Source: Sphingomonas sp. Leaf20
Lineage (GTDB): Bacteria; Pseudomonadota; Alphaproteobacteria; Sphingomonadales; Sphingomonadaceae
Reading direction: 5' to 3'
NCBI RefSeq assembly: GCF_001421535.1
Contig: NZ_LMKN01000001.1
Span: 1,586,267 to 1,650,266 of the forward strand
DNA length: 64,000 nucleotides
The translations under genes were made by a program, and so were the position numbers. The notes beneath the pieces are model-generated. The model saw only the letters and a list, made by a program, of their open reading frames with translations. It did no database searches and was not told where the DNA came from. Shown here in pieces: positions 1 through 64,000 of the stretch (its first letter is position 1; every line of letters starts with the position of its first letter).

Positions 1-434
1 GCGCGGATCAGCGGCGTCTCGCCTGCCGAATTGCCCAGATTGGGGTTCGCCTTGGCCGCGGTCAGGATCGGGATCATCCCCGCCTGTCCGGTCGTCACCG
101 CGAGCAGCAGCGGGGTGTTGCCCTTGCCGTCGCGCAGATTGGCGTCCGCGCCCTTTTGCAGCAGGAACCGCAGATAGGTCTCGTCGCCGCGCTTGATGAC
201 GATATGCAGCGCGCCCTCGCCGGTCGTCACGTCGCGCGAGTTGACGATGCTGCTGCCCGGCCGCCCGAGCATCTCGAGCACGTCGTTGTTCTTCGACTCC
301 CGCACCGCGTTGAGGAATTTATACCCCTCGGACTGGTTCTGCGCATTCACCGCGCTCGGCGTCAGCAGCACGGCGACGGGTAGGGCGACCGTGGCGACCA
401 TCATGAGGGAGATGGAGTTGCGGATGTACGGCAT
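1..434 (-). CDS. Ankyrin repeat protein, exported, C-terminus cut by window edge
   Basis: Reading the minus strand from the ATG at 434 gives a signal-peptide-like start (MPYIRNSISLMMVATVALPV, ending near VNAQ) and then ankyrin repeats: units around 'GEGALHIVIKRGDETYLRFL' and 'GNTPLLLAVTTGQAGM', each with the repeat's TPLL/ALH helix start and a GADxN-type turn. The reading frame is open to base 1, so the protein continues outside the window. Ankyrin repeats bind other proteins; the partner is unknown. It is divergent from the SCO1-like gene with about 75 bases between them. The family call is firm; a specific role cannot be given. Confidence 0.85.
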   Translation of the reverse strand, partial: MPYIRNSISLMMVATVALPVAVLLTPSAVNAQNQSEGYKFLNAVRESKNNDVLEMLGRPGSSIVNSRDVTTGEGALHIVIKRGDETYLRFLLQKGADANLRDGKGNTPLLLAVTTGQAGMIPILTAAKANPNLGNSAGETPLIR

Positions 435-509
435 CGATAGATCCTCGGGAACTCGGGTGGTGTGCGACGCTTGCGCCGCACGGGCTAACAGATCAAGGCT
501 GGCTGTATC

Positions 510-1106
510 ATGACCAGTTTCCGCCCCGCTTTCCTGGCCGCGCTCGCGCTCGCGGCATGCAGCCCATCGGGCCCCGATACGGATACCGCCAAAAGCCCCC
601 CGCTGGCCGGCGCTCGTATCGGTGGGCCATTCACGCTCGTCGACCAGGATGGCCGACAGGTCACCGACCGCCAGTTCGCGGGCAAGTACCGCATCATGTA
701 TTTCGGCTACACCTTCTGCCCCGACGTCTGCCCGACCGACATGCAGACGATCGGCGCGGCCATGAAGATGCTGGAGGGCAGCGATCCGGCGCTCGCCGCT
801 CGGATCGTGCCCGTGTTCGTCACGGTCGATCCGACGCGCGACACCCCCGCGATCGTCAAGCAGTTCGTCTCGGCCTTCCATCCCCGGATGGTCGGGCTGA
901 CGGGTACGCCCGAGGCGATCGAGGCGGTTAAGAAGGAATTCGCGATCTTTTCGGCGAAGGGCGACGCGTCGCCCGGCGGCGGTTACCTCGTAAACCACTC
1001 GCGTCAGGCCTATCTTATGGATCCGGGCGGCAAGCCTCTCGCGCTGCTGCCACAGGACAAGGGACCACAGGCCGTGGCCGACGACATCAAGATCTGGGCG
1101 CGGTGA
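510..1106 (+). CDS. SCO1/SenC family copper-binding lipoprotein
   Basis: 198 residues with a lipoprotein signal: LAAC with the lipidated Cys at about residue 17. The thioredoxin-like fold carries the copper motif CPDVCP (Cys70 and Cys74) and a late His in 'VNHSRQ', the three ligands expected in SCO proteins. The family delivers copper to, or reduces, the CuA centre of cytochrome c oxidase in the periplasm. No cytochrome oxidase genes are next to it. It lies 7 bases before the YcgN-like gene, so the two may be transcribed together. Confidence 0.92.
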   Translation: MTSFRPAFLAALALAACSPSGPDTDTAKSPPLAGARIGGPFTLVDQDGRQVTDRQFAGKYRIMYFGYTFCPDVCPTDMQTIGAAMKMLEGSDPALAARIVPVFVTVDPTRDTPAIVKQFVSAFHPRMVGLTGTPEAIEAVKKEFAIFSAKGDASPGGGYLVNHSRQAYLMDPGGKPLALLPQDKGPQAVADDIKIWAR

Positions 1107-1113
1107 TCGCCGT

Positions 1114-1548
1114 ATGAGCAACCGGTTCTGGGAAGACACGCCGATCGACAAGCTCGACCGCGGTCAATGGGAAGCGCTGTGCGACGGCTGCGGCAAATGC
1201 TGCATCCACAAGCTCGAGGACGAGGATACCGGCGAACTCGTCGCGACCAACGTCTCGTGCCGCCTGCTCGACCGGCGCAGCGGACAATGTTCCGATTATC
1301 GCCACCGCCACGCCTATGTCGCCGAATGCGTCCGGCTGACGACCGCGAACGTCCGCGACATCGACTGGCTGCCCTCGACCTGCGCCTATCGTCTCCGTGC
1401 AGCGGGCGAACAATTGCCCGAGTGGCATTATCTCGTCTGCGGCGACCGCGAGGCGGTGCACCGCGCGAAACAGTCGGTCCGCGGCTGGACGATCAGCGAG
1501 GACGAGGCGGGCGATCTTGAATATCACGTGATCGATCGCGAACTCTAA
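1114..1548 (+). CDS. YcgN/UPF0260 family cysteine-cluster protein
   Basis: 144 residues with an N-terminal CxxCxxCC cluster (CDGCGKCC, about residue 27) followed by spaced Cys at 'SCRLLD', 'QCSDY', 'ECVRL', 'TCAYR' and 'VCGDRE'. This pattern is typical of the UPF0260/YcgN family, thought to bind zinc or an iron-sulfur centre; the function is not established. It sits between an SCO1-like gene and a YgjP-like peptidase on the same strand with short gaps. Confidence 0.88.
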   Translation: MSNRFWEDTPIDKLDRGQWEALCDGCGKCCIHKLEDEDTGELVATNVSCRLLDRRSGQCSDYRHRHAYVAECVRLTTANVRDIDWLPSTCAYRLRAAGEQLPEWHYLVCGDREAVHRAKQSVRGWTISEDEAGDLEYHVIDREL

Positions 1549-1552
1549 GCCG

Positions 1553-2227
1553 GTGATCGAGGGTCTGGAGATCGTCCGCCACCCCCGCGCACGCCGCGCG
1601 CGGCTGTCGATCGATCCTGCAAGCGGTCGCGCCCGTCTCGTCGTCCCGAAGCGCGCCGCGCTCAAACAGGCGCTCGCCTGGGCTCAGGGCAAGGCGGACT
1701 GGATCGCCGAACAGCGTGCGTTGCTGCCAAGCCCCCTGCCCTTCATTCCCGGCGCGGTGATCACCGTCGCCGACGAACCGCTGACGATCGCGTGGACCCC
1801 CGGCAATCGCCGGACGGTCGTGCGTGAGGGCGCGATCGTGTCGCTGTCGGGTCCCCCCGAAACGATCGCGCGTCGCGTCGAGGCGTGGCTGAAACGCACC
1901 GCGCTTGCGCTGCTCGAGGCCGAGACGGCCGAATATGCCGCCAAGGCCGGGGTCAGCGTCGCCAAGGTGGCGATCGGCGATGCGAAAGGCCGTTGGGGCA
2001 GCTGTGCGTCGAGCGGCGTGATCCGCTACAACTGGCGGCTTATTCTCGCGCCTAGCTATGTCCGGCGCGCGACGGTCGCGCACGAGGTCGCGCACCGCAT
2101 CCACATGAACCACGCACCCGTCTTCCACGCGCTCGTCGCCGACCTCTACGGCGCGGACCCGACCCCGGCGCGGATCTGGCTACGCACGCATGGTGCGGCA
2201 CTTCACTGGGTCGGCCGCCCATCCTGA
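1553..2227 (+). CDS. YgjP-like (DUF45) zinc metallopeptidase domain protein
   Basis: 224 residues from a GTG start only 4 bases after the previous stop. The C-terminal half has 'GRWGSCASSGVIRYNWRL' and then HEVAH (HExxH) followed by 'MNHAPVFH', the arrangement of the YgjP/WLM-type gluzincin family with a third His ligand downstream. The N-terminal part is the usual DUF45 beta-rich region. In this family the HExxH motif is conserved, but physiological substrates are unknown. It converges with the PBP gene at 2251. Confidence 0.88.
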   Translation: MIEGLEIVRHPRARRARLSIDPASGRARLVVPKRAALKQALAWAQGKADWIAEQRALLPSPLPFIPGAVITVADEPLTIAWTPGNRRTVVREGAIVSLSGPPETIARRVEAWLKRTALALLEAETAEYAAKAGVSVAKVAIGDAKGRWGSCASSGVIRYNWRLILAPSYVRRATVAHEVAHRIHMNHAPVFHALVADLYGADPTPARIWLRTHGAALHWVGRPS

Positions 2228-2250
2228 TACCGCCCATCCTGCCGATCGCC

Positions 2251-4419
2251 CTAATACCGGTCGCTCGAATAACGATCGGTTGGAACGCGGTCGCGCGCCG
2301 GATCGCGCTGTAGCGGCTGGCGCCCCGGCGGGACCTGCTCCCGCGTCCGCGGGTCACGCGCCGGGTCGCGGCCGGTCACGCGGTCGATCCAGTCCTGATT
2401 GAGCTGCTGTGCCGGTGCGGCAGACGGCGTACCCGACGGATCGGCCTCGGGCCGCGGTAGCGCGTCACCCGTCTGCGCGTCGGTCGGCACGTCCTGCGGC
2501 ATGCCGCTCTCGATCGGGTTGCCATTCTCGTCGACCATCATCTGGCCGTTGTCGGGTTGCCCGAAATAGCTCTCCTCGTCGGGCTCCAGCTGCCATTCGG
2601 GCAGCGTCACCTGTGTCTCGAACTGCTCGATCGGCCGGTCCGCGGTCGCGGGCTTCATGAACGCCGCCCAGGCGCGCGCGGGCGCGGTGCCGCCGTGCAG
2701 CCCCGCGATCGGTCGTGCATCGTCGCGTCCCATCCAGACGCCAGTGGTGATCCCGCTCGAGAAGCCGAGGAACCAGCCGTCCTTGGAGGCGGTCGTGGTA
2801 CCCGTCTTGCCCGCCACCGGACGACCGATCTGCGCGGCGCGCCCGGTTCCGGTGTTGACCGCGGTCTGCAACAGGTCGGTCATCTCGGCGGCGACATAGG
2901 GCGCGACGAGCACATGGCTGCGATCGACCTCATGCGTGTAGATCGTCTGGCCGTTCGAGGTGACGCGCGTGATCCCGTATGGGGTCACCGCGATCCCCTT
3001 GCTCGCCACGCTCGCAAAGGCACGCGTCATGTCGATCACGCGCGTCTCCGACGTGCCCAGCACCATCGAGGGATGCGTATTGACCGGCGTCGTGATCCCG
3101 AACCGCCGCGCCATGTCGGCGACCGTCGTGAACCCGACCTCCTGGCCGAGCTTCGCCGCCACCGTGTTCAGCGAATAGGCGAACGCGGTGCGCAACGACA
3201 CAGGCCCCGAATTGCGCCGCGAATCGTTGCGCGGCGTCCATCCGTTGATCGTGACGGGTTCGTCGACGATCGAATCCTCGGGCTTGTGACCCGCCTCCAG
3301 CGCCGCGAGATACACGAACAGCTTGAACGACGATCCCGGCTGGCGGACCGCCTGCGTGGCGCGGTTGTAGATCGACGAGACATAATCCTTGCCGCCGACC
3401 ATCGCCTTGACCGCACCATCGCGGTCGAGCGCGACGAGCGCACCCTGCGCGCCGGCGGGCGTGTTCGCCCGGATCGCGGCATCGGCGTGGCGCTGCATCG
3501 ACAGGTCGAGCGTCGTCCACACCTCGAGCGGTGCCTCGGTCTCGTCGATCAGCGTATCGAGCTGCGGAAGCGCCCAGTCGGTAAAGTAGCGCACGCTGTT
3601 CTGCCTGGGCTCGGGCGCGAGCTTGAGCCCCTGAACGTCCGCGTCGGCGGCCTCGCTGGCCGAAATCACCCCCGTCTCGGCCATCGTCTGCAACACGACG
3701 CCCGCACGACCCACCGCGGCCTCGGCATCGGCGGTCGGCGAATAGTTGGACGGCGCCTTGACCAGCCCCGCAATCACCGCAGCCTCGGCCAGCGACAGAT
3801 GATCCGCGCCATGGCCGAAGAACTTGCGCGATGCGGCGTCGATCCCGTACGCGCCGCCGCCATAATAGACCTTGTTCAGGTACAGCTCGAGGATCTCGTC
3901 TTTGCTGAACTTGCGCTCCAGCGCGAACGCGAGGATGCCCTCCCGGAATTTGCGCCCGAACTTCTTCTGGTTGTTGAGGAAGACGTTGCGCGCCAATTGC
4001 TGGGTGATCGTCGATCCGCCCTGCGTCCAGTGCCCGCGATCGAAGCGGACCTTGACCGACCGCGCGATGCCGACCGGGTCGACGCCGATATGCGACCTGA
4101 AGCGGCGATCTTCGACCGCAATCGTCGCGTCGCGCATCACCGCAGGGATCTGGCCATAGGGCAGCCATTCGCCGAAGCTCGGCCCCATCGACACGATCAC
4201 GCTGCCATCGGCGGCATGGACGCGGATCATCTGTCCATTGGGAGACGATTTGAGGCTTTCGAAGCTCGGCAGCTGCGATCGCGCGATGTACACGGCGATC
4301 ACGAGCGCACCGAAGGCAAGCACAGCGAGGCCGATCAGCACCTTCAGGAGGAGGACAAGTCGGCGGCGCCATGGGGAGCGAGGCCGAGGGGAGCGGGAAG
4401 CGGGACGCGCGCGAGCCAT
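2251..4419 (-). CDS. Class A penicillin-binding protein (PBP1A-type), glycosyltransferase plus transpeptidase
   Basis: 722 residues. A basic cytoplasmic start leads to one membrane segment (about 20-46). The GT51 glycosyltransferase domain follows with EDRRF (catalytic Glu about 103) and 'GGSTITQQLARN'. The transpeptidase domain has SSFK (nucleophile Ser about 363), SLN and KTGTT. It polymerises and cross-links peptidoglycan in the periplasm. The last 100 or so residues are Pro/Asp/Arg-rich and look disordered, with repeated DPARD and DRYSSDRY, and probably lie outside the catalytic fold. The gene is upstream of no other minus-strand gene at its 3' side; the polyketide operon lies just upstream of it. 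Confidence 0.95.
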   Translation of the reverse strand: MARARPASRSPRPRSPWRRRLVLLLKVLIGLAVLAFGALVIAVYIARSQLPSFESLKSSPNGQMIRVHAADGSVIVSMGPSFGEWLPYGQIPAVMRDATIAVEDRRFRSHIGVDPVGIARSVKVRFDRGHWTQGGSTITQQLARNVFLNNQKKFGRKFREGILAFALERKFSKDEILELYLNKVYYGGGAYGIDAASRKFFGHGADHLSLAEAAVIAGLVKAPSNYSPTADAEAAVGRAGVVLQTMAETGVISASEAADADVQGLKLAPEPRQNSVRYFTDWALPQLDTLIDETEAPLEVWTTLDLSMQRHADAAIRANTPAGAQGALVALDRDGAVKAMVGGKDYVSSIYNRATQAVRQPGSSFKLFVYLAALEAGHKPEDSIVDEPVTINGWTPRNDSRRNSGPVSLRTAFAYSLNTVAAKLGQEVGFTTVADMARRFGITTPVNTHPSMVLGTSETRVIDMTRAFASVASKGIAVTPYGITRVTSNGQTIYTHEVDRSHVLVAPYVAAEMTDLLQTAVNTGTGRAAQIGRPVAGKTGTTTASKDGWFLGFSSGITTGVWMGRDDARPIAGLHGGTAPARAWAAFMKPATADRPIEQFETQVTLPEWQLEPDEESYFGQPDNGQMMVDENGNPIESGMPQDVPTDAQTGDALPRPEADPSGTPSAAPAQQLNQDWIDRVTGRDPARDPRTREQVPPGRQPLQRDPARDRVPTDRYSSDRY

Positions 4420-4492
4420 GAAGGGTTGACGAATTACGCCTTATCCGGCCCGCCGACAAGCGTTTCGACCGCGCGGCCTGCCGCGGTGCGTT

Positions 4493-5578
4493 TCACCCGC
4501 CGATCCGCGTCGCCCGTGCGAGCATCCGGATCAGCATGGGATGCGCGAACGGGATCAATCGCGCGGCAGCGGTGCTTTCCGCCACCCGCCGGACCGCGCC
4601 TGCGACGCCGATCGGGCGTGCCAGCGACGCCGACAATCGCTGCTGCCACGCGGCGGCGTTTCCCGCGCCGTCGGCCCGGTACGCCCGCGCCGCCGCCAGA
4701 CCGCTTGCAAGCGCGATCCCCATGCCCTCGCCCGCGAGCGACGGGATGACGCCCGCCTGATCGCCCAGCCGGTATCGCCCCGCCTGCCCCGTCCGCTGCC
4801 GCCAGCCATAGGGGACGTTCGCAATCGCATCGATCGCAGCCCCGGGCGCGAGCCTGGCGACCCATTCCCCCAGCGCCGGCATCTCGCGCCCGAGCGTCGC
4901 CAGCAGGTCCGCGGGCGATCCTGCGTCCTGCAAGCGTGACCGGTGGACCGCCATGCACAAATTGGCGCTGCCATCCTCCTGCAAGGCGAGCCCCGCATAG
5001 CCACGATCGAACAGGTACAGGTCGATCCGCCCTGCCAGGGCCTTCGCCAGTGCCGGGGACGGGATCACGCGGACGCGGATGCCCAGCGTCGGATCGGCGC
5101 CGCGTGCCGATTCGGGGCGCGCTGTCCCGCGCACATCGGCCTTCCCGTTTGCAAGGAACAGCGCCGGCGTCGTGAGCAGCGCGCCATCCGCGGTCCGCAG
5201 CCGGTCCGCCTCGATCTCACGCACGGTCACACCGCGCTCGATCGCCGCGCCCTGCCCGGCCGCCGCCGCCAGCAGCACCGTATCGAGGTGGCGGCGCGAT
5301 ACCGAGACCGCAGGGTAAGGCAGATCGGCGCGCGCGATGCGGTCGCCGGCGAAGATCCGGACCGCGGTCGTCCGCACCGGGTTGAGCGTGTCGGGATCGA
5401 TCCCCAGCCGGGCGAGCGTCTCGAGCGTTCGCCAGCTCAGGAACCCGCCGCACAGCGCATCGCCCGTGACGCGACTGCGCTCGAGCAGCAGATGCGGGAC
5501 GCGCGCCCGCGCGAGGTCGATCGCGACCGCCGCCCCCGCCGGCCCGCCGCCGACGATCAGCGCGCGCGTATCGGTCAC
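4493..5578 (-). CDS. FAD-dependent oxidoreductase (geranylgeranyl reductase/UbiH-like)
   Basis: 361 residues from a GTG start whose GTGA overlaps the methyltransferase stop. The N-terminus has the Rossmann dinucleotide motif GGGPAGAAVA (about 10-19) followed by a typical 'LLLER' Glu that binds the ribose. A second FAD contact 'GDQAGVIPSLAGEGMGIALASG' lies in the C-terminal third. The family includes aromatic hydroxylases and isoprenoid reductases. Its place as the last gene of a type III PKS operon suggests it oxidises or hydroxylates the polyketide product. The substrate is not deducible from the sequence. Confidence 0.85.
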   Translation of the reverse strand: MTDTRALIVGGGPAGAAVAIDLARARVPHLLLERSRVTGDALCGGFLSWRTLETLARLGIDPDTLNPVRTTAVRIFAGDRIARADLPYPAVSVSRRHLDTVLLAAAAGQGAAIERGVTVREIEADRLRTADGALLTTPALFLANGKADVRGTARPESARGADPTLGIRVRVIPSPALAKALAGRIDLYLFDRGYAGLALQEDGSANLCMAVHRSRLQDAGSPADLLATLGREMPALGEWVARLAPGAAIDAIANVPYGWRQRTGQAGRYRLGDQAGVIPSLAGEGMGIALASGLAAARAYRADGAGNAAAWQQRLSASLARPIGVAGAVRRVAESTAAARLIPFAHPMLIRMLARATRIGG

Positions 5579-6276
5579 CGCAGGCGTTCGACGCAGAGGC
5601 GGAACGGAAAGGCCCGGAACACGCGCGCGTCGGCGATCCCCGCCTCGGCCAGGATCGCCGGCCATTCATCCGGCCGGTACGAGCGCGCGATCGACAGCGT
5701 CCCGTCGTGACGGACGATCGGATGCCAGCGCGCCAGTCTCGCCAGGATCGGATAGCCCCAATGGGCAAAGCCGTGGCGATGCAGATCGTTGACCATCCAG
5801 CACCGCGCATTGGCCTCCATGAAGCGCAGGAACGCGATCAGCTGCGCATGGCTCATGTGATGCGCGACCAAACTGCTGATGACGGCGTCCCACCGCGGTT
5901 CCGCATCCGGTTCGCCCGCAAGCTCCGCATAGTCCCCGGTGACGTAGCGGATCGTCGACCCGGGCGCGGTGTGTGCCCGCGCTGCCTGCTCGCTGCGCGG
6001 ATTGAGATCGACGCCGACCAGTTCGGTCTGCAGCCCCCTCGCCGTCGCCCAGCGTTCGATCGTCCGCAGCATGTCGCCGTCGCCGAACCCGACATCGAGC
6101 AACCGCAACCGCTTCCGGTTCGCGGTGATGCGGTTGAGAAACGCCAGGGTAGGCCGCGCGGCCATGGTGACGACGTTGACCCTGGCCAGATCGGCGACCA
6201 CCGCCGCGTAGGTTTCGGGCGCGAGATCGTCCGCGTCCATCAGTTCCTCGTCGAGCGCGCGGACCGCGAGGCTCAT
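5575..6276 (-). CDS. Class I SAM-dependent methyltransferase
   Basis: 233 residues. SAM motif I is 'LLDVGFGDGDML', with acidic motif II in 'LVGVDLNPRSE' and the post-motif region 'WDAVISSLVAHHMS'. Its ATG overlaps the PKS stop by ATGA and its stop overlaps the next gene by GTGA, so all three are translationally coupled. In type III PKS loci such enzymes usually O- or C-methylate the polyketide ring. The exact target is inferred from position only. Confidence 0.87.
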   Translation of the reverse strand: MSLAVRALDEELMDADDLAPETYAAVVADLARVNVVTMAARPTLAFLNRITANRKRLRLLDVGFGDGDMLRTIERWATARGLQTELVGVDLNPRSEQAARAHTAPGSTIRYVTGDYAELAGEPDAEPRWDAVISSLVAHHMSHAQLIAFLRFMEANARCWMVNDLHRHGFAHWGYPILARLARWHPIVRHDGTLSIARSYRPDEWPAILAEAGIADARVFRAFPFRLCVERLR

Positions 6277-7376
6277 GGTGCGCTCCGGAAGCCCAGACCT
6301 TCCGCCGCAAGCCCCGGTCCGAACGCGAGTGCCACCCCGCGCTCGATCCGCGGGCCCGTCAGAAGCCGCTTCAGGACGAACATCAGCGTGGCCGACGACA
6401 TATTGCCGTTGTCGGCCAGCACCGCGCGCGAGGCATCGAGTGCGTCGGGTTGCAACGCCATCGCATGCGTGACCGCATCGAGGATCGATCGCCCGCCGGC
6501 ATGGACCGCCCAGCCATCGATCGTCTCGGCGGGCTGTCCCCCGCTGGCGGCGGCCCGGAACGCAGGATCGGTCAGCGCCTGCGCAATCCGTCCGGGGACT
6601 TCGCCCGACAGATGCATCGCGAACCCCGCATCGGTGATGTCCCAGCGGATCAGGGCCTCGCTGTCTGGCAACGTCGTCGCGAACGGCGCCTGCAATTCGA
6701 ATCCGATCGGCTCGGCGGTGACCAGCGCCGCCGCCGCCCCGTCGCCGAACTGGAGCATCGCGAGGAGTGGCTCGATCTCGGATACCGCCTGCAGGTGCAA
6801 CGTCGACAATTCGACGGTGACGACGAGCACGCGTGCGTCAGGATCGGACCGCACGATATGACGCGCGCTGCGCAACGCGACGATCGCGGCGTAACACCCC
6901 ATGAATCCGATCAGCAGTCGTTCGACCGAGGACGAAAGCCCGATCTTCCGCGCGATGATCTGGTCGATTCCCGGCGCGACGAACCCGGTACAGCTCGCCA
7001 CGACGAGATGCGTGATCGATCCGAGCGCCATCTCATCCTGCAGCGTGCCGATCGCGTCGATCGCGAGACGTGGCGCCGCCTCGGCATAGATCGCCATCCG
7101 GTCCGCGGTTCCGGGATGCGGCACGGTCGCATAAAAGCCGCCCGCGTCGACGGGCGATCCGGGCGTCGTGTCGGGCAGGTCGCGCAAGGTCGGCGGCAGC
7201 ACCGACCAGCGATGCGCGATACCCGATCGCGCCGCCATCCTGTCGAACAGCCTGGCGGACGCGGGATCGACCCGCGACCGCGCCCAGCCGATAAAGGCAT
7301 GATGGATGTCATGATCGGGCACGGCGGTCCCGATCGCGTTCAGATACACCGGCACGGCAGACAGACGGGGAGTCAC
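6273..7376 (-). CDS. Type III polyketide synthase (chalcone/stilbene synthase family)
   Basis: 367 residues from a GTG start. The catalytic triad of the family is visible: Cys129 in 'VASCTGFVAPG', His292 in 'WAVHAGG' and Asn325 in 'DNGNMSS'. The thiolase-like two-domain fold is of normal length. These enzymes extend an acyl-CoA starter with malonyl-CoA and cyclise the chain, commonly to alkylpyrones, alkylresorcinols or similar phenolic lipids in bacteria. It is the first gene of an operon with a methyltransferase and a flavoprotein; no dedicated transporter or regulator is adjacent. The product is unknown. Confidence 0.93.
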   Translation of the reverse strand: MTPRLSAVPVYLNAIGTAVPDHDIHHAFIGWARSRVDPASARLFDRMAARSGIAHRWSVLPPTLRDLPDTTPGSPVDAGGFYATVPHPGTADRMAIYAEAAPRLAIDAIGTLQDEMALGSITHLVVASCTGFVAPGIDQIIARKIGLSSSVERLLIGFMGCYAAIVALRSARHIVRSDPDARVLVVTVELSTLHLQAVSEIEPLLAMLQFGDGAAAALVTAEPIGFELQAPFATTLPDSEALIRWDITDAGFAMHLSGEVPGRIAQALTDPAFRAAASGGQPAETIDGWAVHAGGRSILDAVTHAMALQPDALDASRAVLADNGNMSSATLMFVLKRLLTGPRIERGVALAFGPGLAAEGLGFRSAP

Positions 7377-7558
7377 GATAACCTTTCGTACGTTCCCCTG
7401 CCCAACGCTTGATGCAGGACGATCGGACCGGATCGCCGCTATATCAATTGCTCGGGGACCGCAAAAACGGTTTCGTCAGGCGTTTGCGTACGGTTCAGCC
7501 GTGCGAACCAGCGGACCCGGCAGCAATCCCGGTCGCGGGATACGCGCCGGCGTCAGCG

Positions 7559-7720
7559 TCAGCCCTGGTCGAGCGGCTCGAGATGATCGCGACCGACTTT
7601 ATATTTGGCCTGCACCATCGCCATGCTCACGCCGACATAGGCCGAAATCGCATGGTCCCCGGCCTCTTCGAGCGCCTGGCAGGCTTCCTGGAGCAGCTCA
7701 TAGGTTCGTGCGGCATTCAT
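7559..7720 (-). CDS. Small conserved-looking protein, 53 residues, function unknown
   Basis: The ATG at 7720 is preceded, 7 bases upstream, by a strong GAGGAGA ribosome binding site, so I prefer it to a longer frame starting at 7768. The peptide (MNAARTYELLQEACQALEEA then 'AISAYVGVSMAMVQAKYKVG') is predicted largely helical and has no signal or membrane segment. Similar short proteins occur in sphingomonads as hypotheticals, to my knowledge. A candidate EcfG-type promoter lies about 100 bases upstream. Confidence 0.6.
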   Translation of the reverse strand: MNAARTYELLQEACQALEEAGDHAISAYVGVSMAMVQAKYKVGRDHLEPLDQG

Positions 7721-7817
7721 CGCGCGTCTCCTCGGGCAACCAGTATCATCGGGGGTTTGTGCGCTCATTGTAATTCAGATCAAGAAGAAAAATAGGTACT
7801 AGATTGGTCGGCGGTCT

Positions 7818-7842
7818 AACCACTTGTTCTTCAGTGTGTTCC
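7818..7842 (-). promoter_or_regulatory. Candidate EcfG (general stress response) promoter
   Basis: On the minus strand the bases read GGAAC, 17 bases, GTT, which matches the -35/-10 consensus of EcfG-type sigma factors of alphaproteobacteria. It points at the 53-residue gene starting at 7720. A motif this short will occur by chance a few times in 64 kb, but this copy is intergenic and correctly oriented. Confidence 0.4.
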
Positions 7843-7969
7843 CTACCGCAGCCAGATTAATCCATAATGAACCTATCCGTACCCGATGCGGCGGAAAACA
7901 ATCGCGGATGATCTGGCTTCGCGTTCGAATTTGACGCAAGAATAGCGTGACAAATCATGGTACATGAAT

Positions 7970-8003
7970 GATGGTTGACCATCCCATGGGGCTGCTCGAT
8001 ATT
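7970..8003 (+). promoter_or_regulatory. Sigma-70-like promoter with overlapping dyad
   Basis: TTGACC (7975-7980), 17 bases, GATATT (7998-8003) is a reasonable housekeeping promoter. A dyad GATGGT-TG-ACCATC (7970-7983) overlaps the -35 box and could be an operator. The next gene on this strand is the MarR-like regulator at 8167, leaving a leader of roughly 155 bases. Autoregulation is an inference. Confidence 0.4.
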
Positions 8004-8166
8004 TCATTAGATCGGCAGAGTTGCCCACCGACAGTGTCTAAGGAAGCGGAACGCTGTCTATCACCACGGATTTAGTAGCTGGCGTTACCTGCCGGGACAC
8101 AACTGGCGATGGCGACCGGATGGCACGGGATTCCTATCTGACCGCCCTGGGGGCAAGCGGGAGCAT

Positions 8167-8637
8167 ATGGTGAAGGACGAAATCGTTGCGGGTCTGATCA
8201 AGGATCTCGGGTCGCGGCTTTCGGCGATGAGTGAGGAGTTCAATGCCAATGCGGAGCGGTTGCTGGACGCGCGCGCGGAGGATGATGATGGCGTGATCAG
8301 CACGCCGATGCTGCTCGCGCGGGCGCGGGAAATCCTCGCGCATCGCAAGCTTCGGCGCCAGTTCCTTCCCGCCGAACTGTTCCATGAGCCGGCCTGGGAC
8401 ATGCTCATCGCGCTGTTCGTCGCGCATGACGATCCTCGTCCCACCAACGTCAAGACGCTCGTCGGCATGGCCGATGCCCCCGTCACGACGTCGCAACGCT
8501 GGATCGAGCATCTTCACAAGCTCAAGCTGATCGACCGGGTCAGCGATCCGGCCGACCGCCGCCGCATCGAGATTTCGCTGAGCAGCACCGGATACGACGC
8601 GGTGACAGGGTTCCTGACCGCGATCATCCGGCGCTGA
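8167..8637 (+). CDS. MarR-like winged-helix transcriptional regulator
   Basis: 156 residues. A helical N-terminal region (about 1-60) precedes a winged helix-turn-helix: 'WDMLIALFVAHDDPRPTNVK' then 'SQRWIEHLHKLKLIDRVSDP' and the wing 'DRRRIEISLSSTGY', the MarR pattern of D-R/K-R before a beta hairpin. The recognition helix is around 'APVTTSQRWIEHL'. A GGGAGCAT leader places a Shine-Dalgarno just before the ATG. Sphingomonads carry many such regulators of unknown target. Confidence 0.8.
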   Translation: MVKDEIVAGLIKDLGSRLSAMSEEFNANAERLLDARAEDDDGVISTPMLLARAREILAHRKLRRQFLPAELFHEPAWDMLIALFVAHDDPRPTNVKTLVGMADAPVTTSQRWIEHLHKLKLIDRVSDPADRRRIEISLSSTGYDAVTGFLTAIIRR

Positions 8638-8706
8638 TCAAGGGGAGGGGGGTGGCGACCGGCGGTCGCGCCCGGGATTCGGGCGATATACGCCCTGCCT
8701 CACGCG

Positions 8707-8862
8707 TCAGACTTCGTCGGTCGTCAGCTTCACCTTGTTGGGCAGCTTCTTGCCCTTGGTCCGCCGTGACGGAAGCTGGACCGGATTCTTCTTTTTCCAC
8801 TGGGCGAACGTCATCGGGCCGTCTGGCGTCTCGATGATCTGGTCGTCGATCGAATCGGCCAT
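8707..8862 (-). CDS. Small basic protein, 51 residues, unknown function
   Basis: ATG at 8862 with GGAG about 8 bases upstream. The sequence begins MADSIDDQIIETPDGPMTFA and continues 'QWKKKNPVQLPSRRTKGKKL', acidic at the start and highly basic at the end. The basic tail suggests nucleic-acid contact but no domain is recognised. It sits between tRNA-Leu on the same strand and the convergent MarR-like gene. A longer frame reaching 8973 would run into the tRNA and is rejected. Confidence 0.6.
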   Translation of the reverse strand: MADSIDDQIIETPDGPMTFAQWKKKNPVQLPSRRTKGKKLPNKVKLTTDEV

Positions 8863-8929
8863 CACGGACTCCACTCGGCGATGCGCTGTCCCCGCAGGGA
8901 AGGCTCTGCCCTGGTTCAATCTGGAAAAG

Positions 8930-9016
8930 TGGTGCGGCCGAGAAGACTCGAACTTCCACGGGCTTTCGCCCACAACGACCTCAACGTTGCGCGTCTACCA
9001 GTTCCGCCACGGCCGC
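8930..9016 (-). tRNA. tRNA-Leu, anticodon GAG
   Basis: The minus strand folds as an 87-base class II tRNA. The acceptor stem GCGGCCG pairs with CGGCCGC and is followed by A and an encoded CCA (8930-8932). The anticodon stem is CAACG/CGTTG around loop TTGAGGT, with anticodon GAG at 8980-8982 (CTC on the plus strand). The long variable arm GGGCGAAAGCCC identifies the Leu/Ser class, and the T loop reads TTCGAGT. GAG reads CTC/CTT leucine codons. Confidence 0.97.
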
Positions 9017-9182
9017 ACGTGAAACACTTACCGGACAAGCCGGCTAGCTGGTAGGCCGGTGCCACTAGCAAGGCTTTTACGATCCCGCAACGCCCTTTCC
9101 GCACCTTTGGCGCCCGGCAGCACGATTTATCCGCATGTCCCCGCATTCGCGCGACCTATGGCCGCGCGGCGCGGCACATCGA

Positions 9183-10148
9183 TCAGCGTGCCGCGCCGCT
9201 TTCGCCCGCAAAGCTCAGCTCGAGCCGCTTCGAATCGGCGGGTACATCCAGCTTGGCCGAGTTGAAATCGATCGCCGCGCCTGGGGTGAGCGTGCGTTTC
9301 TGCGGCGTGATCGTCCAGCTGTAGACGATCCGGCCCTGCGCATCGCGCAATTCGGCGCGGATATCGGGAACGCGCTGCGTCGAATCGGACGGGTTGGTGA
9401 CCTGCCCGCTGACCGCGAACAGCTCGGAGCCGTTCTCCAGCTCGCGCCGTTCGATCGGATTGTCGCGCAGCCGCAACGGCGTCTCGGCGGATCCTGCGAC
9501 CAGCCCGAGCTGGCTGGCGAGCCCGGGCGCGCCGACATAGAGGATCGCGGCGACGCCAAGCAGCATCAGCAACCCGGCCGCCACCGCGCCGATCGTCCAG
9601 AGCCGCGCGGTGTTGCGGCGCGCGCGGAACGGTGCCGGTTGCGTGAACGAATCGTAATTCGCGATGCCGCTCTGGCGGTCGCTCGCATCGCCGCCCCTGG
9701 AATTGGCATAGGTCTGTTGGGTCGCGGCGGCCGGACCCACATCCGCGTCGGCGGCATACGCCGTCTCGATAGACGATGCCGAGGACAAGGAGGGCGACGA
9801 TGCCGGCGACGACAATGACGACGCTGGCGGGATGATCGGCACCGTGGCGGGCGCCGGCGCAAACGGCTTGATGATCGGCGGGGGCAGATCGTCCGCGGTC
9901 TGGGCCGCCGACATCGGGAAGGACGAGAACGGCGTCGTGCCGGACAAGGGGGCGAAATCCGCTTTTGCCGTGGCGGAGGCCTCGTCGGGCGCGGCATCGC
10001 GCCACGCGTCGGCGGGCGGTTCGACGAGCGCGGCGGCCTGGAACCAGCTGTGCCGGCAATTGGCGCAGCGGACGGTCCGGCCCTCGGCGCCGATCGCGCT
10101 GTCGGGCACCAGGTAACGGGTGCTGCACTCGGGGCATTGGAGGATCAT
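9183..10148 (-). CDS. Zinc-ribbon (MJ0042-type) membrane protein
   Basis: 321 residues. It begins with the MJ0042-type zinc ribbon: '[20 protein letters not shown]' then '[12 protein letters not shown]', two CxxC knuckles. A long low-complexity Ala/Pro/Ser-rich linker follows, then one membrane segment ('[20 protein letters not shown]') and a beta-rich C-terminal domain ('[20 protein letters not shown]') of the DUF3426 kind found with this ribbon. The function of such proteins is unknown. It is divergent from ftsE, a common neighbour in alphaproteobacteria. Confidence 0.87.
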
Positions 10149-10370
10149 CGGGCACGCTTCACTGCCGGCCGCGGGACGGGGCCGTTCGTGCCGAAACTAA
10201 GCACGCCGCCGCGGCTCGTGGCAAGTATCGGCGGCAAGTATCGGGCATGCGGACGCATCATCGACGGGTCGCGATCCCGCTGCGGTCGCCGCATGCTTGA
10301 AGCTGCGCAAGCTTTCATGCGAAAGCGCAGCGCAGGGCACAGGCGAACAACAGCGGACGCAACCGGGTTC

Positions 10371-11093
10371 ATGGCGAATATCGTGCAGTTCGAGAATGTG
10401 GGTCTGCGTTACGGTACCGGTCAGGATGCCGGGCAGGAGACGCTGTCGGACATCTCGTTCACGCTGCGCAGTGGCGCCTTCTATTTCCTCACCGGGGCAA
10501 GCGGCGCGGGCAAGACGTCGTTGCTCAAGCTCCTGTACCTCGCCCAGCGGCCCAGTCGCGGCATCATCCGCCTGTTCGGGGAGGACGCCGTACTGCTCCC
10601 GCGCGACCGGATGCCGGGGTTCCGGCGGCGGATCGGCGTCGTGTTCCAGGATTTCCGCCTCGTCCCGCATCTTTCGACCTGGGACAATATCGCGTTGCCG
10701 CTGCGGGTCGCGGGGATGGCCGAAGCAAGCATTCGCCAGCCGGTCGAGGAGATGCTCGCCTGGGTCGGGCTCGCCGCGCGCGCCGATGCCCGCCCCGCGA
10801 CGCTGTCGGGTGGCGAGCAACAGCGCGTGGCGATTGCGCGCGCGGTGATCGCACGCCCCGAGATGCTCGTCGCCGACGAGCCCACCGGCAACGTCGATCC
10901 CGACATGGCCGAGCGCCTGCTGCATCTGTTCGATTCGCTCAACAAGCTCGGCACGACGGTGGTGGTCGCGACGCACGACCTCCATTTGCTCAACCGCATT
11001 CCCAATGCGCAGATGATGCGGCTCGACAAGGGAAGGCTGCTCGATCCGACGGGGTCGCTGCGCTATCCGCCGCCGCCGCGGATGGACGCGTGA
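10371..11093 (+). CDS. ftsE: Cell division ATP-binding protein FtsE
   Basis: 240 residues. ABC ATPase motifs are complete: Walker [11 protein letters not shown]-loop 'VFQDFRLVP', signature LSGGEQQR, Walker B 'MLVADEPTG' and the switch His in 'VVATHD'. With FtsX it forms the complex that links the divisome to activation of periplasmic amidases or hydrolases. The start [15 protein letters not shown] matches the family; the frame is open further upstream but that part is not FtsE-like. It overlaps ftsX by GTGA. Confidence 0.95.
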
Positions 11094-11965
11094 ACGCCCC
11101 CGAACACCGCGTCCTCGACGAGGCGGGGGGCGTCCGTGCGATGACGTGGGTGATGGGGATCATGCTGTTCCTCACGATGCTCGCGCTCGCGCTGGGGCTG
11201 GGGACCGCAAGCGCCGCGCGTCTGCTCGAGCGCCAGCTTGCGGGGCGGCTGACCGTCCAGATCGTCGACGGCAACGCGGTCCGCCGCGATCGCGATGCCG
11301 GGCGTATTCTGACGGTCCTTCGCCGCCGTCCCGAGGTCGCGCGCGCGCAGCCGGTCGATCGCGCCGCGCTCACGCGACTGCTCCGGCCATGGCTCGGCAG
11401 CGACGGCGCAGACCCCGACCTGCCCGTTCCGGCGATGATCGACGTCGATCTCGTGGGGCAGGACGACCGCGGCATCGCCCGCGTCGTGGAGGCGGTCCGG
11501 GCGGTCACGCCCGCCGCACGCGTCGACCGGCACGAGAACTGGATGTCCCCGGTCAGCAGCTTCATGCAGGCGCTGACCTGGCTCGCCTTCGCTCTTGTCC
11601 TGCTGATGGCCAGCGCGACCGCCGCGGTCGTCGTGCTCGCGGCGCGCGCAGGGCTCGAGATGCACCGCGCGACGATCGAGGTCATGCACATGCTCGGCTC
11701 GACCGATCGGCAGGTCGCGCGCCTGTTCCAGCGGCGGGTCGCGCTCGACGCGGCGATCGGCGGCAGTGGAGGGGCGCTTGCCGCAGCGGGGGTGATCCTG
11801 TTCATCGCCACGCGGCTCGAGGGGCTCGGCTCCGAACTGCTCAACGGGATCGGCCTGTCGTCGAGCGACTGGATCATCCTCGCCGCACTCCCGCTCGTCT
11901 TCCTCCTCCTCGCGACCGCGGCGGCGCGGCTGACGATCGTCCGGGCGTTGAGGACGTCGCTGTGA
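11090..11965 (+). CDS. ftsX: Cell division permease FtsX
   Basis: 291 residues from a GTG start that overlaps the ftsE stop. It has an N-terminal membrane segment (about 19-40), a periplasmic domain, and three C-terminal membrane segments, the FtsX layout. The periplasmic part contains the usual 'RRRPEVARAQPVDRAAL' region. It couples FtsE ATP hydrolysis to periplasmic cell-wall hydrolase activation. Its stop overlaps the next gene, also as GTGA. Confidence 0.93.
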   Translation: MNAPEHRVLDEAGGVRAMTWVMGIMLFLTMLALALGLGTASAARLLERQLAGRLTVQIVDGNAVRRDRDAGRILTVLRRRPEVARAQPVDRAALTRLLRPWLGSDGADPDLPVPAMIDVDLVGQDDRGIARVVEAVRAVTPAARVDRHENWMSPVSSFMQALTWLAFALVLLMASATAAVVVLAARAGLEMHRATIEVMHMLGSTDRQVARLFQRRVALDAAIGGSGGALAAAGVILFIATRLEGLGSELLNGIGLSSSDWIILAALPLVFLLLATAAARLTIVRALRTSL

Positions 11966-12498
11966 TCGTCCGGCTGTTCGGTATCGCCGTGCTCGCCTGG
12001 GCGCTGGGGTTCGCGGCATTCATGCTGTTGCTGCCGCAGCCGCTCGACGGCACGACGACCGACGCGATCGTCGTGCCGACCGGCGGACCGGGGCGAATCG
12101 ACCGGGGGCTTGCGCTGCTCCGCGATCACCAGGCCAAGCGGATGCTGGTCACCGGGGTCGCGCCGGGGGTCAGGCCGATCGACCTTGCGCTCGAATACCG
12201 TACCTCGCCGCGGCTGTTCGACTGTTGCATCGATCTTGGCGCCGATGCGGTCGACACACGCTCGAACGCGGAGGAGACCGCGCAATGGGTCGAGACGCAC
12301 GACTATCGCACGGTCAGGCTGGTCACGTCGGACTGGCATCTGCCGCGCGCGCGGATGGAATTGTCGGCCGTGCTTGGCCCCAAGGTCATCGTGCTGGGCG
12401 ACGGCGTGCCCGGCAGTCCGAGACTGGGCACGCTGGTCAACGAATATAACAAGCTGATCCTGCGTCGGATCGCATTGTGGATAGGATTTGGCGCATGA
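11962..12498 (+). CDS. YdcF/ElyC-type DUF218 membrane protein
   Basis: 178 residues from a GTG start overlapping the ftsX stop. One N-terminal membrane segment is followed by a DUF218 domain: 'DAIVVPTGGPGRIDRGLALL', 'RMLVTGVAPG', 'NAEETAQWV' and 'VRLVTSDWHLPRARMEL', all conserved blocks in this family. Relatives (ElyC, SanA) affect the cell envelope. Coupling to ftsEX and plsC fits an envelope role; the biochemical activity is unknown. Confidence 0.88.
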   Translation: MIVRLFGIAVLAWALGFAAFMLLLPQPLDGTTTDAIVVPTGGPGRIDRGLALLRDHQAKRMLVTGVAPGVRPIDLALEYRTSPRLFDCCIDLGADAVDTRSNAEETAQWVETHDYRTVRLVTSDWHLPRARMELSAVLGPKVIVLGDGVPGSPRLGTLVNEYNKLILRRIALWIGFGA

Positions 12499-13181
12499 TC
12501 GCCTGGATACGCACGATCGTCTTCATGATCGTCTTTTACGGAATATCGGCCCCGATCGTCATGACCGTGCCGATCAGCGCGCTGTTCGGGTCACGCGCGG
12601 TGATCGTGCACTCGACCGTCTGGACCCGCTTTCACCGCTGGGCGGCGCGGTGGATTCTCGGCATCCGGATCCGTGTCGAGGGGACGCGACCGACCGGCCA
12701 GGCCTTCTATGCCTGCAAGCATCAGGCGATGTTCGAAACACTCGAGCTGCAGGCGATGCTCGACGGGCCTGCGATGGTGCTCAAGCGCGAGCTGGCGCAG
12801 ATCCCCTTCTGGGGCTGGGCCGCGCGGCGCTACGGCGCGATCGTCGTCGACCGCGAAGCCTCGGCCAAGGCGATGCGCGGCATCATCCGCGAGGCGACCG
12901 CCGCCAAGGCGACCGGCCGCTCGATCCTGATCTTTCCCGAAGGCACGCGTGTCCTGCCTGGCGACCATCCGCCGCTGAAGCCCGGTTTCGCCGGCCTGTA
13001 CCGTGCGCTCGGCCTGCCGACGGTGCCGATCGCGTGCGACAGCGGCCTCGTCTGGCCGCGCAAGGGGCCCAAGCGGCCAGGCGTCATCACGTTCCGCTTC
13101 GGCGAGGTCATTCCACCGGGCCTCAATCGCGAGGAGGCCGAGACGCGCGTTCATGCGGCGATGAACGCGCTCGACGGCTGA
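12495..13181 (+). CDS. plsC: 1-acyl-sn-glycerol-3-phosphate acyltransferase (PlsC-type)
   Basis: 228 residues; the ATG at 12495 overlaps the previous stop as ATGA, so I take it over an upstream ATG at 12477. An N-terminal membrane anchor precedes the acyltransferase domain: motif I 'ACKHQAMFETLEL', motif III 'FPEGTRV', and 'LPTVPIACDS'. The family makes phosphatidic acid from lysophosphatidate at the inner membrane. Motif I reads HX4E rather than the usual HX4D, a variant that I believe occurs in alphaproteobacterial members. Confidence 0.9.
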   Translation: MIAWIRTIVFMIVFYGISAPIVMTVPISALFGSRAVIVHSTVWTRFHRWAARWILGIRIRVEGTRPTGQAFYACKHQAMFETLELQAMLDGPAMVLKRELAQIPFWGWAARRYGAIVVDREASAKAMRGIIREATAAKATGRSILIFPEGTRVLPGDHPPLKPGFAGLYRALGLPTVPIACDSGLVWPRKGPKRPGVITFRFGEVIPPGLNREEAETRVHAAMNALDG

Positions 13182-13197
13182 CGCGCCGGCCGCAGCG

Positions 13198-14106
13198 TCA
13201 GTCGTGCGCGCGTCCGAAATCGGCGGCGTCGTCGTCCTGACCCTGTTCGACGATCGACCGCCGTACCGCGCGGGTCCGCGTGAACAGGTCGAACAGCTCG
13301 TCGCCCTTTCCCCAGCGGATCGCGCGCTGCAGCGCGCTCAGATCCTCGGAGAACCGCTGGAGCATCTCCAGGACGGCCTCGCGGTTGGTCAGGAACACGT
13401 CGCGCCACATCGTCGGGTCGGACGCGGCGATGCGCGTGAAGTCGCGGAAGCCGCCTGCCGAATATTTGATCACCTCGGACTGCGTGACCTCCTCGAGATC
13501 GCTCGCGGTACCGACGATCGTATAGGCGATCAGGTGCGGCAGGTGGCTGGTGATCGCCAGCACGCGGTCGTGATGGTCGGGCGCCATGAACTCGACCTGC
13601 GCGCCGAGCCGACGCCAGAATTCGGCGACGCGCTCGACCGCGACCGCGTCCGCGCCCTCCGGGGGCGTGACGATGCACCAGCGATTGTTGAACAGCGTGG
13701 CGAAGCCGGCTTCGGGGCCGCTCCGCTCGGTACCGGCGACCGGGTGCGCGGGGATGATCGTCGCACCGGGCAGCGCCTCGGCAAGCACGCGCGCGACCTC
13801 GGTCTTGCTGCTGCCGACGTCGCTGACGATGGCCTCCGCGGGTAGGTCCGCGGCGAAGTCCGCGGCGGCGGCGCCCATCGCGCCGACCGGTACGCACAGG
13901 ATCACCAGATCGGCATCGATCACCGCCGCGCCCGCGCTGTCGGCGACGTCATGGCAGAGCTCGAGCCGATCGGCGGTCGCGCGAACCTCGGCATCGGCGT
14001 CATAGCCGGTCAGTCGGACGGTCGGCATCGCGTGCCCGACGGCGCGCGCGATCGACGATCCGATCAGTCCGAGCCCGAGGATCGTGACGCGCGCGAACGG
14101 CAGCAT
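13198..14106 (-). CDS. tyrA: Prephenate/arogenate dehydrogenase family protein (TyrA)
   Basis: 302 residues. The NAD(P)-binding motif is 'ILGLGLIGSSIARA' at the N-terminus, and the downstream part has 'HPVAGTERSGPEAG' with the catalytic His and 'DHHDRVLAITSHLPHLIAYT', both typical of TyrA dehydrogenases. It converts prephenate or arogenate toward tyrosine in the cytoplasm. Its ATG overlaps the hisC stop by one base (TGATG), so the two are coupled. No ACT domain or chorismate mutase fusion is present. Confidence 0.93.
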   Translation of the reverse strand: MLPFARVTILGLGLIGSSIARAVGHAMPTVRLTGYDADAEVRATADRLELCHDVADSAGAAVIDADLVILCVPVGAMGAAAADFAADLPAEAIVSDVGSSKTEVARVLAEALPGATIIPAHPVAGTERSGPEAGFATLFNNRWCIVTPPEGADAVAVERVAEFWRRLGAQVEFMAPDHHDRVLAITSHLPHLIAYTIVGTASDLEEVTQSEVIKYSAGGFRDFTRIAASDPTMWRDVFLTNREAVLEMLQRFSEDLSALQRAIRWGKGDELFDLFTRTRAVRRSIVEQGQDDDAADFGRAHD

Positions 14107-15215
14107 CAGCCCCGCTCGACCAGCGTGCGCAACGCCGCGATCACGCCGCGGGTCTCGTCCTCGGTGCCGATCGTGATGCGCAGCGCGTTGGGCAGGCCCT
14201 GTCCGGGCAGCCAGCGGACGATATAGCCCGCCTCCATCAGCCCGTGATACGCGGTGTCGGCGGTGAGCCCGCCCTCGAACAGCACCAGCACGAAATTCGC
14301 CTTCGACGGCACGCAGCGCAGACCCGCATTGCCCATCTGCGCGACCTGCTCGACGAACCAGCTGCGCCACTGGTCGTTGTGCGCGCGGGTCGCGTCGACG
14401 AAGCCGGTATCGGCCAGCGCCGCGACCGCTGCGGCCTGGCCCGCGGTGGTGACGTTGAACGGCGCGCGGATGCGGTGCATCGCATCGATGATCGGCGCGC
14501 AGGCATAGCCCCAGCCGATCCGCTCGGCGGCAAGACCGTGGATCTTCGAAAAGGTCCGCGTGACGAGCACGTTGGCCTCGGTCATCGCGAGCGCGAGACC
14601 CGCGTCATCCTCCTCGGGGCTCAGATATTCGGCATAGGCCTGATCGAGCACCAGCAGCACCGAGCGCGGCAGGCCGGCGTGCAACCGGGCGATCTCGGCC
14701 CGCGGGGTGAACGTGCCGGTGGGGTTGTTCGGGTTGGCGACGAACACGACGCGCGTCCGCTCGGTCACCGCGGCCAGGATCGCATCGACGTCGGTCGCGT
14801 AATCGCGATCGTCGACCACGATGGGCTCGGCACCGACGCGGCGGGTGGCGATCTCGTACACCGCAAATCCGTAGCGGACATGAATGATCTCGTCGCCGGG
14901 CCCCGCATAGGCGCCCGCGACGAGGTGGAGGATCTCGTCGGATCCGGTGCCATAGATCACGCGCGCCGGATCGAGGTCGTAATGCGCGGCCAGCGCCTCG
15001 CGCAGTTCGGCCGCGCTCGCATCGGGATAGCGTTCGAGCGTCCGGTCGGCGGCATCGAACGCCGCCTTCGCCGCGGGGCTGGTACCCAGCGGATTCTCGT
15101 TCGACGACAATTTGATCACCGTGCGACCATCGTCGGTCGTCGAACGACCGGGCGTATAGGGGGCGATCCCCATGATCCAGGGCTTCGGGGCGGGGGCTGG
15201 CGCTATAGTTGTCAT
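14106..15215 (-). CDS. hisC: Histidinol-phosphate/aromatic aminotransferase HisC
   Basis: 369 residues starting [24 protein letters not shown] aminotransferase fold is clear: '[10 protein letters not shown]', '[13 protein letters not shown]', 'LDQAYAEY' and the PLP lysine in '[19 protein letters not shown]'. HisC enzymes act on imidazole-acetol phosphate and often on aromatic amino acids. Pairing with tyrA suggests it serves phenylalanine/tyrosine synthesis, possibly as well as histidine. A frame extending to 15452 runs through the double-hairpin repeat and is not coding. Confidence 0.93.
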
Positions 15216-15306
15216 GGCCGCGGGGCATAGCGGCCCGCGTGCCACGGTGGCAAATGCTTGTGTGTCCCAGGGGCGAAAGGTCGGCATCGAGCTTGCCTTC
15301 TCCTCG

Positions 15307-15392
15307 CCCGTCATCCTGACGAAAGTCAGGATCCAGAGCCACCAATGTCGCCGCCTGTGACCCTGGGTCCTGACTTTCGTCAGGATGACGGG
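15307..15392. repeat. Double-hairpin dispersed repeat, copy 1 (REP/BIME-like)
   Basis: Left arm 15307-15334 and right arm 15365-15392 are 28-base inverted copies with one mismatch. Each arm is itself a hairpin: ATCCTGAC-GAAA-GTCAGGAT, with a GAAA loop. The arms are separated by 30 unrelated bases. A second copy lies at 58980-59066. The element is between divergent hisC and metX. This structure is that of bacterial REP pairs; no transposase of the RAYT type is in the window. Confidence 0.85.
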
Positions 15393-15466
15393 AAGGTTTG
15401 CCCGGTCCTCCCCGTCGGGGGAGGGGCGTGGATGTGGACGTCGCGCTGGCATGACCGCCGCCGCCT

Positions 15467-16621
15467 ATGGTAGCGCGCGGCATGCTCGATCCTGCGACCA
15501 TCGACCCCGTGACCGATAGCCGCTTCGGCCTCGCGCGCCGCGTCACGCTGCCCGGACCGCTCAGGCTCGACGGCGGCGTGCTGCTGTCGCCGGTCGATAT
15601 CGCGTACGAGACCTATGGCACGCTGAACGCCGATGCCTCGAACGCGATCCTGATCTGCCACGCGCTGACCGGCGACCAGCACGTCGCGTCGAACCACCCG
15701 CGCACCGGCAAGCCCGGCTGGTGGACCCGCATGGTGGGCGAGGGGAGGCCGATCGACCCCGCGCGCCACTTCGTCGTCTGCGCGAACGTGCTCGGCAGTT
15801 GCATGGGCTCGTCCGGCCCCGCGACGATCAACCCGGCGACCGGGCGCCCGTGGGCGATGGCGTTTCCGGTCATCACGATCCGCGACATGGTCCGCGCGCA
15901 GGCGATGCTGCTCGATCATCTCGGCGTCGGCGTGCTCCACGCGGTCGTCGGCGGATCGATGGGGGGGATGCAGGCGCTGAGCTGGCCCGCGACGTTCCCC
16001 GAGCGCGTCAAGGCGTGCGTCGTGATCGCCTCGACCGCGCGCCACACCGCACAGAATATCGCGTTCCACGAGGTCGGGCGTCAGGCGGTGATGGCCGATC
16101 CCAACTGGTGTGGCGGCGACTATCACGACGATTCGGCGCCGACCGCCGGGCTGGCCGTCGCGCGGATGGCGGCGCACATCACCTATCTGTCCGAAGCGGG
16201 GCTGACCGAGAAGTTCGGCCGCCGCCTCCAGGCGCGTGACGCCAAGTCGTTCGGGTTCGACGCCGATTTCCAGGTCGAGAGCTATCTGCGCCACCAGGGG
16301 CTCGCCTTCACCGACCGGTTCGACGCGAACTCCTATCTCTACATCACGCGCGCGATGGACTATTTCGATCTTGCGGAGGAGCATGGCGGGCTGCTCGCCA
16401 ACGCCTTCCGCGCGACCAGGTCGCGCTTCTGCCTCGTCAGCTTCGACACCGACTGGCTGTATCCGACCGCCGAATCGCGCGTGATCGTTCAGGCGTTGAA
16501 CGCCGCCGGCGCGCCGGTCAGCTTCGTCGAGCTGTCGAGCCCGTACGGCCACGACGCGTTCCTGCTCGAGGCGCCCGATCTCAACCGGGTCGTCGACGGA
16601 TTCCTGAGGGCGGGGCGATGA
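15467..16621 (+). CDS. metX: Homoserine O-acetyltransferase MetX
   Basis: 384 residues from ATG at 15467; an ATG at 15482 is an alternative. The alpha/beta-hydrolase fold has the nucleophile elbow GGSMGGM, an Asp in 'SFDTDWLYP' and the catalytic His in 'YGHDAFL'. '[10 protein letters not shown]' and '[12 protein letters not shown]' are family signatures. It acylates homoserine, the first committed step of methionine synthesis; acetyl rather than succinyl transfer is assumed from the family name only. It overlaps the next gene by ATGA. Confidence 0.93.
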
Positions 16622-17052
16622 CGATCACGTTGTCGGACGATGCGAGCCGGTTGCAGGTCGACCGCATCCATAGCTGGCTGGCAAGCAGCTACTGGTCGCC
16701 GGGGATCGAGCGTGCGCTCGTCGAACGCGCGATCGCGGGATCGCACTGCCTCGGTGCGTACCGCGACGACGCGCAGGTCGCCTTCGCGCGGATGATCACC
16801 GATCACGCGACGTTTGCGTGGCTGGCCGATGTCTGGGTCGACGAGTCGGTACGCGGGCAGGGGCTCGGGCGGCGGATGGTCGGCTGGTTCCTCGATCATC
16901 CGTCGTTTGCCGGGCTTCGGCGGATCGGCCTCGTCACCGCTGATGCGCACGGCGTCTATGCGGGGCTCGGCTTCCACCCGCTGGTCCGCGCCGATCGCTA
17001 CATGGAGCGGCTCGCCCCCGGGCTTGCCGATCAGTTACGGACCGCACCATGA
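16618..17052 (+). CDS. GNAT family N-acetyltransferase
   Basis: 144 residues. The acetyl-CoA binding block is '[19 protein letters not shown]' (RGxGLG type A motif), preceded by '[19 protein letters not shown]' and followed by '[15 protein letters not shown]' (motif B). The substrate is unknown. It is inserted between metX and metW with 4-base overlaps at both ends, so it is made together with methionine enzymes. Confidence 0.9.
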
Positions 17053-17639
17053 CGTTACGCACCGACCTCGCCGTCATCGCCGGGCATGTCGCGCAAGGCA
17101 GCCGCGTGCTCGATATCGGCTGTGGCGACGGCGCGCTGATGGCCGCGCTGCGCGACACCCGCGGCGTCGATGCGCGCGGGCTGGAGATCGACGCGCGCAA
17201 CGTCGCGTCGGCGGTCGCGCGCGGGCTGTCGGTGATCCAGGGCGACGCAGATATCGACCTGGCGGGCTACCCCGATGCGAGCTTCGACTATGCGATCCTC
17301 AGTCAGACGCTGCAAACCGCGCGCGCACCCGATCTCGTGCTCGATCAGCTGCTCCGGATCGGGCACCGTGCCTTTGTCAGCTTCCCCAATTTCGCGCATT
17401 GGCGCGTGCGGCTGTCGCTGCTGTGGGGTGGCCGGATGCCGGTGACGCGGCAATTGCCCGAACGCTGGTATGACACGCCGAACATCCATCATGTCACGAT
17501 CGACGACTTTCGCGAGTTCCTGCGACAGCGGGGCGTCGTCATCGAGCGCAGCTGGTTTCTCTCGGGCGACAAGCAGACGACGTCGGCGGCAGCGAACCTG
17601 CTCGCCGAGCATGCGATCTTCCTCCTGCGCGCGGCGTGA
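17049..17639 (+). CDS. metW: Methionine biosynthesis protein MetW
   Basis: 196 residues with a methyltransferase-like fold: 'RVLDIGCGDGALMAAL' and 'VIQGDADIDLAGYPDASFDY' then 'LSQTLQTARAPDLVL'. 'VSFPNFAHWRVRLSLLWGGR' is a MetW family signature. MetW works with MetX and is required for methionine synthesis in several alphaproteobacteria. The ATG overlaps the GNAT stop by ATGA. Confidence 0.93.
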   Translation: MTLRTDLAVIAGHVAQGSRVLDIGCGDGALMAALRDTRGVDARGLEIDARNVASAVARGLSVIQGDADIDLAGYPDASFDYAILSQTLQTARAPDLVLDQLLRIGHRAFVSFPNFAHWRVRLSLLWGGRMPVTRQLPERWYDTPNIHHVTIDDFREFLRQRGVVIERSWFLSGDKQTTSAAANLLAEHAIFLLRAA

Positions 17640-17722
17640 TTCGACACCCGCACGCTTGTTCGAAGCGTCGCAACATAATTGTCACGCCGTGTCGCGAATG
17701 CACGGGATGGTTAAGACCGGCG

Positions 17723-17747
17723 GGAACCCCTGTCGGTATCATGTGTT
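17723..17747 (+). promoter_or_regulatory. Candidate EcfG promoter for the response regulator
   Basis: GGAAC (17723-17727), 17 bases, GTT (17745-17747). It matches the general-stress-response consensus of alphaproteobacteria and ends 9 bases before the regulator's ATG, so the transcript would be nearly leaderless. The same motif type appears at 7818-7842. Confidence 0.5.
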
Positions 17748-17756
17748 GCCTAGCCG

Positions 17757-18149
17757 ATGACGAAGACAGCCATGATCGTTGAAGACGAGATTTTCGTCGC
17801 ACTGGATCTCGAACGGATCCTGATTGACGCCGGCTATACCGTTGCCGCGATCGCGGCTGATCGCGCGGGTGCGCTCACTGCCGCGGCGCAGTGCGACTTC
17901 GCCTTTGTCGACATCAACCTGCGCGATGGACCCACCGGGCCCGAGATCGCAGCGGCGATCGCGCGCGATCACGGTGTGAAGGTCGTGTTCGTGACCGCCA
18001 ATCCAGGTCAGATCGGCGATGCCGATTGCCTGGGCTATATCCGCAAGCCGTTCAGCGACGCCGCGATCCTTGCGGCAGCGCAGCTCGCCACGACGGGCGC
18101 GGCACCCCCGGTTTCAGAACTCGTCCAGCTCCGGACCGCGATCGTCTGA
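17757..18149 (+). CDS. Single-domain response regulator
   Basis: 130 residues, receiver domain only. Acidic pocket Glu-Asp-Glu at residues 9-11, phospho-acceptor Asp52 in 'FVDINLRDG', Thr80 in 'FVTAN' and Lys97 in 'RKPF' are all present. No output domain follows. Such proteins relay phosphate or titrate kinases, notably in the sphingomonad general stress response. A GGAAC-N17-GTT promoter sits immediately upstream, and an HWE histidine kinase is encoded convergently 29 bases away. Pairing with that kinase is inferred from position. Confidence 0.9.
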   Translation: MTKTAMIVEDEIFVALDLERILIDAGYTVAAIAADRAGALTAAAQCDFAFVDINLRDGPTGPEIAAAIARDHGVKVVFVTANPGQIGDADCLGYIRKPFSDAAILAAAQLATTGAAPPVSELVQLRTAIV

Positions 18150-18178
18150 CCAATTGCGCGGCGGATCGACCGGCGTGA

Positions 18179-19711
18179 TCACCGACTGAATGACGATAGC
18201 GGTATCGTGATCGCGACGCACAGCCCGGTCGGGCGCCAGTCGCGAACCACCGTCCCGCCCAGTTGCCGCACCGCGCTCATTTCGATCAACTGGCTCCCGA
18301 ACCCCGCGCGATCGTCGGGATCGACCACCGCGGGCCCGCCGGTCTCGCGCCAGGTCATTGCCACCAGCGTGTCGCCGCGCTCCAAGGTTATCGACACCGC
18401 GCCATCGGCGTTCGACAACGCACCATATTTGGTCGCGTTGGTCGCCAGTTCGTGAAACAGCAGCGCGATCGGCGTCGCCGACCGATCGTCGATCCGCACG
18501 TCGTCGCCGTGCACCGCAATCCGGTCCGAACCGAGCTGCTGATAGGGTTCGAACAGGTCACCGAGCAGTCCGATGAGGCTGTCCTGTTCCGCATGCGGGC
18601 GCGATTGCGCGCTGTGCGGTCGGACGAAATCATGTGCCCGACCCAGCGCGTTGATCCGGTGCCGAAGGTCGGTTGCGATCCCGGCAAATTCTGGGCGGCC
18701 GCGCGCCGAGAAGGTGATGAGCCCTGCGATCACCGCGAAGATGTTCTTGATCCGGTGGCTCAGCTCCTGGCTGATGACTTCGCGCTCTTCATAGGCGAGC
18801 TTCTGCTCATGGATGTCGGTGCACGTCCCGAACCACCGCAGGATCGCCCCGTCCGCGCTGCGCACCGGCAAGGCGCGCCCCAGCACCCAGCGATAGGTGC
18901 CGTCGAAATGCCGCAGCCGGTATTCGATGTTATAGGGCTCGCCGGTCTCGAGCGACTGGCGCCAGACGGCCCATGCGCGATCCTGGTCCTCGGGATGGAA
19001 CATGTCGTTCCAGCCCTCGCCATCGGTCGTGCCCACGGGAGTCCCCGTGAACTCGTACCAGCGCGCGTTGAAATAGTCGTGAAAACCATCTGGAAGCGTC
19101 GACCACACCATCTGCGGCATGGTGTCCGCAAGCGTGCGGAACTTCAGGTCGCTCGCTTCCAGCGTCCGCCGGGCCTCGGCCTCGGAAACCGCTTGCTCAC
19201 GCGCGGTGCGGCGATCGTCGAGCCGCCCCATCGCCGCTTTGGCGAGCAGCGTCAGCCCATCGCGCTGGAACCGTGTCAGCCCTTCGCGTGCGTTGGGTGC
19301 AAGCACGCACAGCGCTCCCAGCGGAACGCCTTCGCTCGAAACGAGCGGCGCACCGGCATAGAAGCGGACATAGGGCGCACCGGTCACCAGCGCGTTGTCG
19401 GTAAAGCGCGGATCGATGCGCGCGTCGGGCACCTCCATCACGTCATGATGGTGCATCGCGTGCGCACAGAACGACATGCTGCGCGGCGTCTGGTCGAGAT
19501 CGGTGCCGCTGCGCGAGAGGAAGCGTTGATATTCCTCCTCGACCAGGCTCAGCAACGCGATCGGCGCGCCGCACAACTCGGCCGCGAACGCGACGATGTC
19601 GTCGAGCTGACCTTTCGCACGCGCGCCCGCGACGTCGTAGGCCGAGATCACGCGCGCGCGCTCGGCCTCGTCGAAACCGACCGACGTCGGGACGGAATAC
19701 AGCGTCGTCAC
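18179..19711 (-). CDS. HWE-family sensor histidine kinase with GAF and PAS domains
   Basis: 510 residues, no membrane segment, so probably cytoplasmic. An N-terminal GAF domain (about 25-165), a PAS_3 domain (about 190-305, 'FRTLADTMPQMVWSTLPDGF') and an HWE kinase core follow. The phospho-His is about residue 319 in 'ELSHRIKNIF'; the ATPase part has 'FHELATNATKYGAL' and the W-x-E signature 'MTWRETGG'. It probably senses a small ligand or light/redox cue through GAF/PAS; no cofactor Cys is evident. It is 5 bases after ssb in the feoA-feoB-ssb run. Confidence 0.92.
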   Translation of the reverse strand: MTTLYSVPTSVGFDEAERARVISAYDVAGARAKGQLDDIVAFAAELCGAPIALLSLVEEEYQRFLSRSGTDLDQTPRSMSFCAHAMHHHDVMEVPDARIDPRFTDNALVTGAPYVRFYAGAPLVSSEGVPLGALCVLAPNAREGLTRFQRDGLTLLAKAAMGRLDDRRTAREQAVSEAEARRTLEASDLKFRTLADTMPQMVWSTLPDGFHDYFNARWYEFTGTPVGTTDGEGWNDMFHPEDQDRAWAVWRQSLETGEPYNIEYRLRHFDGTYRWVLGRALPVRSADGAILRWFGTCTDIHEQKLAYEEREVISQELSHRIKNIFAVIAGLITFSARGRPEFAGIATDLRHRINALGRAHDFVRPHSAQSRPHAEQDSLIGLLGDLFEPYQQLGSDRIAVHGDDVRIDDRSATPIALLFHELATNATKYGALSNADGAVSITLERGDTLVAMTWRETGGPAVVDPDDRAGFGSQLIEMSAVRQLGGTVVRDWRPTGLCVAITIPLSSFSR

Positions 19712-19716
19712 GGAGC

Positions 19717-20307
19717 TTAGAACGGAACGTCGTCGTCGAGATCGTCCGAGAAGCCGCCGGTCTGGCCGAAGCTGCCGCCGCGTGCCCCGCCACCGCTGCC
19801 GCCACCCGATGGCGCGCTGCCACCACGACCGCCGCCGCCGCCGTAACCGCCGCCGCCCGACGAGCCACCGCCGAAGTCGTTGCCGCCGCCACCGCCGGCC
19901 CAGTCGTCGCCGCCGCCGCGGCTACCACCGCCGCCGCCACCGCCCTGGCCGCCATTCGGGCCGTCGAGCATCGTCAGCACGCTGTTGAAGCCCTGCAGCA
20001 CGATCTCGGTCGAGTATTTGTCCTGGCCCTGCGCGTCCTGCCATTTGCGGGTCTGGAGCGCGCCCTCGATATAGACCTTCGAGCCCTTGCGCAGATACTT
20101 CTCCGCGACGTTGGCGAGACCTTCGTTGAAGATCGCGACCGAATGCCATTCGGTCTTTTCCTTGCGCTCGCCCGACATCTTGTCCTTCCAGGACTCGGAC
20201 GTCGCGATGCGCAGGTTGACGACCTTGCCGCCGTTCTGGAACGCCTTGCTCTCGGGGTCGCGCCCCAGATTGCCGACGATGATGACCTTGTTGACGCTGC
20301 CTGCCAT
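19717..20307 (-). CDS. ssb: Single-stranded DNA-binding protein Ssb
   Basis: 196 residues from [20 protein letters not shown]. The OB fold has '[22 protein letters not shown]' and '[12 protein letters not shown]', followed by a Gly-rich linker of about 70 residues and the acidic tip DDDVPF that recruits replication and repair partners. GAGGGG precedes the ATG. It lies 8 bases after feoB and 5 bases before the HWE kinase, an unusual placement. Confidence 0.97.
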
Positions 20308-20315
20308 GATGCCCC

Positions 20316-22178
20316 TCAGAGGCCGGCGAACACCGCCAGCCAGTATGTAATGCCAGCCATGATGTAGGCGGCGGCGAACAAATAGCCAACCATGAAGGCC
20401 GGCCATTTCCACCCGTTTGTCTCCCGACGGGTGACGGCGATCGTCGAAATGCACTGCGGCGCGAAGACGAACCACATCAGGAAGGCGAGCGCGGTCGGCA
20501 GGCTCCAGCGGCCGCGCAGATTCTCGACCATCGCCTTGCCGCCCTGGTTGCTGTCGGGATCGTCGATAGCATAGACCGTACCGATCGCCGCGACCGCAAC
20601 CTCGCGCGCCGCCATTGCGGGGATCAGCGCGAGCACGATGTCGCGGTTGAAGCCGATCGGCGCGAACACGGGCGCGATGCCGTTGGCGATCCGGCCGGCG
20701 GCGGAATAGTCGACCGCCGAGACGCGACTATTCTCGGGCGGCTTGGGAAAGCTCAGCATCACCCACAGGATCACGGTCGATACTAGGATGATGCCGCCCG
20801 CACGCTTGAGGAAGATCCGCGCGCGGCTCCACAGCCCGATGCCGACGTCGCGCCACTGCGGCCACTGGTATTTGGGCATCTCCATCATGAAGCCCGACGA
20901 CACACCCTTGGTGACCGTCCGGCGCAGCACCAGCGCGGCGACGAACGCGCCGACGATGCCCATCACGTACAGCCCGAGCATCACCAGCCCCTGCAACCCG
21001 ACGAACGGCAACACCTGCGTATTGGGAATGAACGCGCCGATGATCAGCGTGTAGACCGGCAGCCGCGCGGAACAGGTCATCAGCGGCGCGATCAGGATCG
21101 TCGTCAGCCGGTCCTTCTCGTCGTCGATCGTGCGAGTCGCCATGATGCCGGGAATCGCGCAGGCGAAGCTCGACAGCAGCGGGATGAACGCGCGGCCCGA
21201 CAGCCCGACGCTCGCCATCACGCGGTCCATCAGGAACGCCGCGCGGACCATGTAGCCGCTCGCCTCGAGCACGAGGATGAAGAGGAACAGGATCAGGATC
21301 TGCGGCAGGAACACGATCACCGCGCCAACGCCGGCGATCACCCCGTCGACGAGCAGCGACCGGAGCAGCGAATCCGCCATCTCGGTGCGGATCAGGCCCT
21401 GTACCGCGGTGAAGCCCCCGTCGATCGCGTCCATGAACGGCTGCGCCCAGCTGAACACCGCCTGGAACATCAGGAACATGATCGACAGCAGCAGCAGCGG
21501 CCCGCCGACCGGATGCAGCGCGACCGCGTCGAGCATGTGCGTCCAGCGTCGTACCGGCGTCTCGGACAGAGTCGCGGCGGTTGCGATGTCGCGCGCGCGG
21601 CGCTGCAGCGTGACGATGTCGTCCTGCACGCTGCCATCCGACTTGCGCAGCCGGATCGGGCCGCTGACGACGGTCTGCGTCAATACTTCACGCAGCGCGT
21701 CGAGCCCGCGCTTGCGGACCGCGACGGTCGGGATCACCGGCACGCCGAGTTCGCGTGCGAGCACCGCGGCATCGAGCTTCAACCCGTCGCGCTCGGCCAG
21801 ATCGACCATGTTGAGCGCCACGACGACGGGCAGGCCAAGCGCGATCAGCTGAAGCGTGAAGCGCAGGTGGTTGTCGAGATTGGCGGCGTCGACGACGACG
21901 ACCAGCGCGTCGGGCAGGCGTTCGCCGTCCTGCGTTCCGGTGACGACATCACGCGTTACGCGCTCGTCGGGGGAGGAGGGTTCGAGGCTGTACGCACCGG
22001 GCAGGTCGACCAGCTCGACCGGACGCCCGTCATCGAGCACCAGCCGCCCGGCCTTGCGCTCGACCGTCACGCCCGGATAATTGCCGACCTTCTGCCGCGC
22101 ACCCGTCAACGCGTTGAACAGCGCGCTCTTGCCGGCATTGGGATTGCCGACGAGCGCGACCAGCGGTGCTGCGTTCAT
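20316..22178 (-). CDS. feoB: Ferrous iron transport protein FeoB
   Basis: 620 residues. The N-terminal G domain has G1 GNPNAGKS, G2 '[13 protein letters not shown]', G3 DLPG and G4 'ALNMVD'. A helical spacer and about eight membrane segments with Gate motifs follow ('[15 protein letters not shown]', '[14 protein letters not shown]'). It imports Fe2+ across the inner membrane. Length is short for the family, as in many alphaproteobacteria. It lies downstream of feoA. Confidence 0.96.
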
Positions 22179-22205
22179 AATGCTATGATGCTGATCGCGC
22201 GCTGC

Positions 22206-22481
22206 TTATTCGGCAGCCGCTGGCGTCAGCGATACGTGGATAGCCCCCGCGACGGCGCGACGCAGCGCAACGGTCATGCGACCGATCCGGCACGCGATCG
22301 GGCCCTGGCCCAGCGTCGCGCGGTGCAGGACCTCGACATCGACACCCTCGTCAAACCCGAGTTCGCGCAGGCGGCGTGCTTCCGGACCCGCCAGACGCGT
22401 CCAGTCGATCATCTTGACGATCGCATGCTGCTTGCGGGGCAGCGTTTCAAGGCTGACGGAACGGTCGCGGCGAGTGTCCAT
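22206..22481 (-). CDS. feoA: Ferrous iron transport protein A (FeoA)
   Basis: 91 residues. The SH3-like FeoA domain is visible: 'RLAGPEARRLRELGFDEGVD', 'VEVLHRATLGQGPIACRIG' and 'MTVALRRAVAGAIHVSL'. It supports FeoB at the membrane. The start at 22481 (MDTRRDRSV) sits 3 bases from a Fur-like palindrome. The gene precedes feoB by 27 bases. Confidence 0.92.
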   Translation of the reverse strand: MDTRRDRSVSLETLPRKQHAIVKMIDWTRLAGPEARRLRELGFDEGVDVEVLHRATLGQGPIACRIGRMTVALRRAVAGAIHVSLTPAAAE

Positions 22482-22483
22482 GA

Positions 22484-22502
22484 TGCGAGTGATTATCAGT
22501 AA
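22484..22502 (-). promoter_or_regulatory. Possible Fur-type operator before feoA
   Basis: The plus strand reads TGCGAGTGATTATCAGTAA, resembling Fur boxes (ATGATTATCAT core). It is immediately upstream of the feoA start, so binding would block initiation. One copy only and several mismatches make this tentative. Confidence 0.35.
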
Positions 22503-22584
22503 CGCTCCGCAAAGGAAAGCCCCAACCATGCCCCGCCATGACAGCGGACGCAGATTGGCCCCGCTCCATCGCCCGCCCGCGCGT

Positions 22585-23238
22585 TCACGCCGCGGGATAG
22601 CGCAGCCGGCCGACAAATCGCGAGAGGCTGAAGCCGTGCTCGGTCCGTTTGAGGAACCCCGCCTTGGCCTTTTCGAACGCCATGATGCCCGCGATCCGCC
22701 GCGCGAGGAACGCGCGGGTGTCGGCAAACCCTTCGCTGTCGTCGTCGAGGAACACCGTCACCGTCGAGGCATAGACCCCGAGCAGGATCGTCCGTTTGGT
22801 GTAATGATTATAATCGGTCGCGACATCGCCCGCCGCGCGCCAGATCGTATCGACCGTCCGCCACCCCAGGCGCGCCGCGCGCGCGAGGTTCTGCGGCAAT
22901 GCGAGGATCGCCACCGCGCGCCGCAGCGATTCGCGATCGGCGGCGGTCGCCTGCAGCCGCGCCTCGATCAGCGCGGTGATCCGTTCGCGGATCTTCATCG
23001 TCGCGATCCGTTCAGGCGGAACTGCGGCGAGCATCGCGCGATCGATCTCGGCAAACCAGGCGTCGATCATGTCGAGCGCACCGTCTTCGAACGCGAGCGC
23101 GGCGACGTCGGTGTCGATCCCCGCCGCATCCGCCGCCATGTCGCGTGCGGCGTCGCTCCAGCCATCGAACGCGGCGTTGGCGGCGATCCCGGGGCTGAGC
23201 CGAACGCGGATTTCGTCGAGCGTGAGGTCTTGGGTCAT
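22585..23238 (-). CDS. COQ9 family ubiquinone biosynthesis protein
   Basis: 217 residues, all helical. The COQ9 C-terminal signature appears in 'VDTIWRAAGDVATDYNHYTK' followed by 'RTILLGVYASTVTVFLDDDS' and an amphipathic C-terminal helix. COQ9 binds lipids and helps the COQ7 hydroxylase step of ubiquinone synthesis. The ATG overlaps the DMT transporter stop by ATGA. Confidence 0.92.
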   Translation of the reverse strand: MTQDLTLDEIRVRLSPGIAANAAFDGWSDAARDMAADAAGIDTDVAALAFEDGALDMIDAWFAEIDRAMLAAVPPERIATMKIRERITALIEARLQATAADRESLRRAVAILALPQNLARAARLGWRTVDTIWRAAGDVATDYNHYTKRTILLGVYASTVTVFLDDDSEGFADTRAFLARRIAGIMAFEKAKAGFLKRTEHGFSLSRFVGRLRYPAA

Positions 23239-24212
23239 ACCGTCTCCTGCCGTCCAAGATCAGGCGTGTCGAGCGCCTCTTCAATAGGGGGGCGATCCGC
23301 CGGCGTCCGGCGTACCAGCACCAGCGCGATCGCGACCATGACCACGCCGACGAGATCGGGCAGGCCGAGCCGCTCGCCATAGACGATCCACCCGACCGTC
23401 CCCGCGACCACCGGCTGGATCAGCAGCGCGATCCCGATCACCAGCGGCGAAAACCGGCCGAGCGCATAGATCATCAGCCCCTGGCCCAGCACCTGGCTGC
23501 ACAGCGCTAGGCCGATCAGCGGCCCCCAGTGCGCCGGCACGACCCGCTCGCCCATCGCCAGCGCGAACACCAGCAACGGCACGATCCCCGCGAGCGTCGA
23601 CAGCACCAGCGCGGACAAGGGGGCAAGCGTCGTCCGCGCGCGCGCCATCAGGATGAAATACACCGTATAGAGCAGCCCCGCGAGGATGCAGAGCAGGTCG
23701 CCCGCGAGATTCTTCGCATCGAGCTGATAGGACCGCCCGAGCAGCAGCGCCGCACCCGCCGCCGCGAGCATCAGCGCCCAGCCCTGTGTCCGCGTCGGCC
23801 AGGTCCGCGCGACGAGAAACCCGTAGATCGGGAACATCAGCGTCGCCGCATTGCCGAACAGCGTCGCGTTGGCGAGCGTGGTGCGCAGGATGCCGAGATG
23901 CCAGCTGCCGAGATCCGCGGCAAAGCACACGCCGCCCGCGATCAGTCCGACCCAGACGCCGCGCCCGAGTCGCGTCGGTCGCGCGCCCTGCTGCGCCGCG
24001 AGCAGGACGAGAAACGGCACCGCCAGCGACAGCCGCCAGAACCCCGCCGCGACCGGTCCGACCTCGGTCGCACGGACGAACCACGGGCCGAATGCGAGCG
24101 CAACGTTGGCGATCAGCAGCGCGCCGAATGCCAGCGTGCCGGGGGCGGCGAGCGTCGTCGTCGTTGGCGTTTCGGGCACGCTAGATATTCTTTGCGGGGC
24201 GGGGCGATGCAT
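23235..24212 (-). CDS. DMT superfamily (EamA) transporter
   Basis: Up to 325 residues with ten membrane segments in two EamA repeats. The first starts 'LAFGALLIANVALAFGPWFV' and the second about residue 175. A GTG at 24179 is an alternative start that would remove 11 residues. The substrate is unknown; relatives export amino acids or metabolites. It is coupled to COQ9 by ATGA. Confidence 0.88.
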   Translation of the reverse strand: MHRPAPQRISSVPETPTTTTLAAPGTLAFGALLIANVALAFGPWFVRATEVGPVAAGFWRLSLAVPFLVLLAAQQGARPTRLGRGVWVGLIAGGVCFAADLGSWHLGILRTTLANATLFGNAATLMFPIYGFLVARTWPTRTQGWALMLAAAGAALLLGRSYQLDAKNLAGDLLCILAGLLYTVYFILMARARTTLAPLSALVLSTLAGIVPLLVFALAMGERVVPAHWGPLIGLALCSQVLGQGLMIYALGRFSPLVIGIALLIQPVVAGTVGWIVYGERLGLPDLVGVVMVAIALVLVRRTPADRPPIEEALDTPDLGRQETV

Positions 24213-24262
24213 GCCGCGCTGTAGCGTCCTATCTTGCCCCCGTCAGGCATTAAGGAGCCCCC

Positions 24263-25351
24263 ATGCCAAGCCTTTTCGATCCCATCACACTCGGCGCCGT
24301 CGACGCGCCCAACCGCATCCTCATGGCGCCGCTCACCCGCGGGCGTTCGGACAAGGACGCCGTCCCGTCCGACCTCATGATCGACTATTATACGCAGCGC
24401 GCGAGCGCCGGGCTGATCATCTCGGAGGCCACCGGTATCAGCCGCGAAGGCCTGGGCTGGCCATTCGCACCGGGTCTGTGGACGCAGGCGCAGGTCGACG
24501 CGTGGAAGCCCGTCACCGAATCGGTCCACGCAGCCGGCGGCCGGATCATCGCGCAGCTCTGGCACATGGGTCGCCAGGTCCATTCCTCGGTGATCGGCGG
24601 TCAGCCCGTCTCGTCGTCCGCGACGAAAACCGAAGGCCAGGCGCACACGTTTGAGGGCAAGAAGGATTTCGAGGTCGCGCGTCCGCTCGAGCTGAACGAG
24701 ATTCCGCGGCTGCTCGAGGACTATGAACTGGCGACGAAGAACGCGCTCGCCGCGGGCTTCGACGGCGTCCAGATCCACGCTGCGAACGGCTATCTGATCG
24801 ACCAGTTCCTGCGGGACAACGCGAACAGCCGCACCGATGAGTATGGCGGCAGCATCGAGAACCGCATCCGCCTGCTCCGCGAAGTCGTCGAGCGCGTGAT
24901 CTCGGTCGCGGGCGCGGATCGCACCAGCGTCCGCCTCTCGCCCAACGGCGATTCGCAGGGCGTCGATGACAGCAACCCCGAGCCGCTGTTCACTGCCGCC
25001 GCCAAGGCGCTATCCGATCTTGGCATCGCGTTCCTCGAACTGCGCGAGCCCGGCCCCGATGGCACCTTCGGCAAGACCGATGTGCCAAAGCTGAGCCCGG
25101 CGATCCGCAAGGTGTTCAAGGGCGTGCTCGTCGTGAACTCGGATTACGACACGCGCGAAAAGGCGCAGGCCGAACTCGATACGGGCATTGCCGACGCGAT
25201 CAGCTTCGGGCGGACGTTCATCGCGAACCCCGACCTGCCCGAGCGTCTGCGTACGGGCGCGCCGCTGGCGCAGGATAACCCGAAGACCTGGTACAGCCAG
25301 GGTCCCGAGGGGTATATCGACTATCCGGCGCTCGAAACCGCGGACGCGTAA
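24263..25351 (+). CDS. Old Yellow Enzyme family alkene reductase
   Basis: 362 residues, a FMN-binding TIM barrel. 'MAPLTRGRS', 'IAQLWHMGRQVH', 'GVQIHAANGYLIDQFLRD', 'NSRTDEYGGSIENR' and 'DAISFGRTFIANPDLPERL' are OYE landmarks, with the His-Ala-Ala-Asn substrate pair at HAAN. It reduces activated C=C bonds (enones, nitro-compounds) with NAD(P)H. AAGGAG precedes the ATG. Physiological substrate unknown. A GC-rich hairpin follows at 25361. Confidence 0.95.
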   Translation: MPSLFDPITLGAVDAPNRILMAPLTRGRSDKDAVPSDLMIDYYTQRASAGLIISEATGISREGLGWPFAPGLWTQAQVDAWKPVTESVHAAGGRIIAQLWHMGRQVHSSVIGGQPVSSSATKTEGQAHTFEGKKDFEVARPLELNEIPRLLEDYELATKNALAAGFDGVQIHAANGYLIDQFLRDNANSRTDEYGGSIENRIRLLREVVERVISVAGADRTSVRLSPNGDSQGVDDSNPEPLFTAAAKALSDLGIAFLELREPGPDGTFGKTDVPKLSPAIRKVFKGVLVVNSDYDTREKAQAELDTGIADAISFGRTFIANPDLPERLRTGAPLAQDNPKTWYSQGPEGYIDYPALETADA

Positions 25352-25360
25352 CGCGTTCGT

Positions 25361-25392
25361 GCCCGCCCTGCGGCGAAGGCTGCGGGGCGGGC
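25361..25392 (+). terminator. GC-rich stem-loop after the OYE gene
   Basis: GCCCGCCC and GGGCGGGC form an 8-base stem with a 16-base partly paired loop. No T-run follows, so it may be a weak or Rho-assisted terminator rather than a classical intrinsic one. Confidence 0.4.
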
Positions 25393-25491
25393 GACCACCT
25401 GCAATGCGTTCGATTGTCAGCGGTGACGTCATCGCCTAGCAGCGCGCACGCCGCGCCGCTGATGGCGCGCCGGTGACGACAGGACGACGAT

Positions 25492-25992
25492 ATGACCGAC
25501 GGCTGGCCGAGCGGGGGCAGGGGGGCAGGGCCACTCTTGCCCGGGACTGCCGACCGCGCCGCACGACGGGCCGAGGAACGGGCAAGCGGGCGCGAGCAGC
25601 GCGCGCGCGACCGCCTCGCCGGCGCCGAGCAGCGCGCCGAGTCGAGGGCCGCGCAGCGCGAGGCCCAGTCGCACGAGCGTGAACGTGCGCGTGAACTGCG
25701 CCGGGCCGAAGAGGCGCAACGGATCCAGGCCCGGCTCGACGCACCCCCCGCCAACGACGAGGAAGCGCTCAAGATTGCCAAGCGGCGCAGTTCCGGCGCC
25801 CGCGCGCGCAGCGGCGAAGAGAACAAGACGCAGCGTGACACGCGCGGCTACACCACCATCCAGGACCCCGCCCGCATCCGCACCCTTGCCGCCCGGGGCG
25901 CCTCGGTGACGGCTCTCGCCGCCGCATTCGGGATCACGGTCGAACAGGTCGAAGCGGCGTTGCGCGAGCAGGATCCGGCGGCTGACGCATAG
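25492..25992 (+). CDS. Unknown protein: charged coiled coil plus small helix-turn-helix-like end
   Basis: 166 residues, not a known family to me. Residues about 18-90 are extremely rich in Arg/Glu/Ala with heptad-like spacing ('REQRARDRLAGAEQRAESRA'), predicted long helix or coiled coil. The end ('IRTLAARGASVTALAAAFGI' then 'TVEQVEAALREQ') looks like a recombinase-type helix-turn-helix. GC-rich codon use agrees with neighbours. The gene could be real but the composition of the region also allows a spurious frame. Confidence 0.5.
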   Translation: MTDGWPSGGRGAGPLLPGTADRAARRAEERASGREQRARDRLAGAEQRAESRAAQREAQSHERERARELRRAEEAQRIQARLDAPPANDEEALKIAKRRSSGARARSGEENKTQRDTRGYTTIQDPARIRTLAARGASVTALAAAFGITVEQVEAALREQDPAADA

Positions 25993-26077
25993 AGTCAGCG
26001 CGGATCACTGGACCCCGTGAGGCATATGGGAATAGGCTGTGCTCGATACAGTCTGTGCCCGAACGGGGATCTGCACG

Positions 26078-26308
26078 ATGCTGACGGTTGTCGCTCTGAT
26101 GGTTGCCGCACCGCAAGCCTGTAGCACGGTGCACCAGCAATGTCGGGCGTGCACGACGATCGATGGCACGCACCATTGCTCCAATATCGGGATCGCCTGT
26201 CAGCCTTCGCTACGCGTCTGTACGCCAAAGGACGGCGTACGGCCGCAGGATGGTCCGGAGGCCCCCGGCCCCCGTTATCGACCAGCGAAGAAGACGACTG
26301 ACGCCTAG
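26078..26308 (+). CDS. Small cysteine-rich exported protein, unknown
   Basis: 76 residues from ATG 26078. The first 15 or so residues (MLTVVALMVAAPQACS) resemble a short signal peptide. The mature part has Cys in 'QQCRACTTIDGTHHCSNIGI' and 'ACQPSLRVCTPKDG', spaced as if for disulfides or metal. No homologous family is recognised. A GTG at 26039 is an alternative start. Confidence 0.5.
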   Translation: MLTVVALMVAAPQACSTVHQQCRACTTIDGTHHCSNIGIACQPSLRVCTPKDGVRPQDGPEAPGPRYRPAKKTTDA

Positions 26309-26379
26309 AAGCGGCCCGCGCGCGACGGCGCACCCTGCGACAGCAGGAGGGCCATCGGCAGCATCGTTGCGATCACCAT
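26305..26379 (-). CDS. Possible 24-residue micro-ORF
   Basis: ATG at 26379 to TAG gives MVIATMLPMALLLSQGAPSR followed by AGRF. The hydrophobic start looks signal-like. It overlaps the end of the convergent small gene by a few bases. No good ribosome binding site can be claimed, so this is reported only as a possibility, perhaps a remnant. Confidence 0.2.
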   Translation of the reverse strand: MVIATMLPMALLLSQGAPSRAGRF

Positions 26380-26453
26380 GTGCCTTAGTCAGACCCAAGG
26401 ACCCCGCGATCGTCGGGCCGACCGCGATCGGCGCCGAGGTTGTACCCTCTCGT

Positions 26454-26876
26454 TTACGGAATGAACCGGTCCTTGAGCGCCAGCATCGCCAGTGCCGCCT
26501 TCGCCGCGCCGCCGCCCTTGTCGCCCTCGGTCGGGCGGGCACGGGTGAGCGCCTGCGCCTCGTTCTCCGTGGTCAGGATGCCATTGCCGATCGGCAGCCC
26601 GTCCATCGTCAGCGCCATGATCCCGCGCGCACTCTCGCCCGCGACGATCTCGAAATGATAGGTCTCGCCGCGGATCACGACGCCCAGCGCGACATAGGCG
26701 TCATAGGTCTCGCTCTCCGCCGCCAGCGCGATCGCGCCGGGGACCTCGAGCGCGCCCGGAACGGTGATCGTCTCGTGACTGTGCCCCGCGGCCTCGATCG
26801 CCGCGCGTGCGCCCTCGACGAGCAGGTCGTTCAGATGGTCGTAGAAGCGTGCTTCGACGATGAGGATATGCGCCAT
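26454..26876 (-). CDS. ribH: 6,7-dimethyl-8-ribityllumazine synthase RibH
   Basis: 140 residues. '[20 protein letters not shown]', '[17 protein letters not shown]', '[20 protein letters not shown]' and '[15 protein letters not shown]' are the lumazine synthase blocks, with the catalytic His in RGETYHF. It condenses the ribD product with dihydroxybutanone phosphate from ribBX. The ATG shares one base with the ribBX stop. Last gene of the riboflavin operon. Confidence 0.96.
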
Positions 26877-28045
26877 CAGTAAGCAGCCTTTTCGGTATCG
26901 AGGGGGGCGATCGGACGTTCGCCGACGATCGACAGGCCATAGCCGTCAAGCCCGACCAGCGTGTGATGCGTGTTGGTGATCAGCACCATGTCGTGCACGC
27001 CGAGTTCGGTCAGGATCATCGCGCCGACGCCGTAGTCGCGCAGCTCCTCCATGTCCGGCGTGATCTCCGCGCCGGCCTTCTTGAGCACCGCCGAGGTGAA
27101 CGCGTTGCCGCGCGGACGATTGATGACGACGATCACGCCCGCACCCTCGTCGGCGATCATCTGCATCGACCGCGCGAGGATCCGGCCGCGATCGCCCGAT
27201 TCGCCGAAGATGTCGGCGAACGGCGACAGCGCATGCATGCGGACGAGCGTCGGCTTTGCGGGGTCGATCCGGCCCTTGACCAGCGCGACCTGCTCGGTGC
27301 CCGTCGCCTTGTTCCAGAACGTCAGCGCGCTCCAGCCACCGCCCCATTCGCTGGTGAACTCGGCTTCGGCGCGCTTTTCGACGAGATGATCGTAGCGGCG
27401 GCGATACGCGATCAGGTCGCGGATCGTGCCGATCTTGATGTTGTGGAACTGCGCGAAGGTGACGAGGTCGTCCATCCGCGCCATCGTGCCGTCCTCGTTC
27501 ATGATCTCGCAGATCACGCCCGAGGGATTGAGCCCGGCGAGCCGCGCGACGTCGACCGCCGCCTCGGTATGCCCGGCACGGATCAGCACGCCGCCGTCGC
27601 GCGCGACCAGCGGGAAGACATGGCCGGGGGTGACGATGTCCGCCTTCTGCTTGGTCGCATCGATCGCCACCGCGATGGTGCGCGCGCGGTCCGCCGCCGA
27701 AATGCCCGTGGTGACGCCTTCGAGTGCCTCGATCGACACGGTGAACGCGGTTTCGTGCCGCGTGCCGTTGTTGCGGCTCATCAGCTCGAGCCCGAGCTCC
27801 TCGGTCCGCGCCTTGGTCAGCGCGAGGCAGATCAGTCCGCGGCCATATTTGGCCATGAAGTTGATCTTCTCGGGCGTCGCCATCTGCGCGGGGATGACGA
27901 GGTCGCCCTCGTTCTCGCGGTCCTCGTCATCGACCAGAATGAACATCCGGCCGTTGCGCGCCTCGTCGATGATCTCCTCGGGGCTCGACAGATAGCCGTG
28001 CTTCAGGCGCCCGAGTTCGGCGGTACGTTCAGCGGGCAGAGGCAC
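26876..28045 (-). CDS. ribB: 3,4-dihydroxy-2-butanone-4-phosphate synthase with degenerate GTP cyclohydrolase II domain (RibBX-type)
   Basis: 389 residues from GTG 28045, overlapping ribE by 17 bases. Residues about 20-225 are a full RibB domain: '[20 protein letters not shown]', '[14 protein letters not shown]' and '[15 protein letters not shown]'. The C-terminal region aligns with GTP cyclohydrolase II in order, but the zinc Cys motifs are gone: '[12 protein letters not shown]' replaces CxSxCxTGD and '[10 protein letters not shown]' replaces RxCDCG. It should make dihydroxybutanone phosphate only. A GTP cyclohydrolase II must be elsewhere. Confidence 0.92.
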
Positions 28046-28640
28046 GATAATGCTCCATTCTTTGGAGGTAGCGGGCGAGGACGTCGATCTCGATGTTGAC
28101 CGACTGTTCCACGTGGATCGTACCGAGCGTCGTGACCGCCCAGGTGTGCGGGATGATGTTGAGGCCGAATTCGACCTCGCCGTCGACGTCCTGGACGCTG
28201 TTCACGGTGAGCGAGACGCCGTCGACCGTGACCGAGCCCTTGGCCGCGATGAACGGCGCGATCTCGGCGCCGGCGCGGATCTGGACGCGGTGCGAGCCGC
28301 CTTCCTCGGTCACCGCGACGACGGTGCCGAGGCCATCGACATGGCCCGAGACGATATGCCCGCCAAGCTCGTCACCGAGCTTCATCGCGCGTTCGAGGTT
28401 GAACTTGCGACCCTGGGTCCACTGGTCCCTGGCGGTGCGGCTGATCGTCTCGCTCGAGACGTCGACTGCGAACCAGTGCGGCCCCTTGTCGACGACGGTC
28501 AGGCACACGCCCGAACAGGCGATCGACGCGCCGAGATCGACGGTGGCGGTATCATAGGCGGTGCTGACGACGACGCGGGTGTCGCCGCGCGACTCCACGG
28601 TTGTGACGGTGCCGATGTCGGTGACGATTCCGGTGAACAT
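28029..28640 (-). CDS. ribE: Riboflavin synthase (alpha subunit)
   Basis: 203 residues starting MFTGIVTDIGTV, the usual start. Two lumazine-binding repeats are present: 'GASIACSGVCLTVVDKGPHW' in the first and 'KGSVTVDGVSLTVNSVQDVD' in the second, plus 'GGHIVSGHVDGLG'. It dismutates lumazine to riboflavin. It overlaps the ribD stop by one base (TAATG) and ribBX by 17 bases. Confidence 0.96.
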   Translation of the reverse strand: MFTGIVTDIGTVTTVESRGDTRVVVSTAYDTATVDLGASIACSGVCLTVVDKGPHWFAVDVSSETISRTARDQWTQGRKFNLERAMKLGDELGGHIVSGHVDGLGTVVAVTEEGGSHRVQIRAGAEIAPFIAAKGSVTVDGVSLTVNSVQDVDGEVEFGLNIIPHTWAVTTLGTIHVEQSVNIEIDVLARYLQRMEHYRASAR

Positions 28641-29656
28641 TATCCCTCGTTTCGTTCGCGCTCGTAGACCTCGAGCCGGTCGCTGCCAAGTTGCCGTGAA
28701 TCGACGATCGCCCAGCGGCCATGCGCCTTGCCGAGGTCGGTCAGGCCGATATCGCCGAGCGTATGTTTTCCGCCCCCGATGAGGATCGGCGCGCGGTACA
28801 GCAGAAGCCGGTCGACCAGGTCGGCGGCAAGAAACGCGGACGCTACGGCCGCGCCGCCTTCGACGAGGACATGGTCGACGGGAAGCCCCGCAATCGCGCG
28901 CGGCTCGGCGATGACGTGCCACGCCGGACCGGGCGTCTCGGCCGGATGGGGGAGGGCCGCGCGTGTCCGTGACAGTAGCACGCGAATCGGCGACCGGTCC
29001 TCCAGACCGGGCAGGCGGACGTCGAGTCGCGGCGCATCGGTATCGTAGGTGCCGCGCCCGACGAGAATCGCGTCGTGGCGGCTCCGCTCCAGATGTGCGT
29101 GCGCGCGCGCCTGCGGCCCGGTGATCCACCGGCTCGACCCGTCGGGCAGCGCGATGCACCCGTCGAGCGAGGTGGCAAGCTTCAGCGTCACGTGCGGCCG
29201 CCGCGCCGCGCGCCGCGTGAGGAAGCCCGCCATCGACCGCGCGGCGGCCTGCGCCCCCACGCCGGTGTCCACGCGGACGCTTGCGGCGCGCAATCGCGCA
29301 AAACCCTGCCCGGCGGTCCGCGGATCGGGGTCCTCGAGCGCCGCGACGACGCGTGCGACCCCCGCCGCGATCAGCAGGTCGCTGCAGGCCGGGCCGCGCG
29401 GCGACACATGCGCGCAGGGCTCGAGCGTCACATAGGCGGTCGCGCCGCGTGCCCGCGGGCCCGCCTGTGCGAGCGCCATCGCCTCGGCATGCGGCCGGCC
29501 ACCCGGCTGCGTCCAGCCGCGCCCGACGACGCGACCATCCGCGGCGACGATCACGCACCCGACATTGGGGTTGGGGGCGGTCCGCGCGCGGCTCCGCCCG
29601 GCGAGCGCGATCGCTGCACCGATGAACCGCGCGTCACCGGGACTGGCGCGGCTCAG
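28640..29656 (-). CDS. ribD: Bifunctional riboflavin deaminase/reductase RibD, apparent CTG start
   Basis: 338 residues if started at CTG 29656. Deaminase domain: PNPNVG, zinc His in 'GRPHAEAMAL' and Cys in PCAH plus 'PRGPACSD'. Reductase domain: 'RPHVTLKLATSLDGCIALPD', 'LVEGGAAVASAFL'. In this frame there is no ATG, GTG or TTG between the upstream gene's end and the deaminase motifs. The only candidate is CTG in CTGA, overlapping the previous stop as ATGA/GTGA do elsewhere here. The next in-frame GTG would cut off the PNPNVG motif. Confidence 0.92.
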   Translation of the reverse strand: MSRASPGDARFIGAAIALAGRSRARTAPNPNVGCVIVAADGRVVGRGWTQPGGRPHAEAMALAQAGPRARGATAYVTLEPCAHVSPRGPACSDLLIAAGVARVVAALEDPDPRTAGQGFARLRAASVRVDTGVGAQAAARSMAGFLTRRAARRPHVTLKLATSLDGCIALPDGSSRWITGPQARAHAHLERSRHDAILVGRGTYDTDAPRLDVRLPGLEDRSPIRVLLSRTRAALPHPAETPGPAWHVIAEPRAIAGLPVDHVLVEGGAAVASAFLAADLVDRLLLYRAPILIGGGKHTLGDIGLTDLGKAHGRWAIVDSRQLGSDRLEVYERERNEG

Positions 29657-30000
29657 ATGCCCATGGCCTTGAGCTTGTCGTCCATCCGCTTGAACGACGC
29701 GCGGGTTTCTTCCTCGCGCTTCTTCTGCTCGGCGATTCGCGCCGCCTTGATCGGCGCGTCGATCTTCTGCTGCGCGAGGATCTGCTCGTCGGTGCGATCC
29801 GCCGGCCACTGCTCGACATAAACGATGTTCGGCCGATACTCGCGCTCGGCGTAGCTGTCCTTCGAGAAGGCGTAGATCAGGAACCCCGTGACCAGCATCG
29901 CCAGCGCAAGGAAGCCGAGTTCGTACGGCTGCCGGTGGCTGAAGAAGAGACGGAGATCGCGATAGGCGCGAACCGGGGAAAAACGACTGAAAAAGCCCAT
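29653..30000 (-). CDS. Small membrane protein with coiled-coil tail, unknown
   Basis: 115 residues from ATG 30000. A basic start (MGFFSRFSPVRAYRDLRLFF) is followed by one membrane segment ('LGFLALAMLVTGFLIYAF'), an exposed region 'NIVYVEQWPADRTDEQILAQ' and a Lys/Glu-rich C-terminal helix. The family looks like an alphaproteobacterial hypothetical; no function known to me. It sits between gltX and ribD on the same strand and its stop overlaps the ribD CTG start. Confidence 0.75.
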   Translation of the reverse strand: MGFFSRFSPVRAYRDLRLFFSHRQPYELGFLALAMLVTGFLIYAFSKDSYAEREYRPNIVYVEQWPADRTDEQILAQQKIDAPIKAARIAEQKKREEETRASFKRMDDKLKAMGI

Positions 30001-30064
30001 GCGCGTCAAGATAGGCATCCCGCCCCGGCGAGGCCAGTGCTGCAAGCGCAACTTCGCACGCCCG

Positions 30065-31405
30065 TCAGTCCTCCCGCGCGCCCAATCGGGCGAGCGCACG
30101 CTCGCGACCGATCAGCGGCAGCAGCGCCGCCATATCCGGCCCGTGGTCACGCCCGGTCAGCGCACGCCGCAGCGGCAGGAACAGCGCCTTGCCCTTGCGC
30201 CCGGTTTCCGTCTTCAGCCGGCCGGTCAGCGCATGCCAGGGGTCGTTCGACCAGTCGATCGCCGCGGCGGCGGCATGCGCCTGGTCGAGATAGGCGCGCT
30301 CCGCATCGTCCGTCGCCGTGTCGATCGCGACCGGTCCCTCGATCACGCCCCACCAGTCCGCTGCGTCGGCAAGCGTCACCAGGTTCGGCTGCACGGCCTC
30401 CCACGCCTGCGCATCCATCCCTGCAGGCAGACGATCCGCGACCGCGGCATAGGGCAGCGCGTGGAGGATGCGCGCATTGACCTGCGACAGTTCCGCCTCG
30501 TCGAACCGTGCCGGCGCGCGCCCGAATCGTGCAAAATCGAACGTCGCGATCAGCGGTGCCGCGTCGGCGATCGGCTCGACCGGGTCGCTCGTCCCGATCC
30601 GTGCGAGCAGCGCCCGGATCGCCTGCGGCTCGATGCCGATCTCGCGGAAATGATCCGCGCCGAGCGAGCCGAGGCGCTTCGACAATTTGCCCTCCGCGCC
30701 CGTCAACAGCGCCTCGTGCGCGAACCGCGGCGGCGCCACGCCGAGCGCATCGAACATCTGCAGCTGAAGTGCGGTGTTGGACACATGATCCTCACCACGC
30801 ACGACATGGCTGATCCCCATATCGGCGTCGTCGATCGCGGAGGGCAGCATATAGAGCCATGATCCGTCCGCGCGGCGGATCACCGGATCGCTCATCGTCC
30901 GGGCCTCGAAATGCTGTGGCCCGCGGATCAGGTCGTCCCACGCGATCGGGGCGTCGTGATCCAGCTTGAACCGCCAGTGCGGGGCAACGCCCTCGCGTTC
31001 GAACGCCGACTTCTGTTCGTCGCTCAGCGCGAGCGCGGCGCGGTCATAGATCGGCGGCAACCCCCGACCCGCGGCGATCTTGCGCTTGAGGTCGAGCTCC
31101 TGCGCGCTCTCATAGGCCGGATAGACATGCCCGCTCGCGACCAGCGCCGCGAACCGCGCTTCGTACAGCGCAAAGCGGGCGGATTGCCGCTCCTCGCCGT
31201 CGGGCGTCATGCCGAGCCAGTCGAGATCCGCGCGGATCGCCTCGACGAACCGCTCCTCGCTGCGCGCCGCATCGGTGTCGTCGATCCGCAGGATGAACCG
31301 GCCGCCACTCGCGCGTGCGAACATCCAGTTGTGAAGCGCGGTGCGGATATTGCCGACATGGAGCCGGCCGGTGGGCGAGGGGGCGAAACGCGTGGTGACG
31401 GTCAT
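30065..31405 (-). CDS. gltX: Glutamyl-tRNA synthetase
   Basis: 446 residues. Class I signatures: 'RFAPSPTGRLHVGNIRTALH' (HIGH variant HVGN) and 'GKLSKRLG' (KMSKS variant). 'FILRIDDTDAARS' and 'HVVRGEDHVSNTALQLQMFD' are GluRS blocks. It charges tRNA-Glu, and many alphaproteobacteria have two such enzymes, one acting on tRNA-Gln; the sequence alone does not tell which this is. Confidence 0.95.
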   Translation of the reverse strand: MTVTTRFAPSPTGRLHVGNIRTALHNWMFARASGGRFILRIDDTDAARSEERFVEAIRADLDWLGMTPDGEERQSARFALYEARFAALVASGHVYPAYESAQELDLKRKIAAGRGLPPIYDRAALALSDEQKSAFEREGVAPHWRFKLDHDAPIAWDDLIRGPQHFEARTMSDPVIRRADGSWLYMLPSAIDDADMGISHVVRGEDHVSNTALQLQMFDALGVAPPRFAHEALLTGAEGKLSKRLGSLGADHFREIGIEPQAIRALLARIGTSDPVEPIADAAPLIATFDFARFGRAPARFDEAELSQVNARILHALPYAAVADRLPAGMDAQAWEAVQPNLVTLADAADWWGVIEGPVAIDTATDDAERAYLDQAHAAAAAIDWSNDPWHALTGRLKTETGRKGKALFLPLRRALTGRDHGPDMAALLPLIGRERALARLGARED

Positions 31406-31509
31406 CCCCGTGCTCTACGAACCCCGGCGCGTGCGGGCAAATCCCTTCGCCCCTTTCGCGTTGCGGACACGCGGACTAAGGGGCGTGCAATTCCGGTGGA
31501 GCGATTTTG

Positions 31510-32448
31510 ATGAAATTGATGACGGGCAATTCGAACCTGCCACTCGCGCAGGAGATCGCCGCCTATCTCGAAACACCGCTGACCGACGTCAGCGTGCGCC
31601 GCTTCGCCGATGAGGAAGTGTTCGTCGAGATCAACGAGAACGTGCGTGGCGAGGACGTGTTCGTGATCCAGTCGACCGGGTATCCGGCGAACGACAACCT
31701 CATGGAACTGCTCATCATGATCGACGCGTTGAAGCGCGCGTCGGCTCGCCGGATTACCGCGGTGATCCCGTATATGGGCTATGCCCGACAGGATCGTAAG
31801 CCGGGTCCGCGCACGCCGATATCGGCCAAGCTCGTCGCCAACCTCATCACCGTCGCGGGCGCCAACCGCGTTCTCTCGGTCGATCTGCATGCGGGCCAGA
31901 TCCAGGGCTTCTTCGATATCCCGACCGACAATCTCTATGCCGCCCCCGTCATGTCCGCGGACATCCTTGCGCGGTTCAAGGGCAAGAACCTGATGGTCGT
32001 GTCGCCCGACGTCGGCGGCGTGGTCCGCGCGCGCGTGCTGGCCAAGCGTCTCGACAACGCGCCGCTCGCGATCGTCGACAAGCGTCGCGAGCGTGCGGGC
32101 GAATCGGAGGTGATGAACATCATCGGCGAAGTCGAGGGGCGCTTCTGCATCCTGGTCGATGACATCGTCGATTCGGCAGGCACGCTGTGCAACGCCGCAG
32201 CCGCGCTGAAGGAAGCCGGCGCGGAGGACGTCGTCGCCTATGTGACGCACGGCGTCCTGTCGGGCGGCGCAGTCGCGCGCGTCGAGGGGTCCGAGCTGCG
32301 CGAGCTCGTCATCACCGATTCGATCGGCAACCACGACGTCATCAAGACCGCGGGCGGCAAGATCCGCCATCTGCAGATCGCGCCGCTGCTCGGCGAAGCG
32401 ATTAAGCGGATCGCCGACGAAACGAGCGTATCGAGCCTGTTCGACTGA
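31510..32448 (+). CDS. prs: Ribose-phosphate pyrophosphokinase
   Basis: 312 residues. '[20 protein letters not shown]' is the flexible ATP loop, and '[14 protein letters not shown]' is the PRPP-binding motif. '[17 protein letters not shown]' carries the metal-binding His. It makes PRPP from ribose-5-phosphate and ATP. The ATG at 31510 follows a TTG at 31507 that I ignore. Divergent from gltX. Confidence 0.96.
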
Positions 32449-32537
32449 CGCTGCAGGTCGGCGCGGTCACGGACGCGGTCCGCCGCGACGTGCGTCTGCG
32501 TCGACCGGCGGTCACCGACGCGCCCGGAGCCGGTCGC

Positions 32538-32885
32538 TTATCGCTGGGACAGCGCGACGATATGGTCGAGCACCGCGGGGTGCAGCGGCTTGGCAAAGGC
32601 GCAGCCATATTTGAACTTGTCGCGCCACGCGACCACCGCCTCGAGCGCGGCGAGCCCCGGCAGCGTCAGCCACACCACCGTCCCCGGCCACAGCGTAAAG
32701 CTCGTCTCCGCGCGAAACCCCGATGCCGACAGGTCGGTCACTTCGATCTCGAATCGCGTCTGTCCCCGATCGCGCAGATGTGCCCGCATCCGGACCGATT
32801 TGCGCAGGGCCCGACGAAGCTCTTCACCTTGGGGTGCATCGGGCGAGTCGAATGCAGGATGTGTCATGACCGGATCATGCTCCAA
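32538..32885 (-). CDS. PilZ domain protein
   Basis: 115 residues (or 109 from ATG at 32867). 'RRALRKSVRMRAHLRD' supplies the Arg-rich RxxxR region and 'VTDLSASGFRAET' the (D/N)xSxxG motif that binds cyclic-di-GMP in PilZ proteins. The sequence is a single PilZ domain without an effector. Role unknown. Confidence 0.85.
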   Translation of the reverse strand: MEHDPVMTHPAFDSPDAPQGEELRRALRKSVRMRAHLRDRGQTRFEIEVTDLSASGFRAETSFTLWPGTVVWLTLPGLAALEAVVAWRDKFKYGCAFAKPLHPAVLDHIVALSQR

Positions 32886-33057
32886 AAAGGGTTACTTTTC
32901 CGCAAACGTTCGATCCACGCGCGATGTCGAGGCTAGGGGATTGCGCTATTGCAAACGACACGCAAATGCAAAAACCTTCAGGGTGGATATTCTGCCCGCC
33001 CTGTGCTTTACGCGTTCCCATTCCCGAGTTTCCTAAAAATTGCGTGGAGCCTTCCCG

Positions 33058-34260
<1,203 letters not shown>

Positions 34261-34295
34261 CCGCTGCCCACTGCATACTGATCTTGCGAAAAACG

Positions 34296-34327
34296 GGGCT
34301 CGGACGGAAACGTCCGGGCCCTTTTTC
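34296..34327 (+). terminator. Intrinsic terminator after sucC
   Basis: GGGC-T-CGGACG, GAAA loop, CGTCCG-G-GCCC, then TTTTT: an 11-pair stem (one T-G pair) closed by a GNRA loop and followed by a T-run. It separates sucC from etfBA. Confidence 0.9.
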
Positions 34328-34491
34328 GTTGGTATCGCAGCTGTCCCGACGCGGCGGTCGTTGTGACGCTACGGTATCCGATGTTTCCGTACCGCACTTG
34401 CGAAAACGACGCGAAACCGCCATCTGTCCGGCCAACGCCTGCCGGGTAACAGGCGGGCGAAACGAATAGATTCACCTTGGAAGGAATCCCG

Positions 34492-35238
34492 ATGAAGGTG
34501 CTGGTGCCGGTCAAGCGCGTGCTTGACTACAACGTGAAGCCTCGCGTGAAGGCGGACGGAACGGGCGTCGATCTGGCGAACGTCAAGATGAGCATGAACC
34601 CGTTCGACGAGATCGCGGTCGAAGAGGCGATTCGCCTTAAGGACAAGGGCGTGACGGAGATCGTCGTCGTCTCGATCGGCGAGCAGAAGTCGCAGGAAAC
34701 GCTCCGCACCGCGCTCGCCATGGGCGCCGACCGTGCGATCCTCGTCGTCAGCGAGACCAAGGTCGAACCGCTGGGCGTCGCGAAGATCCTCGCCAAGATC
34801 GTCGAGGAAGAAAAGCCCGACATGGTCATCCTCGGCAAGCAGGCGATCGACGACGACAACAACCAGACCGGGCAGATGCTCGCCGGGCTCCTGAACTGGG
34901 GCCAGGGCACGTTCGCGTCGAAGGTCGAGATCGCCGACGGCTCGGTTAACGTGACGCGCGAAGTCGATGGCGGCGCGGAGACGGACACGCTCACGCTCCC
35001 CGCGATCATCACCACCGATCTTCGCCTCAACGAGCCGCGTTATGCGTCGCTGCCCAACATCATGAAGGCCAAGTCGAAGCCGATGGCGCAGAAGACGCCC
35101 GCGGATTTCGGCGTCGACGTGACGCCGCGGCTGACCACGCTGAAGGTGGTCGAGCCCGCCAAGCGCTCGGCCGGGATCAAGGTCGCCGATGTCGACGCGC
35201 TGGTCGGCAAGCTCAAGGAAATGGGAGTCGCCAAGTGA
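34492..35238 (+). CDS. etfB: Electron transfer flavoprotein beta subunit
   Basis: 248 residues. '[20 protein letters not shown]' at the start and '[20 protein letters not shown]' (AMP/adenine region) are FixA/EtfB blocks. It binds AMP and with EtfA carries electrons from acyl-CoA and other dehydrogenases to ubiquinone via ETF-QO. AAGGA precedes the ATG at 34492. It overlaps etfA by GTGA. Confidence 0.96.
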
Positions 35239-36164
35239 AGACGCTCGTCTGGGTCGAACATGACGGTCAGGCCGTCAAGGATGCCACGCTTTCTGCCGTA
35301 ACTGCGGCTAGCCAGCTTGGTGAAGTCCATCTGCTGGTCGCCGGCCAGGGCGTCGACGGCGTCGCGGCCGAGGCTGCCAAGATCGCCGGTGTCGGCAAGG
35401 TCCACGTTGCCGACGACGCCGCGTTCGCGCATGCGCTCGCCGAGAACGTCGCGCCGCTGATCGTCGAACTGATGGGGCATCACGATGCGTTCGTCGCGCC
35501 GTCGACCACGCACGGCAAGAATATCGCGCCGCGCGTCGCCGCTTTGCTCGACGTGATGCAGATCAGCGACATCCTGTCGGTCGAGAGCGAGGACACGTTC
35601 ACGCGCCCGATCTACGCGGGCAACGCGATCGCTACCGTCCAGTCGTCGGATGCGAAGAAGGTCATCACGGTCCGCGGCACGGCGTTCGCCAAGGCCGCGA
35701 CCGAGGGCGGTTCGGGCGAGATCGAGGCGGTTGCGTCGACCGGCGACAAGGGTCTGTCGACCTTTGCCGGCTCGGAGATCGCGAAGAACGAGCGTCCCGA
35801 GCTGACCAGCGCGAAGATCATCGTCTCGGGCGGCCGTGCGCTGGCCTCGAGCGACCAGTTCCACGCGCTGATCGATCCGCTCGCGGACAAGATGGGTGCG
35901 GGCGTCGGTGCTTCGCGCGCCGCTGTCGACGCGGGCTATGCGCCGAACGACTATCAGGTCGGCCAGACCGGCAAGATCGTCGCGCCGGAAGTCTATGTCG
36001 CGGTCGGCATCTCGGGCGCGATCCAGCATCTCGCGGGGATGAAGGACTCGAAGGTCATCATCGCGATCAACAAGGACGAGGACGCGCCGATCTTCCAGGT
36101 CGCGGACATCGGCCTGGTCGGCGATCTGTTCAAGATCGTCCCCGAACTGACTGAGAAGCTCTGA
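35235..36164 (+). CDS. etfA: Electron transfer flavoprotein alpha subunit
   Basis: 309 residues from GTG. The C-terminal FAD-binding signature '[20 protein letters not shown]' followed by '[20 protein letters not shown]' is diagnostic for EtfA/FixB. Partner of EtfB, coupled by 4-base overlap. Confidence 0.96.
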
Positions 36165-36174
36165 CCCCGCTCCA

Positions 36175-36257
36175 CCTCCCCCGCCAGGGGGAGGCGGCAG
36201 GCGCGGCCTGACGGAGGGGGAGGACAGGCAGGCCCATGGCCGCGGTCCTCCTCCCCC
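36175..36257. repeat. GC-rich palindromic region after etfA
   Basis: A perfect 8-base hairpin CCTCCCCC-GCCA-GGGGGAGG (36175-36194) is followed by GGAGGGGGAGGAC and, 20 bases on, an imperfect inverse ending GTCCTCCTCCCCC. There is no T-run. It may end the etfBA transcript or be a second class of dispersed palindrome. Confidence 0.5.
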
Positions 36258-36330
36258 ATGGAACCCGGACAGCGATGACCACGGCAGGCCCGAGCTTGCC
36301 GCTCCCCGCGATCCTCCCCAGATATCAACC

Positions 36331-37086
36331 ATGTACGGCGTCCAACCCCATCCCCGCGACCGGATCCTGTCCGCCGCGGGTGCCGCCGGCCTGTGCGCGG
36401 CGCTGGGCTATGCCCTGATCCTGGGTCTTGGCGTCAGCCTCCCGTCGGCGATCCCCGACGCGCTCAAGACGTTCGCGGTCGGCCCGCCACCACCGCCGCC
36501 GCCGCCCGAAAAGGTCCTGCCGCGCCCGACCAGGAGCCATCGCCCCGAAGGCGCGGCATCCCCCGCGAACCTGCGGTCAAAGGCGACCGAACTGGTCGCG
36601 CCCATTCCGATCGTCCCCCCGATCATCCCGCCTCCGGTCGTCGCCGCGCTCAAGCCGGGGGTCGGCAGCGAGGCGACCACCGGGGCTGCGCCGGTTCCGG
36701 GGCCGGGCACCGGCGCGGGGGGCGAGGGCGATGGGACCGGCAGCGGCCGCTATGGCAACGGTGACGGCGATGGGGGGGACGAAAGCCCGCCCCGGCTGCT
36801 GAAAGGGCGCTTCCGGAACAAGGACTTCCCGAATGCGGAGGCGATCATCGGCGCGGGCGGGATCGTCGGCGTACGCTATACGGTCGAGACGAACGGGCGG
36901 GTCACCGGCTGCTCGGTGACGCGATCGAGCGGCAATGGCGTGCTCGATGCGACGACGTGCCGATTGATCGAATTGCGCTTTCGCTATCGGCCATGGCTCG
37001 ATGCCGCGGGCCGTCCGGTCCGGTCGACCGTCGTCCACAACCAGGAATGGGTCAACGAACTCGGGTCCCCCGAAGGCGACGACTGA
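36331..37086 (+). CDS. TonB-like energy transducer with C-terminal TonB domain
   Basis: 251 residues. One N-terminal membrane segment (about 14-37), a Pro-rich stretch (eight prolines after 'AVGPP', then '[10 protein letters not shown]'), a Gly/Asp-rich linker and a C-terminal TonB fold: '[20 protein letters not shown]' and '[20 protein letters not shown]'. It would link the inner membrane proton-motive system to outer membrane receptors. ExbB/ExbD are not adjacent. The C-terminal Cys pair (GCSV, TTC) is common in this subfamily. Confidence 0.85.
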
Positions 37087-37128
37087 TCCCCTTGCCGCCG
37101 CCCGACGCGGCGGGCACGATGGCGCGGC

Positions 37129-38367
37129 ATGATCTCCGCCCTGCTCCTGATCGCCGCGCAGGCAAGCGCGGCGCCGGTCGCCCCCGACCCCCGCGTCGCG
37201 GCACGTGTCGACCGGGTGCTCAGGAAGACCCCGGTCATCGACGGCCATAACGACCTCGCCTGGGAAATCCGCGACGTGCACGGTGCCAAGGTCGAATCGC
37301 TCGATCTCGCCGCGGACACGCGCCCGCTCCAGACCGATATTCCCCGCCTGCGAAAGGGCCGCGTCGGCGCGCAATTCTGGTCGGTGTGGATCCCCGCCGA
37401 CACGACCGGGTCGCGCGCGGTCGAGATGACGCTCGAACAGATCGACATCGTCCGCCGCTTCGTCGCGGCCAATCCCGCAGCGCTCGACCACGCGACCAGC
37501 GCAACCGATATTCGTCGGATCGAACGCGCCGGGCGAATCGCGTCGCTGATCGGCGTCGAGGGCGGGCATCAGATCGACGGGCGCCTCTCGGTCCTTCGCC
37601 AATATCACGCGCTCGGCGTCGGCTACATGACGCTGACGCATGGCAAGAGCCTGAACTGGGCGGACAGTTCGACCGATACGCCACGCGCGAACGGGCTCAC
37701 CGATTTCGGCCGCGCGGTCGTCGCGGAGATGAACCGCATCGGCATGATCGTCGATGTCAGCCACGTTTCCGACGCGACGATGCGCGCGGTCCTCGCGGTC
37801 GCCAGGGCGCCGGTGATGGCCTCGCACTCCAGCGCGCGGGCGCTGACCGATGCGCCGCGCGACGTTCCCGACGACCTGCTCGCCGCGATCGGTGCGCGCG
37901 GCGGGATCGTCATGGTCAATTTCTACCCCGCCTTCGTCTCGACCGCATGGCGCGCCTGGGATGCCGACCGGACCGCCTTCGCCAGGACGGCAGGCGTACC
38001 CGCGAACGTCTATGGGACGCGTTCGCCTGCGCCGCTGGTCGCCTGGGACCGGGACCATCCCGAACCCAGCGTCACCGCCGCGACCGTTGCGGATCATGTC
38101 GAGCATATCGCGCGCGTCGCGGGCCGCGACCATGTCGGCCTCGGCGGCGATTATGACGGCATCAACGGCACCGGGCCGCAGGGGATGACGGGCGTCGACG
38201 GCTATCCTCTGCTGTTCGCCGAACTCGCGCGACGCGGCTGGAGCGACGCGGACATGGCGAAGCTCGCGGGTGGCAACATGCTGCGCGTCATGGATGCCGC
38301 GGCGACGGTCGCGCGGTCGCTGTCCGCCCTGCCGCCCGGCGACGCGATCGACGTCGCGTCGCGCTGA
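37129..38367 (+). CDS. Membrane dipeptidase family (M19) protein
   Basis: 412 residues with a short signal sequence ('ISALLLIAAQASAA'). Zinc-ligand motif HND in 'VIDGHNDLAWEIRD', bridging Glu in 'GVEGGHQI', and the later 'VDVSHVSDATM' and 'ASHSSARAL' His residues match renal-dipeptidase-like enzymes. 'VGLGGDYDGI' is a further family block. It likely cleaves dipeptides in the periplasm. It converges with the MFS gene. Confidence 0.93.
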   Translation: MISALLLIAAQASAAPVAPDPRVAARVDRVLRKTPVIDGHNDLAWEIRDVHGAKVESLDLAADTRPLQTDIPRLRKGRVGAQFWSVWIPADTTGSRAVEMTLEQIDIVRRFVAANPAALDHATSATDIRRIERAGRIASLIGVEGGHQIDGRLSVLRQYHALGVGYMTLTHGKSLNWADSSTDTPRANGLTDFGRAVVAEMNRIGMIVDVSHVSDATMRAVLAVARAPVMASHSSARALTDAPRDVPDDLLAAIGARGGIVMVNFYPAFVSTAWRAWDADRTAFARTAGVPANVYGTRSPAPLVAWDRDHPEPSVTAATVADHVEHIARVAGRDHVGLGGDYDGINGTGPQGMTGVDGYPLLFAELARRGWSDADMAKLAGGNMLRVMDAAATVARSLSALPPGDAIDVASR

Positions 38368-38370
38368 GGG

Positions 38371-39645
38371 TCAGGGCACCGGCATCCGCGGTGCCGCCGG
38401 CGGCTCGACCATCAGCGGCGGGACCGCGCGCAGCATCAGACCGACCGCCAGCGCCGCACCGCCGATGACGAGGCAGAAGCCGGTAACGCCCGGCCAGCCG
38501 GCATGCGTCCACGCGAACCCGCCCGCGGAGCCCAGCACGCTCGACCCCATATAATAGAAGAACAGGTAGAACGCCGCCGCCTGGCCGCGCGCGCCACCAC
38601 CCGCGACGCCCTGCGCGCGTCGCCCGACCCAGGCGCTCGCGATCGAATGCGCGCCGAAAAAGCCGATCGTCACCACCGCGATGCCGGCGATCACGAGCGC
38701 CAGCGGCTGCATCGCGGTCAGCGCGACGCCCGCGATCAGCACGACCACCGGCACCCAGAAGATCGTCCGCCGCCCCAGCCGGCCGGCAAGCGTCCCGAAC
38801 TTGGCCGAACTGATCGACCCGAGCACATAGAGCAGGAACACCGCGCCAACCGCCGACTGGCTGAGCCCGTAGGGCGGCCCCATCAGCCGGAACCCCGCAT
38901 AATTGTAGACGGTGACGAACACCCCCATCAGCAGGAACGCCTCGAGATAGAGCAATGGCATCGCCCGGTCGGCGAACAGCGCACGCGCATCGCGGACCAG
39001 CGCCGCCGGCCGCCCCGCGCTGGGGCGGAAGTTGCGTGACGGCGGGGCAAGCCGGCGAAACGCCTCGGCCATCGCCAGCCCCGCGACGCCGACCGCGGCG
39101 ATCGCGAACCGCCAGCCGCCGAAATCCGCGACGAGGCTCGCGACCAGCCGTCCGCCCATCCCGCCGATCGCGCTGCCCGCGATATACAGCCCCATCGCGC
39201 CCCCGACCGACGCCGCGTCGACCTCCTCGGCGACATAGGCCATCGCCACCGCCGGCACTCCCGCGAGCGCCAGCCCGGTCAGGAACCGCAGCACGAGCAG
39301 TCCGCTCCACCCCGGCACCAGCGCGGTCGCGAGCGTCAGCGCACCCGCCGCGAACATCGCCGCGATCATCAGCGGTCGCCGCCCGAGCCGGTCGGACACC
39401 AGCCCTGCGAACAGGATTCCGATCGCGAGCGGCCCCGTCGCCAGCGAGACCGCGAGCGACGCCGCCTCCGCGCTCAGCGCGAACTGCGCGGCGAACGACG
39501 GCAGCAAGGGCTGCACCGAATAGAGCAGCGAGAAGGTCGAGAACCCCGCGAACAGCATCGCGAGCGTCAGTCGGCGATAGGCCGGCGTCCCCGCCGCGAT
39601 CCCCGTCCCCGAAATGTCAGAATCCCCGCAGGAAGCTGTCGACAT
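38371..39645 (-). CDS. Major facilitator superfamily transporter
   Basis: About 424 residues from ATG 39645 (an ATG at 39669 adds 8). Twelve membrane segments are predicted; the cytoplasmic loop motif 'GLVSDRLGRRPLM' after segment 2 is the MFS signature. It resembles the YnfM/drug-resistance branch. The start overlaps the end of the deacetylase gene by 29 bases, so the two are likely co-expressed. Substrate unknown. Confidence 0.88.
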   Translation of the reverse strand: MSTASCGDSDISGTGIAAGTPAYRRLTLAMLFAGFSTFSLLYSVQPLLPSFAAQFALSAEAASLAVSLATGPLAIGILFAGLVSDRLGRRPLMIAAMFAAGALTLATALVPGWSGLLVLRFLTGLALAGVPAVAMAYVAEEVDAASVGGAMGLYIAGSAIGGMGGRLVASLVADFGGWRFAIAAVGVAGLAMAEAFRRLAPPSRNFRPSAGRPAALVRDARALFADRAMPLLYLEAFLLMGVFVTVYNYAGFRLMGPPYGLSQSAVGAVFLLYVLGSISSAKFGTLAGRLGRRTIFWVPVVVLIAGVALTAMQPLALVIAGIAVVTIGFFGAHSIASAWVGRRAQGVAGGGARGQAAAFYLFFYYMGSSVLGSAGGFAWTHAGWPGVTGFCLVIGGAALAVGLMLRAVPPLMVEPPAAPRMPVP

Positions 39646-40621
39646 TGTGGCCGAGCGCATCGACCGCATAGCCGCCCTCCATCACGATCGCCGTCGGCCA
39701 GCCGCGCGCGGCAATATCGGTCGCCAGCACCGCATAATCGGGCGTGGTCAGCGCGAAGTGCGAGATCGGATCCCCCTCCCACGTATCCGCGCCGAAGCTG
39801 ACGACGAGCAGCCCGGGATCGAACGCCGCGATCGCATCGAGCGCGGCCGTCTGCGCGGCGCGAAACGCGTCGATCTTGGTTCCGTGCGGCAAAGGCAGGT
39901 TGAGCGTGGTGCCGAGACCGTCGCCTGCGCCCGTTTCGTCCGCATGCCCCCAGAAGAAGGGATAGTCGGTCTTGGGATCGGCATGCACCGACGCGTAGAA
40001 CACATCCCCGCGGTCGTAGAAGATGTCCTGCGTGCCGTTGCCGTGATGATAGTCGATGTCGAGGATCGCGACGCGCGCGACACCGGCATCACGCGCAGCC
40101 TGCGCTGCGATCGCCGCGGTGTTGAGATGGCAATAGCCGCCGCAATAATCCGCGCCCGCGTGATGACCGGGCGGCCGGCACAGCGCGAACGCTGCGGCGT
40201 CGCCCTCCAGTACCGCCTGAGTCGCGGCGAGCGCGGACTGTGCGCTGCCATAGGAGGCGGCCCAGCTGTCGGGGGTGATCGGCGTCGTCGCGTCGAAGCT
40301 GTGCGCCCCGATCAGCGCGTCGATCCGCGTCAGGTCGAGCGGCCGCCGCCCGCGGATCGGAAACGCATAGGGAATCGCATCCCCCGTCCGCCCTGCTTCG
40401 CGCCACAACCGCGCCGCGTCCTTCAAGAACGCGACATAGGCGGGCGAATGCACCGCGAGGATCGCCGCCTCGCCGCGATCCGCCGGCGTCTCGACCGGAC
40501 CCAGCGCGGCCAGGATCGCATCGACGCGCGCGGGCATCTCCGCATAGGTCGTGAAGCCGCCATTGTGCAGCTCCTGCGTCGGCGCATGCGCGCGCTGCCG
40601 GTCGTCGAAGAACATGCGCAT
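39617..40621 (-). CDS. Histone deacetylase family amidohydrolase (acetylpolyamine-type)
   Basis: 334 residues. Catalytic His pair in 'RPPGHHAGADYCGGYCHLNT', zinc Asp-His in 'LDIDYHHGNGTQDIFYDRGD' and zinc Asp in 'VSFGADTWEGDPI'. The order is that of class II/AphA-like amidohydrolases. Acetylpolyamines are the likely substrates; acetyl-lysine proteins or aroma acetoin-related compounds are alternatives. It lies 24 bases after lysS and overlaps an MFS transporter. Confidence 0.9.
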   Translation of the reverse strand: MRMFFDDRQRAHAPTQELHNGGFTTYAEMPARVDAILAALGPVETPADRGEAAILAVHSPAYVAFLKDAARLWREAGRTGDAIPYAFPIRGRRPLDLTRIDALIGAHSFDATTPITPDSWAASYGSAQSALAATQAVLEGDAAAFALCRPPGHHAGADYCGGYCHLNTAAIAAQAARDAGVARVAILDIDYHHGNGTQDIFYDRGDVFYASVHADPKTDYPFFWGHADETGAGDGLGTTLNLPLPHGTKIDAFRAAQTAALDAIAAFDPGLLVVSFGADTWEGDPISHFALTTPDYAVLATDIAARGWPTAIVMEGGYAVDALGHNVDSFLRGF

Positions 40622-40645
40622 CGGGGTATAACCTTGTGAGCGGTG

Positions 40646-42220
40646 TCAGGCAGCAGGGCGGGCGAGCGCCTCCGCGATCAGCTTGCGCGAATTGTCGATC
40701 CCGTACAGCGCGATGAAACTGCCCATCCGCGGCCCCTGCTCGGACCCGAGCAACGTCTCGTACAGCGCCTTGAACCAGTCGCGCAGGTTTTCGAACCCGC
40801 CGGTCTTGCCGATCTCGTAGACGATGTTCTGGATGTCCTCCGCGCTCGCCTCTGCGGGCAGCGCGGCGAGTTCGGCGTCGAGTCGCTCCAGCGCCGCGAC
40901 CTCATGCTCCACAGGTGCACGCCGCTTGAGCGTCGGCGCAACGAAATCGCGGCCGTACGCCAGCGCATGATCGATCAGCTTGTCGAGCTCGGGATAGCTC
41001 TCCGCCGACGCATCGGGGACATAGTTCGCGAGATACCCCCAGACCTGCGCCTTGCTCGCCTCGCCCATCACCCCGACGAGGTTGAGCAGCAGCCCGAACG
41101 TCACCGGCAGCTCGCCCTCGGGCAGCTTGCCGTCATGGATGTGATGCACGGGATTGCCGAGCTTCTGCTTCAGGTCTTGGGCTGCATAATTGCCGCGGAA
41201 CTGCCAATATTCGTCCACCGCGCGCGGGATCACGCCCATGTGCAGCGACTTTGCCTTCTTCGGCTCGCGATACGCGTAGAACGCGAGGCTCTCCTGCGGG
41301 CCATAGGTCAGCCACTGGTCGAGGCTGAGGCCATTGCCCTTGGACTTCGAGATCTTCTCGCCATTCTCGTCGAGAAACATCTCGTAATTGAAGCCCTCGG
41401 GCGGGCGGCCGCCGAGTACGCGCGCGATCTTCGACGACTGCGTCACCGAATCGATCAGGTCCTTGCCCGCCATCTCGTAATCGACGCCGAGCGCGACCCA
41501 GCGCATCGCCCAGTCGACCTTCCATTGAAGCTTGGCCTTGCCGCCGAGCACCGACTGCTCGATCCGCTGCCCCTCATCCTCGAACGCGATCAGTCCGGCC
41601 TCGGCATCGATCACCTCGATCGGCACCTGCAGGACGATGCCGCTCGTCGGCGAGATCGGCAGCACCGGCGAATAGGTCGCGCGGCGTTCGGCGCGCAGCG
41701 TCGGCAGCATTACGTCCTGAATGCCCTGGAAATGCCGCAGCACGCCCTTCAGCGCCTCGTCGAAGCGGCCGCTGGTGTAATACTCCGTCGACGACGCGAA
41801 TTCATAGTCGAAGCCGTAGCGGTCGAGGAATTCGCGCAAAATCGCGTTGTTGTGCGCGGCGAAGCTCGAATGCGTCCCGAACGGATCGGGGATCTGCGTC
41901 AGCGGCTTGCCGAGATGTTCGCGCAGCATGTCGCCATTGGGGACGTTGTCGGGCACCTTGCGCAGACCGTCCATGTCGTCCGAGAACGCGATCAGCCGCG
42001 TCGGTGTATCGCTCAGCGCGTGGAACGCGTTGCGCACCATCGTTGTGCGCAGCACCTCGTTGAACGTGCCGATATGCGGCAGGCCCGACGGGCCATAGCC
42101 GGTCTCGAACAGGATCGGCGCGCCCTGCTTGCCCTGCGGGTAGCGTTTGAGGAGTTTGCGTGCCTCCTCATACGGCCAGGCTTTGGATTCCAGGGCGGCG
42201 GTGCGGAGCTCGTCGGTCAT
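40646..42220 (-). CDS. lysK: Class I lysyl-tRNA synthetase
   Basis: 524 residues. Class I motifs 'GYGPSGLPHIGTFNEVLRTT' (HIGH variant HIGT) and 'ENGEKISKSKGNGLSLDQWL' (KISKS) are present, with no class II motif. 'AGKDLIDSVTQSSKIARVLG' is a LysRS-I block. It charges tRNA-Lys and is the usual form in alphaproteobacteria. Confidence 0.96.
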   Translation of the reverse strand: MTDELRTAALESKAWPYEEARKLLKRYPQGKQGAPILFETGYGPSGLPHIGTFNEVLRTTMVRNAFHALSDTPTRLIAFSDDMDGLRKVPDNVPNGDMLREHLGKPLTQIPDPFGTHSSFAAHNNAILREFLDRYGFDYEFASSTEYYTSGRFDEALKGVLRHFQGIQDVMLPTLRAERRATYSPVLPISPTSGIVLQVPIEVIDAEAGLIAFEDEGQRIEQSVLGGKAKLQWKVDWAMRWVALGVDYEMAGKDLIDSVTQSSKIARVLGGRPPEGFNYEMFLDENGEKISKSKGNGLSLDQWLTYGPQESLAFYAYREPKKAKSLHMGVIPRAVDEYWQFRGNYAAQDLKQKLGNPVHHIHDGKLPEGELPVTFGLLLNLVGVMGEASKAQVWGYLANYVPDASAESYPELDKLIDHALAYGRDFVAPTLKRRAPVEHEVAALERLDAELAALPAEASAEDIQNIVYEIGKTGGFENLRDWFKALYETLLGSEQGPRMGSFIALYGIDNSRKLIAEALARPAA

Positions 42221-42276
42221 CGCCGCGCCCTAGCGCGAAGGCGCAGGTCTGCAAAGTCCGCGACGCGGTTGCGCCG

Positions 42277-42786
42277 TTACGGCCGTGTGCGGCCTGTCCC
42301 CGTATTGGCGCCACCGCCGCCGCCCGTCCCCGGCGCGCCGACCGAGCCGATATTGCCGAACAGATCCTGGAAGAAGCCGCGCTGACGACCCAGCGTCGGC
42401 GTCGTCTTGCCATCGGGGCTGATCGAGGCGACCTGGTCGAGCCCGCCGCGACGGATCGCGGAGACGGTACCCTGCTGGTCGAAGCTGATCTGCAACGTGA
42501 TCTGCGCGTTCGGGCGCGGGTTGCGGAAGGCGAGATTGCGGCTGTCGCGCGCCAGATAATACCAGTCGCCCTGGTCGAACTGGCCCGCAAGCGTCGGCTT
42601 GCCGAGCGTCTGGAGCACCGACTGGCGGTTGTCGACGCCGGGCTGGACCGAGTTGACGAGGTCGACGTCGACCACATAGCCCTGGTGCGAGCGAAGCTGG
42701 GTGCAACCCGCGCTCGTCAGGCCGGCGAGCGCGAGCGCCGCGACGCTGGCCGTGCGGCGTGTCAGGCGGAATGAAAGGACGCTCAT
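42277..42786 (-). CDS. bamE: Outer membrane assembly lipoprotein BamE (SmpA/OmlA)
   Basis: 169 residues. Signal with lipobox SAGC (Cys28), then 'QLRSHQGYVVDVDLVNSVQP' and 'VDNRQSVLQTLGKPTLAGQF' followed by 'WYYLARDSRNLAFRNP', the BamE/SmpA fold. The C-terminal Gly-rich tail is longer than in enterics. It belongs to the BAM complex that inserts outer membrane beta-barrels. GGGAGAG precedes the ATG at 42786. Confidence 0.9.
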   Translation of the reverse strand: MSVLSFRLTRRTASVAALALAGLTSAGCTQLRSHQGYVVDVDLVNSVQPGVDNRQSVLQTLGKPTLAGQFDQGDWYYLARDSRNLAFRNPRPNAQITLQISFDQQGTVSAIRRGGLDQVASISPDGKTTPTLGRQRGFFQDLFGNIGSVGAPGTGGGGGANTGTGRTRP

Positions 42787-42897
42787 ATACTCTCCCGGGG
42801 CGGGGTCACACGTTACTGGCGGCAGCACGATTGCATCGGCCGCGGTTCGCCTCGATATGCGAGGTTGCGCGGGCAAACAAGCCGCAGTGCATTGGCG

Positions 42898-43422
42898 ATG
42901 AGAAGGCGACACGGATTGGGGTGGTTCGGCAGACTATTGGGCGAGCGACAGGACGCGGCGTTGCCGTTGTACAACGCGGTCGTGCTCCGCGCGCGCGAGG
43001 AACACTGGTATGCCGAGGGGCAGGTCCCCGACACCGTCGATGGCCGCTTCGACATGATCGCCGCGGTGCTGTCGTTCGTCATGCTGCGGATGGAATCCGA
43101 GCCGTCGGGTGGTGACCCCGCCGCGCGGCTCGCGGAACGCTTCGTCGACGACATGGACGGGCAGCTGCGCGAGCTCGGGATCGGCGACATCATCGTCGGC
43201 AAGCATATCGGCAAGATGATGAGCATGCTCGGCGGCCGGCTCGGCGCGTATCGCGAGGGGCTGGCGACGGGCGACCTCGGTCCTGCGCTCGTGCGGAACC
43301 TCTATCGCGGCGATCCGCCTGCGCCCGCGGCGCTGGCGCATGTCCGCGATTCGCTGACCGCGCTGCATGGTGCGCTTGCCGGCGTACCCGTTTCGACCCT
43401 TCTGGCCGGAGAGCTGCCATGA
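42898..43422 (+). CDS. Ubiquinol-cytochrome c chaperone family protein (CBP3)
   Basis: 174 residues from MRRRHGLGWFGRLLGERQDA. 'LPLYNAVVLRAREEHWYAEG' and 'VPDTVDGRFDMIAAVLSFVM' are the CBP3 core; 'IGDIIVGKHIGKMMSMLGGR' is another block. It assists assembly of the cytochrome bc1 complex. It overlaps the DUF177 gene by ATGA and is divergent from bamE. Confidence 0.9.
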   Translation: MRRRHGLGWFGRLLGERQDAALPLYNAVVLRAREEHWYAEGQVPDTVDGRFDMIAAVLSFVMLRMESEPSGGDPAARLAERFVDDMDGQLRELGIGDIIVGKHIGKMMSMLGGRLGAYREGLATGDLGPALVRNLYRGDPPAPAALAHVRDSLTALHGALAGVPVSTLLAGELP

Positions 43423-43943
43423 TCCCCGAATTCAGCCGTCCGGAACGTCTCGACACGATCGGCGAACGCGATCGCACGGTCGAGATCGCGGCAAGCGCGG
43501 AGGAGCGCGGCAAGCTTGCGGCCCGGTTCGACGTCGTCTCGGTCGAATCGCTCGAGGCGCGCTTCACGATACGGCGCGAGGCCGGCGGCTTCGTCGCGAA
43601 GGGGAACGTCACGGCCAGCGTGATCCAGGCCTGCTCGGTCACCGACGAGCCGCTCACCGCGACGCTCGACGAGCCCGTCGCGCTCCGCTTCGTCGCCGAT
43701 TTCGGCGCCGCGGAGGGAGAAATCGAACTGTCGGACGATGCGCTCGATACCGTACCGATCGACGGCGGCGCGATCGATCTGGGCGAAGCCGCAGCGGAGA
43801 CGCTCGCGCTCGCGCTCGATCCGTTTCCGCGCGGTCCCAACGCCGCCGCCGCGCTGCGCGCCGCCGGGGTGATCAGCGAAGACGAATATCAGCCGGTCAA
43901 CGCGTTCTCGGGTCTGAAGGCCAAGCTGGAAGGCCGGGGCTGA
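43419..43943 (+). CDS. DUF177 (YceD family) protein
   Basis: 174 residues with the DUF177 core 'FVAKGNVTASVIQACSVTDE' and 'DLGEAAAETLALALDPFPRG'. The family is usually associated with rpmF/plsX and, in plants, 23S rRNA processing. Here neither rpmF nor plsX follows; the next gene is convergent sixA. Confidence 0.9.
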   Translation: MIPEFSRPERLDTIGERDRTVEIAASAEERGKLAARFDVVSVESLEARFTIRREAGGFVAKGNVTASVIQACSVTDEPLTATLDEPVALRFVADFGAAEGEIELSDDALDTVPIDGGAIDLGEAAAETLALALDPFPRGPNAAAALRAAGVISEDEYQPVNAFSGLKAKLEGRG

Positions 43944-43991
43944 CATCTGCGGCGCGGCGTCCCAGTTCGCGTAGGGCCGGCCCGCATTGGG

Positions 43992-44531
43992 TCAGTCCGC
44001 GTCGGGCCCCAGCGTCGGATCCAGATCCCGCGGGCGTATGAAGCGCGTGAACCGGGCCGATCCGCTCACGAGATCTTCCCAGTCGTCGATCTCGATCGTC
44101 ATCTCGGCAAGGCTCGCGGTCGGATATTTCGCCTCGACCGCATCGCGCAAGGGGTGGGTGACGTCGGGCACCATCATCAGCACCAGATCCTCGAGCCCCG
44201 GGTTGTGCCCGACGATCAGGACGCGGTCGATCTCGCGGGGCAGGTCGCGAACGACGTCGAGAATGGTGCCCGCCGACGCGAGGTACAGGCGCCGGTCCCA
44301 TTCCGGGGCCAGAGTCTGGCCATAGCCCGTGACGATCTCGTCGAGCGTTTCGACCACGCGCACCGCAGGCGATGCGACGACATGGTCGAACGCGAGGCCA
44401 AGCGTGCGCATGTGCCGTCCGATCATCGCGGCGGCGCGCTTGCCCTTGGCATTGAGCGGGCGGTCGAAGTCGCGCGAAACCGGATCGTCCCATCCCGACT
44501 TGGCGTGGCGCAGCAGCGTCAGCGTCTTCAT
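43992..44531 (-). CDS. sixA: SixA-type phosphohistidine phosphatase
   Basis: 179 residues from MKTLTLLRHAKSGWDDPVSR. RHG-type catalytic motif 'LLRHAKSGWDD' and second His in 'VLIVGHNPGLEDLVL'. SixA removes phosphate from His, for instance in histidine phosphotransfer domains. It is 10 bases after the DinG-like helicase gene. Confidence 0.92.
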   Translation of the reverse strand: MKTLTLLRHAKSGWDDPVSRDFDRPLNAKGKRAAAMIGRHMRTLGLAFDHVVASPAVRVVETLDEIVTGYGQTLAPEWDRRLYLASAGTILDVVRDLPREIDRVLIVGHNPGLEDLVLMMVPDVTHPLRDAVEAKYPTASLAEMTIEIDDWEDLVSGSARFTRFIRPRDLDPTLGPDAD

Positions 44532-44541
44532 GGCTCGGGCG

Positions 44542-47307
44542 TCATGGCAGGGGTCCTCGGGCCGGTTCGCCCGCCTCATGCCTCAACGCAGGCCGCGAGG
44601 AAAGCCGTGCCGCGACTCGGGTCACCGCTTCGTCGAGCGTGACGCGTGTCACCGGAACGCCCGGCGGGAACGCGGTCAGCAGCCGCGACGGCATCGCCGC
44701 GGACAGCATCACGAACGCGCCCGAATCGTCTGCGCGCCGGATCAGTCGTCCGAACGCCTGTGCCAGCCGCGAACGGATCAGCCGGTCGTCATACACCGCG
44801 CCGCCCCCCGCCAGTCGTCGCGCGGCGTGCAGCACGGTCGGCTTCGGCCAGGGTACGCCCTCCATCACCACCAGCCGCAGCGACTCGCCCGGCACATCGA
44901 CCCCGTCGCGCAGCGCATCGGTGCCGAGCAGCGACGCACCCGGATCGTCGCGGAAGATATCGACCAGCGTTCCTGTGTCGATCGGATCGACATGCTGCGC
45001 AAGCAGCGGCAGCCCCTCGCGCGCCAGCCGGTCGGCGATCCGCCCATGCACGCCGCGCAGCCGCCGGATCGCGGTGAACAGCCCGAGCGTCCCGCCGCGC
45101 GAGGCGACGATCAACCGCGCATAGGCATTCGCCAGCGCGCCGACGTCGCCGCGCTTGACGTCGGTGACGATCAGCACCTCGGCCTGCGCCGCATAGTCAA
45201 ACGGGCTGACCGCCTCGAACCGGGCCGCGGGGCGCAGCAGGTGCGGTGCGCCGCTGCGCGACTCGGCGACCTGCCACCCTTCCTCGGCCGTGCCGCCGCC
45301 GGTAAGCGTCGCCGACGTCACCAGCGCGCCGTGGGCGGGCTTGAGCACGACCTCGGCAAATGGCCGCGTCGGGTCGAGCCAGCGGCGATGCAGCCCGATG
45401 TCGAACTCGCGGCCTTCGACGCGGTCGACCGCGAGCCAGTCGACGAAATCGGCATCCGCGGGCCCGCCGACGCGCGCGAGCAGCGAAAGCCACGCCGCGA
45501 CCGTCTCGGCGCGCCAGCCGATCGATGCGATCGCGCCTTCGACGCGCGCGCGCGCCGGGCCGTCGAGCCAGTCGGGCGCTTCGCTCAGCACCGCCTCGAG
45601 CCGGCGGCCCAGCGTGACCAGCGGCCGCACCAGCGCGTCGAGCGCGGCCGCAGCGGGCGCGGCGGCGTCGATCAGCGTCGGATCGGGCTCGGCAAGTTCG
45701 GTCTCCAGCCCATAGCCAGCATCGCCGGGCTGTTCGGCGCGCGCATAGGTCAGCCCGCGCACCGCGGCGAGCAGCGCCTCGATCGGCCCGAACGGCGCCC
45801 CCTCGCCGATCCGCTGCAGCCAGCCCTCGCTCGCCAGCGCGCCGGCGGCGGCCACCGCCTCGCCGATCGCGCGATTGCCCGCCTCGTCATAGCTCGCCAG
45901 ATCGGACAGCCGTGCCGCGAGTCCGCGCCGGCGTCCGCGGCTGTTCGCTTCGGGGCCGATGATCCACCGCCGGAGCTCGATCGTCTCGCCACCCGTCAGC
46001 GCGGTCGCGAACATCGAATCGGCGGCGTCGAAGATGTGATGCCCCTCGTCGAAGACATAGCGAGTCGGTCGCGTCGCGAGTTCGCGTCCACGCGCGGCGT
46101 TGACCATCACCAGCGCATGGTTGGCGATGACGATGTCGGCGTCGGTCGAGGCACGCGCGGCGCGTTCGATGAAGCATTTGCGGTAATGCGGACAGCCGGC
46201 ATAGACGCACTCGCCGCGTCGGTCGGTGAGCGCGGTCGACCCGTTGCGGCGGAACAGCGTCGGCAGCCAGCCGGGCAGGTCGCCGCCGACCATGTCGCCA
46301 TCCGCGCTATAGGCGGCCCAGCGCGCGACCAGCTGCGCGAGCACCGCGGCCCGCCCCGCGAACCCGCCCTGCAACGCATCCTCGAGGTTCAGCAGGCACA
46401 GATAATTCTCGCGTCCCTTGCGCGTGACCACCTTGGTCCGGCGGATCGCCGGATCGGGAAACAGCCGTTCGGTCTCGCGGCCAAGCTGACGTTGCAGTGC
46501 CTTGGTATAGGTCGAGATCCAGACCGCACCGCCCGCCTTTTCCGCCCAGATCGAGGCGGGCGCGAGATAGCCGAGCGTCTTGCCGATCCCGGTCCCCGCC
46601 TCCGCGAGCACCAGATTGGGCGAATCGCGCATCGCCCGCGGCGCGAACGCCGCCGTCGCTGCGGCAGCATAGGCGCGCTGTCCCGGCCGCTCCTCCGCAC
46701 CGTGCCCGGTCAGGTCCGCGAGCCGCTCCTCGGCGTCGCCCGGTTCGATCGCGACCGTCCGCGGTGCCGGGCGCGGCGCCTTTTCCTCCCACTCGGGCAG
46801 TTTCGAGAACAGCCAGCGCTCGTTCGTCGCGGGTTTGGCAAGCCGCTCGGACACCACCGGCGCCCACGGCCAGCGCAGGCGATAGAGCGATTGCGCGGCG
46901 GTCCACGCCCCCTCGCGCTCGGGCCATGTCGCGCTGTCGGTCAGCGCGAGCATCGCCTCCGCCGCGCGCAACAGGAACGGTGCGACCGCGGCATCGTCGG
47001 TGGGCACGTCGAGCCCGGTGACGCGCGCGATCCCCTTGGGCGTCGGCACCGCGAACTGCGCCGGCCGGAGAAAGGCGTAGAGCTCGAGCAGGTCGAGCCC
47101 CGACAAATCGGCATAGCCCAGCCGCTGACCGATCAGCGCGGCATTGAGCATGATGACGGGCGTGTCGGCGGCAATCCGGATCGCTTCGCCGCGTCCGATC
47201 CCGCGCGTCTCGCCGCCCTGCGCGATCCAGATGCCGCCGTGGCTGGCGTGAAGGGCAGGGTAGGGAAGCACGCACCCGACCCTGCGCGAGACGGAACGAA
47301 ATGGCAA
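44542..47307 (-). CDS. DinG/XPD-like ATP-dependent DNA helicase
   Basis: 921 residues. A distinctive N-terminal domain ('LPYPALHASHGGIWIAQGG', 'LLELYAFLRPAQFAVPTPKG') precedes the helicase: Walker A 'EAGTGIGKTLGYLAP', Fe-S cluster Cys in 'CLLNLEDA' and 'CVYAGCPHYRKCF', DEAH variant 'VFDEGHHIFDAAD'. C-terminal motifs 'SLLGTDALRDGVDVPGES' and 'QAFGRLIRRADDSGAFVML' complete the fold. It unwinds DNA or D/R-loops during repair. Confidence 0.93.
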   Translation of the reverse strand: MPFRSVSRRVGCVLPYPALHASHGGIWIAQGGETRGIGRGEAIRIAADTPVIMLNAALIGQRLGYADLSGLDLLELYAFLRPAQFAVPTPKGIARVTGLDVPTDDAAVAPFLLRAAEAMLALTDSATWPEREGAWTAAQSLYRLRWPWAPVVSERLAKPATNERWLFSKLPEWEEKAPRPAPRTVAIEPGDAEERLADLTGHGAEERPGQRAYAAAATAAFAPRAMRDSPNLVLAEAGTGIGKTLGYLAPASIWAEKAGGAVWISTYTKALQRQLGRETERLFPDPAIRRTKVVTRKGRENYLCLLNLEDALQGGFAGRAAVLAQLVARWAAYSADGDMVGGDLPGWLPTLFRRNGSTALTDRRGECVYAGCPHYRKCFIERAARASTDADIVIANHALVMVNAARGRELATRPTRYVFDEGHHIFDAADSMFATALTGGETIELRRWIIGPEANSRGRRRGLAARLSDLASYDEAGNRAIGEAVAAAGALASEGWLQRIGEGAPFGPIEALLAAVRGLTYARAEQPGDAGYGLETELAEPDPTLIDAAAPAAAALDALVRPLVTLGRRLEAVLSEAPDWLDGPARARVEGAIASIGWRAETVAAWLSLLARVGGPADADFVDWLAVDRVEGREFDIGLHRRWLDPTRPFAEVVLKPAHGALVTSATLTGGGTAEEGWQVAESRSGAPHLLRPAARFEAVSPFDYAAQAEVLIVTDVKRGDVGALANAYARLIVASRGGTLGLFTAIRRLRGVHGRIADRLAREGLPLLAQHVDPIDTGTLVDIFRDDPGASLLGTDALRDGVDVPGESLRLVVMEGVPWPKPTVLHAARRLAGGGAVYDDRLIRSRLAQAFGRLIRRADDSGAFVMLSAAMPSRLLTAFPPGVPVTRVTLDEAVTRVAARLSSRPALRHEAGEPARGPLP

Positions 47308-47368
47308 CCTCGCGCGCGTGAAAGCGCCCAGGCGGTGCGGCTATCCGGACGGCGCGGCGATTGACCCG

Positions 47369-48133
47369 TCACGGGAGCCGGTCGCCCGCGCTGTATTTAA
47401 GTTCGAGATACCGGCCCTGTACCGCGATCTCGTCGAGCGGCGCGCGGCCGAGTTGCTCGCCGGCCCGCGCGAGTTCGGTATCGAGCAGCCGCAGCCCGTT
47501 GACCAGATGGTCCTCGGGCGTCCGCCCATCCGCATGGGAAATCCGCCGCGCCGAGACGGGGATATTGCGCCAGCCGTCGACGAGGTCGGGAAGCTCGACC
47601 GCGATCAGTTTGCGGACCGACGCCGCGGCCGGGCTGCGCGGATCGAGCCGCGCGAGGTGCGGTGTCAGGGCGTCGAGCCGTTGGCCCATGCTCTCGGTGA
47701 TCCGGAGCGCCGGCAAGGGCAAGCCGCGACGTTGCGCCGCGATCCAGATCACGGCTTCCTCGCACAGGGTGGACAGCGGCGCCTCGACCAGCGCTTCGCG
47801 ACCCGGCGCACGGGGCGGCGCGCGCCGGATGATCACGAGCGTCAGGAACAGCATCAACGCCGACACGACGGCGAGCGCGACCCCGGGCGCCGTGACCGCG
47901 GCGAGCGCTGCCCAGGCCAGCAGCGAAGCGATCGCCGCGATGGCCAGGCGGATCAGTACGCGTCGCTGTCGCCGCGCCTTCGCCTCGCGCTCACGCCGCG
48001 CCTGCTCGCGGCCCTCGGGCGACAGGCGGCGAAGCAGCTCCTCGGCATGCGACAGCCCGACGTCGGCGAACCCCGACGCGACCGTGCGCGCGCGGTGGAT
48101 CATCGGTTTGGCCGGACCCGGATCATCGTTCAT
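47369..48133 (-). CDS. Unknown two-helix membrane protein
   Basis: 254 residues from ATG 48133. Basic, charged start (about 1-60) then two closely spaced membrane segments ('LAIAAIASLLAWAALAAVTA' and 'GVALAVVSALMLFLTLVII') and a soluble helical C-terminal half. The layout resembles XpaC-type proteins but I cannot confirm this. It precedes the DinG-like gene by 61 bases on the same strand. Confidence 0.7.
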   Translation of the reverse strand: MNDDPGPAKPMIHRARTVASGFADVGLSHAEELLRRLSPEGREQARREREAKARRQRRVLIRLAIAAIASLLAWAALAAVTAPGVALAVVSALMLFLTLVIIRRAPPRAPGREALVEAPLSTLCEEAVIWIAAQRRGLPLPALRITESMGQRLDALTPHLARLDPRSPAAASVRKLIAVELPDLVDGWRNIPVSARRISHADGRTPEDHLVNGLRLLDTELARAGEQLGRAPLDEIAVQGRYLELKYSAGDRLP

Positions 48134-48271
48134 GGCGATACGATGACGCGCTTCCTCGGTCGGGTCCAGCGCTGTTGGGGGAGTCCTGACCGGCCGACCC
48201 CGGACGCGGGATTGGCGGCTTCGTCGCGCGATCAGGTGTCGGTCTGTGACCGGGCGAATGTCGGCCCGATC

Positions 48272-48300
48272 TTGTGACTTTATGCGGAGCACCCATAAAT
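48272..48300 (+). promoter_or_regulatory. Sigma-70-like promoter for the NfrB-like gene
   Basis: TTGTGA (48272-48277), 17 bases, ATAAAT (48295-48300) in a locally AT-rich stretch. Transcription would start about 75 bases before the ATG at 48381. Confidence 0.5.
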
Positions 48301-48380
48301 ATTCGTCCAATCATCCGATTCGGACCAACATAAATCCGAGCTGGCGGTAAATTGCGATAGGTACCGGCCGGGGGAATGCC

Positions 48381-49775
48381 ATGGTCGAACACCTATGGAT
48401 TGTCGATATCATCGCGCGGGAGGCATTCCTGTTTGCGGGTGTCGGCCTTCTCATTGGTGGACTAGACGATCTGCTGGTCGATCTTGTCTTCATCGGTCGA
48501 TCGATATGGTGTCGTCGGACCGTCCGTCCGTGTCTGCGCGATCTTCCCGCACCCTTGGTCCGCGCGCCGCTCGCGATATTCGTGCCCGCGTGGGACGAGG
48601 TGGCGGTCATCGGGGCGATGCTCGCGACCGCGGTCGCGCGATTCGAGCACGAAGATTACCGGATCTATGTCGGTGCCTATCCGAATGACCGCGCGACGAT
48701 CGATGCGGCTGCAGCAGCGGCGGCGTGCGATCCGCGGATCACGGTGGTGATCGGGGACCATGACGGGCCGACGACCAAGGCGGATTGCCTCAACACGCTC
48801 TGGCACGCGTTGCGCCGCAGCGATGCCGAGGCGGGGCGGCGGACCAAGGCGATCGTGCTGCACGATGCAGAGGACGTCGTGCATCCGCTCGAACTGCGCG
48901 TGTTCGATTCGCTGATCGATCGGTACGCCGTCGTGCAACTGCCGATCCTGCCGCTCGTCAAACGGGGCGCGCGGCTCGTCTCGGGGCATTATGCGGACGA
49001 ATTCGCAGAGGCGCACATGAAGCAGCTCGTCGTGCGCACCGCGGTCGGGGCGGCGATGCCGCTCGCGGGGACCGGGTGCGCGATCTCGACCGCGGTGCTC
49101 GAAACCGTGGCGCATGCGCGCGGCGGCGATCCGTTCGACGCCACCAGCCTGACCGAAGACTATGAACTCGGGCTGCGAATCGCCGAGCTCGGCGGTCGCG
49201 GTCGTCTTGCGTGGATCGGCGACGGGACCAGCGACGGGATCGGCGGTCAGATCACCGTCCGTGCATTCTTCCCGTCGACGCTCGACACGGCGATGCGGCA
49301 GAAGGCGCGCTGGATGACGGGGATCGCGCTGGCGGGATGGGACCGCACCGGCTGGGCGCGACCGCTGGCCTTTACCGATCACTGGATGCGGATGCGCGAC
49401 CGGCGTGCGCCCTTCGGCATACTGGTGCTCGCGACGGCGTATTTTGCGCTGCTGGCCTGGGGGCTTGCACTGCTGCTGCACTGGCAAATGCCCGAGGCGC
49501 GCAGCGCAATCCAGACGCCCGCCTCATGGCTGCTGATCGTCAACACCGCATTGCTCGTCTGGCGGCTGGGCGGACGGATGTTCTTCACCGCGCGCGGCTA
49601 TGGTCTGCGCGAGGCGTGCTGGTCGATACCCCGCTTCGTCGTGGGCAATTATATCGGGCTGATCGCCGCGCCGCGCGCGCTGATCCGGTACGTCGCCATC
49701 CTTCGCGGCGCGCCTCCGATATGGGACAAGACGCGGCATGAGTTCCCCGATCCCGGGTCGCTTGCCCGCGCATGA
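48381..49775 (+). CDS. Membrane glycosyltransferase, NfrB-like (GT2)
   Basis: 464 residues. An N-terminal membrane segment is followed by a GT2 domain: 'FVPAWDEVAVIGAMLATAVA', 'VVIGDHDGPTTKADCLNTLW', 'VLHDAEDVVHPLELRVFDSL' (DAED metal site) and 'ASLTEDYELGLRIAELGG'-like 'SLTEDYELGLRIA' with 'QKARWMTGI' (QxxRW variant), then two to four C-terminal membrane segments. E. coli NfrB, with a MshEN c-di-GMP domain after it, secretes a polysaccharide used by phage N4. Here the sensor domain is absent. It overlaps the next gene by ATGA. Confidence 0.85.
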   Translation: MVEHLWIVDIIAREAFLFAGVGLLIGGLDDLLVDLVFIGRSIWCRRTVRPCLRDLPAPLVRAPLAIFVPAWDEVAVIGAMLATAVARFEHEDYRIYVGAYPNDRATIDAAAAAAACDPRITVVIGDHDGPTTKADCLNTLWHALRRSDAEAGRRTKAIVLHDAEDVVHPLELRVFDSLIDRYAVVQLPILPLVKRGARLVSGHYADEFAEAHMKQLVVRTAVGAAMPLAGTGCAISTAVLETVAHARGGDPFDATSLTEDYELGLRIAELGGRGRLAWIGDGTSDGIGGQITVRAFFPSTLDTAMRQKARWMTGIALAGWDRTGWARPLAFTDHWMRMRDRRAPFGILVLATAYFALLAWGLALLLHWQMPEARSAIQTPASWLLIVNTALLVWRLGGRMFFTARGYGLREACWSIPRFVVGNYIGLIAAPRALIRYVAILRGAPPIWDKTRHEFPDPGSLARA

Positions 49776-50782
49776 AGGGCGGACGCCCGTTCCGGTTCCT
49801 CGTCGTCGCACTCGGAACATGGGCGGGGATACGCGCTGCGATCCTGCTCCCCGGCATCGCGCCCGGCCCCGCCATCGTCCGCCTTTTCACCCCGCAGCCC
49901 GCCAGCGCAGTCCCGCGATCGGCGCGCGATGACGGACCGGCCGGACAGCCGGCGCGCCGCGCGTCTGCGGTCTCGATCCTGCGCAACGGTGGTCTGCACC
50001 GGGAGTTTCGGCCCGAGCAGCCGCGAGTCGTGATCGAGCGTCGTCCCGCTGTCGCCGCTGCGACCCCGCCCTTATCCGGCGCGGCTCGACCGGCTCCCGT
50101 GCAGACGGATCCGATGCTGCGCGTGTTTCCCGCGGTGCGGCCCGTTTCGCCCGGGCGAAGCCGGGTCGGTGCGAGCGCATGGCTGCTCGCGAGAGGCGGT
50201 CCTGCCGGGACGCTGTCGGGCGGTCAGCTCGGCGCGTCGCAAGCCGGTGTGCGAATTACCTACGCGCTGGGCGAGGCGCGCAAGGTCTCGCTCGCCGCGC
50301 GTCTCGCCGCGCCACTTGAAGGGCGTGGACGCGAAGCGGCGGTCGGGCTGGAATGGCAACCGACGCGCTTGCCCGTCCGGTTCGTCGCCGAACAGCGGTT
50401 CGTGCTCGATGGCGGTCGTGGCGGCCCGACGCTCGGGGTGATCGCGGGCTATGGGCCGGGCGAGATCGCGCCCGGCGTCCGTCTCGAAGCCTATGGCCAG
50501 GCCGGCGCGATCGCGCGCGCCGGGATCGAGGCGTATGCCGATGCGGCGGCACGCCTCACGCACCCGGTGCTGCAGCGTCGCGGCATCGCGCTCGACGGCG
50601 GTCTGGGTGTCTGGTGCAGTGCGCAGCGCGATGCCGAGCGACTCGATGTCGGCCCGACGCTGGGTGTCGCAGTCCCGCTCGGCGGGCGACCAATCCGCGT
50701 GGCCCTCGACTGGCGTGCGCGGATCGGCGGCCGTGCGCGCCCGGGCTCGGGGCCCGCCCTGTCGATCGGCAGCGATTTCTGA
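49772..50782 (+). CDS. Probable NfrA-C-like outer membrane protein
   Basis: 336 residues. Signal-like start ('RFLVVALGTWAGIRAAIL'), a Pro/Arg/Ala-rich region to about 125, then alternating beta strands ('GVRITYALGEARKVSLAARL', 'LPVRFVAEQRFVLDGGRGG', 'GVRLEAYGQAGAIARAGIEA') ending in Phe, as outer membrane barrels do. It matches the C-terminal barrel region of N4 adsorption protein NfrA in style. The TPR superhelix of full NfrA is missing. Coupled to the NfrB-like enzyme. Confidence 0.65.
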   Translation: MKGGRPFRFLVVALGTWAGIRAAILLPGIAPGPAIVRLFTPQPASAVPRSARDDGPAGQPARRASAVSILRNGGLHREFRPEQPRVVIERRPAVAAATPPLSGAARPAPVQTDPMLRVFPAVRPVSPGRSRVGASAWLLARGGPAGTLSGGQLGASQAGVRITYALGEARKVSLAARLAAPLEGRGREAAVGLEWQPTRLPVRFVAEQRFVLDGGRGGPTLGVIAGYGPGEIAPGVRLEAYGQAGAIARAGIEAYADAAARLTHPVLQRRGIALDGGLGVWCSAQRDAERLDVGPTLGVAVPLGGRPIRVALDWRARIGGRARPGSGPALSIGSDF

Positions 50783-50840
50783 GCAGAACCGCAGGAGCAA
50801 CGGGTGGTCCCTGCGCGCGCTTTGCGTATAAACCCGTCCG

Positions 50841-51755
50841 GTGGACCTGTATCTTCCCATCGCGAACCTGTCGGTCAACGCGCTTGTCATCATCCTGCTT
50901 GGCGGCGGCGTCGGGTTGCTCTCGGGAATGTTCGGCGTCGGCGGCGGCTTCCTGACGACGCCGCTGCTGATCGTCTACGGCATTCCGCCGACCGTCGCCG
51001 CCGCGTCGTCCGCGAGCCAGGTCACCGGGGCCAGCGTCTCGGGCGTCTTCGCGCATTTCCGTCGCAACGGGGTCGATACGAAGATGGGCGGCGTCCTGGT
51101 CGCGGGCGGTATCCTCGGCGCGTTCTTCGGCGCATGGCTGTTCCGGCTGCTTCAGCAAAGCGGGCAGATCGATACCGTGATCGCGATCGTCTATGTGCTG
51201 ATGCTCGGGTCGATCGGCGGCATGATGGCGCGCGAATCGATCAGCACGATCGGGCGCGCGCGGACCGGTCGCCCGGCCAAGCCGCGCAAGCGACGCCATC
51301 ATCCGCTCGTGGCCGCGCTGCCGCTGCGGACGCGCTTCTATGCCTCTGGGCTGTATATCTCGCCGCTCGCGCCGTTGCTGCTCGGTTTCTTCACCGGGGT
51401 GCTGACGATCCTGCTTGGTATCGGCGGCGGGTTCATCCTCGTGCCCGCGATGATCTACCTGCTCGGCATGGCGACCTCGGTGGTGGTCGGCACGTCGCTG
51501 TTCCAGACGCTGTTCGTCACCGCGGTGGCGACGATGGTCCACGCGACCACGACCAAGGCCGTCGACATCGTCCTTGCCGGGCTGCTGCTGATCGGTTCGG
51601 TCGTCGGCGCGCAGATCGGCGCGCGGTTCGCGACCAAGTTCCGTCCCGAATATCTGCGGCTTGGCCTCGCGGTGATGGTCTTGCTGGTCGGTGCGCGGAT
51701 CCTGCTCGGGCTGGTGTGGCGGCCGGAGGAAATCTTCTCGGTGGCGCTTTCGTGA
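50841..51755 (+). CDS. TauE/SafE family sulfite/anion exporter
   Basis: 304 residues from GTG. Two TauE repeats with the family Gly-rich blocks 'LLSGMFGVGGGFLTTPLLIV' and 'ILLGIGGGFILVPAMIYLLG'; about eight membrane segments. Family members export sulfite or organosulfonates; the substrate is not known here. It overlaps the TIGR02186 gene by GTGA. Confidence 0.9.
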   Translation: MDLYLPIANLSVNALVIILLGGGVGLLSGMFGVGGGFLTTPLLIVYGIPPTVAAASSASQVTGASVSGVFAHFRRNGVDTKMGGVLVAGGILGAFFGAWLFRLLQQSGQIDTVIAIVYVLMLGSIGGMMARESISTIGRARTGRPAKPRKRRHHPLVAALPLRTRFYASGLYISPLAPLLLGFFTGVLTILLGIGGGFILVPAMIYLLGMATSVVVGTSLFQTLFVTAVATMVHATTTKAVDIVLAGLLLIGSVVGAQIGARFATKFRPEYLRLGLAVMVLLVGARILLGLVWRPEEIFSVALS

Positions 51756-52510
51756 AACGCGTGTGGCTGACCCTGGTCGCGCCACTCATGATGGCGCAGG
51801 CCAAACCCGTGCTCGTCCCCGACGTGTCGCAGCGCAATATCGAGATCGCCTACAGCTTCACTGGTGCCGAGCTGCTGCTGTTCGGCGCGATCCTCTATCC
51901 CGGTGGCCGGCTGCCGAGCGGCGAAAGCCCGACCGACATCGTCGTCGTCGTGAAGGGGCCGACGCAGTCGGTCGTGATGCGCGAGAAGGAGAAGGTTGCC
52001 GGGATCTGGGTCAATGCGTCGCGCCTGCGCTATCGGTCGGCGCCCAGCTTCTATGCGATCGCCTCGTCGAGGCCGGTCGCACGGCTGGTCGACGATCGCA
52101 CGCGCGCGATCTACGAACTCGGTCTCGACAGCCTGCAATTGTCGCCCGCATCGAGCGCACCATCGGACACGCAGGACCGGTTCCAGCGCGGGCTGGTCGA
52201 TCTCAAGCGCCGCGCCGGGCTGTATTACGAGGCGCCGCGCGCGGTCGAGATCACCGACGACGTCCTCTATCGGGCGCGAGTCAGCATCCCTGCACGCGTG
52301 CCCGTCGGGCGCTTCACCGCGGAGACCTTCCTGATCCGCGACGGCCGCGTGCTCGCCGCCGCGGTGCGCGACATCGACATCCGCAAATCCGGGTTCGAAC
52401 GCTTCGTCGCGCGCGCCGCGGACCGGTCGTCGATCCTCTACGGCCTTGCCGCGGTCTTCCTCTCGATCTTCCTCGGCTGGGCCGCGGGCTGGATCGCCCG
52501 CCGGATCTGA
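51752..52510 (+). CDS. TIGR02186 family membrane-anchored periplasmic protein
   Basis: 252 residues from GTG. Signal peptide ('VWLTLVAPLMMAQA'), a periplasmic beta-rich domain ('NIEIAYSFTGAELLLFGAIL', 'GIWVNASRLRYRSAPSFYAI'), and a C-terminal membrane segment ('LYGLAAVFLSIFLGWAAGWI'). TIGR02186 proteins are found with TauE/SafE transporters in alphaproteobacteria; the role is unknown. Confidence 0.87.
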   Translation: MKRVWLTLVAPLMMAQAKPVLVPDVSQRNIEIAYSFTGAELLLFGAILYPGGRLPSGESPTDIVVVVKGPTQSVVMREKEKVAGIWVNASRLRYRSAPSFYAIASSRPVARLVDDRTRAIYELGLDSLQLSPASSAPSDTQDRFQRGLVDLKRRAGLYYEAPRAVEITDDVLYRARVSIPARVPVGRFTAETFLIRDGRVLAAAVRDIDIRKSGFERFVARAADRSSILYGLAAVFLSIFLGWAAGWIARRI

Positions 52511-52620
52511 TCGCCCCCGGATCGGGTCATAGGTGCCTCGCGAGTCACGGTATCTTTACGCTCCTGCCCGCATGGTCGCCGCCGAATGAGGCGAAGCCCA
52601 GCGGCGAGAATGGACTGTTG

Positions 52621-54309
52621 ATGATCGAAATGCCCGGATCCGAGCTGTTCCAGCGCGCCATCGCGGCGGCGACCCTGGCGGATGCTCCCCCGACCGTGCC
52701 GCCGGCCGGCGGCGCGGCGAGCGCGATCGGCGTGGTCTTCGCGATCGCCGGATCGAGCAGCCGGATCCTGCTCGACCGGTCGGCGATCGCCACGCTCGAG
52801 GATCGCGCGGATCCGATCCTCGCCGCCGCCGGACAGGTCGGCAGCCAGGTCAAGATGCGCGTCGGCAGCGTCTGGCTCGTCGCCAATGTCCGCTCGCTCA
52901 GGCTGGAGGACGATACGGGCACCTGCGTCGCGGCCGAGATCGACTTTCTCGGCGAGGGCGACGAGAGCGCGCTGACCGGAACGCTGCACGGCTTCAGACG
53001 CGGCGTGACGCGCTATCCGATGCCTGGCTGCGAGGTCCATCCGATCACCACGGCGGATCTGCAGACCATCTATGCCGCCGACGACCGCGCCAATATCGAC
53101 ATCGGTACCGTCTACCCGACCGCCGACGTCCGCGCCGCGCTGTATGTCGACGCGATGCTCGGCAAGCATTTCGCACTGGTCGGCGCGACGGGTACGGGCA
53201 AGTCGACGGCCGCCGCGCTGATCCTCCACCGGATCTGCGACCTCGCGCCGCAGGGGCATGTCGTGATGATCGACCCCCATGGCGAATATGCCTCGGCATT
53301 CCGTACCAACGGCGCGATCCACGACGTCACCAATCTCCAGATGCCCTATTGGCTGATGAACTTCGAAGAGCATTGCGAGGTCTTTCTGACCAGCAGCGGC
53401 GCCGATCGTCAGTTCGATGCCGACATCCTCGCCAAATGCCTCCTGATGGCCAAGGCGAAGAGCCGGCTTGCGCAGGAGATCGCCAAGCTCACCGTCGACG
53501 CGCCGATCCCGTATCTGCTCAGCGACCTGACGAACATCATCGGGCTTGAAATGGGCAAGATGGACCGTGCCGGCGATACGGCACCCTATCTCCGGCTCAA
53601 GACGAAGATCGACGAGATCAAGGCGGATCCGCGCTACGGTTTCATGTTTTCGGGGATGCTCGTCGCGGACACGATGGCGAGCTTCCTCGCGCGGATCTTC
53701 CGCTTGCCGGGCGACGGCAAGCCGATCTCGATCATCGACGTGTCCGGCGTTCCGTCGGACATCACCTCGGTGGTGGTCGCGGTGCTCGCGCGGATGACGT
53801 TCGACTTCGCGATCTGGTCGCGCAACGAACCGCAGCGCCCCATCCTGCTCGTCTGCGAGGAGGCGCATCGCTACATTCCTGCGGGTCGGGACAGCAAGAG
53901 TGCGGTCGGGCGTATCTTCGGCCGGATCGCCAAGGAAGGCCGCAAATACGGCGTGTCGCTGGGGCTTATCACGCAGCGTCCGTCGGATCTGGCGGAGGGC
54001 GTGCTGTCGCAGTGCGGCACGATCATCGCGATGCGTCTCAACAACGATCGCGATCAGGCGTTCGTCCGCGCGGCGATGCCCGAAGGCGCGCGCGGCTTCC
54101 TCGATTCGATCCCCGCGCTCCGCAACCGCGAAGGCATCATCTGCGGCGAAGGCGTGACCGTCCCGATCCGCGTCGCGTTCGCCGATCTCGAGGAGGCCCG
54201 TCGCCCGGCATCGGGCGATCCGCTGTTCTCCGAGCTCTGGCGCGATGTCGGTGGCGAGGATCACATCCTCGAACGGACGATCCGCAAATGGCGGGCGCAG
54301 GGCAAATAG
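52621..54309 (+). CDS. HerA-like ATPase (DUF87)
   Basis: 562 residues. An N-terminal HAS-barrel-like region (about 30-160) precedes a RecA-like ATPase: Walker A GATGTGKST (188-196), 'VVMIDPHGEYASAF', Walker B 'PILLVCEEAHRYIP' and a C-terminal 'IIAMRLNNDRDQAFVRAAMP'. HerA hexamers translocate DNA, usually with the nuclease NurA. No nurA is adjacent here. The role may be DNA translocation or defence-like but this is not shown. Confidence 0.85.
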   Translation: MIEMPGSELFQRAIAAATLADAPPTVPPAGGAASAIGVVFAIAGSSSRILLDRSAIATLEDRADPILAAAGQVGSQVKMRVGSVWLVANVRSLRLEDDTGTCVAAEIDFLGEGDESALTGTLHGFRRGVTRYPMPGCEVHPITTADLQTIYAADDRANIDIGTVYPTADVRAALYVDAMLGKHFALVGATGTGKSTAAALILHRICDLAPQGHVVMIDPHGEYASAFRTNGAIHDVTNLQMPYWLMNFEEHCEVFLTSSGADRQFDADILAKCLLMAKAKSRLAQEIAKLTVDAPIPYLLSDLTNIIGLEMGKMDRAGDTAPYLRLKTKIDEIKADPRYGFMFSGMLVADTMASFLARIFRLPGDGKPISIIDVSGVPSDITSVVVAVLARMTFDFAIWSRNEPQRPILLVCEEAHRYIPAGRDSKSAVGRIFGRIAKEGRKYGVSLGLITQRPSDLAEGVLSQCGTIIAMRLNNDRDQAFVRAAMPEGARGFLDSIPALRNREGIICGEGVTVPIRVAFADLEEARRPASGDPLFSELWRDVGGEDHILERTIRKWRAQGK

Positions 54310-54354
54310 GGGCGGTGCGGTCGTCGGGCGCGGCGCGGCGCGGGGGCCGCGTCG

Positions 54355-55938
54355 CTACCCGCCGACGCGGACCGCCAGCAGTTGCGCGACCCGCGCCTTG
54401 AACGCACGCAGCGCCGATCCCGACAGCGTTGCGGCACTGGCAAACGACATCGCGCGCGGATTGACCGCCGCGCCGTTCTTCCACACTTCCCAGTGAAGAT
54501 GCGGTCCGGTCGAGATCCCGGTTGAGCCGACATAGCCGATGACCTGCCCCTGCCGCACGCGCGTTCCCGACGACACCGCGATCCGGCTCATATGGCCATA
54601 GCCGCTCGCCATCCCGCCGCCGTGCGCGAGCTTGACGAAATTGCCATAGCCGCCGGTTCGGCCCGCGAACGCGACCACGCCGTCGCTCATCGCATGGATC
54701 GGCGCGCCGTAAGGTGCGCCGATGTCGAGCCCCTTGTGCATGCGCATGAACCCCAGCAGCGGGTGCATGCGCAGTCCGAAGCTCGACGTGATCCGTCCCG
54801 ATACCGGCATTCCCGATACTGCGCGCCGTTCGGTCTGCCCGTTGGCATCGAACCAGCCGCCCCGGCCTTCGGAATCCTCATCGCTACGGTCGTCGCCGCT
54901 CGTCGTCGATCCGAACCGGACCAGCTGCAGCTTGCGGCGGCCCTGGTCGATTCCAGCGAACAGCAGGTCGCCGATCCGCGTTTCGCCGGTCGCGGCACGT
55001 TCACGCGCGACGATCAGGTCGAAACCGTCCGCCGCGGTCACGTCGCGGCCGATCGAGAGACGCGTCGCAACCGCCTTGATATAAGCCTCGACGACCTTGG
55101 CAGGCGCCCCCGCGGCGCGCGCCGACCGATACAGGCTCGATCCGACCAGTCCCTGGATCCGCAGCGGCGTCCGGTCGACCGCGATCGGCTTGCGCGTCAT
55201 CGCCAGCCTATTGCCGACGCGGTTCAGCGACAGCGCGAGATCGAACCGCGCACGTACCTGGAGCGTGTCGAGAGGGCGCGCGACGCGGCGATCTGCGCGG
55301 CGACCCAGCGTCAGCGCGATCCGTGTGCCCGGTGCGATATCGCGCAGGTCGACGGTCTGCGCGACGAGCGCCGCGACGTCTTCGGCATCGCGGCGGCTGA
55401 CCCCGGCGCGGATCAGGACGCGGTCGAACGCGTCGCCCTGGCCAAGCGTCGCGGACAGCTCGATGCTCGGACGCTCGGGCGCCTGCGCCAGCGGCGCGAC
55501 GAGGTCGTTCGCCGCCATCCGCCGTCCGGTCGACGCACCCTGACCGAGCGGTGCGATCCCCAGCGCGCGGGCCTCGTCGCGCTCGGCGCCGGCGAGCGGT
55601 GCGGGGACGTTGCCCGTCAGTGGCGTGAATCCCGGGGCGAGCATGATGGTCGCGGCACACAAGGCGGTGCAGGTCGCAAGCCCGCGCCACCAGCTGCGGC
55701 TGCCGATCGCGACGCCCAGATCGGGGACCCAGTCGAGATGCGTGACGGCGTCACGCGCCTGCCCGAAGATCGCCGTGCCGAACGTTGCCGCGTCTGCGGC
55801 GGCGTCATGCCGGGGAAGGACGCGAGACGCAGGCGCGCGACCGAAACCGCGGCTGGCGCTGTGGCCCGGGCCGCCGGCGAGCTCCAAGTCCTGGTCCGTT
55901 CCTAGATACACGGCGGCGCCTCGAATCATGGCCAACAT
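54355..55938 (-). CDS. M23 family metallopeptidase (LytM-type)
   Basis: 527 residues. A membrane segment near 85 ('ATCTALCAATIMLAPGF') is followed by a middle region with LysM/OapA-like features and a C-terminal LytM domain: zinc HxxxD in 'MHKGLDIGAPYGAPIHAMSD' and HxH in 'STGISTGPHLHWEVWKNG'. It cleaves peptide cross-bridges in peptidoglycan or regulates amidases. Both zinc motifs are intact, so it should be active. Confidence 0.9.
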   Translation of the reverse strand: MLAMIRGAAVYLGTDQDLELAGGPGHSASRGFGRAPASRVLPRHDAAADAATFGTAIFGQARDAVTHLDWVPDLGVAIGSRSWWRGLATCTALCAATIMLAPGFTPLTGNVPAPLAGAERDEARALGIAPLGQGASTGRRMAANDLVAPLAQAPERPSIELSATLGQGDAFDRVLIRAGVSRRDAEDVAALVAQTVDLRDIAPGTRIALTLGRRADRRVARPLDTLQVRARFDLALSLNRVGNRLAMTRKPIAVDRTPLRIQGLVGSSLYRSARAAGAPAKVVEAYIKAVATRLSIGRDVTAADGFDLIVARERAATGETRIGDLLFAGIDQGRRKLQLVRFGSTTSGDDRSDEDSEGRGGWFDANGQTERRAVSGMPVSGRITSSFGLRMHPLLGFMRMHKGLDIGAPYGAPIHAMSDGVVAFAGRTGGYGNFVKLAHGGGMASGYGHMSRIAVSSGTRVRQGQVIGYVGSTGISTGPHLHWEVWKNGAAVNPRAMSFASAATLSGSALRAFKARVAQLLAVRVGG

Positions 55939-56119
55939 CGCCGTTCCCCCCGGCGTTGTCCGATTCCCTGTGCAGCAAGGGTCCTAAAGTCAAATTAACC
56001 CGCCGCGGGTGCGCCACGGCGGACGACGAGACGTGGCCGGCCGCGGACCGGCCGATCGCTACGCGCGTGTTGTGGCGAAGTTCGTGCGCCGGTCATTGCG
56101 CGGGGGGACATTAGGTCCG

Positions 56120-58624
56120 ATGTTCAACGCTATGAGTGACGATGCGTTTGGCGGCGTGACCGCGGTCCTGGGGCCGACCAATACAGGCAAGACGCATCTC
56201 GCGATCGAGCGGATGTGCGCGCATTCCAGCGGTATGATCGGCTTTCCGCTGCGATTGCTCGCGCGCGAGGTCTATGACCGGGTGGTGGCGATCAAGGGCG
56301 CGAACCGCGTTGCTCTGGTCACCGGCGAAGAGAAGATCATGCCGCCCGATGCGCGCTGGCTGCTGTGCACCGTCGAATCGATGCCCGACCGCGATGTCGC
56401 GTTCGTCGGGCTCGACGAAGCGCAACTGGGCGCGGATCCCGAGCGGGGGCATGTCTTCACCGATCGGCTGCTCCGCGCGCGCGGCCGCGAGGAGACGATG
56501 ATCCTCGGCTCCGAAGCGCTCCGCCCGATGATCAAGGCGCTCGTTCCCAAGGCGGAGATCGTCAACCGCCCGCGCTTCTCGACGCTCAGCTATGCCGGCG
56601 CCAAGAAGATCAGCCGCCTGCCCAAGCGCTCGGCGATCGTCGCCTTCTCCGCGGAGGAGGTGTACGCGGTTGCCGAGATGCTCAGGCGGCTGCGGGGCGG
56701 TGCGGCGGTGGTGATGGGCGCGCTGTCCCCGCGCACCCGCAACGCGCAGGTCGCGATGTTCCAGGCGGGCGAGGTGGACTATCTGGTCGCGACCGACGCG
56801 ATCGGCATGGGCCTCAACATGGACGTCGCGCACGTCGCGTTTGCCAGCCTCAACAAGTTCGACGGCAAGCGCCAGCGCCGCCTGACGGTGGCCGAGATGG
56901 CGCAGATCGCGGGGCGCGCGGGGCGGCATCAGCGCGACGGCACGTTCGGCGCATTGTCCGACGACGGGCCGGGCGCGTTCCTGCCCGAGGAGGTGCTCGC
57001 GATCGAGGAGCACCGTTTCCCCCGCCTCGAGAATCTCTACTGGCGACAGGGTGAGCCCGATTTCGCGAGCATCGACGCGCTCGTCGCGAGCCTCGAGGCG
57101 CGCCCGCCGGCGGGCGTGCTGCGCGCGGCCCCGCAGGCGCTCGATCTCGGCGTACTCAAGCGGCTCGCCGAGGAGGGCTGGGTGCGCGAACGGACGCGGC
57201 ATCCCAGGATGGTCGCGCGGCTCTGGGCGGCGTGCGGGATCCCTGACTTCCGCAAGGTCGGGCTCGACCCGCATGCGCGATTCGTTTCGCGCGTGTTCGG
57301 GCATCTGAGCGAGGGGCGGGGGCACATCCCGCACCAATGGTTCGCCGACGAGATCGCGCGACTCGACACGGTCGCGGGCGACGTGCCGGTGATCGCCGGC
57401 CGGATCGCGGCGACGCGGATCTGGGCCTATATCGCGCAGCGCGCCGACTGGCTCGCCGAGCCCGCGCACTGGGCGGCGCGTACCGCCGCACTCGAGGAGC
57501 GGCTGTCGGATGCGCTGCATGCCAGCCTGACGCAGCGGTTCGTCGACAAGCGCACGACCGCGCTGATGCGACAGATCGGCGCGGACGCCGCGTCGTTGCC
57601 GGTGGTGATCGGTCCCGAGGGCGAGGTGATGGTCGAGGACCACCCGATCGGCCGGCTCGACGGGTTCCGCTTCACGGTCGCCGCCGATGCACGGGCCAGC
57701 GACAAGCGACTCCTGCTGGCGGCGGCCGAAAAGCGGCTCACGGGCGAACGGACACGCCGTGCGCAGTCGCTGGTCGATGCCGGTGACGGCGACATCCACC
57801 TGGACGATGACGCGCAGCTCGTCTGGGCGGGGCATGCGGTCGCACGGCTGGCGTCCGGGGCCTCGTTTGCCCGGCCGCGGCTGGTGCTCGACCGCTCGCT
57901 CGACTGTCTCGACAAGAGTGCGCGCGACCGGATCGAGACGCGTCTGGCGGGCTGGCTGGCGACGATGCTCGCCCGCCGGCTTGGCGCGTTGACCAGGCTC
58001 GCCGACGCCAGCCGCGACGCAAAGGCGACGCCGGCGTTGCGGATCGTCGCCGGCGCGATCGAGGCGGCGGGGGGAATCACGCCGCGGTTGCCGCTGCGAC
58101 TGTCGCTGGATGCGATCGACGCGGACGAACGCAAATGGCTGCGCAAGATCGGGATCACGATCGGTGCGCTCGACCTGTTCGATCCCCGGCTCATGAAGCC
58201 CGAGGCGGCGCGCTGGCGCCGCGCGCTTGCGACAGCACGCGGCGGCGACATCGTGGCGCCGCGGGACGGCGCGACCGTGCTCGCGCGGGGCAGCGATGGT
58301 GCGACGCTCGAGGCGGGGTTCCGTCCGCTTGGGCTTCAGGCGGTTCGCGTCGATCAGGTCGAGCGCATCGCCCGCGCGGCGCATGATGCGCGTCAGGGCC
58401 GGACGCCGTTTGCGCCCGACCCGGCATTGGCGACCTCGATCGGGCTCGACCCCGCATCGCTCGACCGGCTGATGGCGGAGCTGGGGTTCAAGGCGCTCGC
58501 CGGCGACACGCCGCGCTGGGTCTGGCGCGGGCGTCCGCCGGCACGGCCGGTGCCGCCGGCTCCGGTCGACCCGTCGCGCGCGAACGCCTTTGCCGGCCTT
58601 GCTGCACTGGTCCGCCATGGTTGA
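56120..58624 (+). CDS. SUV3-like superfamily 2 RNA/DNA helicase
   Basis: 834 residues from ATG 56120 (an ATG at 56132 is possible). Motif I 'VLGPTNTGKTHLAIERM', 'RLLAREVYDRVV', DEAQ in 'VGLDEAQLGADPERGHVFTD', motif VI 'QIAGRAGRHQRDGTFGAL'. The C-terminal helical region is SUV3-like. Mitochondrial Suv3 works with polynucleotide phosphorylase in RNA decay, which suggests an RNA role. The last codons lie just before an S4-domain RNA-binding gene. Confidence 0.88.
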   Translation: MFNAMSDDAFGGVTAVLGPTNTGKTHLAIERMCAHSSGMIGFPLRLLAREVYDRVVAIKGANRVALVTGEEKIMPPDARWLLCTVESMPDRDVAFVGLDEAQLGADPERGHVFTDRLLRARGREETMILGSEALRPMIKALVPKAEIVNRPRFSTLSYAGAKKISRLPKRSAIVAFSAEEVYAVAEMLRRLRGGAAVVMGALSPRTRNAQVAMFQAGEVDYLVATDAIGMGLNMDVAHVAFASLNKFDGKRQRRLTVAEMAQIAGRAGRHQRDGTFGALSDDGPGAFLPEEVLAIEEHRFPRLENLYWRQGEPDFASIDALVASLEARPPAGVLRAAPQALDLGVLKRLAEEGWVRERTRHPRMVARLWAACGIPDFRKVGLDPHARFVSRVFGHLSEGRGHIPHQWFADEIARLDTVAGDVPVIAGRIAATRIWAYIAQRADWLAEPAHWAARTAALEERLSDALHASLTQRFVDKRTTALMRQIGADAASLPVVIGPEGEVMVEDHPIGRLDGFRFTVAADARASDKRLLLAAAEKRLTGERTRRAQSLVDAGDGDIHLDDDAQLVWAGHAVARLASGASFARPRLVLDRSLDCLDKSARDRIETRLAGWLATMLARRLGALTRLADASRDAKATPALRIVAGAIEAAGGITPRLPLRLSLDAIDADERKWLRKIGITIGALDLFDPRLMKPEAARWRRALATARGGDIVAPRDGATVLARGSDGATLEAGFRPLGLQAVRVDQVERIARAAHDARQGRTPFAPDPALATSIGLDPASLDRLMAELGFKALAGDTPRWVWRGRPPARPVPPAPVDPSRANAFAGLAALVRHG

Positions 58625-58631
58625 AGGCGCG

Positions 58632-58925
58632 ATGCGGATCGATCGGTTCCTGTGGTTCGTGCGGCTCGCCAAGACGCGCAGCGCCGCGCAGGCGATCGCC
58701 GAGCGGGGGCATCTGCGGATCGACGGTCGCGCGATCGATCGCGCGCATTGTCCGGTCCGGGTCGGCAACGTGCTGACCTTTGCGGCGCATGATCAGGTCC
58801 GGGTGATCCGTGTCGAGGCACTCCCGGCAAGACGCGGGCCCGCCCCGGAGGCGCAGGCCTGCTATCAGGACCTGATCGCCGGCAGCACGCCGGGCGGCAC
58901 CGTCCGTGATCCGGCGTCCGAGTAA
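58632..58925 (+). CDS. hslR: S4-domain RNA-binding protein, Hsp15-like
   Basis: 97 residues from ATG 58632, with GAAGG 6 bases upstream; a shorter-spaced start at 58617 overlapping the helicase stop is possible. S4 domain: 'MRIDRFLWFVRLAKTRSAAQ', 'GHLRIDGRAIDRAHCPVRVG' and 'VLTFAAHDQVRVIRVEALPA'. Hsp15 binds stalled 50S subunits carrying nascent chain. It follows the SUV3-like helicase by 7 bases. Confidence 0.88.
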   Translation: MRIDRFLWFVRLAKTRSAAQAIAERGHLRIDGRAIDRAHCPVRVGNVLTFAAHDQVRVIRVEALPARRGPAPEAQACYQDLIAGSTPGGTVRDPASE

Positions 58926-58979
58926 TTGCGGAATTACGCGACAAGCGATCGTCGAAGCGGGCGACGTCGCAACGCCACG

Positions 58980-59066
58980 CCCGTCATCCTGACGAAAGTC
59001 AGGATCCAGGATACCAGAGGGCAGCAGGTCGTGGCTCTGGATCCTGACCTTCGTCAGGATGACGGA
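58980..59066. repeat. Double-hairpin dispersed repeat, copy 2
   Basis: Left arm 58980-59007 is identical to copy 1's left arm; right arm 59039-59066 is its inverse with two base changes. The centre (about 31 bases) is unlike that of copy 1. Lies between the S4 gene and fdxA. Confidence 0.85.
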
Positions 59067-59210
59067 ATGGTTTGGGCGGGGGAGGATGCGGGGGGCGGCA
59101 AAGCCTGATAACGTCTCGCAGAAGGCTTGCTATGATTGACGCGACCGGGAACCGCGCATAGTCGCTTTCGCGTTCGTTGCCGGAAAGGAATCCGGCCCAG
59201 GAGTTACCCA

Positions 59211-59552
59211 ATGACCTACGTCGTCACCGATGCCTGCATCCGCTGCAAGTACATGGATTGCGTGGAAGTGTGCCCGGTCGATTGCTTCTACGAGGGCGAG
59301 AACATGCTGGTGATCAATCCCAGCGAGTGCATCGATTGCGGCGTCTGCGAGCCCGAATGCCCGGCCGAGGCGATCCTTCCCGATACCGAAAGCGGTCTCG
59401 AGCAATGGCTCGAACTCAACACGACGTTCTCGGCGCAATGGCCAAACGTCACGCGCAACGACAACCAGACGCCGCCCGACGCGGATGCGATGAAGGGCGT
59501 CGAGGGCAAGTTCGACAAGTTTTTCTCGCCAGAGCCGGGCGCCGGCGACTGA
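59211..59552 (+). CDS. fdxA: Seven-iron ferredoxin FdxA
   Basis: 113 residues. '[18 protein letters not shown]' and '[16 protein letters not shown]' supply Cys for a [3Fe-4S] and a [4Fe-4S] cluster, typical of FdxA. The C-terminal tail '[13 protein letters not shown]' is the usual extension. It carries low-potential electrons. AGGAG sits about 10 bases before the ATG. Confidence 0.95.
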
Positions 59553-59769
59553 CGATGCGCTGAAATCGTACGATAATGCGGGTTTGGGGCATGGGGGCTG
59601 CCACGACCCGCTGGTAATTTTGTTGCAAAGCTGTTAATTGGGTCCGTGACGGGCGCGATATGTCATGTCGTCCGCCTGGAGTATGTTCGAACCCTATTCC
59701 TCCACGGTGCAATCCGGCGAATGCTTCGCTGTGGCACCGCGTGGAGGCATTGATCCGGAAAGGCCCCCA

Positions 59770-60303
59770 ATGGCTGCCAAGGCACTGTCCTTCGACGTCG
59801 GTGATTTCGTCGTTTACCCCAAGCACGGAGTCGGCCGTGTGATCGAGCTGCAACGCTCGGAAATCGCCGGCATGACGCTCGAACTCTACGTCCTCCGGTT
59901 CGAGAAGGAGCGTATGACGCTCCGCGTTCCGACCAACAAGGCCGAAAGCGTCGGCATGCGCAAGCTGTCGTCCGACAAGACCATGCGCGAGGCAATGGAC
60001 ACGCTCAAGGGCAAGCCCAAGGTCAAGCGCACCATGTGGTCGCGCCGTGCGCAGGAATATGAGGCGAAGATCAACTCGGGCGACCTCGTGTCGATCGCCG
60101 AAGTGGTCCGCGACCTGTTCCGCGCCGACGACCAGCCCGAGCAGAGCTATTCCGAGCGCCAGATCTTCGAAGGCGCGACCAGCCGTCTCGCGCGCGAACT
60201 CGCCGCGATGGAAGAGATTGACGAGCCCAAGGCGCAGGAGAAGATCCTCGACATCCTCCGCGCTGCCGCGGCGATCTACAACAAGGACAAGGTGCCCGCA
60301 TAA
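59770..60303 (+). CDS. carD: CarD family transcription regulator
   Basis: 177 residues from MAAKALSFDVGDFVVYPKHG. The N-terminal RNA-polymerase-interacting Tudor-like domain ('GVGRVIELQRSEIAGMTLEL') and C-terminal helical DNA-contact domain ('RRAQEYEAKINSGDLVSIAE', 'SYSERQIFEGATSRLARELA') are complete. CarD stabilises open complexes at rRNA and other promoters. A strong terminator follows. Confidence 0.95.
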   Translation: MAAKALSFDVGDFVVYPKHGVGRVIELQRSEIAGMTLELYVLRFEKERMTLRVPTNKAESVGMRKLSSDKTMREAMDTLKGKPKVKRTMWSRRAQEYEAKINSGDLVSIAEVVRDLFRADDQPEQSYSERQIFEGATSRLARELAAMEEIDEPKAQEKILDILRAAAAIYNKDKVPA

Positions 60304-60329
60304 CCCGGCGTACCCTGTTTAGACGATGA

Positions 60330-60356
60330 GGGCGGTCCTGCGGGGCCGCCCTTTTT
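60330..60356 (+). terminator. Intrinsic terminator after carD
   Basis: GGGCGGTCC, loop TGCG, GGGGCCGCCC inverse, then TTTTT: a nine-pair stem (one T-G pair) with a tight loop and a T-run. Confidence 0.9.
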
Positions 60357-60393
60357 CGTTGTAAGGAATTCCCTTTGTAAGCCTGTCGATCGA

Positions 60394-60415
60394 GTGTATT
60401 GTTTAGGCAATACAC
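60394..60415 (+). promoter_or_regulatory. Palindromic operator before the GIN-domain gene
   Basis: GTGTATTG-TTTAGG-CAATACAC is a perfect 8-base inverted repeat with a 6-base spacer, 11 bases before the ATG at 60427, and overlaps the likely -10 region. It looks like the binding site of a dimeric repressor; the regulator is not in the window. Confidence 0.65.
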
Positions 60416-60426
60416 AGGAGGACTCG

Positions 60427-61158
60427 ATGAACGTTCTTGCGCTTGGGTTGATCATTCCGCTCGCAGCCTGCTCATTCAGCTGGAACGACGACACTGAGGG
60501 TTCGGGCGCGGCGGCGTCGGGTGCCGGAGCGACGCGGACGTACCAGGTCACCGGATTCGACGGGATCGACCTGCGCGGGTCCGACGATGTCGATGTCCGG
60601 GTCGGTGCCGGGTTCTCGATCCGGGCGGAGGGGCCTGCCGAACAGCTCGACCGGCTGCGGATCGATCGCGACGGCGACACGCTCGACATCGGACGCCAGA
60701 AGGGCAGCAATTTCGGCTGGAGCAAGGGGGCCAAGGTCAAGATCTTCGTGACGGTCCCGCGGCTGACGGATGCAAGCGTGTCGGGATCGGGCAACATGGC
60801 GATCGATCGGATCGAGGGAAGCAGCTTCGAGGGCGGGGTCGCGGGATCGGGCAATCTCGACGTCGCCGCGCTCAGGGTCGACGACGCACGCTTCTCGATC
60901 GCGGGGTCGGGCAACGTCCGTGCGAGCGGAACGGTACGCAGCCTGAAGGTCGAGATCGCCGGTTCGGGCGATGTCGATGCGACGCGGCTGCGGGCGCAAT
61001 CGGCGTCGGTCGAGGTTGCCGGTTCGGGCAGCGTCCGTGCGGTCGTCGATGGTCCGGCCCAGGTCGACATGATGGGGTCGGGCGATGTCGATCTCGGCCC
61101 GAAGGCCCGGTGCACGACATCGAAAATGGGGTCAGGGTCGGTTCGCTGCGGCGGATGA
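60427..61158 (+). CDS. Head GIN-domain (DUF2807) lipoprotein
   Basis: 243 residues. Lipobox LAAC (Cys15), then the auto-transporter-like GIN beta-helix: repeated 'GSGN' turns ('SVSGSGNMAIDRIEGSSFEG', 'GSGNLDVAALRVDDARFSIA', 'GSGNVRASGTVRSLKVEIAG', 'GSGDVDATRLRAQS'). AGGAGG ideally spaced before the ATG. Function of these proteins is not known. Followed by a second GIN gene. Confidence 0.88.
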   Translation: MNVLALGLIIPLAACSFSWNDDTEGSGAAASGAGATRTYQVTGFDGIDLRGSDDVDVRVGAGFSIRAEGPAEQLDRLRIDRDGDTLDIGRQKGSNFGWSKGAKVKIFVTVPRLTDASVSGSGNMAIDRIEGSSFEGGVAGSGNLDVAALRVDDARFSIAGSGNVRASGTVRSLKVEIAGSGDVDATRLRAQSASVEVAGSGSVRAVVDGPAQVDMMGSGDVDLGPKARCTTSKMGSGSVRCGG

Positions 61159-61207
61159 TCGTCGCGCTGCGCCTTGCGTAAGCCGGGGTAAGCGGCGACG
61201 GTCGTGT

Positions 61208-61921
61208 ATGCACCATCCGCTCGCCTCGTTGCTGCTCCTGTCCGCGTCGCTGTTGCCGATGCCCGTGGCGGCCGGTCCTGTCGCGTCCGGCCGGACCGTA
61301 TCGGTCGGCAGTTTCGATCAGCTGCGCGTCGAGGGGCCGTTCGAGGTCCGCGTCACGACCGGATCGCCGCGCGCGACGATCCTCGGCGATCCCCGCGCCG
61401 CCGAAGGGGTCAATATCCGCGTCGACGGCCGGACATTGTCCGTCCGCAAGGGAACGGGGGGCTGGGGCGAACAGCCGCGTGGCGGTGGGGCCGGGCCGAT
61501 CGTCGTGATGCTGTCGACCCCCGCGCTCGTCGCGGCGAGCGTGGCGGCGGGGGGCCGGCTGACGATCGACCGGATGCGGGGCATGCGCGTCGATACGACG
61601 GTGGGGGGCAATGCGAGCCTCGTCCTCGCGGCGGCGGAAACCGAGCAACTGAACGCCACCGTGATCGGCACCGGCCGCATGACGCTGGCAGGCCGGGTGG
61701 CACGCGCGCGGCTGATGATGAACGGCGCCGGCGCGATCGATGCGACGGCGCTGCAGGTCAACGACCTGACCGTGCACCTCGAAGGCGTCGGCGAGGTCGC
61801 AGCGGCTGCGCGCTATACCGCGCAGGTCACGAATACGGGGCTGGGGTCGGTCACCGTCGCGGGGACAGCAAAATGCCGCGTCGAGGCGGCGGCGGGTGGC
61901 CCCGTGACGTGCGGCCGCTGA
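61208..61921 (+). CDS. Second GIN-domain (DUF2807) exported protein
   Basis: 237 residues with a signal peptide ('PLASLLLLSASLLPMPVAAG'). The GIN fold is visible in 'VSVGSFDQLRVEGPFEVRVT', 'RATILGDPRAAEGVNIRVDG' and 'GNASLVLAAAETEQLNATVI'. It differs from the first copy in lacking the lipobox and GSGN regularity. Probably in the same transcript, 49 bases downstream. Confidence 0.85.
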   Translation: MHHPLASLLLLSASLLPMPVAAGPVASGRTVSVGSFDQLRVEGPFEVRVTTGSPRATILGDPRAAEGVNIRVDGRTLSVRKGTGGWGEQPRGGGAGPIVVMLSTPALVAASVAAGGRLTIDRMRGMRVDTTVGGNASLVLAAAETEQLNATVIGTGRMTLAGRVARARLMMNGAGAIDATALQVNDLTVHLEGVGEVAAAARYTAQVTNTGLGSVTVAGTAKCRVEAAAGGPVTCGR

Positions 61922-61955
61922 CGCATCCGTCCGTCGCCGCGCAGTCGAGTCACGC

Positions 61956-62372
61956 TCAGATCAGCGCCAGCTCGGCCAGCTTGGTCATCAACGCGGGGGG
62001 CATCACGTCGAGCCCCGTCGCGTCGCCGCCAAGATCGAGCGGTGCGTCGGCACCCTCCAGATAGCGCCACCCCTGATGCGCGCGCTTGGGGCGCGCCTGC
62101 ACCAGTACCAGCCTCGGGTCGATATGGATCGCGACCCGCCCGCCCTCTGCCTCGCCGAAGCCGAGGATCGGCGACCGCGCGATCAGCTGGTGCTTCAGGA
62201 TCCAGTACATCGAGCCGCCTTCGCCGACGGGCCCGGCGACCTCCTCGTGCCGCTTGGGCAGGTAGCGGGTGGTCAGGTACACGGGGCCCTCCTCACCGCG
62301 CAGCCGCAAGCGCTCCGCCAGATGGTCGACACTGTCCGCGCCGAACGCGACTTTGGTGAGGTGAAGCGGCAT
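61956..62372 (-). CDS. DUF1489 family protein
   Basis: 138 residues. 'MPLHLTKVAFGADSVDHLAE', 'YLTTRYLPKRHEEV', 'GSMYWILKHQLIARSPILGF' and 'RAHQGWRYLEGADAPLDLG' match the alphaproteobacterial DUF1489 family, whose function is unknown. Upstream neighbour on the same strand is mgtE. Confidence 0.9.
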   Translation of the reverse strand: MPLHLTKVAFGADSVDHLAERLRLRGEEGPVYLTTRYLPKRHEEVAGPVGEGGSMYWILKHQLIARSPILGFGEAEGGRVAIHIDPRLVLVQARPKRAHQGWRYLEGADAPLDLGGDATGLDVMPPALMTKLAELALI

Positions 62373-62415
62373 CCGTCTGAAAATGGGCGCTAAACCGCGC
62401 CAGTCAACCGGAAGG

Positions 62416-63825
62416 TCAACCGTGCAGCCCCCACAGGCTGGCGAGGCCGAGGAACGAGAAGAACCCCATCGTGTCGGTCATCGTCGTCACGAACACCGCC
62501 GACGAGACCGCGGGATCGATCCGGAACTTGTCGAGCGTGATCGGGACCAGCACGCCGGCAAGCCCTGCGGTGATATTGTTCGTCAGCATCGCCGCGGCGA
62601 TCACGATCGACAGATCGGAATTGCGGAAGATGACGTAGGTGCCCAGCCCGATCAGCGTGCCGAGCATCACGCCATTGGCCGTGGCGATCCGGAATTCGCG
62701 CCCGATCATCCGCTTCGTGTTCGAACTCGTCAGCTGGTTGGTCGCGAGCGCGCGGACCACGACCGCGAGCGTCTGCGTGCCCGCATTTCCGCCCATCCCC
62801 GACACGATCGGCATCAGCACCGCGAGCAGCGCGAAGCTCGCGATCGTCCCCTGGAACAGCCCGACGACCGACGACGCGACCATCGCGGTGCCCAGATTGA
62901 CCACCAGCCAGGTGAAGCGCGTGCGCACGGTCAGCCGGATCGGCTCGTTGATGTCGCCGTCGCCGGCGCCGGCGAGACGCAGCGTATCCTCGCCCGCCTC
63001 TTCCGAAATGATGTGGACGATGTCGTCGACCGTGATCATGCCGACCAGCCGGCCGCCATGATCGACCACCGCGGCGGAGATCAGCGCGTATTTCTGGAAG
63101 CGCAGCGCGACCTCTTCCTGGTCCATGTCGACCGGGATCAGCGTCTGCTCGCGCTTCATCACATCGGCGATCGCGATCCCGCGCGGCGTGCGCAGCATCC
63201 ACGACAGCTGGCACGTCCCGATCGGCTTGTGCGCGGGGTCGACGACGAAGATCTCCCAGAAATCGGTCGTCAGCTCCTCGTGCCCGCGCAGGTAATCGAT
63301 CGCGTCGCCGACGGTCCAATGCTCAGGGACAGCGATCAGCTCGCGCTGCATGAGGCGGCCGGCGGATTCCTCGGCGTAGCTCAGCGCCTCCTCGATCGCG
63401 GCGCGATCGTCGGGATCGAGCGCGCGCAGCACCGCGCGCTGCTCGTCCTCGTCCATGTCCTCGATGATCGCGACCGCGTCGTCGGTATCGAGTTCGGAGG
63501 CGAGATCGGCGACCTGGTGCGGCTCGAGTGCGTCGATCAGATCCTCGCGGACATAATCGTTCATCTCGGCGAACACGTCGCCGTCGAGCAGGTCGGTCAC
63601 CGCCCGCGCGAGGGCCGCGCGATCCTCCTGCGGGGTCAGCTCGAACAGATCGGCGATGTCGGCGGGATGCAGCGGCTCGACCAGCGCGCGCGCGCCCTCG
63701 TCGTCGCCGTCCTCGACCGCATCGAGCACCGCACGAACGAATTCGGGCCGCAACCGGTCGTCGCGGTCGAGTTGCGTCTCGGGCTGGGTTTCGATTTCGA
63801 CCTCGGGAAGCTCGAGTTCGCTCAT
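62416..63825 (-). CDS. mgtE: Magnesium transporter MgtE
   Basis: 469 residues. N-terminal helical MgtE_N domain ('LVEPLHPADIADLFELTPQE'), two CBS domains ('LMQRELIAVPEHWTVGDAID', 'VMKREQTLIPVDMDQEEVAL') and a membrane domain of five segments with 'MPIVSGMGGNAGTQTLAV'. It is a Mg2+-gated Mg2+ channel, closed by Mg2+ at the CBS/N interface. Confidence 0.96.
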   Translation of the reverse strand: MSELELPEVEIETQPETQLDRDDRLRPEFVRAVLDAVEDGDDEGARALVEPLHPADIADLFELTPQEDRAALARAVTDLLDGDVFAEMNDYVREDLIDALEPHQVADLASELDTDDAVAIIEDMDEDEQRAVLRALDPDDRAAIEEALSYAEESAGRLMQRELIAVPEHWTVGDAIDYLRGHEELTTDFWEIFVVDPAHKPIGTCQLSWMLRTPRGIAIADVMKREQTLIPVDMDQEEVALRFQKYALISAAVVDHGGRLVGMITVDDIVHIISEEAGEDTLRLAGAGDGDINEPIRLTVRTRFTWLVVNLGTAMVASSVVGLFQGTIASFALLAVLMPIVSGMGGNAGTQTLAVVVRALATNQLTSSNTKRMIGREFRIATANGVMLGTLIGLGTYVIFRNSDLSIVIAAAMLTNNITAGLAGVLVPITLDKFRIDPAVSSAVFVTTMTDTMGFFSFLGLASLWGLHG

Positions 63826-63934
63826 GGCTGCCTCCCTTAAAAGCGTGCGTCCGCGCCCTAACCCGCAATGGCGGCATTTGCCAGTCGCGGGTCGGCTCCC
63901 TATCTGCGGCGCATCAATTCAGGAGAAGACTCAA

Positions 63935-64000
63935 ATGGCTGATACCCCCGAAACGCTGACGCTGACCCTCGACGGTGGCGACGTGACGATCAAGCTGCGC
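63935..64000 (+). CDS. Probable cyclophilin-type peptidyl-prolyl isomerase, start only
   Basis: ATG at 63935 preceded by AGGAGAAGACTCAA. The 22 visible residues, starting MADTPETLTLTLDGGDVTIK and ending LR, have the beta-strand opening of cytoplasmic cyclophilins (T-L-x-G-x-V-x-I-x-L). The gene continues past the window, so the assignment rests on this start only. Confidence 0.6.
   Translation, partial: MADTPETLTLTLDGGDVTIKLR

Follow-up and report, generated by a model that had tools for sequence, protein, structure and literature searches.

Genes and features of the locus

The window, by which we mean the whole 64,000-nucleotide stretch of DNA analysed here (contig positions 1586267-1650266), carries three ORFs on its minus strand, encoding a type III polyketide synthase (PKS), a methyltransferase (MT) and an FAD-dependent oxidoreductase (FAD protein; Table 1). 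As the preliminary description of this DNA had reported, the genes overlap: the stop codon of the PKS gene and the start codon of the MT gene share ATGA (6276-6273), and those of the MT and FAD genes share GTGA (5578-5575), both read directly from the sequence. The activities assigned in that description were also recovered, as the matches to Pfam were above the cut-off for all three proteins (Chal_sti_synt_N/C in the PKS, Methyltransf_25 in the MT and FAD_binding_3 in the FAD protein). The trio constitutes one operon with the make-up of the hierridin-like and planctomycetal clusters. A profile search of the source genome with PF00195 gave a single match, and no second type III PKS was found beyond it. 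Downstream of the trio, after a gap of 73 bp, comes a class A PBP gene with the same orientation.

Table 1. Features at the PKS locus, in window positions
Feature	Positions	Strand	Product and start codon	Basis or remark
Type III polyketide synthase (PKS)	6273..7376	-	367 aa, GTG	Pfam, alignments, AlphaFold model
Class I SAM-dependent methyltransferase (MT)	5575..6276	-	233 aa, ATG	Pfam, NCBIfam
FAD-dependent oxidoreductase, putative ring hydroxylase	4493..5578	-	361 aa, GTG	Pfam, model
Stretch upstream of PKS, presumed promoter region	7377..7558	-		Read from sequence; inference
Class A PBP (Transgly + Transpeptidase)	2251..4419	-		Pfam; neighbour judged outside the system

With its Chal_sti_synt domains and a Cys-His-Asn triad, the window PKS qualifies as a type III PKS. 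The nucleophile is Cys161 (window 6896-6894) in the motif GFMGCYA, which aligns with the cysteine of the plant QQGC motif in these enzymes, and the alignment completes the triad with His292 and Asn325; of 107 orthologue rows, 105 keep each of the three residues, and two are gapped or mis-extracted. The triad had previously been given as Cys129/His292/Asn325, of which the histidine and the asparagine stand. We rejected Cys129 as the nucleophile because it belongs to an SCTGF motif, which we take to be the CHS Thr132 site, and the plant nucleophile aligns with Cys161. Cys129 and Cys161 both recur in 105 of the 107 rows (two rows are gapped). An assignment of the PKS to DpgA (NF042429) was also rejected, at 95.8 bits against a curated cut-off of 425.

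The solved relatives of the PKS indicate no single product, as Pks18, a long-chain alkylpyrone synthase, ranked first in a PDB profile search, a plant stilbenecarboxylate synthase was the best solved match of the single sequence, and the structural matches of the AlphaFold model (mean pLDDT 92.2) were type III PKSs, mostly plant enzymes. Trp245 and Met254, which all but two gapped rows of the 107 orthologues share (105), are presumably the counterparts of ArsB Trp281 and ArsC Met293, an equivalence assigned from the Trp-Met spacing. The spacing of nine residues is the same as that described for ArsB/ArsC, in which the Trp is reported to shift Met293, nine residues further on (PMC6274091). According to the same account, ArsB lost resorcinols and gained pyrones upon the W281G replacement, and the reverse swap in ArsC (G284W) led to more resorcinols. 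Nevertheless, Trp occupies the Trp245 position also in all 20 lower-identity PKSs considered below, 19 of which are linked to an isoprenylcysteine carboxyl methyltransferase (ICMT), and the residue was therefore dropped as a resorcinol marker. Trp245 is compatible with an alkylresorcinol product, albeit not specific to it.

The closest NCBIfam model of the MT, PRK06202 (NF004851), scored 136.2 bits, below its curated cut-off of 243, and no ICMT domain (PF04140) was found among the Pfam matches at 0.001. The MT is a soluble class I enzyme and not an ICMT of the SrsB type. The FAD protein scored 75.6 bits against the geranylgeranyl reductase family TIGR02032, which does not reach the curated cut-off of 158.8. 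Its model (mean pLDDT 90.4) resembles reductases, halogenases and monooxygenases/aromatic hydroxylases alike: the reductase AbsH3 came first in Foldseek, a second-look structural list was headed by PltA, Mpy16, ChlB4 and RadH (Z 33.6-35.8 over 345-356 residues, rmsd 2.7-3.2), and CmlS headed the profile list. Flavin-dependent halogenases carry the motif WxWxIP and an FxDPxFSxG-like motif. Both are missing from the FAD protein when aligned with CmlS (GYAGLALQ versus GWVWMIPI, and IPSLAGEG versus TDPLFSQG), and it was rejected as a halogenase despite structural and profile lists rich in such enzymes. Because these motifs are missing and five of nine named copies are annotated as FAD-dependent monooxygenases, we favour ring hydroxylation as its probable function.

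Conservation of the trio and of its neighbours

A scan of a genome collection supplied the best 80 of at least 539 relatives, with PKSs 67-81% identical to that of the window; 78 of these 80 bear sphingomonad-type names. In all 80 of this best set the PKS gene has homologues of MT and FAD next to it, both junctions fall within -40 to +60 nt on one strand in 76, and the 4-nt PKS/MT overlap recurs in 69. Upstream of the trio the neighbours differ, the largest ORF cluster covering at most 21 of the 80 relatives. The distances of the PKS, MT and FAD proteins correlate pairwise across 102 loci (Spearman 0.84-0.89; L117, L122 and L156 excluded), for part of which shared descent of the hosts accounts, as the comparison had no outside gene as control.

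PKS identity in the sampled genomes fell into two groups, at 49% or above and at 37% or below. At the level of the order, 20 of 147 genomes had a PKS of the high-identity group, at that of the class 13 of 385, and at that of the phylum 12 of 398, in samples that overlap and each contain the source genome itself. Plasmid copies narrow the gap, at 47.6-48.4% in Mesorhizobium and Paracoccus and at 37-39% in Deinococcus and Paludisphaera. Besides the window there are 31 distinct high-identity places, of which 20 were retrieved (L112-L131), as were 20 of the ~93 lower-identity ones (L132-L151). A class I MT gene and an FAD gene follow the PKS gene in the same order at 19 of the 20 distant orthologue loci, of which one belongs to another class than the window, according to profiles built from alignments A1-A3 (A2 minus the L156 row) that include many of the high-identity set; tblastn at 1e-4 detected the trio at 18. 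The exception, L118, has neither MT nor FAD and carries an ICMT-type gene within 6 kb, and L117 and L122 have MT and FAD proteins that are similar only weakly. Conserved linkage of the three genes, the lack of which had been named at the outset as a refutation, was supported, the trio being linked in 80 of the best 80 of at least 539 close relatives and in 19 of 20 fetched distant loci.

None of the 20 lower-identity loci has both MT and FAD (L144 shows a weak MT match ~2 kb upstream), and an ICMT-type gene, detected with PF04140 as the query, adjoins the PKS gene in all but one of them (L142). In a maximum-likelihood tree of 69 rows, for which 10 of the 80 close relatives were used, the PKSs of the trios cluster with those of Paludisphaera and Deinococcus and with a single PKS from Streptomyces (100/98), and the ICMT-linked PKSs form a clade elsewhere; several outer rows are long-branched and unsure in placement. 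Alignments A1, A2 and A3 comprise 39, 38 and 39 chosen rows and leave aside the majority of the 80 close relatives as well as some of the distant loci, among the omitted rows being the mis-extracted L059 and L061 (A1) and the short FAD protein of L158 (A2).

Among plasmid copies in named organisms, the order PKS-MT-FAD is seen in Roseomonas, Methylobacterium and Falsirhodobacter, in Microvirga, where the FAD protein is a 229-aa remnant, and in Deinococcus radiodurans, where it is 21% identical to the window protein. On two Sphingobium plasmids, FAD follows PKS and the MT gene is convergent on the other strand. Novosphingobium pentaromativorans has ACP and ketoacyl synthase genes directly upstream of PKS and FAD after it, and its MT gene lies upstream on the other strand. 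The plasmid copy of Paludisphaera borealis (Planctomycetota) has the order MT-FAD-PKS, and each of its three proteins has its homologue in the window (PKS 38%, E 2.8e-57; MT 33%, 1.1e-16; FAD 27%, 5.3e-09), the MT matching Methyltransf_25 and the FAD protein FAD_binding_3. The Sphingobium indicum plasmid copy adjoins outer-membrane, DHA2 and HlyD genes, and a DHA2 MFS gene lies directly upstream of the Methylobacterium plasmid copy.

A PBP homologue follows the trio in at least 69 of the best 80 close relatives (out of at least 539; some loci are short), and msrB (SelR) comes after the FAD gene in 57 of them. No msrB was found in the 73-bp gap between the FAD and PBP genes of the window, and three msrB-like matches occur elsewhere in the source genome. 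In 14 of 16 genomes lacking a PKS orthologue, msrB stands directly before the PBP gene (exceptions, G125 and G132); these genomes gave no PKS match in the sample, except G132 with a lower-identity match only. The msrB-PBP pair was also seen in one of four genomes that carry the PKS orthologue elsewhere. In the DNA fetched around the distant loci, no PBP homologue was found at 17 of the 20. PBP and msrB are thus neighbours of long standing, and the trio sits beside the pair in part of the family. Since 14 of the 16 relatives that lack the PKS have the pair nonetheless, the adjacency is uninformative on function, and a functional link between trio and PBP was rejected on this ground and for the distant loci without PBP.

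Putative product and alternative readings

We consider it probable that the trio is a pseudomonadotal branch of the hierridin/planctomycete type of phenolic-lipid operon, a placement made via a planctomycete stand-in for HidABC. A phenolic lipid is our best guess for the product of the trio. In favour of this reading we count the linkage and the correlated distances of the three proteins, their homology to the Paludisphaera operon, the grouping of the PKSs in the tree, the reported planctomycetal products, the order hidC>hidA>hidB, Trp245, the top profile rank of the long-chain enzyme Pks18, and the ACP and ketoacyl synthase genes of the Novosphingobium copy; against it stand the low identity to the stand-in, the lack of specificity of Trp245, the disagreement among the solved relatives, the ambiguous FAD model, the FAD enzyme with no reaction detected in planctomycetes, and the exceptions to the trio. 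The PKS would load a long-chain fatty acyl starter, as a CoA or ACP thioester, and extend it with three malonyl units; aldol condensation and decarboxylation would then close the chain to a 5-alkylresorcinol. The class I MT may methylate the ring at a hydroxyl or at a carbon atom, and hydroxylation of the ring by the FAD enzyme would yield a methylated alkylhydroquinone, oxidisable to the quinone, which could reside in the membrane or be exported. For this product we infer the length of the chain, the type of ring, the site of methylation, the hydroxylation and the role in the cell. What survives of the preliminary reading is the operon with conserved linkage and a phenolic lipid as the best guess; kinship with the srs operon of Streptomyces griseus, the hint from the PBP and Cys129 do not.

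Other end products are conceivable for the same set of enzymes. The PKS could lactonise the chain to alkyl-alpha-pyrones, to be O-methylated by the MT and oxidised by the FAD enzyme, and the top rank of the pyrone synthase Pks18 in the PDB profile search, as well as the lack of specificity of Trp245 to resorcinol makers, would suit such a pathway. We nevertheless regard it as unlikely, as the ArsB W281G and ArsC G284W swaps, as described, point to resorcinols for Trp-bearing enzymes (PMC6274091), and planctomycetal PKSs of the same operon make-up are reported to yield resorcinols (PMC10896814). Quite unlikely is also a respiratory polyketide-quinone (PkQ), in which the same pathway ends in a benzoquinone serving as an alternative electron carrier. 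PkQ carriers have reportedly been found in mycobacteria and Streptomyces. The mycobacterial cluster, however, is described as homologous to srs (PMC5916927), whose MT family differs from that of the window MT. Moreover, we find it very unlikely that the product is an exported allelochemical instead of a membrane lipid: plasmid copies in Sphingobium indicum and Methylobacterium do adjoin efflux genes, but the gene directly after the window trio encodes the PBP and no transporter, and the variable upstream neighbours include no ORF cluster shared by more than 21 of the 80 relatives.

The preliminary description had seen the layout of the srs operon in the trio, and in the adjacent PBP a hint of altered beta-lactam sensitivity. 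The position and strand of the class A PBP gene were correct, and an srs-type phenolic-lipid operon functionally tied to this PBP would be in line with the three shared activity classes and with the PBP homologue after the trio in at least 69 of the best 80 close relatives (out of at least 539). We hold this reading to be very unlikely, as the window MT is of another family than an srsB homologue described as an ICMT (PMC6669644), the msrB-PBP pair occurs without the PKS in 14 of 16 genomes, and no PBP homologue was found in the DNA fetched at 17 of 20 distant trio loci. Furthermore, deletion of the PKS gene in the planctomycete Stieleria maiorica is reported to have left ampicillin resistance unchanged, albeit in an operon without an oxidoreductase gene and with the authors' caveat that an effect of fully oxidised alkylquinones was not excluded (PMC10896814).

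Returning to the phenolic lipid, it is attractive to speculate, although we think it unlikely to be right, that a lipid quinol/quinone serves sphingomonads as a second redox lipid beside ubiquinone, either protecting the membrane as an antioxidant or carrying electrons when oxygen is low or in biofilms, and that the trio is a self-contained module that also spreads on plasmids and has a swappable flavin step. Such swapping is suggested by the different FAD enzyme of Deinococcus.

Comparison with known systems

Related operons are already known from other bacteria, and antiSMASH has picked up at least one copy of the present one as a T3PKS region with no name: one of the 80 relatives (L009) falls inside the region of Sphingomonas faeni MA-olki (QAYE01000004:254681-295745) listed without a named match in PMC8170138. 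An 'alkylresorcinol' has been predicted from a Sphingomonas cluster, not necessarily a trio of the window type (PMC9611098). Our literature search, made mostly without subscription papers, found no sphingomonad type III PKS whose product had been established by experiment.

The label 'T3PKS' in Alphaproteobacteria covers at least two systems, PKS plus ICMT, and PKS plus class I MT plus FAD protein. Pairs of the former kind, which we take to be of the BpsAB type, likewise link a type III PKS to a methyltransferase; the loci examined, however, have an ICMT and no FAD partner, and their PKSs share 27-35% identity with the window PKS and form a separate clade. ArsB and ArsC of Azotobacter, matched by description only, resemble the window PKS in having a Trp followed by a Met nine residues on, whereas ars is described as joining type I and type III PKS genes (PMC5916927) and the window PKS has MT and FAD partners. 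The srs operon and the mycobacterial PkQ operon share PKS, methyltransferase and oxygenase/oxidoreductase activities with the trio. Nevertheless, srsB-type enzymes belong to the ICMT family, as described for an srsB homologue (PMC6669644), while the window MT is a class I enzyme without an ICMT match, and the trio is therefore unlikely to be an srs operon by descent.

The published descriptions support hidABC and the planctomycetal alkylresorcinol operon as closer precedents than srs (PMC8086630, PMC10896814). hidABC of Cyanobium sp. LEGE 06113 and the hierridin-like clusters likewise combine one type III PKS with a methyltransferase and an oxidoreductase; likened by description and not by sequence, the rarer order hidC>hidA>hidB corresponds to that of the window, whereas the commoner order is A>B>C and some clusters have extra tailoring genes, unlike the window (PMC8086630). 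Of 96 planctomycetal PKS genes, 58 are reported to form part of an operon of the type MT-oxidoreductase-PKS; when PKSs from these operons or from variants of them were produced on their own, the products were pentadecyl- and heptadecylresorcinols (C15/C17), and a PKS together with mtr and fdo gave a mono-methylated, probably C-methylated product, with no reaction of the FAD enzyme detected in the experiments described (PMC10896814). The planctomycetal mtr-fdo-t3pks operon has the same three activities as the trio in the order MT-FAD-PKS instead of PKS-MT-FAD, a comparison made through the putative alkylresorcinol operon of the Paludisphaera plasmid, at low identity (38/33/27%). Placement with the hierridin/planctomycete type, and not with srs or the ICMT-linked synthases, provides a concrete product class to seek.

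Trio loci and the msrB gap

Downstream of the FAD oxidoreductase gene of the trio (type III PKS, class I methyltransferase and FAD enzyme), msrB was found in 57 of the 80 relatives that matched best by PKS among at least 539. In the window, msrB is absent from the interval between the FAD gene and the class A PBP gene (4420-4492). Three msrB-like matches (53% identity) were found elsewhere in the Sphingomonas sp. Leaf20 genome, one of them with an in-frame TAG within the matched stretch. Sphingomonad-like loci carrying the trio and the PBP gene were also recovered under the labels Microvirga sp. SRT01 and Bacillus sp. 2B10; these two genomes are probably misnamed or contaminated.

Variants of the trio

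On two Sphingobium plasmids, the PKS and FAD genes share one strand and the methyltransferase gene is convergent. Efflux genes (outer-membrane, DHA2 and HlyD) adjoin the S. indicum plasmid copy. The ACP and ketoacyl-synthase genes adjoining the PKS upstream in Novosphingobium pentaromativorans hint at an ACP-bound starter. The FAD enzyme of the Deinococcus radiodurans trio differs from that of the window (21% identity, strong FAD_binding_3 score), suggesting that the flavin step was replaced there. Glycosyltransferase and phospholipase D-like genes lie downstream.

Features located in the compared loci
Feature	Organism	Coordinates
PKS preceded immediately by ACP and ketoacyl-synthase genes	N. 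pentaromativorans, plasmid	L159:4581-7101
FAD enzyme of the trio	D. radiodurans	L156:7809-8948
PKS and ICMT	Sphingomonas sp. R1, plasmid	L164:3794-5340

PKS with an ICMT-type methyltransferase

In L118, a distant locus with a trio-clade PKS, profile search detected neither the trio's methyltransferase nor its FAD gene nearby, and placed an ICMT-type gene on the opposite strand, ~3 kb from the PKS. A DHA2 efflux gene adjoins the PKS and ICMT genes on the Sphingomonas sp. R1 plasmid. Two type III PKS systems, the trio and PKS with ICMT, occur in the genus Sphingomonas.
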